From Romeriopsis navalis LEGE 11480 (lineage in GTDB: Bacteria; Cyanobacteriota; Cyanobacteriia; Leptolyngbyales; Leptolyngbyaceae): a stretch of DNA of 33,372 nucleotides. The notes under the pieces were generated by a model. The model did not search any database. It saw only the letters and a program-made list of their open reading frames with translations, and was not told the DNA's origin. This document shows positions 1-33,372 of this stretch, in pieces. The stretch is taken from positions 1-33,372 of the forward strand of contig NZ_JADEXQ010000069.1 of assembly GCF_015207035.1 (NCBI RefSeq), written 5' to 3'. How positions within the stretch are numbered: the first letter of the stretch is position 1; the number at the start of each line of letters is the position of its first letter. A program made the translations under genes and the position numbers.

Positions 1-2
1 CC

Positions 3-1775
3 TTAGCGGCAACAGCCGTTGAACTGCATTTATTTAGCCGATCATCGACCTTACTGCCGCAGCAAAATGCTTGGGTGCAGCAGCATTTCCAAACGCTTTT
101 GCAGGCGCGCGCTGTGCAATTGCATTTTGGGCAGGCGGTGACCCACTGGGACGGGACGTATTTGCAAACGGACGATGGGACAAAATTGCGTTGTGATACG
201 ACGATTTGGGTAACTCAAGCGACGGCGCCGAATTGGTTGAGAGCGGCGGGTCTGGCGGTGGATGAGCGAGGGTTTATGCAAGTCGATGATGCGCTGCGAT
301 CGACTTCCCATCCTCAGGTTTTTGCCGCCGGGGATATTGCGACCATGGTGAATTATCCGCGACCGAAGGCCGGTGTGTTTGCGGTGCGTCAAGGCCAGCC
401 CTTATTCGAAAATTTACGGCGTGTTTTATGCCAGCAGCGGCTGCGGCCCTTTGTGCCGCAGCAACGCTACTTAAGCCTGATTGGGAGCGGTGATGGCCAA
501 GCGGTGGCAGTGCGCGGTCAACTAGCGGTGAAGCTACCGTTTTTGTGGGCATGGAAAGATCGCATCGATCGGCAATTTATGGCCCGTTTCGATCGGGCTT
601 TATTGGGCCGTATAGCGCTGCATCCGGCGTCAAGTTCGAGTCTGCGCCAACGTTGGAAAAGCTGGGAAAAGCTGGTACTTGAGCGCTCCGGCTTGGTTTT
701 AGTGGGTGAAGCAGGACTGCCACCGCCACTGTCGGGTGGAAATATGCGCTGTTCTGGATGTGGTGCGAAGGTGGGAGCCTCGGTCTTAGCGCAGGTTTTA
801 GCGCGGATTCAAGCGGGGCAGACGGCGGATTCCGTCGTGCTGGGTTTGGATCAACCCGACGATGCTGCGGTTTTACAAGTTCCATCGGATCGGCTGCTCG
901 TGCAAACCGTCGATTATTTCCCCGCGTTAGTAGATGATCCTTTTGTATTCGGGCAAATTGCGGCCAATCATAGCTTGAGCGATCTCTTTGCGATGGGTGC
1001 ATCGGCGGAAACTGTGTTGGCGATCGTGACCTTGCCCTATGCGACTGAATCGAAACAAGCCGAAACTTTATTTCAGTTACTATCGGGTGCGTTGAAAACA
1101 CTCGAAATAACCCAGACACAGCTGGTCGGGGGACATACGCTGGAAGGGGAAAAGTTGATGTTTGGCCTCACCTGTAACGGCTTAGTGGCCGCTGATCAGA
1201 TCTTAAAAAAGTCGGGGATGCAACCCGACGATTGCTTAGTTTTGACCAAACCCTTGGGCACCGGTACGTTGTTTGCGGCGCAGATGCGGTATCAAGCCAA
1301 GCCGGCTTGGATCGATATGGCGATCGAGACAATGCTGCAATCGAATTATCCTGCGGCGCAAATTTTTCTCCAGCATCATGCGACGGCCTGTACAGATGTC
1401 ACGGGATTTGGCCTGTTGGGGCATTTAGTGGAAATGGTGCGCGCGTCGTCGGTACATGTGACCTTGGAGCTGGCGGCGATTGCTTGCCTCCCGGGTGCAG
1501 TCCAAATGACACAGCAAGGAATTGTGAGTTCGCTCTATGCCCAGAACCAACGGGCCCAGAATTGGATTGCCAACCTATCCGAAGTTGCGTCGCAGCCAAA
1601 ATTTCCGCTGTTGTTTGACCCACAAACTGCTGGTGGATTGTTGGCGACTGTCCCAGCGGATCGCCTGACTGATTGCCTTAACCGGTTGCAACGAGCGGGC
1701 TATCGCAGCCACCTGATCGGTCGGGTTAAACCAACATTGGAGAATGGGGCATTACCGATTACGATCGAAGCCTAA
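3..1775 (+). CDS. selD: Selenide, water dikinase (SelD) fused to an NADH-dehydrogenase-like flavoprotein module; 5' end outside window
   Basis: The frame is open to the left edge, so this is the C-terminal ~590 residues of a longer protein; cyanobacterial SelD fusions are usually about 750 residues. The first ~230 codons are the end of a pyridine-nucleotide-disulfide/NDH-like FAD domain, with the FAD-binding segment VFAAGDIA near 340-365. From about position 744 the SelD kinase follows: the motif GCGAK carries the catalytic Cys (codon 759-761, equivalent to E. coli Cys17) and the adjacent Lys, and GGHTLEG, CTDVTGFGLLGHL and DPQTAGGLL are all present. SelD makes selenophosphate from selenide and ATP. 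The flavoprotein part is thought to supply reducing power, but this is inference. No Sec codon is used at the active site. The next gene, mnmH, consumes selenophosphate and starts 18 nt downstream, so the two are probably cotranscribed. Confidence 0.95.
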   Translation, partial: LAATAVELHLFSRSSTLLPQQNAWVQQHFQTLLQARAVQLHFGQAVTHWDGTYLQTDDGTKLRCDTTIWVTQATAPNWLRAAGLAVDERGFMQVDDALRSTSHPQVFAAGDIATMVNYPRPKAGVFAVRQGQPLFENLRRVLCQQRLRPFVPQQRYLSLIGSGDGQAVAVRGQLAVKLPFLWAWKDRIDRQFMARFDRALLGRIALHPASSSSLRQRWKSWEKLVLERSGLVLVGEAGLPPPLSGGNMRCSGCGAKVGASVLAQVLARIQAGQTADSVVLGLDQPDDAAVLQVPSDRLLVQTVDYFPALVDDPFVFGQIAANHSLSDLFAMGASAETVLAIVTLPYATESKQAETLFQLLSGALKTLEITQTQLVGGHTLEGEKLMFGLTCNGLVAADQILKKSGMQPDDCLVLTKPLGTGTLFAAQMRYQAKPAWIDMAIETMLQSNYPAAQIFLQHHATACTDVTGFGLLGHLVEMVRASSVHVTLELAAIACLPGAVQMTQQGIVSSLYAQNQRAQNWIANLSEVASQPKFPLLFDPQTAGGLLATVPADRLTDCLNRLQRAGYRSHLIGRVKPTLENGALPITIEA

Positions 1776-1793
1776 TATTTGCTGTCATCCCCT

Positions 1794-2840
1794 ATGCCTA
1801 CGATTCTCGATGCGACGGAATTTCTCCAACGAACTGCGGTTATTCTCGATACGCGCAGTCCGGGTGAATTCGCCGCGGGGCATATTCCAGGGGCGGTGAG
1901 TTTTCCGTTGTTTACCGATGATGAACGGGCCCAAGTCGGCACTTGTTATAAACGCCAGGGTCAAGCAATGGCGATCGAATTGGGGCTAGAACTAATTGGT
2001 CCCAAAATGGTGGGGTTTGTGCGTCAAGCAAAGCAACTTGCACCGGATAAACAAGTGCGAGTGCATTGTTGGCGGGGGGGCATGCGCAGTAGCAGTATGG
2101 CCTGGTTATTGGAAACCGCTGGATTGCATGTAGAACTGCTTAAAGGTGGTTATAAGGCATTCCGCCAGTGGGGGCGCACGACCTTAGCTGTACCCAAGCC
2201 GATTATTACTCTGGGTGGGATGACTGGCACCGGCAAAACGATCTTGCTCCACGAACTGCACCGCCAAGGCGAGCAAGTCCTGGATCTTGAAGGCATTGCG
2301 AATCATCGTGGCAGTAGTTATGGGGCTTTAGGTTTACCACCCCAACCGACCCAAGAGCAGTTTGGCAATGATTTGGCGATCGCTTGGCATCAACTCAAGC
2401 CTGATCAGCCAATTTGGATCGAAGCCGAAAGTCGGCGCATTGGCTTTTGTCGGGTGCCGGATGAGCTATTTTTGCCCATGCAGGCGGCACCAGTACTCCA
2501 AGTTGAACGATCGCTTGCCGAGCGGTTAGCGATTTTGGATCAGGTCTATGGCGATAGTGACCCGGAAGAACTCGTGGCGGCAACGGAGCGGATCACGAAA
2601 CGGTTGGGGGGACAACATTCCAAAGCCGCAATTGCGAGTATCCGTCAGGGCAATTTGAAACCGGCGATTGAAATTGCCTTAACTTACTACGATAAAACCT
2701 ACCGATATGATCTGGAAAAACGCGGTGTATTGATTACGCCAGTGGTGGTTGAGGGACTTTCGGATCCAGATGCTGCTGAGCAGTTAATTGCCGCCGCTCA
2801 ACGGTTGTCCTTACCGGAACCCGCAGCATTGCCAATGTAG
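1794..2840 (+). CDS. mnmH: tRNA 2-selenouridine synthase
   Basis: This enzyme uses selenophosphate to convert 2-thiouridine to 2-selenouridine at the wobble position of tRNAs for Lys, Glu and Gln, through a geranylated intermediate. The 348-residue protein has an N-terminal rhodanese domain with the catalytic Cys92 in VHCWRGGMRS, followed by a P-loop (GMTGTGKT, residues 142-149) and the family segment WIEAESRRIG. An in-frame TTG exists at 1779, but ATG 1794 gives the expected N-terminus (MPTILDATEF) and was chosen. No clear Shine-Dalgarno sequence is visible. Its position directly after selD matches the selenouridine branch of selenium use: no selA or selB is seen here, and nothing suggests selenocysteine incorporation. 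Confidence 0.95.
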   Translation: MPTILDATEFLQRTAVILDTRSPGEFAAGHIPGAVSFPLFTDDERAQVGTCYKRQGQAMAIELGLELIGPKMVGFVRQAKQLAPDKQVRVHCWRGGMRSSSMAWLLETAGLHVELLKGGYKAFRQWGRTTLAVPKPIITLGGMTGTGKTILLHELHRQGEQVLDLEGIANHRGSSYGALGLPPQPTQEQFGNDLAIAWHQLKPDQPIWIEAESRRIGFCRVPDELFLPMQAAPVLQVERSLAERLAILDQVYGDSDPEELVAATERITKRLGGQHSKAAIASIRQGNLKPAIEIALTYYDKTYRYDLEKRGVLITPVVVEGLSDPDAAEQLIAAAQRLSLPEPAALPM

Positions 2841-2929
2841 TTAATGGGTAAGTTGAGTCACGTCCGGCGCGGTGCCGACGGGGAATTGATCGCTGACCAA
2901 CTTAATCAACAATTTAGCGGTAATTTGCG

Positions 2930-3283
2930 ATGAAACTCAATATGGCTGCGGCGCATTTGATGATTGAGCTTTCTGGTTGGGAAAGGCTGTGGGCGGTGCA
3001 TGTTGGGCCGCGGATTGTCATTCCCTTTGACGAAATTGAACAAGTCAGGACGACGGCGCCTGAGACGACTTGGCGAGAGCTGCGGGCCCCTGGAACTTTT
3101 TTCCCAGGTGTGATCAAAGCGGGCACTTATTATACGGATCGTGGTCGGACTTTTTGGTATACCAAATCGGCGGAGAATGTCCTCTGCCTGGATCTCAGTG
3201 CGGACCAGTATTACAAGCAAATTGTCCTGACGGTCGATCAGAATCGCACATGGGCTGATAGGATTAACCAAAATCGGCGCTAA
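2930..3283 (+). CDS. Small conserved protein, PH-like fold suspected
   Basis: A 117-residue soluble protein with no signal peptide or membrane segment. The pattern, a hydrophobic strand-rich start, IPFDEIEQVR, then LRAPGTFFPGVIKAGTYY and a C-terminal strand KQIVLTVDQN, resembles small bacterial PH-like (bPH) proteins that I recall mostly from Actinobacteria and scattered other bacteria. The function is unknown. The ATG at 2930 overlaps the stop of a 29-codon ORF (2844-2933), which may be chance. It lies 89 nt after mnmH on the same strand and could be in the same transcript, but nothing links it functionally to selenium. Confidence 0.75.
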   Translation: MKLNMAAAHLMIELSGWERLWAVHVGPRIVIPFDEIEQVRTTAPETTWRELRAPGTFFPGVIKAGTYYTDRGRTFWYTKSAENVLCLDLSADQYYKQIVLTVDQNRTWADRINQNRR

Positions 3284-3384
3284 CCAATTCAGCTCAGTCG
3301 TTCAGTTCGGTTGCTTTAGTACTTCCCAGGTATTTATCGGTGGTGGAATTTCGTACTGATCAGGTTTTTACCTCCAGAAGACGA

Positions 3385-4335
3385 ATGAAAAAGGTGTCAA
3401 ACCTTTTGCTCAAAACCAGCTGCCAACTTTTCAATGTTCCGAGTGAACGGCAGGTATTTGTCGATGCCTTAGTTTCCCCACAGCCGTTCCATCCAGCGAT
3501 TCTTTGGACCCGATCACGACCGGCCGAAATGCCTTTTAATCTGGTTGCACCGCTACCTTGGCAGCCAGAATTTGTTGATCGTTTAGCCCTGGATCAACAA
3601 CCGAGCCAACATCCGCTGCATCAGGCTGGGGAATTTTATTGTCTCGATTTTTCATCGGTGTTTGTGGCGATGCCCATGTGTCAGCTGGCATCGCCACCCG
3701 CCGTTTTGATTGATGTTTGCGCTGCGCCGGGAGGCCAAACCATTTTTGCTTGGCGATCGTTGCAACCCCTGCAACTCCTGAGCAATGAACCCATGAGTAA
3801 GCGGATTGGCGCGCTGATTACGAATCTTCAGCGGGCGCAAATTAAGCCAGTGTTTGCGCTGCGATCGGACTCAAATATTTTGGCCGAAGTGATTCCGCAA
3901 ACCGCGCAAGTCGTTGTGGTCAATGCGCCTTGTAGTCGTCAGACCTTACTGGCGAAGGGGGGGGAGTCACCCGGTTGCTTCCATCCCGTGAATATTGCCA
4001 AAAATGCGACGCGCCAAAAACGTATCCTCGCAAATGCGGCGCAGCTAGTGGCGCCCCAAGGCCATCTAGTCTATTCGACTAAGACTTATACGCCGGATGA
4101 GAATGAACGGGTGGTGGAGTGGTTTTTAGCCCATTATCCACAGTTCCAGCCGATCGTCGTAGAACGGCTCACTTCCTACCAGTCAAGTCTGACTAATATT
4201 CCAAGTTATCGACTGTTCCCACAATCCGGTTTAGGGGCGGGGGCCTTCACTGTACTGCTCCAAAATACGCAGGATGGTGTGGCCCGTAAAATTCCGGCGA
4301 CCTTCTTTGAGCACCCTTCTGTTACATTGCTGTAA
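3385..4335 (+). CDS. RsmB/NOP (NOL1/NOP2/Sun) family RNA methyltransferase-like protein with altered active site
   Basis: The protein of 316 residues (from ATG 3385; a GTG at 3340 would add 15) has the Rossmann SAM-binding motif IDVCAAPGGQT and the layout of the RsmB/RsmF/NSUN m5C methyltransferases. Motif IV, normally DAPCSG, reads NAPCSR (Asn180, Cys183). Motif VI, normally STCT...ENE, reads STKTYTPDENE, so the nucleophilic Cys is replaced by Lys233 (AAG at 4081-4083). Both changes are at residues needed for the family's Cys-based catalysis, so the protein may methylate differently, only bind RNA, or act on another substrate. The reading frame is intact with good flanking conservation, so it is not an obvious pseudogene. 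The RNA target cannot be inferred. No terminator-grade hairpin follows. Confidence 0.85.
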   Translation: MKKVSNLLLKTSCQLFNVPSERQVFVDALVSPQPFHPAILWTRSRPAEMPFNLVAPLPWQPEFVDRLALDQQPSQHPLHQAGEFYCLDFSSVFVAMPMCQLASPPAVLIDVCAAPGGQTIFAWRSLQPLQLLSNEPMSKRIGALITNLQRAQIKPVFALRSDSNILAEVIPQTAQVVVVNAPCSRQTLLAKGGESPGCFHPVNIAKNATRQKRILANAAQLVAPQGHLVYSTKTYTPDENERVVEWFLAHYPQFQPIVVERLTSYQSSLTNIPSYRLFPQSGLGAGAFTVLLQNTQDGVARKIPATFFEHPSVTLL

Positions 4336-4498
4336 CTAAAAAAGCGAATTATTAGTTAAAAATCCTGTCAAGGAATATTGCGAATCACCTAGGTACAATT
4401 GGGGATCAAGCGTAATTGAATACATTCGTTCCCCCTGTATAAATACTCAGTGTTGGACGCTGAAACCCTTAGCCTGTGTAAACTTTGTTGTAATCACC

Positions 4499-4528
4499 TT
4501 GCTTGATCCCATAAAGATTTCATATACT
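4499..4528 (+). promoter_or_regulatory. Sigma-70-type promoter for the small membrane protein gene
   Basis: A -35 TTGCTT at 4499-4504 and a -10 TATACT at 4523-4528 are separated by 18 nt. Transcription would start near 4535, giving a leader of about 125 nt before ATG 4660. The rest of the 4336-4498 gap shows no other gene. Confidence 0.6.
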
Positions 4529-4555
4529 GTAGACCTACTGTACTAATAGTTTTTT

Positions 4556-4604
4556 CGCCGCTCCCCAGTCGGGATTATCTCAAGTCAAATCTGCAGCAGC
4601 GGCG
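4556..4604 (+). promoter_or_regulatory. Stem-loop in the 5' leader of the small membrane protein gene
   Basis: CGCCGCT (4556-4562) pairs with AGCGGCG (4598-4604), a 7-bp GC-rich closing stem around a 35-nt loop that itself holds a short CCC/GGG hairpin (4564-4573). It lies between the promoter and a strong Shine-Dalgarno GGAGG (4648-4652). No run of T follows, so it is not a simple terminator. A cis-acting translational or stability element is inferred. Confidence 0.4.
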
Positions 4605-4659
4605 TAAGTAGAGCTTGTCACTAGTTCGGAAAACACACACTCTTTTTGGAGGTCTGATT

Positions 4660-5043
4660 ATGGCGTTGGCACGTAGTCAATATGCTGGTAGCTTGTCATT
4701 TCTATCGGCGGTGAAGAGCATTCTAATCTGGTCTTTCGTGCTGGCTGTTTGCATGATCGTGGTTGGCTTCCCGATCTTGGTTTTGGTTGTCTCCTTAGCC
4801 GCATTGATGGCCTTTACACTCCAGGCAATTATGCCGCTGACAGCAATCTTATATACGGTTGCGGCGTTTATTGGGGTGCATCTGCTGGGTATCTTTGCGG
4901 TTTCGACCTTCCTGACGCTACGCGGTGTGCGTCCTCAGGATGTGGATTGGATGACTTGGTTGCGCGATCAAGAGAATCCTGTTGATACCGCCGTGTACGC
5001 CGCCTGCCCGTTAACTTGTGACATTAAGAGCTCCGTTGCGTAA
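4660..5043 (+). CDS. Small integral membrane protein of unknown function
   Basis: A 127-residue protein. ATG 4660 was chosen over an upstream in-frame alternative at 4615 because GGAGG (4648-4652) sits 7 nt before it, one of the best ribosome binding sites in the window. Residues ~17-60 form one long or two adjacent hydrophobic segments, and ~62-85 form another. The C-terminal tail is hydrophilic with two Cys residues (AACPLTCD). I do not recognise a domain. It is a single-gene transcription unit: its own promoter (4499), a structured leader and a terminator (5117), which suggests independent and perhaps strong expression. Confidence 0.75.
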   Translation: MALARSQYAGSLSFLSAVKSILIWSFVLAVCMIVVGFPILVLVVSLAALMAFTLQAIMPLTAILYTVAAFIGVHLLGIFAVSTFLTLRGVRPQDVDWMTWLRDQENPVDTAVYAACPLTCDIKSSVA

Positions 5044-5116
5044 TTCAGTGAGTGGCCGCTGTGCGAACTGAACGTTTCGGTCATCGGCTACCGCATTAAT
5101 GGCAACAATAATTCCG

Positions 5117-5142
5117 CCCAGCGAACCTTCGCTGGGTTTTTT
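5117..5142 (+). terminator. Rho-independent terminator after the small membrane protein gene
   Basis: CCCAGCGAA (5117-5125) and TTCGCTGGG (5128-5136) form a perfect 9-bp inverted repeat followed at once by TTTTTT. Confidence 0.9.
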
Positions 5143-5305
5143 ATTGTCGATCGGTATTCCCGTTAGGAAGAGTGAAGAAAGCAGTTAGGATAGTGCGAGG
5201 CAATCTTGCCAGAGAATTATCAGGCAAAGTCACCGTGGGTGGGTTGTTGGCGATTTCTTTGCGCGTGTTTGTTTATCCATGTTGTCTTTTTAGTTTTTTA
5301 TTTTT

Positions 5306-6427
5306 ATGTCTCCAACTCCTATGACCGTTGCGATTATTGCGGGAACCCGGCCCGAGGCAATTAAGATGGCGCCGGTAATCCAGGCGTTTCAGCGAGCACC
5401 GCAGTTTCAGCCGATCGTCATTTTGACCGGGCAGCATCGGGAAATGGTGGATCAAGTCATGGATTTCTTTAAGTTGAAAGCTGATTATGACCTCAAAATC
5501 ATGCAGCCAAAGCAAACTCTGACGGACATTACCAATCTTGCTTTGCGTGGCTTAGAAGAATTATTCATCCAGCTAAAACCCCAGATGGTTTTGGTTCAAG
5601 GGGATACAACGACCGCGTTTGCCGCGGGTTTAGCGGCATTTTATCAGCAAATTCCTGTGGGTCATGTGGAAGCGGGCTTACGCACCTCCGACATTTACAA
5701 TCCCTTCCCGGAAGAAGCCAATCGTCGATTGATTTCGCAGATTGCCCATTTACACTTTGCGCCAACGGCGTTGTCGGCTGAGAATGTGCAGAAATCCGGG
5801 GTCGTGGGCGAAATTCATCAAACGGGTAATACCGTGATTGACGCACTGTTAGCGGTGGCTGATAGCAATCCTCCCTGTGATGTTCCGGGATTGAATTGGG
5901 ATCAGCACCGGGTGATTCTTTCGACCGTGCATCGTCGGGAAAACTGGGGCGAACCTCTCAACGACATTGCCCATGGCTTCCGACGGATTTTGGATCACCA
6001 TCAGGATACGGCGCTGCTATTGCCGATGCACCGTAATCCCACGGTGCGTGAACCGTTGAAAGCGATTTTGGGTGAGCATCCCCGCGTATTTTTAGTCGAA
6101 CCGCTAGATTACACATCATTAATTGGGGCGATGAAGCGTTGCCATTTGTTGATGACTGATTCTGGTGGGATCCAGGAAGAAGCGCCATCTCTGGGTAAAC
6201 CCGTGTTGGTGTTGCGTGAAACAACGGAGCGACCTGAGGCGATGATGGCGGGTACCGCCAAGTTAATTGGCACGGAAACGCAGCGGATGTTTGAAGAAGC
6301 CGATCGATTGTTGACTGATCCGGCGGCCTACGGTGAAATGGCTAATGCGGCGAGTCCGTTTGGTGATGGTACGGCGTCGGATCAGATTGTCGCGCTGGTT
6401 GAGAAGTATCTCTCAAAGTCTCTTTGA
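5306..6427 (+). CDS. wecB: UDP-N-acetylglucosamine 2-epimerase (non-hydrolysing)
   Basis: It interconverts UDP-GlcNAc and UDP-ManNAc, the precursor of ManNAc-containing surface polysaccharides. The protein is 373 residues, normal for the family. Family signatures seen in order: GTRPEAIKMAPV at the N-terminus, QGDTTTAFAAGLAAF, VGHVEAGLRT, STVHRRENWG, and TDSGGIQEEAPSLGKPVLVLR with TERPE near the end, which together form the UDP-binding GT-B-like fold. ATG 5306 was chosen; ATG 5321 is an alternative that would remove five residues. No polysaccharide gene is adjacent, so it stands alone with its own terminator (6471). The symbol mnaA would be equally valid. Confidence 0.95.
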   Translation: MSPTPMTVAIIAGTRPEAIKMAPVIQAFQRAPQFQPIVILTGQHREMVDQVMDFFKLKADYDLKIMQPKQTLTDITNLALRGLEELFIQLKPQMVLVQGDTTTAFAAGLAAFYQQIPVGHVEAGLRTSDIYNPFPEEANRRLISQIAHLHFAPTALSAENVQKSGVVGEIHQTGNTVIDALLAVADSNPPCDVPGLNWDQHRVILSTVHRRENWGEPLNDIAHGFRRILDHHQDTALLLPMHRNPTVREPLKAILGEHPRVFLVEPLDYTSLIGAMKRCHLLMTDSGGIQEEAPSLGKPVLVLRETTERPEAMMAGTAKLIGTETQRMFEEADRLLTDPAAYGEMANAASPFGDGTASDQIVALVEKYLSKSL

Positions 6428-6470
6428 TGGGGCTTTTCCGGAATTGATATTTGTCCCATGAGGTACTCTG

Positions 6471-6502
6471 TCGGCCAGCTTCGCTGGCCGATTTGTTTGT
6501 TT
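6471..6502 (+). terminator. Terminator after UDP-GlcNAc 2-epimerase
   Basis: TCGGCCAGC (6471-6479), loop TTC, GCTGGCCGA (6483-6491), then a T-rich TTTGTTTGTTTG. It lies between two convergent genes and suits the + strand only. Confidence 0.85.
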
Positions 6503-6538
6503 GCTGGTGCGTTGTTGGAGCGAATTGCTTGATTTGTC

Positions 6539-7726
6539 TTAGTCACGCGGCAGCATTGTTGCGCGGAATGCTTGGATCATTTTCAAATGTGATTTTGGAA
6601 ATGGGAATTGATCTAACTGATTGAGCTTGATCCAGCGTTGCTCAATTGCTGCCCCATTGCTATTTGCGGTTTGTCGATGGGTCTCTGTCTCTATATCTAA
6701 GTCAGCCTGGTATACGTGAAATGTCGCTTTGAAATGCGTGTAGGTATGCTCAATCTGGATGATCGCGGTTGGTAATTTGAATCGGATACCAAAATTTTGG
6801 GGAATAGTTTTTTTAATTGCATTCAGCGTTGATCGACCGGATGGAACTTCAAGACTGGGAAACTCCCAAAGCCCACCCAATAGACCTTGTTCGGGTCGTT
6901 GATTGATTAAGATTTCACCCTGATTATTGGTAATCATCACGACGCCGATCGTCTTATGGGGCAACGATTTTTTCCGTTCAGAAATTGGCAGTTGGGTTTG
7001 TTGGTTGTGTTGGTATGCCTGACAAGATGTTCGCCAGGGACAAAGTAGACAAGCCGGATTTTTGGGTGTACAAATTGTTGCGCCCAAATCCATAAAGGCT
7101 TGGTTGAAATCCCGGCCATTGTCAGTGGGGACAAGTTGTGCTGAAATTTCCCATAGTTGATCTAAGGCTTTCGCCGGTGGGACGGTTAAACCAATCAACC
7201 GAGCTAAAACACGTTTTACATTGCCGTCCATAATCGGCAATGGCAGATTAAATGCTGAACTCAGGATCCCACCTGCAGTTGTCCGACCTATTCCTGGCAA
7301 ACTCATCGCATCGTCAAAGTTGTTGGGGAACTCACCGTTAAACCGCTCGACAATCATCTGGGACGCTCGGTGGAGATTTCTGGCCCTGGCATAATACCCA
7401 AGCCCTTCCCAGGCTTTTAAGACGGTTTGCTGCGCGGTTGCGGCTAGGGTTTGTACGTCGGGGAATTGTTGGAGCCAGCGATCGTAATAGGGCAGCACGG
7501 TTTTGACTTGTGTCTGCTGCAGCATAATTTCCGAAATCCAGATGGCATAGGCATCCTGTGTCCGACGCCAGGGGAGATCACGACCAGAAGCGTCATACCA
7601 ATTCAGCAATGCCTGACTTAATTCGGCATATAAAAAACTCGACGAAGCTAAGTTCGCCGAGGCTAGAGGGTTCACCAAGTTAGCGTTGGGCGCGTGGCCC
7701 GCATCAGCCGGAGTACGAACAGACAT
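6539..7726 (-). CDS. mutY: A/G-specific adenine DNA glycosylase
   Basis: It removes adenine mispaired with 8-oxoguanine in base excision repair. The 395-residue protein shows the catalytic Glu66 in EIMLQQTQV, the helix-hairpin-helix LPGIGRTTAGGIL (143-155) and the catalytic Asp167 in IMDGNVKRVLARL. An iron-sulfur cluster set C219-x6-C226-x2-C229-x5-C235 and a C-terminal NUDIX-like domain that recognises 8-oxoG (residues ~255-390) complete it. About 30 extra residues precede the conserved domain; ATG 7726 was kept, but an internal start is possible. The DUF760 gene lies upstream on the same strand with an 80-nt gap. Confidence 0.95.
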   Translation of the reverse strand: MSVRTPADAGHAPNANLVNPLASANLASSSFLYAELSQALLNWYDASGRDLPWRRTQDAYAIWISEIMLQQTQVKTVLPYYDRWLQQFPDVQTLAATAQQTVLKAWEGLGYYARARNLHRASQMIVERFNGEFPNNFDDAMSLPGIGRTTAGGILSSAFNLPLPIMDGNVKRVLARLIGLTVPPAKALDQLWEISAQLVPTDNGRDFNQAFMDLGATICTPKNPACLLCPWRTSCQAYQHNQQTQLPISERKKSLPHKTIGVVMITNNQGEILINQRPEQGLLGGLWEFPSLEVPSGRSTLNAIKKTIPQNFGIRFKLPTAIIQIEHTYTHFKATFHVYQADLDIETETHRQTANSNGAAIEQRWIKLNQLDQFPFPKSHLKMIQAFRATMLPRD

Positions 7727-7806
7727 GGAGTGAAGTCAACCAGGAGATCGTCTGTGATTGTACTGTGGGGTTGTGCCACGCTGGCCAAATGCCGTCAAAA
7801 ATTTGC

Positions 7807-8136
7807 TTATTCCGCATCCGCCATCAACGATTTCTCGATGGAAAAGCGCTGTTCGGCATTGCGCAGGAAATAGCCGCTCATCATGGCCGAAGCGAGAAGT
7901 TGACCAAGGGACTCACGGTTTGTGGTGATGCTGACATCGAAGGCTTCACTGGGCAGACCGCCGAGCAATGCCGCAATATTCTGCTCCATCACGTGAGCCA
8001 CCTCTTGGGAATCGGGCTGCGAGAGCTTTGCAACGGTCTCTGGCTGAAGTTCTTGAACATACTGCAGCAGGTTTGTGTTGCCAGATTCGCTGTGTGATGT
8101 GTTGTTTAAGAAATCGTTGGAGAGATTGTTGTTCAC
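7807..8136 (-). CDS. DUF760 family protein
   Basis: A 109-residue protein whose core (LLQYVQELQPETVAKL, then MEQNIAALLGGLPSE, then FDVSITTNRESLGQLLASAM) matches the DUF760 family, found in cyanobacteria and, as chloroplast proteins, in plants. No membrane segment or catalytic motif is visible, and the function in cyanobacteria is unknown. The GTG at 8136 was chosen because a GAGGGT lies about 8 nt upstream and the family N-terminus is short; a TTG at 8175 would add 13 residues. It follows the histidine kinase gene with a gap of about 115 nt, so cotranscription is uncertain. Confidence 0.85.
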   Translation of the reverse strand: MNNNLSNDFLNNTSHSESGNTNLLQYVQELQPETVAKLSQPDSQEVAHVMEQNIAALLGGLPSEAFDVSITTNRESLGQLLASAMMSGYFLRNAEQRFSIEKSLMADAE

Positions 8137-8252
8137 AAATTGACCCTCGAAATATTTTAAGTCTGATCCAACCAATTTGCTTGGATGAACCTACTGTAAC
8201 AACTTGGTTGAGGCGTTGGCAGTGGGCAGAACCGTACTAAAAATGCGGGAAC

Positions 8253-9794
8253 CTACGCTAATCCTATGGGTAATTCAATTGCGAATTGGCAGCCGTCGGG
8301 TGGGTTTGACTGGCAGCCGATCGTGCCACCATGTAACTCCGTAATCACTTGATAGCTGATCGATAGACCTAAGCCGGTGCCTTGACCAACGGGTTTTGTC
8401 GTGAAAAATGGATCAAAGATCCGCTGGCTCACGTTGTTTGTAATGCCTGGCCCATTATCTTGAATGGTGACTTTGATCCGCTTGTCGCTGATTTGTTCAG
8501 TGTGAATGTGAATCTCACCGGCATAAGGTTGGTCGTTACTGGCACATTTGCGTTCGATTTGGTCTGCCTCAATGGCATCAATCGCATTGATCAAAAGGTT
8601 CATAAAAACCTGGTTGAGCTGTCCGCCGTAGCATTCGATCGCCGGTAATGTCGCGTATTGTTTGACGACTGTAATCACCCCACCCGCTGCCGTTTGATTC
8701 AGTCGATGTTGCAAAATTAAGAGCGTACTATCGAGGCCATCGTGAATATCTACCTGTTTCTTCTCGGCTTCATCGAGGCGGGAGAAGTTGCGCAGCGCCA
8801 GAATAATTTGGCGGATGCGCTGTGACCCCATTTTCATAGAACCAATTAATTTCGGCAGATCTTGGGTCAGAAAATCTAAATCGAGATCCTCGAGTTTTGC
8901 TTGGATCGCCTCTGGGGCTTCTGGATAGGTTGTCTGATAGCAAGTGACTAGCTCTAGCAGCTGGAGGGTGTATTCATCAACGTACTTGAGATTGCCATGG
9001 ATAAACGATATCGGATTGTTAATCTCATGGGCGACGCCCGCAACCATTTGGCCCAGGCCCGACATTTTCTCAGTTTGAACTAACTGCGCTTGGGTTTGTT
9101 TTAACTGTCCGAGGGTGTACTTTAGGCGCTGATTTTTTTGATTGAGAATGGCTTTATTGATTTCTAACGCCACATTCTGCTCATGGACTTCCACTAATTT
9201 CTCCGATAGCAGTTGCTCGGATGCCCGCAGTGAGAGTTCTGTTTGTTGGCGACGTTGATTTTCTTGAATCGAGCGTTGATGCGCGAGGCAGGCAGCGATC
9301 GACGATGCAAAGCAATCGACGATGCTGAGTAATTTCGTCATCTCAATCGATGAAAAAGCAGGACTGGAAGCGGAGGAATAAAGCTTCAAATAGCCGATAT
9401 CTTTCAAGCGAAAAATCGTGAATGCTCCTTGCTGAATTTTCTTTTCGATAATGCAAGATGCAAATGCTTCGGGCTCGACCGCATGGTTAACAACATAGAC
9501 GGGTGCGGTGGCGGATAGGGGCTGAAAACTGGGATGCGTCAGGGATAACTGGCTTTCGCCAATCCACAGTCGTGGGCTGGCATAGACTAAGGTGAGGTGC
9601 TGTTCGGGAATCGCTGTGTCTTCTGTGACTAAGTTTTCGCGCAGCCAAACGCTGACATATTTGAGATTTTTGCGGGCCATCAAAAGCTTCAAAAATCGCG
9701 CACAATTTTCCTTGAGATCTAAGCTACGGCCGATCGATAGGGACAATTCGTATAGCAGTGTCAGATCCTGAACTGTGCGATCAACGTTATACAT
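8253..9794 (-). CDS. Sensor histidine kinase, GAF-like sensor domain plus HisKA/HATPase
   Basis: A soluble kinase of 513 residues from ATG 9794 (a TTG at 9812 would add 6). The N-terminal ~175 residues look like a GAF-type sensory domain, followed by a coiled-coil linker (~180-245). The phosphoacceptor His256 sits in GVAHEINNPISF. The ATP domain has the N box (NLLINAIDAIE), G1 (DNGPGI) and G2 (GQGTGLGLSIS). There are no transmembrane segments and no receiver domain. The gene starts 45 nt after the FIST gene on the same strand. FIST proteins often pair with kinases, so the FIST protein is the likely ligand sensor for this kinase. No response regulator is encoded nearby. Confidence 0.93.
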   Translation of the reverse strand: MYNVDRTVQDLTLLYELSLSIGRSLDLKENCARFLKLLMARKNLKYVSVWLRENLVTEDTAIPEQHLTLVYASPRLWIGESQLSLTHPSFQPLSATAPVYVVNHAVEPEAFASCIIEKKIQQGAFTIFRLKDIGYLKLYSSASSPAFSSIEMTKLLSIVDCFASSIAACLAHQRSIQENQRRQQTELSLRASEQLLSEKLVEVHEQNVALEINKAILNQKNQRLKYTLGQLKQTQAQLVQTEKMSGLGQMVAGVAHEINNPISFIHGNLKYVDEYTLQLLELVTCYQTTYPEAPEAIQAKLEDLDLDFLTQDLPKLIGSMKMGSQRIRQIILALRNFSRLDEAEKKQVDIHDGLDSTLLILQHRLNQTAAGGVITVVKQYATLPAIECYGGQLNQVFMNLLINAIDAIEADQIERKCASNDQPYAGEIHIHTEQISDKRIKVTIQDNGPGITNNVSQRIFDPFFTTKPVGQGTGLGLSISYQVITELHGGTIGCQSNPPDGCQFAIELPIGLA

Positions 9795-9839
9795 AGAACC
9801 AAAGAGAGCCAAGGAAATTTGGTAGAGCGAGATGCGGGA

Positions 9840-10979
9840 TTAGCTGGAATACATGGCCGCGACGACGATCGTTTTATTGAAAAATTCCAAATACCCTTCG
9901 CCATAGGAGGAAATTTCCCCAAGCGTCAGGATGCCGACGGGGAGAATACAGCAGGATTCCGATTGAATGCCCACTTGAATGGCTTGGAGTTCTTGGCTGA
10001 ACTGATCTTCTAAAAACAACACCCGAGAAATGCAGTCAACAACAAAGATATTTTGAATCTGCGCAACGCTGGCGGTTGCTGCCTGAGCAGCCTGACGGGC
10101 GGCGGCGATTAAAGCGGTGGAGTCCCCCTTCAAAATGTAGAGTGAGGCATTCTCCGGGACTTCACCGACGCAGATCAGATGGCCCGCTTCATTCACGACG
10201 ATCGGATCGCGCACGACGTCCTCTTGACCTTCTTTCAGCAACCCAAAGGGATAGCCCTTGGCAACATCGAAGAAATTATCGGCATTGATTCTAGTGCTGG
10301 CATCGTCTTGCACCACTTCACGGTAGAGGTCAAATGCGGATTGCCAGTTCAGTTCCTTGATGATGTTGTTCTGGGTGCTGGTCGAAATGATTGGTCCTTT
10401 GATCCGTTCCCAACCGTGCTTTACCCCGAGATGGCTTTCCCAATTAATAAAGCTGACGATCGCCGCATCTTGAAAGATGCCGCTGTTGCTGAAAACACAG
10501 GGTTGTTGGGTTAACGATAAGGAGCCAGCCCCGCCCCCCAAATAGTGGACCTCGTTGCCCATGTAGTCATACATTTCCGATAGCAACAGGCCAATATTGC
10601 TGGTTAAGCCATCGACTAATAAGAACGTGGTGACTTGTTTGTCGATCGTTGCTAACTCAGAAAATTCGGGTAGTTCAATTGGGGCTTGATCAAGCCCATG
10701 AATTACATAGGGTTTTCCCAGTGTTGGCATCGCCATGATTACGGCCCCATCCGTTGATTTTGTATGGCCCGAAATCACGGCTGGGAAAATGCCGCCGATA
10801 AACTGAATTTGCTTGGTATTTAACTGCTGGAGTAATGGCTCAAGTTCCAGGGAGTGGTGTTCTCCCAGGAACATGAATATCGTGTGGCTTGACTTCGCTT
10901 GAGATATGGTTTGGCCGAGTTTCTGTGCGGCTGTGACAATCGCGGTGGGTGTCGGGTGATCGAGATAAATTGGGCTCAT
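9840..10979 (-). CDS. FIST domain signal-sensing protein (FIST N plus FIST C)
   Basis: The 379-residue protein has the layout of FIST proteins: an N-terminal domain (GGIFPAVISGHTKSTDGAVI, LVDGL, YLGGGAGSLSL) and a C-terminal domain (FDVAKGYPFGLL, then FVVDCISRVLFLEDQF, then VGILTLGEISSYGEG). The family is predicted to bind small ligands such as amino acids and relay to kinases or cyclases. ATG 10979 was chosen; the open frame extends to 11132, but only into the end of the upstream dehydrogenase gene. No signal peptide is present, so the protein is cytoplasmic. It lies 40 nt after the Fe-type dehydrogenase and 45 nt before the histidine kinase, consistent with one transcript. Confidence 0.88.
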   Translation of the reverse strand: MSPIYLDHPTPTAIVTAAQKLGQTISQAKSSHTIFMFLGEHHSLELEPLLQQLNTKQIQFIGGIFPAVISGHTKSTDGAVIMAMPTLGKPYVIHGLDQAPIELPEFSELATIDKQVTTFLLVDGLTSNIGLLLSEMYDYMGNEVHYLGGGAGSLSLTQQPCVFSNSGIFQDAAIVSFINWESHLGVKHGWERIKGPIISTSTQNNIIKELNWQSAFDLYREVVQDDASTRINADNFFDVAKGYPFGLLKEGQEDVVRDPIVVNEAGHLICVGEVPENASLYILKGDSTALIAAARQAAQAATASVAQIQNIFVVDCISRVLFLEDQFSQELQAIQVGIQSESCCILPVGILTLGEISSYGEGYLEFFNKTIVVAAMYSS

Positions 10980-11019
10980 GGGACCGGGCGCGATGGTGAA
11001 GATTTTGAGAAAAGCTGGC

Positions 11020-12231
11020 TTAAAGTCGGGTTTCGAGGATTGTTTGTAGCTCCGATCGCTGCAGTTGGATGGGATTATTGCGATTTTTAGTTTGAGCCAG
11101 AATGCGATCGCTGTCGCCGCGAGTGACACCATAAGTGCTCAAGCGGGGAATTTCTAGCTGTGTAGTCCAATGCGTCAACACCGCACAGAAATACTGGCCA
11201 TCCTCCTCGGGGATAGTACTGTCCGGTACATCGGTGAGCGCTTGTTGTTGACGGAGCAATTGGCCCAGCCGTTGCATTTTGACAATGCCCGGATTGCGGG
11301 GTTCACGGGTTTGCATCGCTTGCCAAGTGGTTTGCATAGCGGCGCCCATGAGCGTGCCACAGACGACACCATGGGGAATGGGAAACAGGCCGCCTAATGG
11401 CGAGGCAAAGCCATGTACGACACCTAATCCAGCATTGACGAGGGCAATGCCCGACATCAAAGAGCCGTACGCCATACCCGCCCGTACATCCAAGTTAGCC
11501 TGGCCCGGGCCACAGGCAAGGAGTAAGTTGGGGGTAATGCTTTCAATCCCACTCCAGGCGATCGCATCGCTGAGTGGGGATGCCGTTGGCGATAGATAGG
11601 CTTCAATTAACTGGGTCAGCGCATCCATGCCACAGGCGGCGGTGATCGCTGCCGGACAGCGCACGAGTAGCTCACTGTCAACGATAATCGCATCGGGGAC
11701 TAACTTCGGATGGCGAATTGATTTCTTGTAGCCATTGTTGCCAACTTCGCTGATCACGGCATTCTGAGTCACTTCGCTGCCCGTGCCCGAGGTGGTGGGC
11801 ATGGCGATGTAGGGAATTTTTTGGCCACTATGGGGAATCCCGGCCCCAACGCCTTCGAGATGATCGACGATTGAATTTTTATGCGGCAGCATGGCTGAAA
11901 TCGCTTTGCCTGCATCCACGACGCTACCGCCACCGATGCCAATCACAACATCAATTGCCTGATCCCGATAGGTGCGGCAAGTTTGATCGATGAATGCGGG
12001 TGACGGTTCGCTAGTACAGTTAACGATCGCCGTAGTAATTCCGGCGGTGTTTAGCTGCTGATCAATCAGGTTGAGCCAGCCGCCGGTTTGGAGTGAGCGG
12101 CCACCAATGACCAGTAGTACGTTTTGGCCCTTGAACTGAGCAATTAGATCCGGGAGCACCGATCGCTGTCCTTGGCCAAAATAGAGGGGGGGAATATTGG
12201 CGAAATTGAAGGGTTTCATCCGCATCATCAC
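11020..12231 (-). CDS. Iron-containing (group III) alcohol dehydrogenase
   Basis: A 403-residue NAD(P)-dependent dehydrogenase, or ~399 from the ATG encoding residue 5. The cofactor motif GIGGGSVVDAGKA is at ~98-110 and PTTSGTGSEV follows. The metal site is Asp203 in GMDALTQLIEAY, His273 in VVHGFASPLGG and His287 in PIPHG. The second ligand, His in FucO-type enzymes, is Gln207 here, a variation I believe recurs in some subfamilies. The substrate is not inferable. Its start lies 3 nt after the stop of the ABM monooxygenase, so the two are almost certainly cotranscribed. The FIST gene begins 40 nt downstream. No clear ribosome site precedes the start, which fits translational coupling. Confidence 0.92.
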   Translation of the reverse strand: MMMRMKPFNFANIPPLYFGQGQRSVLPDLIAQFKGQNVLLVIGGRSLQTGGWLNLIDQQLNTAGITTAIVNCTSEPSPAFIDQTCRTYRDQAIDVVIGIGGGSVVDAGKAISAMLPHKNSIVDHLEGVGAGIPHSGQKIPYIAMPTTSGTGSEVTQNAVISEVGNNGYKKSIRHPKLVPDAIIVDSELLVRCPAAITAACGMDALTQLIEAYLSPTASPLSDAIAWSGIESITPNLLLACGPGQANLDVRAGMAYGSLMSGIALVNAGLGVVHGFASPLGGLFPIPHGVVCGTLMGAAMQTTWQAMQTREPRNPGIVKMQRLGQLLRQQQALTDVPDSTIPEEDGQYFCAVLTHWTTQLEIPRLSTYGVTRGDSDRILAQTKNRNNPIQLQRSELQTILETRL

Positions 12232-12234
12232 AGC

Positions 12235-12525
12235 TTAAGGAGCGATTACAGTATAGGGTTTGCCTTCCCGTGGTTTGGCCATCCAAGGTGCGACCGTCTC
12301 ACGCCATATTTTGTAATGTGCTGTTTGCTTATGCTGGGCGGCTCCTTCACTGTCCGCATAGGCTTCGTAGAGCACAAACTGGGTTGGCTGCTCGGGATCT
12401 TGCAAAAGGTCAAAGCGTAAATTGCTGGGTTCTTGGATCGAACCTTGGTGATTCGCGATCGTCGCTTGAATAAAATCGGCAATATGTTCGGGTAACACCG
12501 TGACATTGACACAGGTAACGACCAT
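12235..12525 (-). CDS. ABM-domain (antibiotic biosynthesis monooxygenase / quinol monooxygenase-like) protein
   Basis: A 96-residue single-domain protein of the dimeric alpha-beta-barrel ABM family (YgiN/LsrG-like). Typical features are VVTCVNVTVLPEHIADFI at the start, FDLLQDPEQPTQFVLYEAY with its conserved E/Y segment, and HKQTAHYKIW near the C-terminus. ATG 12525 was preferred over 12543 because GAGGAGG precedes it by 5 nt, the best Shine-Dalgarno of this operon. It is the first gene of a proposed unit ABM, Fe-dehydrogenase, FIST and histidine kinase. The substrate, quinol or an aldehyde-like metabolite, is unknown. Confidence 0.88.
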   Translation of the reverse strand: MVVTCVNVTVLPEHIADFIQATIANHQGSIQEPSNLRFDLLQDPEQPTQFVLYEAYADSEGAAQHKQTAHYKIWRETVAPWMAKPREGKPYTVIAP

Positions 12526-12628
12526 ATCGACCTCCTCGTTCACATACGTACATGCCTGCTACTCAACGAAATCATGCGATCGTGAAGAGAAAGGAGAAAT
12601 TTATTGGTTATTTTGGGGATCGGCCTGC

Positions 12629-12673
12629 GGCAAAAAATGCGGGGAATGCATGACTCACGCATTCCCCGCATTT
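12629..12673 (-). terminator. Terminator of the sigma factor gene
   Basis: On the minus strand a 15-bp perfect stem (12659-12673 with 12635-12649), a 9-nt loop and then TTTTTTG end the transcript from the sigma gene. It also insulates the ABM operon. Confidence 0.9.
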
Positions 12674-12735
12674 AACTTGTCTGAATTGGTAATTTAGTTT
12701 AGTCAGCCACAACGTCTGCGTGCAGCGCACGATCC

Positions 12736-13707
12736 TTAGCTTGCAGCGATATAGCCAGCCATACCGGCACGGCGACGGCGGAGCTTGGTCAAGGCTTCGC
12801 GTTCGATTTGGCGCACGCGCTCACGACTCACACTCATCTGTTCGCCAATCTTCGATAGGGTCATGGGTTGACCACTGATCAGCCCAAATCGCAGGGTGAG
12901 AACTTGCTGCTGTTGTTGATTGAGGTCGGCCATTACGCTTTGAATGTCCTGCTGCATAGCCGTTTGCACTGTATATTCCTCCGGTGAAATACCGCTATCT
13001 TCAAGTAAATCGCCCAACTCCGTATCTTGGTTATCGCCCACGCGTAGATCGAGGGACAGGGGGCCCCGGCCGTGTTCGAGGTAGTTGCGGACTTGCTGTT
13101 GGGTCATGTCTAAGGCTTCGGCCAGTTCCGCTGTGCTGGCGGCGCGGCCATGGGTTTGGCTCAGTTCTCGCTGAACTTTCTTAATCTTGTTGAGTTTTTC
13201 CGTGATGTGAATGGGCAGGCGGATGGTGCGGCTCTTTTCGGCGATCGCGCGGGTAATCGCTTGGCGAATCCACCAGTAGGCATAGGTGCTAAAACGGTAG
13301 CCCTTAGTTGGATCAAACTTTTCAACGCCGCGTTGCATGCCGATCGACCCTTCCTGGATCAAGTCCATGAGGTCAACATTTCGCTTCTGATATTTCTTGG
13401 CAACGGAGACCACAAGCCGTAGATTGGCTTCCACCATCCGGCGCTTGGCCCGGGCTCCATCCGCGATCGCTTTTTCTAATTCAGCAATTGTGAGATCGGC
13501 CCGATCGGCCCATTCCGCTTTTGTCGGAACCCGTTCTAAGCCGACCATCAAAGCCTCTTTGGCAGTATTGAGACTGGCCAGACGCTGAACTTGCTTCCCG
13601 TAGAGAATCTCTTCTTCATGGGTGAGCAGTGGTACACGCCCAATTTCACGCAGGTAGAGACGGACACTATCGACGAGACTTTCAGACTTTAGGGCTTGAT
13701 TAACCAT
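12736..13707 (-). CDS. Group 2 RNA polymerase sigma-70 factor (RpoD/SigA family)
   Basis: A 323-residue non-essential-type (group 2) sigma factor, lacking the long N-terminal region of SigA. Region 1.2 ([20 protein letters not shown]) is followed by region 2 ([16 protein letters not shown], then [18 protein letters not shown], and [19 protein letters not shown] for -10 recognition). Region 3 contains [15 protein letters not shown], and region 4 ends in [22 protein letters not shown] 13707 was chosen; a TTG at 13731 would lie at or before the predicted start of transcription. Group 2 factors in cyanobacteria direct stress, carbon/nitrogen or light responses. Which of SigB-SigE this is cannot be settled by eye. 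It is monocistronic, with its own promoter and terminator. Confidence 0.95.
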
Positions 13708-13737
13708 GGATGATGCTGGGGGAAACAACAAAAGGTT

Positions 13738-13766
13738 AGAATACTAGTACAAAACAACTAAGTCAA
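13738..13766 (-). promoter_or_regulatory. Sigma-70 promoter of the group 2 sigma factor gene
   Basis: Read on the minus strand: -35 TTGACT (13766-13761), 17-nt spacer, -10 TATTCT (13743-13738). Transcription would begin near 13731, leaving a leader of only about 24 nt before ATG 13707. Confidence 0.7.
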
Positions 13767-13884
13767 ATACTACCTACTTCCTCTTTCAGGTGCTGATTGG
13801 CTCCATCCGTCTGAATTTTCAGAAAGTCTGATCCGTCAAGGGTCAGTAGATTCTGTGGATTAGTCGGTGGATGCAGTGCAGCAT

Positions 13885-13906
13885 CGCATCGCTGAGAGGC
13901 GATGCG
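13885..13906. repeat. 8-bp inverted repeat in the non-coding stretch upstream of the sigma gene
   Basis: CGCATCGC (13885-13892) and GCGATGCG (13899-13906) flank a 6-nt loop. No T run follows on either strand. It lies in the roughly 350 nt gap (13767-14114) upstream of the sigma promoter. Apart from this hairpin, a minor CTGAA/TTCAG repeat and no convincing ORF, I see nothing there. It could be an operator or a small RNA hairpin. Confidence 0.4.
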
Positions 13907-14114
13907 GTAGGACTTTGCAACCTGGTTTCTTAATTTGATGCCTCAACCGTAAGCTGTTGGACTGGGAAAAAGTGCATCTCAGAACACAGAATCGTGAAGT
14001 TTCTAGTTAAGCGACCAGGGAAAGTAGTTTTTTATACATGCCAAGATTATTTCCTGAGGAGGTGCATTTTGTCACCCCCCTTACAGAAGATCTTAATTTA
14101 TCGGCTGCAAGCCA

Positions 14115-14147
14115 TAAAAAATACGACTTTGTCCGGATCAAAGTCGC
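14115..14147 (-). terminator. Terminator of the phycobiliprotein lyase gene
   Basis: On the minus strand CGACTTTG (14146-14139), a 7-nt loop, CAAAGTCG (14131-14124), then TATTTTTT. It lies about 70 nt beyond the stop codon. Confidence 0.85.
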
Positions 14148-14213
14148 ATTATTCAGAATTTGTATTGCAAGCTACACTCCGCATTCTCTCTGTGGGAATG
14201 TATTAATTTTTGC

Positions 14214-14732
14214 TTATGATTTCGATGTCATGAGTCGGACTTCGGAGCAAAAAGATACGATACTTTTGCCGTTGGGATATTGCACTTTCGTATGACGCAT
14301 CCGGACGTTTTCACTCTCGAACCAAATTCGTTCGCTGGTGACAAAATCTTTGTCTTCCACTGTGAGCATAAATTCGCCGCCATCGCCAAAGCGATAGGTG
14401 CCACTGGGTGCCGCTGTGCCAAAATTACCGATCGTGCGGAGCAGTTGACCTTGCTCGGGGGTGCCGATCGCGACGAGCAGACTGGAGCCGCTGTCTTTTT
14501 TTGTAATGCCTTCCATCGTGCCGTCCCATTTCACCTGGGCGGCGGCGGCAACCCCACTGACGTTCAGTCCCTGTTTGCTGCAAAGTTCTGCCACGGCGGG
14601 ATTGTTGGCATCGAGTAGTTCCATCTCGATTGTGGAGCGGCCGCTCTGCTGCTGGGTCGTATCAACGTGGTGATTGCTCTTGATCGATGACCACCGACCG
14701 GCACTTTGTTGGAAAAACTCCGCAATATTCAT
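14214..14732 (-). CDS. Phycobiliprotein lyase, CpcS/CpeS family
   Basis: A 172-residue protein with the lipocalin-like CpcS/CpeS fold used to attach phycocyanobilin (or phycoerythrobilin) to a Cys of phycobiliproteins in the phycobilisome. Diagnostic features are the N-terminal MNIAEFFQQSAGRWSS, the QSGRSTIEMELL segment, WDGTMEG, and the C-terminal strands ERIWFESENVRMRHTKVQ and SFCSEVRL. Assignment to CpcS, CpcU or a CpcS-III subtype would need a tree, so no symbol is given. The ATG at 14732 starts the canonical N-terminus. It has its own terminator, and the JAMM peptidase gene about 100 nt upstream is on the same strand. Confidence 0.9.
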   Translation of the reverse strand: MNIAEFFQQSAGRWSSIKSNHHVDTTQQQSGRSTIEMELLDANNPAVAELCSKQGLNVSGVAAAAQVKWDGTMEGITKKDSGSSLLVAIGTPEQGQLLRTIGNFGTAAPSGTYRFGDGGEFMLTVEDKDFVTSERIWFESENVRMRHTKVQYPNGKSIVSFCSEVRLMTSKS

Positions 14733-14834
14733 TAATGCTAAATTCCTTAGGCTGGCTAAATCATGCTGGCATTGCGTCTTAGCAAGGCTTTCCTATTCTA
14801 TCGGATTGTTTACGCGGAATGCCTAATGCAGTTT

Positions 14835-15305
14835 TCAACTTATGGCGATCGTCACTTCCTGAAATTGTTGTGTGGCATCTAGTTGCCAGCAACGCTGCTC
14901 ATGCACTTGGCCTTGGCTAATTGCAAGAATCACATAGCAATATTCGGGCCAAGCTAAGCGCCGGTCGCATTCAGAGGGCAGTGCGGGATGGTCTGGGTGT
15001 GAATGGTAGATGCCGATGATTTGCAACCCGTCAGCACGACTGGATTTCATAATCTGGAATAGATCAGCTGGTGCAATCCAGTAGCGATCGGCAGGCGAAT
15101 GGGGATTTTTCGGCTGGGTTTCGATGTCTGGGGGTAAACAACCGGTTGACCAAGCATTGGCAACGGCATAGATCTGGTTTACTTGCCAGGATGCGGGGGT
15201 GCAGTGGCCGACCAACACGCCGCAACATTCTTGGGGATAGGTCGAACGAGCATGCTGTTCGAGCTGGGAAATCTGATCTTTAGTGAGATGAAGCGGCACA
15301 GACAT
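14835..15305 (-). CDS. JAMM/Mov34 (MPN+) family zinc metallopeptidase
   Basis: A 156-residue single-domain MPN+ protein with the whole metal site: Glu26 in YPQECCG, and H101-x-H103-x7-S111-xx-D114 in HSHPDHPALPSECD. This is the M67 family, whose bacterial members cleave isopeptide bonds, often at the C-terminal Gly-Gly of ubiquitin-like or sulfur-carrier proteins. In cyanobacteria such proteins commonly sit near moeB/thiS-type genes, but no such gene is adjacent here. The substrate is unknown. The start at ATG 15305 gives a compact N-terminus. Confidence 0.92.
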   Translation of the reverse strand: MSVPLHLTKDQISQLEQHARSTYPQECCGVLVGHCTPASWQVNQIYAVANAWSTGCLPPDIETQPKNPHSPADRYWIAPADLFQIMKSSRADGLQIIGIYHSHPDHPALPSECDRRLAWPEYCYVILAISQGQVHEQRCWQLDATQQFQEVTIAIS

Positions 15306-15380
15306 TATGGGATGTGGTCGATCGGTGGTCGGCTAGACGCCTGGGGGTGATGCACTGGGGCGTTATGACGGTGCAATCAA

Positions 15381-15650
15381 TTACTCCTTAGCCGCAAGAT
15401 CGAGTTCTTCGAGGGGGTGATCATCTTGCTGGATGTTACGCTGGGGCTGCTTTTTCAGCAGTTCTAGATACGTGAGTGGTAGTGAGAAAATCCACAGGGA
15501 TGTCGATACTAATAACATTGCCCCAGATAGCCAACGTTGACTGGCAGACATTTGTCGCCGATCGCGCTCAATGTAGCTGAGCCAAGTCCGGAATAACATA
15601 CCGGCGATCAAGATATACCAAGCAGCAAGGCCATACAGCAGGAATACCAT
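15381..15650 (-). CDS. Small membrane protein, conserved in cyanobacteria
   Basis: An 89-residue protein with two predicted transmembrane helices (about residues 2-22 and 42-63), separated by a basic loop (RTWLSYIERDRRQ) and followed by a hydrophilic tail. It resembles small hypothetical proteins I recall from cyanobacterial genomes; the function is unknown. It diverges from the gene at 15832, and the shared intergenic region holds a palindrome (15715-15730). Confidence 0.75.
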   Translation of the reverse strand: MVFLLYGLAAWYILIAGMLFRTWLSYIERDRRQMSASQRWLSGAMLLVSTSLWIFSLPLTYLELLKKQPQRNIQQDDHPLEELDLAAKE

Positions 15651-15714
15651 AGGATAGAGTCACCGTCCAAATAACAAAACCGACTGACAATAAAGCCGGA
15701 AAGCACAATAAATT

Positions 15715-15730
15715 TAGGGTATCTACCCTA
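15715..15730. promoter_or_regulatory. Perfect palindrome in a divergent promoter region, operator candidate
   Basis: TAGGGTA (15715-15721), TC, TACCCTA (15724-15730) forms a 7-2-7 inverted repeat between the divergent genes at 15650 (-) and 15832 (+). No regulator is assigned. Confidence 0.4.
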
Positions 15731-15831
15731 TAGAAGTAGACAATCACCTTGAATCATCTAACTTCGGATAGTTTTAGTTTACGTGGCATTTCATTTATTC
15801 ACTCGTAGTTTACAGATCTTCAATAATCTCC

Positions 15832-16500
15832 ATGATGCGGCAGTTGCGATTTGTTCTGGCTGGAACTCTGATTAGTTTGGGTGCGGTACTGAGTTTGTTG
15901 TGCTTAGTGGCGGCAATCGCGCCGGGCCAAACGGAAGATCAGCGCACGTCAGCGGTGGGTGTGATGTTGATTGTCGGAGCACCGCCGCTCGTGATTGGCG
16001 GTGCATTATGGATGACCGGTCGCCAACGGGATCAAGCCCGCGCTGAGGATCGGCTGCAAAGCACTTTTTTCCAGGTCTTGCAGCAGGGGCAGGGGCGGAT
16101 GAGTATTTTGGATTTTGCCATGGCGTCGAAGTTAGATGGCGATGCGGCGAAAGCCTATCTCGACGATCGGGCCAGGGAATTTAATGCAGATTTTGATGTG
16201 AATGATGATGGTGCTGTATTGTACTGCTTCAATACAGCGCTGCCAGCGGTGGCGGCATTACAGCCGGATGAGGTGGTGTATGACGTGGTTTTACAGGATT
16301 ATCCGGCCCGCCAACGGCAGGCGATCGCCGCTGCAATTACGCAGTTGAGTGATTTGTCTGATTTTCAAGTGAAAGAATCAATGCGGCAGGCGAAAAAGCG
16401 CCCCACGGCGATCGCCAATGGCGTGAGTCAGACTGTGGCGGAGAGTTTGCGGGAGCGACTGGAGGGGTTGGGTGCGACGGTTTTGGTGATTTTGCGGTGA
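15832..16500 (+). CDS. Membrane-anchored protein with a C-terminal ribosomal L7/L12-like domain
   Basis: A 222-residue protein. Two N-terminal hydrophobic helices (~8-30 and ~42-62) anchor it. A middle region (~75-130) looks helical, with a winged-helix-like pattern (FFQVLQQGQGRMSILDFAMA, then YCFN). The last ~75 residues (YDVVLQDYPARQR through TVLVILR) follow the strand-helix-helix-strand-helix-strand order of the L7/L12 C-terminal domain, including the pattern VKESMRQAKKRPTAIANGVS where L7/L12 has its helix-turn-loop and the helix pattern AESLRERLEGLGATV. The domain identification is by eye. The role is unknown; ribosome or chaperone docking at a membrane is only speculation. ATG 15832 or 15835 may be the start. 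Confidence 0.75.
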   Translation: MMRQLRFVLAGTLISLGAVLSLLCLVAAIAPGQTEDQRTSAVGVMLIVGAPPLVIGGALWMTGRQRDQARAEDRLQSTFFQVLQQGQGRMSILDFAMASKLDGDAAKAYLDDRAREFNADFDVNDDGAVLYCFNTALPAVAALQPDEVVYDVVLQDYPARQRQAIAAAITQLSDLSDFQVKESMRQAKKRPTAIANGVSQTVAESLRERLEGLGATVLVILR

Positions 16501-16547
16501 GGGTGGTCGCCCCGTTAGGTTCATGCGAGAGTTCCCAGACAATTGAT

Positions 16548-17870
16548 CTAGAGCAGACGCAATTGTTGAGTATCTTCTGGTACTGGTGCGATGGGTTCGA
16601 TTGTCAGTTCTGAATCTGATGTCTCAGATGCGATCGGCAACTCTAGCCGAATTTGTCCGGCTTCGTCATTCATTAAAAGCTGTGCGGCTTCGAGCATGGG
16701 GCTGGATAGTTCTTCGAGATCGGTGCGGTTATTTAAGTAAGTTTGGAGCGCGTCGATTGGATGAATTGTGCTGTCTTTGAGTTCTGGGAGGCGGGTGCGA
16801 CTGGCTTGGCTGACGACATCGACTTGGAGGTTGTAGGTATGGGCGCTGGCTAAGGCGGCGTTGACGGCTGTTTCGGCGATCTGATCGAGCTGGTCCGCGC
16901 GCACGTGGTATTTCACCCGCACAACCGCATCCGCGACTTCGGCTTGCTCAATCCGTTGTAGTAGGATTTTCTGCGGATCTTTCATTTGGGTCAGATCGAT
17001 ATTTACTGTGCGGAATGGCCGGACGGGAATTGGGCAATATTCGACTTGGGTGTGGCCTTTTTCTAGTTCAACTAAGACGTAGCCTTTTTCTTCTTTTTCT
17101 TCGGAGAAGTCGACCCGTTCGATACTGCCGGGATAGACGACGTAGGGATCTTCGGCCAGGATTTGGTGCTTGTGGACGTGGCCGAGGGCAACGTAGTCAA
17201 AGCAATCGCGGGTCAGGAAGGTCAAGGGTACGGTGAAGCCTTTCCCTACGGCTAACAGCCTTTCTGCGCCGAAGGTGGCGGTGTCGGCCATCAGGTGAGC
17301 CAGCAGGATTGTGGGAATTTCTGGATCGAGCTGACGGATTTCCCCTTCTAATGCCAAACGTAATCGATCGAGTAATAATGTACCGACTTCGTTCATGGAA
17401 AGATCTTCGGTTTCCATTTTGGTCATTAGCGTTGTGCGATTAAGCCACGGTAATGTAATCACTTGGACATCGCCGTTGTTGGTGCTGATGCGATAGGTGT
17501 CTAAGCGATCGCCCACAACCACAGAAGGCACGCCGAGGGTGCGATAGATACAAAGACTTGCGCCACCTTCGCCTTGGGTGTGTTGGTCATGGTTGCCAAC
17601 CAGCAGGACCGTGGGAATTCCCGCATCGACGAGACGCCGAAACTGAGCGGCAAAGGCTTGCAGAATAAAGGGTGGGGGTGTGGCATCGGGAAACGCATCG
17701 CCGCCGAATAATACCAGGTCAACGGGTTCTGACAATGCTCGATCGATGCACCGACTGAGACTCAGCACAAAATCCTCGAAGCGTGTATTCAAACCGGTTT
17801 CAGGATTGACTTTGCCGTGGGAGAAGCCACTGCCGAGATGAATATCGGAGAGGTGCAGAATCTTAATCAT
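16548..17870 (-). CDS. sbcD: DNA repair exonuclease subunit SbcD (Mre11-type metallophosphoesterase)
   Basis: The 440-residue protein carries the phosphoesterase motifs in order: LHLSDIHLG, LVLFGGDAFPD, LLVGNHDQH, ILLAHLM and GHVHKHQIL, all ligands of the two-metal site of the Mre11/SbcD nuclease. A C-terminal capping region follows, longer than the catalytic core alone. SbcD with SbcC processes hairpins and double-strand breaks. sbcC is not adjacent, as is often the case in cyanobacteria. ATG 17870 was chosen (a TTG at 17879 adds three residues). It diverges from the DUF3598 gene across a 91-nt gap. Confidence 0.93.
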   Translation of the reverse strand: MIKILHLSDIHLGSGFSHGKVNPETGLNTRFEDFVLSLSRCIDRALSEPVDLVLFGGDAFPDATPPPFILQAFAAQFRRLVDAGIPTVLLVGNHDQHTQGEGGASLCIYRTLGVPSVVVGDRLDTYRISTNNGDVQVITLPWLNRTTLMTKMETEDLSMNEVGTLLLDRLRLALEGEIRQLDPEIPTILLAHLMADTATFGAERLLAVGKGFTVPLTFLTRDCFDYVALGHVHKHQILAEDPYVVYPGSIERVDFSEEKEEKGYVLVELEKGHTQVEYCPIPVRPFRTVNIDLTQMKDPQKILLQRIEQAEVADAVVRVKYHVRADQLDQIAETAVNAALASAHTYNLQVDVVSQASRTRLPELKDSTIHPIDALQTYLNNRTDLEELSSPMLEAAQLLMNDEAGQIRLELPIASETSDSELTIEPIAPVPEDTQQLRLL

Positions 17871-17906
17871 GGGTGTCAATAGGACTGGGTTCGGAACCGT
17901 TAACGC

Positions 17907-17934
17907 TTACAATTGATCATAGCAATACTAGAAT
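17907..17934 (+). promoter_or_regulatory. Putative promoter for the DUF3598 gene
   Basis: TTACAA (17907-17912), 16-nt spacer, TAGAAT (17929-17934); one mismatch to the -10 consensus but a weak -35. Confidence 0.4.
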
Positions 17935-17961
17935 ACTATTCCTTCATCTTACTGCCAGATC

Positions 17962-18798
17962 ATGACATCAACGCAACCAGCCAAGCGTCAGTGGGACTGC
18001 TTTTTAGAAAACTTGGGTGAGTGGGAAGGGTCATTTACCACCTATTCTCCCGAGGGTGAACTGCGGGAGGATATTCCGTCGTTGTTGACGTTGAAGCAGA
18101 TGGAGGGGCGGCAGGGGGTTCATCTGACCTTGAAGCGCGATGCGCCCCGGTTTCCTAAACCGTTGGCGATGGAATTTACCAGTTTGAGTCGGAGTCTGTT
18201 GTTTTTTGAGTCGGGGGCGTTTTCCCAGGGGGGGATGCAGTTTTCGCCCTATAGCAGTCAGTTTGGGGGGGAGTTTGCGTTGGTGACGGCCGATCGGCGG
18301 TTGCGATCGGTGATTCTCTACAACAGCCAGAGTGAGCTGGACTATGTGACTTTGATTCGGGAGCAGCGGTTGGGCAGTGAGGTGCCGGAGCGACCACCGT
18401 TGCAGGCGGATGATTTGGTGGGAGTGTGGGAAGGTCAGTCGGTGACGTTGTTTCCAGATTTGCGTCCGGCACTGAATTCGACCAGTCGGTTGGAAATTGA
18501 GCGGGTGGGGGATGTGCTGAAGCAGCGGTTACAGTTTGGCCCTCGATCGTTGGAGACGGAGGCAGCGATCGAGGGCAATCGGCTGATGTATCGCAATAGT
18601 GCCTTGCCAGTGCAGATCATGATGTTGCCGGATGGAGCGTCGGTGAATGTGCCGCTGAAGCCGGAGCTGGGCAAGCCGTTTGTGCTGGAGACAGGCTGGC
18701 TGCGGACGCCGACGCTGCGAGAGCGGATTATGCGGAGTTTTGACGCGAAGGGTGAATGGGTGGGGTTGACTTGGGTGACGGAGATGAAGGTGGCTTAG
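17962..18798 (+). CDS. DUF3598 domain protein
   Basis: A 278-residue soluble protein that matches the cyanobacterial DUF3598 family: an N-terminal NLGEWEGSFTTYSPEGE, a repeat-like second half with DDLVGVWEGQSVTL, and RLEIERVGD with alternating strands reminiscent of calycin/lipocalin-like barrels. No enzymatic motif is recognised, and the function is unknown. The sense strand is notably G-rich. Its 3' part (18566-18679) is duplicated at 94 percent identity in a relic at 19491-19604, with a toxin-antitoxin pair between them. No clear terminator follows. Confidence 0.88.
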   Translation: MTSTQPAKRQWDCFLENLGEWEGSFTTYSPEGELREDIPSLLTLKQMEGRQGVHLTLKRDAPRFPKPLAMEFTSLSRSLLFFESGAFSQGGMQFSPYSSQFGGEFALVTADRRLRSVILYNSQSELDYVTLIREQRLGSEVPERPPLQADDLVGVWEGQSVTLFPDLRPALNSTSRLEIERVGDVLKQRLQFGPRSLETEAAIEGNRLMYRNSALPVQIMMLPDGASVNVPLKPELGKPFVLETGWLRTPTLRERIMRSFDAKGEWVGLTWVTEMKVA

Positions 18799-18856
18799 GC
18801 TCGACGATTAGCGCAAAAAATCCAGAGCGTTTCTGATCCTTAGAGTTTTTGATCGC

Positions 18857-19147
18857 TTAGTTAAATAGAGCGTCCAAATTCCGATCACCGCGAATAACTC
18901 GGACGACTGTAATTGCTTCATCTGTGACGGTATAGAAAATAAGATGGCGATTCAGCACAATGCCACGCAGCCCTGATTGCAGCTGGGGGTATGCTTTACC
19001 AATCATGGGGTACTGTGTGAGGTAGCGACATTTTTCGGTAAAGTCGCGAATAAAACTTTCACCGAGCGCAATGTCACGATCGCTCAGATAGTCAACTATG
19101 TCGGTAATATCGCGGCTAGCTGTGTGGGCGATAACGTAGCGTCTCAT
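18857..19147 (-). CDS. ParE/RelE superfamily toxin
   Basis: A 96-residue small basic protein with the ParE-type layout: YVIAHTASRDITDIVDYLSD, a helical FTEKCRYLTQYPMIGKAYP, and the C-terminal strands GLRGIVLNRHLIFYTV and ITVVRVIRGDRNLDALF. This matches type II toxins of the RelE/ParE fold; ParE members poison gyrase, RelE members cleave mRNA on the ribosome. The toxin start overlaps the antitoxin stop by ATGA (19144-19147), the classic arrangement of translationally coupled pairs. Upstream in-frame codons to 19276 only overlap the antitoxin gene. The symbol parE is likely but not certain. Confidence 0.9.
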   Translation of the reverse strand: MRRYVIAHTASRDITDIVDYLSDRDIALGESFIRDFTEKCRYLTQYPMIGKAYPQLQSGLRGIVLNRHLIFYTVTDEAITVVRVIRGDRNLDALFN

Positions 19148-19416
19148 GCTGACTGGCTGCGTTTTTGATCGAGTTTGTGTTGTAGTTCGGCCATGAAAGT
19201 TTCTCCATCTACGATGTCTCCCCGCTGAATGTCGGCTAAACCAACTTGAATTTTCTCGGCGGTTGCGGTAAGCCACTCCTGATCTGGATATTCTGCTTGC
19301 TGTTGGGCCATGAGGTTGAGTGCTTTTGCAACAACATCTTCTGCGCTGCTGAACTGTCCGCTTTGCAGCTGACTTTCAATGAATGCTGTTTGCTCAGAGT
19401 CGAGGAGAATTTTCAT
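19144..19416 (-). CDS. ParD/CopG-type (ribbon-helix-helix) antitoxin
   Basis: A 90-residue protein beginning MKILLDSEQTAFIESQLQSG, a pattern of ParD-like ribbon-helix-helix DNA-binding proteins (strand, then FSSAEDVVAKALNLM as helices), followed by a charged C-terminal tail that would bind the toxin. ATG 19416 was chosen because it gives the canonical N-terminus; the long upstream extension in the same frame is the antisense of the DUF3598 relic and not part of the protein. Such antitoxins normally autoregulate the operon, so an operator just upstream (19417-19470) is expected but was not identified. Confidence 0.88.
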   Translation of the reverse strand: MKILLDSEQTAFIESQLQSGQFSSAEDVVAKALNLMAQQQAEYPDQEWLTATAEKIQVGLADIQRGDIVDGETFMAELQHKLDQKRSQSA

Positions 19417-19471
19417 GTTATGACAGCATAATCGCTTGTTACTTGCCAGTTTAGCGCATGACTTCTGGCTG

Positions 19472-19614
19472 TCGATCGAGGCAGAGACAACGATCGAGGG
19501 GAACCGGCTGATGTATCGCAATAGTGCGTTGCCAGTGCAGATCATGATGTTGCCGGATGGGGCATCGGTAAATGTGCCGCTGAAGCCGGACCTGGGCAAG
19601 CCGTGAAGGTGGCT
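19472..19614 (+). pseudogene. Relic of a second DUF3598 gene copy (3' end)
   Basis: Positions 19491-19604 align without gaps to 18566-18679 of the intact DUF3598 gene, with 7 mismatches in 114 positions. All seven fall at third codon positions and six are synonymous (the seventh is Glu to Asp). Homology continues weakly back to TCGATCG (19472), with a 4-nt length difference that breaks the frame. After the block the copy jumps 106 nt relative to the intact gene, landing on the last codons (TGAAGGTGGCT at 19604-19614) and putting a TGA in frame. The 5' two thirds of the gene are absent. It lies just upstream of the antitoxin gene. Confidence 0.8.
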
Positions 19615-19716
19615 AGAGTAAGGTAAATCATACCGGTGCCATCTGAGACTTCATTCATCACTACAACGCTGCGTTGCAGAAGACTTGACCATCACTATGC
19701 AGCACCACCCAATATT

Positions 19717-20976
19717 TTATGACTTGCTAATGTAGCTAGGTAAGTTCGCTCCTTCATAGGATTTTGCAGAATTTAGTTGTTTTTGGGTAAGACCAACTGC
19801 CTCGATAGTGATATCATTGCAAACCTGAGAAAATATAACATTTCTGAGAGAGGTATTCTGAAAATTCACATTAGTTAAATTAGTATCTCTCAAAAGAGAA
19901 CTGTCTAAATTAGAATTTTCTAGATTCGCATTTTCCCAATTCGAACTGGTTAAAATAGCACGCTTCAAATTGGAATTTAGACATTTTACTCCTGTCATCT
20001 GTGCACTAATCAAGTTTATATCTTCCAAGTTTGCATGAGTGAGAAATGCATTGGTGAAATGGCTATTGATGCAATGTGCTTTCTCTAGGTTAGCTTCGTT
20101 AAAACAGGCCTTAGATAATTCAGAGCAGGCAAGCCATGAATTTTGAAGTGAAGCGTTTGATAAATTTGCCTTTGTCAAGATTGTTTGCGTTAGAAGTGAA
20201 TCTTCAAGGTTTGCATCGCATAAAAAAGCACCCTCCAGACTACTATCAGATATGCTCACTCCCTGCAGTTTAGCTCCTGGTACATATAAATATCTTAAAT
20301 CTGTATTGCATAAATTAAGTCGGTGCTTCTCGCCATTTTGATAGGTGTATTTCCGCCTCACTATAACCGTCATTGCGGCCTGAATGTCTTCGTCTAATTT
20401 TGGGACGTTTGCTGTCATTTTTCTACTGGCTTCCTGCGGTGGCCAAGGCGATCTTGTTCTGATATAGGCAGTCAAAATCTCCATAATCTGCCAGTAATAC
20501 TTATCCTCAGTATTCGCAATTTGCTCCAGAGCGAAAATTCCACCCAGCCGGATATCCAGCTTGTCATGTCCTAGCATTTCAACGGCTTTACTGAAGCGAT
20601 CGGCTGTATTCTTTTCCTGAATTGCCTGAAAATTCTTCTCGGCTTGGGCGGTGTCTTTTTCTTGTTTCTCCAGGAGTAATTTAAAATTTTTCTCAGCTTG
20701 GGCTACGTCAAAATCATGCTTTTTTTGGTTTGCTTGAGACGTTCTCCAAGTTGTAATTGCAGTCAAAGCGACGAAACCGCCGCCGACAAGCTGAATCCAA
20801 CCAGTGCGTGCCGCAATTTCTGCGTCTATTGCTTCTTTTGCTGTCATCCGATCTCGAAATGGATCGACTTGTTGCCGAGGAGCTTCCCAAATCACACCAA
20901 TCATAGTCAAACCAAAAACGAGCAAACAAAGTGATTTGCCAATTTTTTGACGGGTGTAATTCTGTTTATCTGCCAT
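19717..20976 (-). CDS. Membrane protein with coiled coil and C-terminal pentapeptide repeats
   Basis: A 419-residue protein from ATG 20976. Two N-terminal hydrophobic helices (~14-30 and ~60-78) precede a charged coiled coil with two copies of AQAEKNF (~90-125). A short conserved region follows (AVEMLGHDKLDIRLGGIFALEQIA), seen in many pentapeptide-repeat proteins. The last ~200 residues are A(D/N)LxN-type repeats, such as DANLEDSLL, KANLSNASL, EANLEKAHC and NSNLDSSLL, expected to form a right-handed beta helix. The function is unknown. Its codons are visibly more A/T-rich than those of its neighbours, suggesting transfer. It sits in the accessory stretch between the toxin pair and the Rpn-like gene. 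Confidence 0.88.
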   Translation of the reverse strand: MADKQNYTRQKIGKSLCLLVFGLTMIGVIWEAPRQQVDPFRDRMTAKEAIDAEIAARTGWIQLVGGGFVALTAITTWRTSQANQKKHDFDVAQAEKNFKLLLEKQEKDTAQAEKNFQAIQEKNTADRFSKAVEMLGHDKLDIRLGGIFALEQIANTEDKYYWQIMEILTAYIRTRSPWPPQEASRKMTANVPKLDEDIQAAMTVIVRRKYTYQNGEKHRLNLCNTDLRYLYVPGAKLQGVSISDSSLEGAFLCDANLEDSLLTQTILTKANLSNASLQNSWLACSELSKACFNEANLEKAHCINSHFTNAFLTHANLEDINLISAQMTGVKCLNSNLKRAILTSSNWENANLENSNLDSSLLRDTNLTNVNFQNTSLRNVIFSQVCNDITIEAVGLTQKQLNSAKSYEGANLPSYISKS

Positions 20977-21207
20977 AGAAAACCTAACGTCTAACCGGAC
21001 CAACGCCAATGACTACATCCTGTGATACCTCAAATTCGGACATTTGACCGATTGGATAGGCCAAATTAGACATTGATTAATTGTTTATCTACATTGAGTA
21101 TGCCGATTTACGCAGATTCCGCTGTAATACTCTTGCTTCAGTGGGATGTGGCGTGAATCAAATTAGTGCAAACATATTATGCTCTTCTTCGATTGCGCTC
21201 CATTGCT

Positions 21208-21984
21208 ATGGCCTACGACAATGTCTGCAAATTGATCGCAGAAACCCACCCCACCGATATCGCCACCTGGATACTCGGCCACCCGCCATCCGGCCCCCTC
21301 GAAATCCTCAAAACCGAACTCAGCATCGAACCCATCCGCACCGACGCCATCAGCTTCTTCAAAACCAGCAACCGCAGTCTCCACATCGAATTCCAAACCC
21401 GCTGGGAATCCGACCCATCCATGCCCCTACGTGCGATCGATTACTGGGTGCGACTACATCGCCAATATCGGATCGAAATTGATCAATTCATCGTCGTATT
21501 GTGTCCACCCACCGATGCCAACCAAATCACCAATATCTTCCAAGCCACAAACACCCGTCACGAATTCAACGTCATTCGCCTCTGGGAAGAAGATCCAGCT
21601 ATCTTCCTCGACAATCCCATCTTGCTCCCCTTCGCCAGTCTCGCCCAAACCGAAAATCCCGACAGCCTGCTCAACCAAGTCGCCCAACAAGTCAGTCAGA
21701 TTCCGGCAATTGCCACCCGCCGCCAAATTTCATCCTACGTGCAACTCATGGCAGGCCTACGCTACGATAAAACCACAATCCGAAACATCTTTCGGGAGTA
21801 CCTCATGCAAGACTCCGTAATCTACCAAGAAATTCTCCAAGAAGGCGAACGTAAGGGAGAGCAGCGCCGGATTGAACGTGTGGTCCGTAAGATGTTGGCA
21901 AAAGGTGAGTCCTTAGACGCGATCGCTGAAGTAACCGAATTAACGATCACCGAAATCGAACATATCGCTAATTCAGCAAGCTAA
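21208..21984 (+). CDS. Rpn-like PD-(D/E)XK nuclease / putative transposase family protein
   Basis: A 258-residue protein resembling the Rpn family (recombination-promoting nucleases; DUF2887/DUF4351-like variants are abundant in cyanobacteria). The core shows LEILKTELSIEP, ISFFKTSNRSLHIEFQTRWE with the E-x-Q of the nuclease motif, and a YRIEIDQFIVVLCP strand region. The C-terminus has LMAGLRYDKTTIRNIF, a charged coiled coil (LQEGERKGEQRRIERVVRKM) and a helix-turn-helix-like tail (LDAIAEVTELTITEIEHI). ATG 21208 was chosen over an upstream alternative at 21166. The 230 nt upstream hold no gene. Shares a terminator with convergent gcvP. Confidence 0.85.
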   Translation: MAYDNVCKLIAETHPTDIATWILGHPPSGPLEILKTELSIEPIRTDAISFFKTSNRSLHIEFQTRWESDPSMPLRAIDYWVRLHRQYRIEIDQFIVVLCPPTDANQITNIFQATNTRHEFNVIRLWEEDPAIFLDNPILLPFASLAQTENPDSLLNQVAQQVSQIPAIATRRQISSYVQLMAGLRYDKTTIRNIFREYLMQDSVIYQEILQEGERKGEQRRIERVVRKMLAKGESLDAIAEVTELTITEIEHIANSAS

Positions 21985-22006
21985 GATTGGCGCAATTCTC
22001 AACATA

Positions 22007-22048
22007 AAAAAGCAGGCGCAGCGGATTCACTCCCCACGCCTGCTTTTT
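22007..22048. terminator. Bidirectional terminator between the Rpn-like gene and gcvP
   Basis: AAAAAGCAGGCG (22007-22018) and CGCCTGCTTTTT (22037-22048) form a 12-bp stem with an 18-nt loop. A and T runs at both ends let it act on both strands. Confidence 0.9.
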
Positions 22049-22068
22049 CAATTCAATTCAATCAAAAC

Positions 22069-25023
22069 CTACTGCTCCTCGTAAGCCTCCATCGGCAAAC
22101 AAGAACAAACCAAATTCCGATCGCCGTAGGCATTATCCACTCGGTTCACTGCAGGCCAGAACTTGCTGGTGCGTGTGTGTGCTGTCGGGAAGACGGCCTG
22201 CTCACGAGAATAAGGCCGCGTCCAATTCGCATCGACCAAATCCTCTACCGTATGCGGCGCATGCTTCAGGATGTTGTCTGCCTGATCAGCATTTCCCGCT
22301 TCGATTTCCGCAATCTCCGCTCGGATGGCAATCAATGCATCACAGAACCGATCGAGTTCTTCCTTCGATTCACTCTCCGTCGGCTCAACCATGATCGTGC
22401 CAGCCACCGGCCAAGAAACTGTCGGCGGATGGAACCCATAGTCCACTAGGCGCTTCGCAATATCATCAACTTCGATCGCCGCTGACTTCTTGAAGTCCCG
22501 CAGGTCAATAATGCACTCGTGCGCCACCAAACCATTCGCACCTTTGTACAGGATCGGATAGTGACCTTCCAGTCGCTTGGCAATGTAGTTGGCATTGAGG
22601 ATTGCCACCTCAGTCGCCTTGCGTAAGCCCTCGCTACCCATCATTGCGATGTACATCCAGGAAATCGGCAAGATGCTGGAGCTACCCCAAGGCGCAGCGG
22701 ATACGGCCCCAATTGCCTGATCAGTAGCGTTGGGATTGATCACACTGTGACCCGGCAAGAACGGCTTGAGGTGTGCGCCGACACCGATTGGGCCAACCCC
22801 CGGACCACCACCACCATGGGGAATACAGAAGGTCTTATGCAGGTTCAAGTGGCAGACATCCGCACCGAAGTCACCGGGGCGACAAAGACCGACCTGCGCA
22901 TTCATATTTGCGCCATCCATATAGACCTGGCCGCCATTGGTATGAATGACTTCGCACATCTCTTTGATGCCCGCTTCAAATACCCCGTGGGTCGAAGGAT
23001 AAGTCACCATCAGCGCTGCTAGGTTGTCCTTGTGCAGCTCGGCTTTGGCCTTCAAGTCTGCGACATCGATGTTGCCATCCTCATCACAGCTAACCGGCAC
23101 GACTTTCATACCCGTCATCACCGCACTGGCGGGATTAGTACCGTGGGCCGAAGTCGGAATGATGCAAACATTTCGGTGCGCATCACCGCGACTCTGGTGG
23201 TAAGCCCGAATCACGAGCAGTCCAGCATATTCACCTTGGGAACCGGCATTCGGCTGCAAGGAAATTCCAGCAAAGCCCGTTACATCTGAGAGCCATTCCT
23301 CAAGCTGTTGGAACAGGATTTGATAGCCTTCCGCTTGATCAACGGGTGCGAAGGGATGCAATTGTCCAAACTCTGGCCAAGTTACCGGAATCATCTCCGC
23401 CGTGGCATTCAGCTTCATTGTGCAAGACCCCAACGGAATCATTGCCGTTGCCAGGGACAGATCCTTTTGCTGCAACTGGTACATATAGCGCAGCAGTTCT
23501 GTTTCCGATCGATGACTCGTAAAGACCGGATGGGTCAAATATGCCGACTGACGCACCAGACCTTGCGGTAAGGCGGTGGTTTTCGCGATCGTCAGGCTGC
23601 TAATTGCCTTGCCCGTAAAGGTTTCCAGCAAGTCGCGGACATCCCGCGTGCTTGTGGTTTCATCGATGCTGATGCCGATCGTGGTGGCATCGATGGAGCG
23701 GAGGTTGATTTGGGCTTTGTGGGCGCGATCAAGGATTGCCTGGGCGTCGTCCCCAACGTTGATACTGAGGGTATCGAAGAACTCGGGGTTGTTGACGGTA
23801 TAACCCGCTTGCTTGACACCACTGGCGAGGGTTGCGGTGAGGATGTGGATGCGATTGGCGATCGCCTTAAGACCTTCAGCCCCGTGGTAGACCGCATACA
23901 TGCTGGCAATCACCGCCAAGAGCACCTGCGCCGTACAAATATTGCTGGTCGCTTTGTCGCGGCGGATATGCTGCTCACGGGTTTGCAGGGCCAGACGCAG
24001 GGCATTTTTCCCGCGCTTATCTTTCGATGCCCCGACCAGCCGACCTGGTAGCTGACGTTTGTAAGCTTCTTTGGTGGCGAAGAATGCGGCGTGAGGGCCA
24101 CCGTAACCCAGGGGCACACCAAACCGTTGGGTATTCCCCACCACGACATCCGCTCCGAATTCTCCCGGTGGGGTCAGCAGTGTCAAGCTCATCAAGTCAG
24201 CAGCGACTGTGACCAGGGTTTTGCCTGCGTGGGCCTGCTCAATAAATGTCTGGTAGTCGTAGATCGTGCCGTCCGTTGCCGGATATTGCAGCAGTGCGCC
24301 GAAGATCGGGGTGCTGAAGTCAAATTGGCTGTGGTCGCCGACGATGATTTCCACGCCGAGGGGCAACGCCCGCGTCTGAATCACTTCGATCGTCTGGGGA
24401 TGGCACGCCTCGGAGACGAAAAATGCCTGGGCTTTATTCTTCGATAGGCCGTAGCACATGCTCATCGCTTCAGCGGCAGCGGTACCCTCATCCAACAGCG
24501 ATGCATTGGCAATTTCCATGCCGGTCAGGTCCATCACCATCGTCTGGAAGTTGAGCAAGGCTTCTAAGCGACCCTGGGAAATTTCCGGTTGATAGGCCGT
24601 GTACTGCGTGTACCAGGCTGGATTCTCCAGAATATTGCGCTGGATCACACCCGGCGTAATGCAGTTGGCGTAGCCCATGCCAATAAAGGAGCGGAAAAGC
24701 TTATTCTTCGTGGCGATCGCCTTGAGATCCTTCAGTGCCCCGTATTCCGATCGGGCCGCGCCGATTTTGAGCCCGCTCTTTAGCTGAATGCTATCCGGCA
24801 CCGCTTGCTGTTGCAAATCATCCAGGCTCTCGCAGCCGAGCAAATTCAACATTGCTGCAATGTCTGTTGCCCGTGGCCCTAAATGCCGATCGGCAAAATT
24901 ATCTGTATAAGGTAACTTAGCGGGCTGCGGTGCAGCGGTTGTGGTGTCAGTGTCAGACGTATCCAACGCATCATCCACAGTATTAGTAAGGGTTTCGATC
25001 TCAGAATAAATCGGCTCAGACAT
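22069..25023 (-). CDS. gcvP: Glycine dehydrogenase (decarboxylating), P protein
   Basis: The 984-residue P protein decarboxylates glycine with PLP and passes the aminomethyl group to lipoyl-GcvH; in cyanobacteria it serves photorespiratory glycine and one-carbon supply. It is full length in the single-chain form. The PLP lysine is Lys730 in [43 protein letters not shown] and [11 protein letters not shown] are family signatures of the N-terminal half. An Asp/Thr-rich extension (~1-40) precedes the conserved [10 protein letters not shown] possible Shine-Dalgarno AAAGG lies ~10 nt before ATG 25023. gcvH lies upstream on the same strand but behind a terminator, so gcvP probably has its own promoter. 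Confidence 0.97.
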
Positions 25024-25186
25024 AGCAAGTGACCTTTAGACAAACAGATAAATTCAGCCAATAAGCGAACCATCGATCGGCAGTTTGGTGCCAGACGATG
25101 CAAGATCGCACTTTGCACTGCTCCACCGCAAGCAATTCAGGGAGGTTAGATTGGCTCCTATGATGCTTGGCTTTGTCATATTTTGC

Positions 25187-25217
25187 AACAAAACACCCGC
25201 TACAGTCTGTAGCGGGT
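25187..25217 (-). terminator. Terminator of gcvH
   Basis: ACCCGCTAC (25195-25203) and GTAGCGGGT (25209-25217) form a 9-bp stem with a 5-nt loop; on the minus strand a GTTTTG tract follows. Confidence 0.75.
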
Positions 25218-25285
25218 AGTTAGTAAATCGTGAATATTGCCAGTGTTTATGTATAGTTACGCTGAATTTTTAACGCCGACGTAAT

Positions 25286-25672
25286 TTAAGCGCCTTCGAC
25301 CTTGGCGCGATAATCGGCCGCACTCATCGACTCGATACCGGCGGTATCCGATACTTTTACCTTCAGCAGCCAACCGCCATTGTATGGATCATTGGCCATT
25401 TCTTCGGGGGCCTCAACCATGGCCTCATTCGCCTCTAGCACTTCACCACTGACGGGTGCTTTCAAATCTTCCACAGCTTTGACCGATTCAATCGTGCCAA
25501 ACGTATCGGCCTGCGTGATCGTACTGCCAACTTCGGGCAATTCGAGGAAAACAATGTCACCTAATTGGTCGATCGCGAAGGCGGTAATACCTACCGTAGC
25601 GACATCCCCATCCAACCGGACATATTCGTGGGAGTCGGTATAACGCAAATCGTCGGGATATTCAAAAGCCAT
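25286..25672 (-). CDS. gcvH: Glycine cleavage system H protein
   Basis: The 128-residue lipoyl carrier of the glycine cleavage complex. The lipoylated Lys65 is in [21 protein letters not shown]-like context (the hallmark ESVKA), with the conserved N-terminal segment [12 protein letters not shown] and C-terminal [12 protein letters not shown]. It accepts the aminomethyl group from GcvP. The gene lies upstream of gcvP on the same strand but ends about 260 nt before it, with a terminator in between. gcvT is not in the window. The upstream 245 nt are shared with divergent valS; I found no glycine riboswitch-like structure there. Confidence 0.97.
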
Positions 25673-25917
25673 AATTGTGATTCCGAATCAGCAGATCTCT
25701 CCAAAGTTTACCCCTGTGGCTGTCATCTCATCACGCGATTTAGCGAGAATTTCCGGCTTTTTCTGTGCGTCAGTCAAATGACGCGGCGATGTTGAAAACT
25801 TGATCTTTTTTATCTTCTAAGAGTTCGCCCGTCTCGTAGCGGCGATGGGGTTTATCATGGCAAATACGGTAAATTCCAAACCGGCAAATTTTTAAGTAAA
25901 TAAGCACAGCACTTTCC

Positions 25918-28900
25918 ATGACGGCAGCGATTCCCACCTTGTCGAGCCAATACGATCCGACCCAAAGTGAAGCCAAATGGCAGCAGTTTTGGGAGGATAA
26001 TCAGATCTTTAAGGCCGACCCGAGCCAGGGTGGAGAAACCTATAGTGTCGTCATCCCGCCGCCGAATGTGACGGGTCGCCTGCATATGGGCCATGCCTTT
26101 AACACCTCATTGATTGATACGTTAGTGCGCTACCACCGGATGACCGGCAAAAATACGCTCTGCCTGCCCGGTACGGATCACGCCAGTATTGCGGTCCAAA
26201 CGATTCTCGAAAAGCAACTGCAGGCCGAAGGGAAAACCCGCGAAGATGTTGGCCGTGAGGAATTTCTCAAACGGGCCTGGGAATGGCGACAGGAATCGGG
26301 CGGCGAGATTGTCAATCAATTGCGGCGTTTGGGCTATTCTGTCGATTGGACCCGGGAACGCTTTACCTTAGACGAGGGATTGTCCCAGTCTGTGCTGGAA
26401 GCCTTTATCAAACTCTACGAAGAAGGCTTAATTTATCGCGGTAAGTATTTGGTCAACTGGTGTCCTGCCAGCCAGTCAGCCGTGTCGGATCTCGAAGTCG
26501 AACAGAAAGAAGTGGATGGCAAACTCTGGCACTTCCAATATCCGTTTGTCGCAGGTGAAGGCTATGTCGAAATCGCCACAACGCGCCCGGAAACGATGCT
26601 CGGTGATACGGCGGTGGCGGTTAATCCGAATGATGAGCGATATAAAGACCTCGTTGGCAAAATGCTGAAGTTACCGTTGGTCGATCGCGAAATTCCCGTG
26701 ATCGCCGACGAACATGTTGACCCAGAGTTTGGGACGGGTTGCGTTAAAGTCACCCCGGCCCATGACCCCAATGACTTTGAGATGGGCGTGCGTCATAGCC
26801 TACCTTTCATCAACATCCTGAACAAAGACGGTTCGATTAACGAGAATGGTGGCGATTTCCAAGGCCAAGATCGGTTCGAAGCGCGGAAGAATGTCCTAGC
26901 GGCCTTGGATGAAGTTGGTTCATTGGTCCAAATCGAGGACCATAAACATACGGTGCCCTATAGCGATCGCGGCAAGGTGCCCGTCGAACCGCTACTGTCG
27001 ACCCAATGGTTTGTCAAAATTGATCCGCTTTCCAGTGAAGCGCTGGGCGAACTCGATGACCAGAATTCTCCTGAGTTTGTCCCAGCCCGCTGGACGAAGG
27101 TTTACCGTGATTGGCTGACGAATCTGCGTGACTGGTGTATTTCGCGGCAGCTTTGGTGGGGCCATCAGATTCCAGCTTGGTATGTTGTGAGTGAAACGGA
27201 CGGCAAAATCACCGACAATTCACCGTTTGTTGTGGCACATAATACGGCGGAAGCCCAGGCCAAGGCGATCGCAGAATATGGTGAAGGTGCACAGATTGAG
27301 CAGGATCCAGATGTCTTAGATACTTGGTTCTCCTCGGGGCTGTGGCCGTTTTCGACTTTAGGCTGGCCCGAGCAAACGGACGATTTAGCCCAGTACTACC
27401 CCACGAGTACTTTAGTTACGGGCTTTGACATTATTTTCTTTTGGGTGGCCCGTATGACCATGATGGCGGGTCATTTCACCGGCAAAATGCCGTTTGAACA
27501 TGTCTACATCCACGGTTTGGTGCGGGATGAAAATGGCGAAAAAATGTCGAAGTCAAAGAACAACGGCATTGATCCATTGCTGCTAATTGAGCAGTATGGC
27601 ACCGATGCCTTGCGGTTTGCGATGATTCGCGAAGTTGCGGGTGCGGGTCAAGATATTCGTCTGGACTTCAACCGCAAAACCAATGAATCAAAGACCGTGG
27701 AGGGGGCGCGTAACTTCAACAATAAGCTGTGGAATGCGTCGCGCTTTGTGTTGATGAATCTGGACGGTCAGACCCCGGCTCAACTCGGAGTCGCGGATCA
27801 GGCAAAACTGGAATTAAGCGATCGCTGGATTCTGTCGCGCTTTAACCAAGTAACGCAGACGATGCGGCGTGATATTGAGCAGCATGCTCTGGGTGAAGCG
27901 GCGAAGCTGATCTACGAATTTATCTGGGGCGATTTTTGTGACTGGTATATCGAGCTGGTGAAGTCGCGCCTCAATGGTGAGGACAAAGCCTCGCGCAAAG
28001 TCGCTCAGCAAACCCTCGCCCATGTGCTTGAAGGGATTCTGAAGCTGTTGCACCCCTTTATGCCGCATATTACCGAGGAAATCTGGCATACCCTGACCCA
28101 ACAGCCCGCCGCCGAAATTATTAGTTTGGCGAAGGAAGTCTACCCAGAGGTGGATGCTGCGTTGATTGATTCTGAGTTAGAACAAGATTTCACGTTGCTA
28201 ATCGGCACTATTCGCACTGTCCGTAATTTGCGGGCCGAAGCTGGGATTAAACCCGGTGAGCGAATCGAGGCGTTGATGCAAACGGAAAGCGATCGTGAGC
28301 ATCGGGTTTTGACGGATGGTTGGTTCTATATCAAGGATCTGGCTAAAGTTGATCACTTGAGTGTGAGCCAACCCAATGGGGCGCGGACCATGCCGATCTC
28401 CGACGAGGAGCTGGCAATTTTTGATCGCACCCGTCCGTGGGCCGACAAATCCTGGCGTGAGATGAACTGGCAGGAACGATTGCAAATCGGCGAAGCCTTT
28501 AATTTAGTGGGTGACTTCTTCCGCACTTACCAGCGATCGCTTTTGTCATTGGGTGCTATCGGCTTGTTTGTGTTTGTGCTCGAACTTTGCAAGGCGATTT
28601 TGGAAACGGTTAATCAGGTGCCCTTCCTGCCCTCCTTCTTGGAAATTGTAGGCTTGGGGTATGCGATTTGGTATGGCAAGCAGAACATCTGGGATTCCGG
28701 CGATCGTCAACGTTTATGGCAGCAGGTACAACAACTGAAGCAAGACGTTGTCGGTACCCCTCGCTTGGTGGGTACAGCGGAGCCGACCGATGTGACAGCT
28801 GACGATGCGGCATCGGGCAATCAGATGTTTGCCGGGGTGGTTGGTACGATTCAAGTGTTGATTCCGTTAGCTGGTTTGGTCGATGTTGACGCTCTACGCG

Positions 28901-29079
28901 CCAAGCTAGAGAAGAAACTCGACAAAGCTCAAAACGAGATTAAGTCACTTTCGGGTCGTCTGGGGAATAGTAAATTTGTTGATAAAGCGCCCACCGAGGT
29001 TGTCCAGGAAGTGCGCAACTCTTTGGCGGAAGCGCAAAAGCAGTCGGAAATTATCCGCGATCGACTCGATTTGCTCTAG
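25918..29079 (+). CDS. valS: Valyl-tRNA synthetase with CAAD membrane-anchor insertion
   Basis: It charges tRNA-Val. The 1053-residue chain has HMGH (residues 56-59) and KMSKS (542-546), and the editing domain with [15 protein letters not shown]. The anticodon-binding region follows to about residue 840. Then comes an insertion (~845-950), with two hydrophobic helices (~874-896 and ~905-922, [10 protein letters not shown]), which is the CAAD domain described for cyanobacterial synthetases and known to anchor ValRS and others to thylakoid membranes. The usual C-terminal coiled coil (~985-1050) is retained. ValRS of standard bacteria is about 870-950 residues, so the extra length is the CAAD. 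Start ATG 25918 is well placed. Confidence 0.97.
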
Positions 29080-29228
29080 CTTGCTCTACTCTAAGCGGTG
29101 CCTCTTGCGTTAGATGTTCCGTAGAAATACGGACGTACTTCCCGAAAACTTCATGATTCATCGGGGCTTTCCTGCGTAAAGCTACACTATCGATTCAGAT
29201 TGCCTGTTGTACGATGAGATTAACTGGT

Positions 29229-29281
29229 CTTCGCTGGTTGTGCTATCCGGGCGATCATCGCCCACACAATCGCTCGCGAAG
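29229..29281 (+). ncRNA. Structured element upstream of the coiled-coil protein gene (leader or small RNA candidate)
   Basis: A nested hairpin: CTTCGC (29229-29234) with GCGAAG (29276-29281); an 8-bp stem TGGTTGTG (29235-29242) with CACAATCG (29265-29272), two wobbles included; and an inner GGGCG (29249-29253) with CGCCC (29259-29263). It lies about 90 nt before ATG 29371 and has no T run, so it is not a terminator. It may be a cis-acting leader or a small RNA. Confidence 0.35.
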
Positions 29282-29370
29282 GGCGGGATTGTATCTCCGT
29301 GCGATTTGCATTCCTTCTGGTTCCTGATTTGTCCAAGTTAATGTTTGAGTCCCTCAAATAGACCACAATG

Positions 29371-29868
29371 ATGCTTCACTTGGCTCAAGTTCACCAGCAA
29401 GCACCTTCCCAACCGCCAGGGTTGAAACTTTTGGCGGCCCAAGAGGTGGGCGATGCTTGGACAGTTTTAACCGGCGAGGTGCTGTTGCCACCGGAGCAGG
29501 CGGATAAGGTTAAGCCCGCTCAGCTTGTCCTGGCTGATTTATCCCCTGACAATGAAGTCTTGCAGTTGCAAGATGCGAAAGATTGGGTTTTAGAAATTAT
29601 TCAAAGTCACCTTGGTGATGCGACGATTCCGACGTTGCTCAAAGACGAAGTGGAACGAGCCGAGCAATGGCGTCAGTCCTTGACTTTGCAAAGCCAAGAA
29701 CTGGATCGGCGGGCCTTAGAAATGGAGGCGCGCCGCGAGCAAATTCAAGAGTTAGAAGAGAACCTCAAACAAGAGCGACGTGATTTAGAGCTCCAGCGGG
29801 AGCAGCTTGGTCAAGCCCAGCAGCAGTTTGAGATGCTGCGCAATCAACTGAGTGATCAGTCGGTCTAG
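29371..29868 (+). CDS. Conserved cyanobacterial coiled-coil protein, function unknown
   Basis: A 165-residue soluble protein. The N-terminal half (LHLAQVHQQAP, GDAWTVLTGEVLLPPEQAD, QLQDAKDWVLEIIQSHL) is a small globular domain that I recall from cyanobacterial hypothetical proteins. From residue ~98 a continuous heptad-like coiled coil begins (VERAEQWRQSLTLQSQELD and LEENLKQERRDLELQREQL). No membrane segment or catalytic motif is seen. ATG 29371 or the adjacent ATG 29368 starts it. It is followed by a terminator shared with convergent hisB. The coiled coil suggests a structural or oligomerising role, no more. Confidence 0.8.
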   Translation: MLHLAQVHQQAPSQPPGLKLLAAQEVGDAWTVLTGEVLLPPEQADKVKPAQLVLADLSPDNEVLQLQDAKDWVLEIIQSHLGDATIPTLLKDEVERAEQWRQSLTLQSQELDRRALEMEARREQIQELEENLKQERRDLELQREQLGQAQQQFEMLRNQLSDQSV

Positions 29869-29934
29869 GCTGGTCACTCTCGTTTCACCATGGATGTTTG
29901 TCGTTGGTTGGCTGAGGAATCTTGAGTTTAAACG

Positions 29935-29974
29935 AAACCGCTGACTGGCCTCAATCGGAGTCAGTCAGCGGTTT
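29935..29974. terminator. Bidirectional terminator between the coiled-coil protein gene and hisB
   Basis: AAACCGCTGACTG (29935-29947) and CAGTCAGCGGTTT (29962-29974) form a 13-bp perfect stem with a 14-nt loop; T-rich tracts are modest on both strands. Confidence 0.8.
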
Positions 29975-30018
29975 GAGCTTTTAAAGCTGGTCAATTTAGC
30001 GCCTAATCGCCGTGGCTG

Positions 30019-30651
30019 TTACAAAACGCCCTTGGAACTGGGGATCTCATGGGCGCGGCGCGGATCAACCTCAGTGGCCATGCGCATGGCCCGCGCGAAG
30101 GCTTTGAAGGTTGCCTCAATAATGTGGTGCGAGTTAATTCCGTCTAACTGGCGAATATGCAAGGTCATCTGCGAGTGGTTGACGATCGCCACAAAAAATT
30201 CTCGTACAAGCTGTGTATCGTAGGTGCCTACCCGCTGCGTGGGGATCGCCAAGCCATAGGCTAAATGTGGCCGACCGGAGAAATCGAGTGTGACCTGCAC
30301 GAGTGATTCATCTAAGGGCGCGAGAAAGTGGCCGAACCGCACAATCCCTTTGCGATTACCGAGGGCTTTCGCTAAGGCCATGCCCAACGTGATGCCCACG
30401 TCTTCATTGGTGTGATGGTCATCAATGTGAATATCGCCTGTGGCTTGAATGTCGAGGTCGAACAGACCGTGGGAGGCAATCTGGTGCAGCATATGGTCAA
30501 GAAAGGGAATGCCTGTATTGACGTTGCACTGTCCGGTGCCGTCCAACCCGATCGTCACGGTGACATCAGTTTCCCCAGTCTGGCGATGGACTGTTGCGGT
30601 GCGACGGGTGGGAAATGTATCTGGGACCTGAGGCCGATCGGTGGTCTGCAT
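30019..30651 (-). CDS. hisB: Imidazoleglycerol-phosphate dehydratase
   Basis: It catalyses the sixth step of histidine synthesis, dehydrating imidazoleglycerol phosphate to imidazoleacetol phosphate, with a bound Mn. The 210-residue protein is the monofunctional form typical of cyanobacteria and plants. Metal-site signatures are [28 protein letters not shown] and [21 protein letters not shown] 30651 was chosen; the ~15 N-terminal residues before [15 protein letters not shown] are variable in the family. The neighbours are not other his genes, as is usual in cyanobacteria where the pathway genes are scattered. Confidence 0.96.
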
Positions 30652-30728
30652 AATTGAAGTGTTGCGATATTACGACAGAGATACCATTATCTCGTGAAAA
30701 GTGGCGAATTGGGATGGTGTTGCTGGGA

Positions 30729-30758
30729 CGGTGGGGCAAATTACGGTGGGGTAAATTT
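30729..30758 (+). repeat. Tandem imperfect 15-bp repeat upstream of a small membrane protein gene and hisB
   Basis: Two adjacent 15-mers, CGGTGGGGCAAATTA (30729-30743) and CGGTGGGGTAAATTT (30744-30758), differ at two positions. A 6-4-6 inverted repeat GAGATA/TATCTC lies at 30678-30693. Both are in the divergent intergenic region (30652-30861); the role is unknown. Confidence 0.5.
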
Positions 30759-30861
30759 TAGATCATGATGGCAATTCATCTAATTGAGTTCACGCAATTG
30801 CAAGAAGTCGAATATTTACCTTTAACTTAAACGTGGACAACTTACCCTTCTCGGTTCTTCT

Positions 30862-31185
30862 ATGAAGCTACTTGGTAAATTACTCGGATTTGGTTTAATG
30901 CTGCTCGGGATTTATTGGCTCGGCCAAAACATTGTGTTTACAACCCGCTACTCCTATTGGTGGCAGATGCCAATGGCTGGGGGCGCTGTATTACTTTTGC
31001 TGGGTGGCCTATGGGTGTTATTTGAAGCGCAGGATAGCGATCGTAATTTTGCTTGGATCTTGATCGGCGGGGCAATTGCGCTAACGTTTGCGAGTGGCGG
31101 TGTGATGATTCGACCCACTTCGCTCTGGAACTTCCTCCTGGGATTTTCCGCAATGTTTGGCGGCTTTAAGCTCCTTAAAACTTAA
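30862..31185 (+). CDS. Small membrane protein with about four transmembrane helices
   Basis: A 107-residue hydrophobic protein with helices at about 5-25, 38-56, 64-84 and 87-104. The short charged segment EAQDSDRNF lies between helices two and three. It starts with a positively charged MKLLGKLL. No domain is recognised; it resembles small hypothetical proteins of cyanobacteria. It has a strong terminator at 31210, making it a single-gene unit. Confidence 0.75.
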   Translation: MKLLGKLLGFGLMLLGIYWLGQNIVFTTRYSYWWQMPMAGGAVLLLLGGLWVLFEAQDSDRNFAWILIGGAIALTFASGGVMIRPTSLWNFLLGFSAMFGGFKLLKT

Positions 31186-31209
31186 ATTTAACGCGACGGT
31201 GATACGGAA

Positions 31210-31252
31210 AACGCCCCTCAATCTCGCGACTACGGAGAGATTGAGGGGCGTT
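31210..31252. terminator. Strong bidirectional hairpin between the small membrane protein gene and fabI
   Basis: A 16-bp perfect inverted repeat (31210-31225 with 31237-31252, AACGCCCCTC... and its complement) with an 11-nt loop, between convergent genes. Confidence 0.85.
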
Positions 31253-31286
31253 GAATTAATTTGCTGGAGTGACGTTCATGCCAAGA

Positions 31287-32075
31287 CTATTTCGTCCCAG
31301 TCATCCCCATAATTTCGTAGCCAGCATCGCAATAAATGATTTGACCGGTGATGCCGCTGGAGAGGTCGCTACAGAGAAAAGCCGCAGTATTACCGACTTC
31401 GGTCTGAGTAACCGTGCGCTTTAATGGTGCAACCGCTTCGACGTGATGGATCATATCGAGGATGCCACCGACGGCCGAGGACGCCAAAGTCCGAATGGGG
31501 CCCGCCGAGATGCCGTTTACCCGGATGCCTGATTCGCCCAGCTCCGATGCGAGATAGCGCACATTCATTTCGAGGGCCGACTTGGCGATGCCCATCACGT
31601 TGTAGTTCGGAATGACTTTGACCCCACCGAGGTAAGTCATCGTGATGATGCTACCGCCATCAGTCATTAGCTCCTTAGCGGCATTAGCCATGGGCACTAA
31701 TGAGTAGGCACTGATATCGAGGGCTAATTTGAAGCCATCCCGGCTAGTGGCGCTGAAGCCGCCGGTTAAATCTTCGCGCTTGGCAAAGGCCAGGCAATGC
31801 ACCAAGATATCGAGTTTGCCCCATTTTTCCTTCACCGCTTGGAAGGCACTGGCCATTTGGGCGTCGTCTTGCACGTTGAGCGGCAAGAACAAACTGGGTT
31901 CGAGCGGAGCCGTAAGGTCGGAAACTTTCCGCTCCATCTTGCCTGTGTCATCTGGGAGATAGGTGACGCCAATATTGGCCCCAGCCTTATGCAGCTGTTG
32001 GGCAATGCCCCAGGCGATCGACTTGTTGTTGGCAATCCCGGTTACCAGCGCATTTTTTCCAGTCAGGTCTAACAT
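31287..32075 (-). CDS. fabI: Enoyl-[acyl-carrier-protein] reductase (NADH)
   Basis: The last step of fatty acid elongation, reducing the trans-2-enoyl-ACP. The 262-residue length equals that of E. coli FabI. An SDR-fold protein: NADH motif VTGIANNKSIAWGIA (11-25), and active-site Tyr148, Tyr158 and Lys165 in YLGG and NYNVMGIAK. A likely Shine-Dalgarno GAGAG lies ~10 nt before the ATG. It diverges from ntcA across 371 nt. A plausible promoter is TTGCGA-16-TATTCC on the minus strand, but the match is only fair. Confidence 0.97.
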   Translation of the reverse strand: MLDLTGKNALVTGIANNKSIAWGIAQQLHKAGANIGVTYLPDDTGKMERKVSDLTAPLEPSLFLPLNVQDDAQMASAFQAVKEKWGKLDILVHCLAFAKREDLTGGFSATSRDGFKLALDISAYSLVPMANAAKELMTDGGSIITMTYLGGVKVIPNYNVMGIAKSALEMNVRYLASELGESGIRVNGISAGPIRTLASSAVGGILDMIHHVEAVAPLKRTVTQTEVGNTAAFLCSDLSSGITGQIIYCDAGYEIMGMTGTK

Positions 32076-32217
32076 AAATTTTTTCTCTCGGCGGGCCGTG
32101 TTCTGTATCGAGGCATCATATGAGGATACTGAAAGATGTTCCTATAGGGAATAGTGCTCCTGACGGAAGTCGCAAGTTTGATCAATTTGCGGCTGTTGCG
32201 ACGATGCCTGTGAAATG

Positions 32218-32260
32218 GTAGCGCAAAGCACAAAAGCTAGATGGGTTCTACGATTAATTT
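32218..32260 (+). promoter_or_regulatory. Possible NtcA-type promoter of ntcA (one mismatch)
   Basis: GTA (32218-32220), 8 nt, CAC (32229-32231) is one base from the NtcA box GTA-N8-TAC. A -10 TAATTT (TAN3T form, 32255-32260) lies 23 nt further, the canonical spacing. The ntcA gene is known to be autoregulated in some cyanobacteria. The mismatch makes this tentative. Of the 371-nt fabI-ntcA gap, the rest holds a possible short ORF (32280-32453) and a palindrome (32374-32387). Confidence 0.35.
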
Positions 32261-32279
32261 AGAGGGAGGTCATCTGGTT

Positions 32280-32453
32280 ATGACATTCTGGTTTGGTGAA
32301 AAGCAGTTTGGTGCGATATCAACTAAATTGCTTAACAAAAAACACGGCGCAAGATTTCCCGTGCTGATTAAACTAGTGAAATCACTAACTGACGACAACG
32401 TTAAACTCGCTCACCAGAGCGATCGCTATGGGACCGTCCTGCTGACATGCTAA
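32280..32453 (+). CDS. Possible short upstream ORF overlapping the ntcA start
   Basis: ATG 32280 follows GGGAGGT (32264-32270) by 9 nt, among the strongest ribosome-binding matches in the window. The 57-codon frame ends at a TAA (32451-32453) overlapping ntcA ATG 32447 by seven nt, so coupling is possible. No domain is recognised, and the composition is compatible with both coding and chance. Confidence 0.3.
32374..32387. promoter_or_regulatory. Palindrome 60 nt upstream of ntcA, operator candidate
   Basis: TAGTGA (32374-32379), AA, TCACTA (32382-32387) forms a 6-2-6 inverted repeat. The 2-nt spacing excludes a CRP-type site with 6 nt between half-sites. Confidence 0.35.
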
Positions 32454-33121
32454 CTCTCTCTGAACAGGCCATTTCCAATGTGTTTCGACAAATTGGGGTG
32501 GGCAATAATTACGCGCCTTCGGTCATTTCATTTGAAAGAGGAAAAACTATTTTCTTTCCGGGTGACCCAGCCGAGCGGGTTTACTTTTTAACTAAAGGGG
32601 CGGTGAAACTATCGCGAGTTTATGAGGCGGGTGAAGAGATTACCGTGGCGCTCCTACGGGAGAACAGTGTGTTTGGCGTGTTATCGCTAATCACGGGCCA
32701 AAAGGCCGACCGGTTCTATCATGCGGTGGCATTTACGCCGGTTGAGTTGATTTCTGTGCCGATTGAGCAAGTCGAGAAGGCCCTCAATCTCAATCCGGAA
32801 TTGGCGATGTTGATGCTTCAGGGCTTATCTTCCCGGATTTTGCAGACGGAGATGATGATTGAAACCTTGGCACACCGCGATATGGGGTCGCGTTTAGTCA
32901 GTTTTCTCTTGATTTTATGTCGGGACTTTGGCGTACCGGGGCAAGATGGTGTGACGGTGGATCTGAAGTTGTCGCACCAGGCGATCGCGGAGGCCATCGG
33001 TTCGACACGGGTCACAGTGACGCGGCTGCTGGGTGATTTGCGCGATCAAAAGATGATTTCAATCCATAAGAAGAAAATCACCGTTCATAATCCTGCGACA
33101 TTAAGCGAGCAGTTTGCCTAG
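32447..33121 (+). CDS. ntcA: Global nitrogen regulator NtcA
   Basis: The CRP/FNR-family activator of cyanobacterial nitrogen assimilation, sensing 2-oxoglutarate and binding GTA-N8-TAC. The 224-residue protein has the cyclic-nucleotide-like effector domain ([27 protein letters not shown], followed by [20 protein letters not shown]) and a C-terminal helix-turn-helix ([19 protein letters not shown]). The dimerisation helix ([19 protein letters not shown]) is conserved. The first ~25 residues are divergent from those I recall in other NtcA proteins, but the body is near identical. ATG 32447 is the only in-frame start that gives the expected length. The remaining 33122-33372 holds no gene that I can support. 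Confidence 0.97.
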
Positions 33122-33372
33122 TGCGGTCCTTGGCCCGTTGGGTTGGCTTGAAACCGCTCATTGATGATGGGGCGGACGGTGACCCAACGATTTTCCCAAA
33201 ATCGCTATTTATAGTTGGCTCAGTTTGAGCTATGGTGATGTTTCAAGGACAATTGAATGTCATTGCTGATGCGTGAATCGCTTTCGCAGTGCCGACTGAT
33301 TGCTCTTTGAGGTTGTCTCCACACACACTTGCAATCTCGTTATAAGCAGTCTTCGTTCAGGATGTGAAGCAT

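Follow-up and report, generated by a model that had tools for sequence, protein, structure and literature searches.

Four adjoining genes on the minus strand of the window, by which we mean the whole 33,372-nucleotide stretch of Romeriopsis navalis DNA that was analysed, encode an LsrG-type ABM-domain protein (ABM), an iron-containing alcohol dehydrogenase-type protein (ADH), a stand-alone FIST protein and a histidine kinase. We consider this cluster to be real and to be a composite of two known pairs, between which a functional link is plausible but unproven. Each pair is already of a known kind, and the union of the two gives the cluster a composite look. According to the reading that we prefer, to which we assign a probability of about one half, a carbonyl-converting ABM-ADH pair and a FIST-kinase sensor form one composite cassette, lying as one block at its site, in which the receptor would monitor a substrate or product of the enzymes.

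Organization of the locus

The open frames and the Pfam domains agree on the presence of the four genes that the preliminary description had named. The features of the locus are the following:

12736..13731, minus strand: sigma-70 family gene, upstream flank of the apparent insert (Pfam; adjoins DUF760 in 6 of 20 relatives)
12635..12673, minus strand: terminator-like hairpin separating ABM from the sigma gene (folding energy -30.1 kcal/mol, z -6.6; inverted repeat I2)
12235..12525, minus strand: LsrG-type ABM-domain protein, 96 aa (Pfam PF03992, 53 bits; NCBIfam LsrG, 90.5 bits; PDB 2omo, 2gff, 3qmq)
11020..12225, minus strand: iron-containing alcohol dehydrogenase-type protein (Fe-ADH), 401 aa, with DALTQ and VHGFAS motifs (Pfam PF00465/PF25137, 145/94 bits; NCBIfam ErcA, 190 bits)
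9840..10979, minus strand: stand-alone FIST_N-FIST_C protein, 379 aa (Pfam FIST_N/FIST_C, 67/79 bits)
8253..9794, minus strand: chimeric histidine kinase, 513 aa (HATPase_c, 85 bits; HisKA, 26.3; N-terminus and core match different kinases)
9270..9794, minus strand: N-terminal domain of the kinase, residues about 1-175, possibly a divergent GAF domain (phmmer/profile and alignment; tied to the FIST subclade of the window)
8176..8252, minus strand: DUF760 leader resembling the GTTCGGTTC leader of relatives, downstream edge of the apparent insert (comparison by eye)
7807..8175, minus strand: DUF760 gene, downstream flank of the apparent insert (Pfam; comparison with relatives)

Counted to the ATG at 12225, the gap between ABM and ADH is 9 nt; it is 3 nt if the GTG at 12231 starts ADH. 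The sequence gives 40 nt between ADH and FIST and 45 nt between FIST and the kinase, all on the same strand; the spacings of 3, 40 and 45 nt reported earlier are thus reproduced, the first of them with the GTG start. A terminator-like hairpin lies upstream of ABM, and a fold test of two junctions detected no strong hairpin at ADH/FIST (z +1.4) or FIST/kinase (z +0.4). This arrangement fits the single transcription unit that had been proposed, and the four genes are probably co-transcribed from a promoter located after the upstream hairpin.

In 6 of 20 relatives, the flanks of the block lie only 100-261 nt apart (sigma to DUF760, between mechanically called frames), so that the block has the look of an insert between sigma and DUF760-mutY. 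A search for mutY was positive in 53 of 58 genomes, including that of the window, and the neighbourhoods of 20 relatives were compared. Sigma, DUF760 and mutY are contiguous in six of these, five from the family of the window and one, G044, from another; DUF760 adjoins mutY in ten others, with the sigma gene absent from the stretch; and no DUF760 was found in the last four, one of these stretches being ended by its contig. The gap between sigma and DUF760 is occupied by the four genes in the window, where the kinase stop is followed by the leader compared by eye. A single insertion event is the simplest account, and two events are possible. The block is not set apart by its GC content, and a search for flanking repeats of a mobile element returned only short, imperfect ones inside the searched stretch.

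The FIST-kinase pair

The view that FIST and a kinase form a known pairing is borne out by this genome, which contains 10 FIST matches and in which a kinase gene directly follows FIST in six of the seven stop-free copies examined. The one copy without a following kinase, C145, is cut by the start of its contig; the seven include neither a disrupted C19 copy, which accounts for two of the 10 matches, nor a fragment at a contig edge on C177. Moreover, FIST precedes a kinase in 5/5 plasmid relatives, and all five kinases carry HATPase_c. As in accessory sensors of this type, FIST_N and FIST_C of the window are combined in one stand-alone protein, both above their cut-offs, and a kinase gene lies directly downstream at 45 nt on the same strand. 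Among the relatives found, those nearest to it are haloarchaeal and Salinibacter FIST proteins together with three copies from cyanobacteria (31-37%). In a FIST tree, the position of the protein has a support of 0.38-0.52. The NosP model (NF041558) gives 32.3 bits, against a cut-off of 450, and a PDB search with this FIST returned nothing above a chance-level match. Most FIST receptors have no known ligand (see also PMC8846402). In the literature covered, which takes in few subscription journals, we found no paper on a FIST domain together with a histidine kinase and an alcohol dehydrogenase, nor on a FIST domain in cyanobacteria.

The preliminary description had emphasized a missing output regulator. 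Three receiver-domain queries matched no receiver domain among the window ORFs of at least 80 aa, Pfam assigned no receiver to the 16 ORFs scanned among the 29 longest non-overlapping ones, and the kinase sequence itself is without a receiver domain. The absence therefore stands as an observation; it is nothing special, because the other FIST-kinase pairs of this genome (one of which runs off its contig) were also found without an adjoining receiver gene. An absent response regulator is usual for the FIST-kinase pairs of this genome.

Judged from sequence comparison, the kinase is a chimera, with an N-terminus from partners of its FIST subclade and a core from another FIST-kinase type. Residues ~170-510 are 44-48% identical to the kinases C95, C39, C2 and G031, which are of this other type, and for residues 1-175 the matches are the N-termini of the C115, C19, G044_C312 and Salinibacter kinases. 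The sequence contains HEINNP, DNGPGI and GTGLGLS, which we take to be the kinase catalytic motifs; its HisKA score lies just under the Pfam cut-off of 26.9, and the T2SS_HK model (NF038348) yields 242.9 bits over residues 191-516 of the scanned frame, against a cut-off of 450. The N-terminal domain, or the same LYE-I/L-SL start, opens 9/9 kinases adjoining the FIST subclade of the window (its own kinase included), four of which, from haloarchaea, were counted on a LYEISL-type start and alignment without a significant score. A profile built from the four cyanobacterial N-termini recovered none of these haloarchaeal kinases at E up to 10, and in the Halovenus kinase the start motif lies upstream of the annotated start. 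The same N-terminal-domain searches did not report the five kinases adjoining other FIST types. This co-occurrence suggests that FIST probably acts through the N-terminal domain. Pfam recognized no family in the cyanobacterial copies of the domain, a sub-threshold GAF_3 match appeared in the Salinibacter homologue only, the PDB search found no relatives of the N-terminus, and a single-sequence structure model of it has a pLDDT of 41.

The ABM-ADH pair

Our survey covered the cyanobacterial phylum, together with plasmids and two Lokiarchaeota loci. An ABM profile search detected ABM in 3/386, 1/42, 1/6, 8/349 and 4/200 genomes of cyanobacterial samples that overlap and in some cases include the genome of the window, so that these counts are not additive; 14 genomes carry ABM overall. 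In all 14, which represent six families, ADH is the next gene after the LsrG-type ABM on the same strand. One copy, that of Stanieria cyanosphaera, is carried by a conjugative plasmid, and therefore the pair moves. ADH without ABM occurs in G258, with degraded motifs, and an ADH scan of genome contigs returned only two Lokiarchaeota loci (48%), both without ABM. No motif common to the upstream regions of ABM was found at six representative loci.

The LsrG model (NF007791) scores below its cut-off of 135 on the ABM protein of the window, whose neighbours are the sigma and Fe-ADH genes rather than an lsr operon. Against the PDB, the ABM profile matches 2omo best, followed by LsrG (2gff and 3qmq), and reaches only 39-40 bits with the ArqI chains 8ecp/8ecx. 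For ADH, the best NCBIfam match is ErcA (NF041833; 190.3 bits, below the cut-off of 550), which ranks best or second-best for the three ADHs scanned. An ErcA gene would be expected directly beside its kinase gene; here FIST stands between ADH and the kinase. In all 14 ABM-linked ADHs, Gln is the last residue of the motif that corresponds to DALTH in a related methanol dehydrogenase, and Ser or Gly takes the place of the later His of VHAIAH. Compared with the Fe-ADH metal-ligand set (Asp, His, His, His plus the extra active-site His), the first His is accordingly Gln and the active-site His Ser or Gly in 14/14; the proteins may still be active. The altered positions are presumably a metal ligand and the active site in FucO. 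The Gln is not specific to the ABM-ADH pair because Lokiarchaeota ADHs and a Haematobacter ADH share it. In the literature covered, largely without subscription journals, no paper was found on the function of the conserved pair or joining LsrG, Fe-ADH and autoinducer-2.

Association of the two pairs

The four genes had been put forward as an undescribed system, a claim that was to stand or fall with synteny in relatives. The order ABM-ADH-FIST-kinase occurs in 0/13 other ABM-bearing genomes, and the four genes are syntenic in no other genome of the phylum as sampled; therefore, they are not a conserved system, and this claim has to be given up. Among the 14 ABM-bearing genomes, both pairs run in one direction in the window only. 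The enzymes do not need this sensor because no FIST gene lies near ABM-ADH in 12/14 genomes and 5/14 have no FIST match anywhere. Likewise, C115 and C19 carry FIST-kinase pairs of the subclade seen in the window, and no ABM-ADH was found in the stretches examined around them. Two other arrangements were considered as rules and rejected. The kinase and receiver of Stanieria are only the second and third neighbours of ABM-ADH and are absent from G562, G624 and G633 of the same family; a GGDEF-EAL protein is the immediate neighbour in G266 and G704 but not in G694 and G755.

In the distant genome G044, ABM-ADH and a FIST-kinase-REC/GGDEF/EAL operon are divergently oriented and 464 nt apart. This operon resembles a NosP-NahK-NarR set, and its FIST belongs to a different clade than that of the window; the ADHs of the two genomes are 37% identical. 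Over the 13 other genomes, the chance expectation of a FIST within one gene of ABM-ADH is ~0.005, a post hoc figure for a single case that uses the FIST counts of the genomes and an assumed one gene per 1.05 kb. Furthermore, signalling proteins make up 6/26 of the immediate neighbours of ABM-ADH in these genomes (by Pfam) versus at least 7/110 of the genes further out (Fisher p 0.018), the list of domains counted as signalling having been fixed after some had been seen. The six are the FIST of G044, PAS-GGDEF-EAL proteins in G266 and G704, CHASE3 chemoreceptors in G488 and G478, and a Ser/Thr kinase-GAF-SpoIIE protein in G633, the gene of which is convergent to ABM-ADH; the remaining neighbours are ordinary proteins or have no family. 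As controls we used the frames beyond the immediate neighbours at the 13 loci that are complete and no shorter than 100 aa; 110 of these 111 were counted, a 1490-aa frame being dropped for its length, and the bound of seven was derived from Response_reg 4, GGDEF 3, EAL 2 and HATPase_c 2, two receivers being taken as shared with GGDEF proteins. Merging near-identical contexts gives 4/20 versus at least 7/110 (p 0.066). Four of the seven signalling controls lie in the neighbour operons of G044 and Stanieria, and p is 0.012 without these four genes. We regard the excess of signalling neighbours as suggestive. Among the complete frames of the stretches examined around ABM-ADH, HATPase_c kinases were found in only two of the 13 other genomes, namely G044 and G486.

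Discussion

NosP, ErcA and LsrG are relatives of the window proteins, none of which reaches the corresponding curated cut-off. NosP-NahK is the model for the FIST-kinase mode (PMC8846402), with NarR added in Legionella. The FIST of the window is likewise stand-alone and directly upstream of its kinase, and the G044 set even has a NarR-like REC-GGDEF-EAL gene; however, the FIST is distant from NosP, the kinase has an N-terminal domain of its own, no receiver is nearby, and an enzyme pair is attached. In VpsV-VpsS of Vibrio cholerae, a FIST gene lies upstream of a cytoplasmic kinase and its product is the proposed sensing partner (PMC4398556); the likeness follows from the description in that paper, not from sequence, and the available text mentions no enzyme pair. 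In ErcA-ErcS (YiaY-YiaZ) of Pseudomonas, an Fe-ADH family gene is in an operon with a histidine kinase, and a contact between the N-terminal domains of the two proteins has been predicted (PMC12997753; for the system also PMC7427536). That kinase is a hybrid; the block of the window includes FIST and ABM, and its ADH is of an ABM-linked clade. LsrG, the phospho-AI-2 isomerase, belongs to the same ABM subfamily over the whole length but differs in its adjoining lsr genes; the partner in the window is Fe-ADH. ArqI-GloA2 of Pseudomonas aeruginosa also joins an LsrG-like ABM gene to that of a carbonyl-detoxifying enzyme in a two-gene operon (PMC12274486), although the partner there is a glyoxalase. 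LsrG and ArqI are the models of carbonyl chemistry for the ABM protein (PMC12274486).

The ABM-ADH pair of the window would act on a small carbonyl compound: a hydroxy-ketone or dione is probably rearranged by the LsrG-like protein, and the dehydrogenase would then reduce or oxidise the product. FIST would act as a soluble receptor for a small ligand of the cytosol and would control the kinase via the N-terminal domain of the latter, as the co-occurrence of this domain with the FIST subclade suggests, and the kinase would phosphorylate a receiver encoded elsewhere. The most economical link between the pairs would be a receptor that monitors a substrate or product of the enzymes. This link had been proposed in the preliminary description; it gains some weight from G044, the signalling neighbours and the insertion as a block, and loses weight from the 12/14 pairs without a nearby FIST.

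Those 12 pairs fit the competing idea that two unrelated pairs lie side by side, a mobile ABM-ADH and one of many FIST-kinase pairs, sharing a promoter and no function. Each pair is alone in most genomes, ABM-ADH has travelled on the Stanieria plasmid, and contact by chance is likelier because this genome has 10 FIST matches. However, the four genes share one strand at one intergenic site, G044 offers a parallel with a different FIST clade, and signalling neighbours are in excess beside ABM-ADH; we therefore hold mere juxtaposition to be doubtful. Regulation as proposed for ErcA-ErcS, with the Fe-ADH itself as sensor or signal generator and a kinase that has two protein inputs, ADH and FIST, strikes us as improbable. 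The ErcA ranking, the active-site motifs altered in 14/14 ADHs and a Pseudomonas putida cluster reported to hold both an Fe-ADH/kinase and a NosP-like/kinase pair (PMC12997753) would suit such a scheme, but the ADH stays below the ErcA cut-off (190 of 550 bits) and travels with ABM rather than with HATPase_c kinases, which were found near it in just G044 and G486 of 13 genomes, the kinase of G633 being a convergent Ser/Thr kinase. A heme or nitric-oxide circuit, in which FIST would work like NosP or CdpA and the ABM protein would deal with heme, is very improbable in our view. Binding of NO and/or heme has been reported for FIST-FIST_C proteins (PMC8846402), as has heme degradation by some ABM proteins (PMC12274486); on the other hand, the NosP model gives 32 of 450 bits, the ABM protein is LsrG-type and the pocket of LsrG-like ArqI is reported to be too small for heme (PMC12274486), and Fe-ADH would have no obvious place.

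A more specific version of the process-and-sense idea, which we consider unlikely, is that ABM-ADH makes or destroys a small carbonyl signal that is AI-2-like (compare LsrG), and that lineages placed different receivers beside it, the window being a self-contained circuit whose operon would handle the signal as well as sense it. The receivers would be a FIST-kinase in the window, a FIST-kinase-GGDEF/EAL set in G044, PAS-GGDEF-EAL proteins in G266/G704 and CHASE3 chemoreceptors in G488/G478. If this were true, the kinase would have been rebuilt from two sources to accept the FIST of the window.

In the composite cassette that we prefer, the FIST-kinase pair is tied to a defined two-enzyme module, and because of this the candidate ligands of FIST would be a short list, made up of the compounds that the two enzymes consume or form. 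The conserved ABM-ADH pair also offers an enzyme module that can be tested in its own right, and the chimeric kinase points to the N-terminal domain as the probable site of FIST action.

Signalling genes adjoining ABM-ADH

The conserved gene pair ABM-ADH (LsrG-type ABM protein and iron-containing alcohol dehydrogenase-type protein) is adjoined by several kinds of signalling genes (L, fetched stretch in its own coordinates; G, cyanobacterial genome; C, contig):

L024 422-6987 (G044:C170), divergent from ABM-ADH: FIST-kinase-REC/GGDEF/EAL operon
L054 7111-10199 (G488), strand as ABM-ADH, immediately 5′ of it: CHASE3 chemoreceptor gene
L055 4162-7499 (G478), same strand and position: CHASE3 chemoreceptor gene
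L022 7316-11030 (G266), same strand and position: PAS-GGDEF-EAL gene
L058 7574-11309 (G704), same strand and position: PAS-GGDEF-EAL gene
L036 6701-11425, Stanieria plasmid pSTA7437.01: ABM-ADH, with three genes after it, for a 119-aa protein, a PAS/GAF kinase and a stand-alone receiver

The cyanobacterial operon of G044 is a set similar to NosP-NahK-NarR, and the Stanieria plasmid is conjugative.

FIST-kinase pairs elsewhere

The frame of a Halovenus plasmid kinase extends 5′ of its annotated start (L082, about 5130-5323), and the LYEISL-type N-terminus common to kinases beside the window's FIST subclade lies within this upstream frame. In the Romeriopsis genome itself, L027 7037-8150 (G000:C19) is a FIST-kinase pair in decay: the FIST gene is disrupted, and pieces of a kinase come after it.

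Start of the window and ADH homologues lacking ABM

Window 3-2840 encodes an AIRS/pyridine-redox protein and then a rhodanese-domain protein; the first is probably a selenophosphate synthase, the second a tRNA selenouridine synthase.

L023 2935-4110 (G258): ADH homologue without ABM, metal-site motifs degraded
L016 and L017 6004-7191: Lokiarchaeota ADHs, no ABM nearby, 48-50% identity to the window's ADH

The G258 homologue is perhaps no longer an enzyme. Transfer of ADH between lineages as distant as Lokiarchaeota and the window's cyanobacterium is likely.
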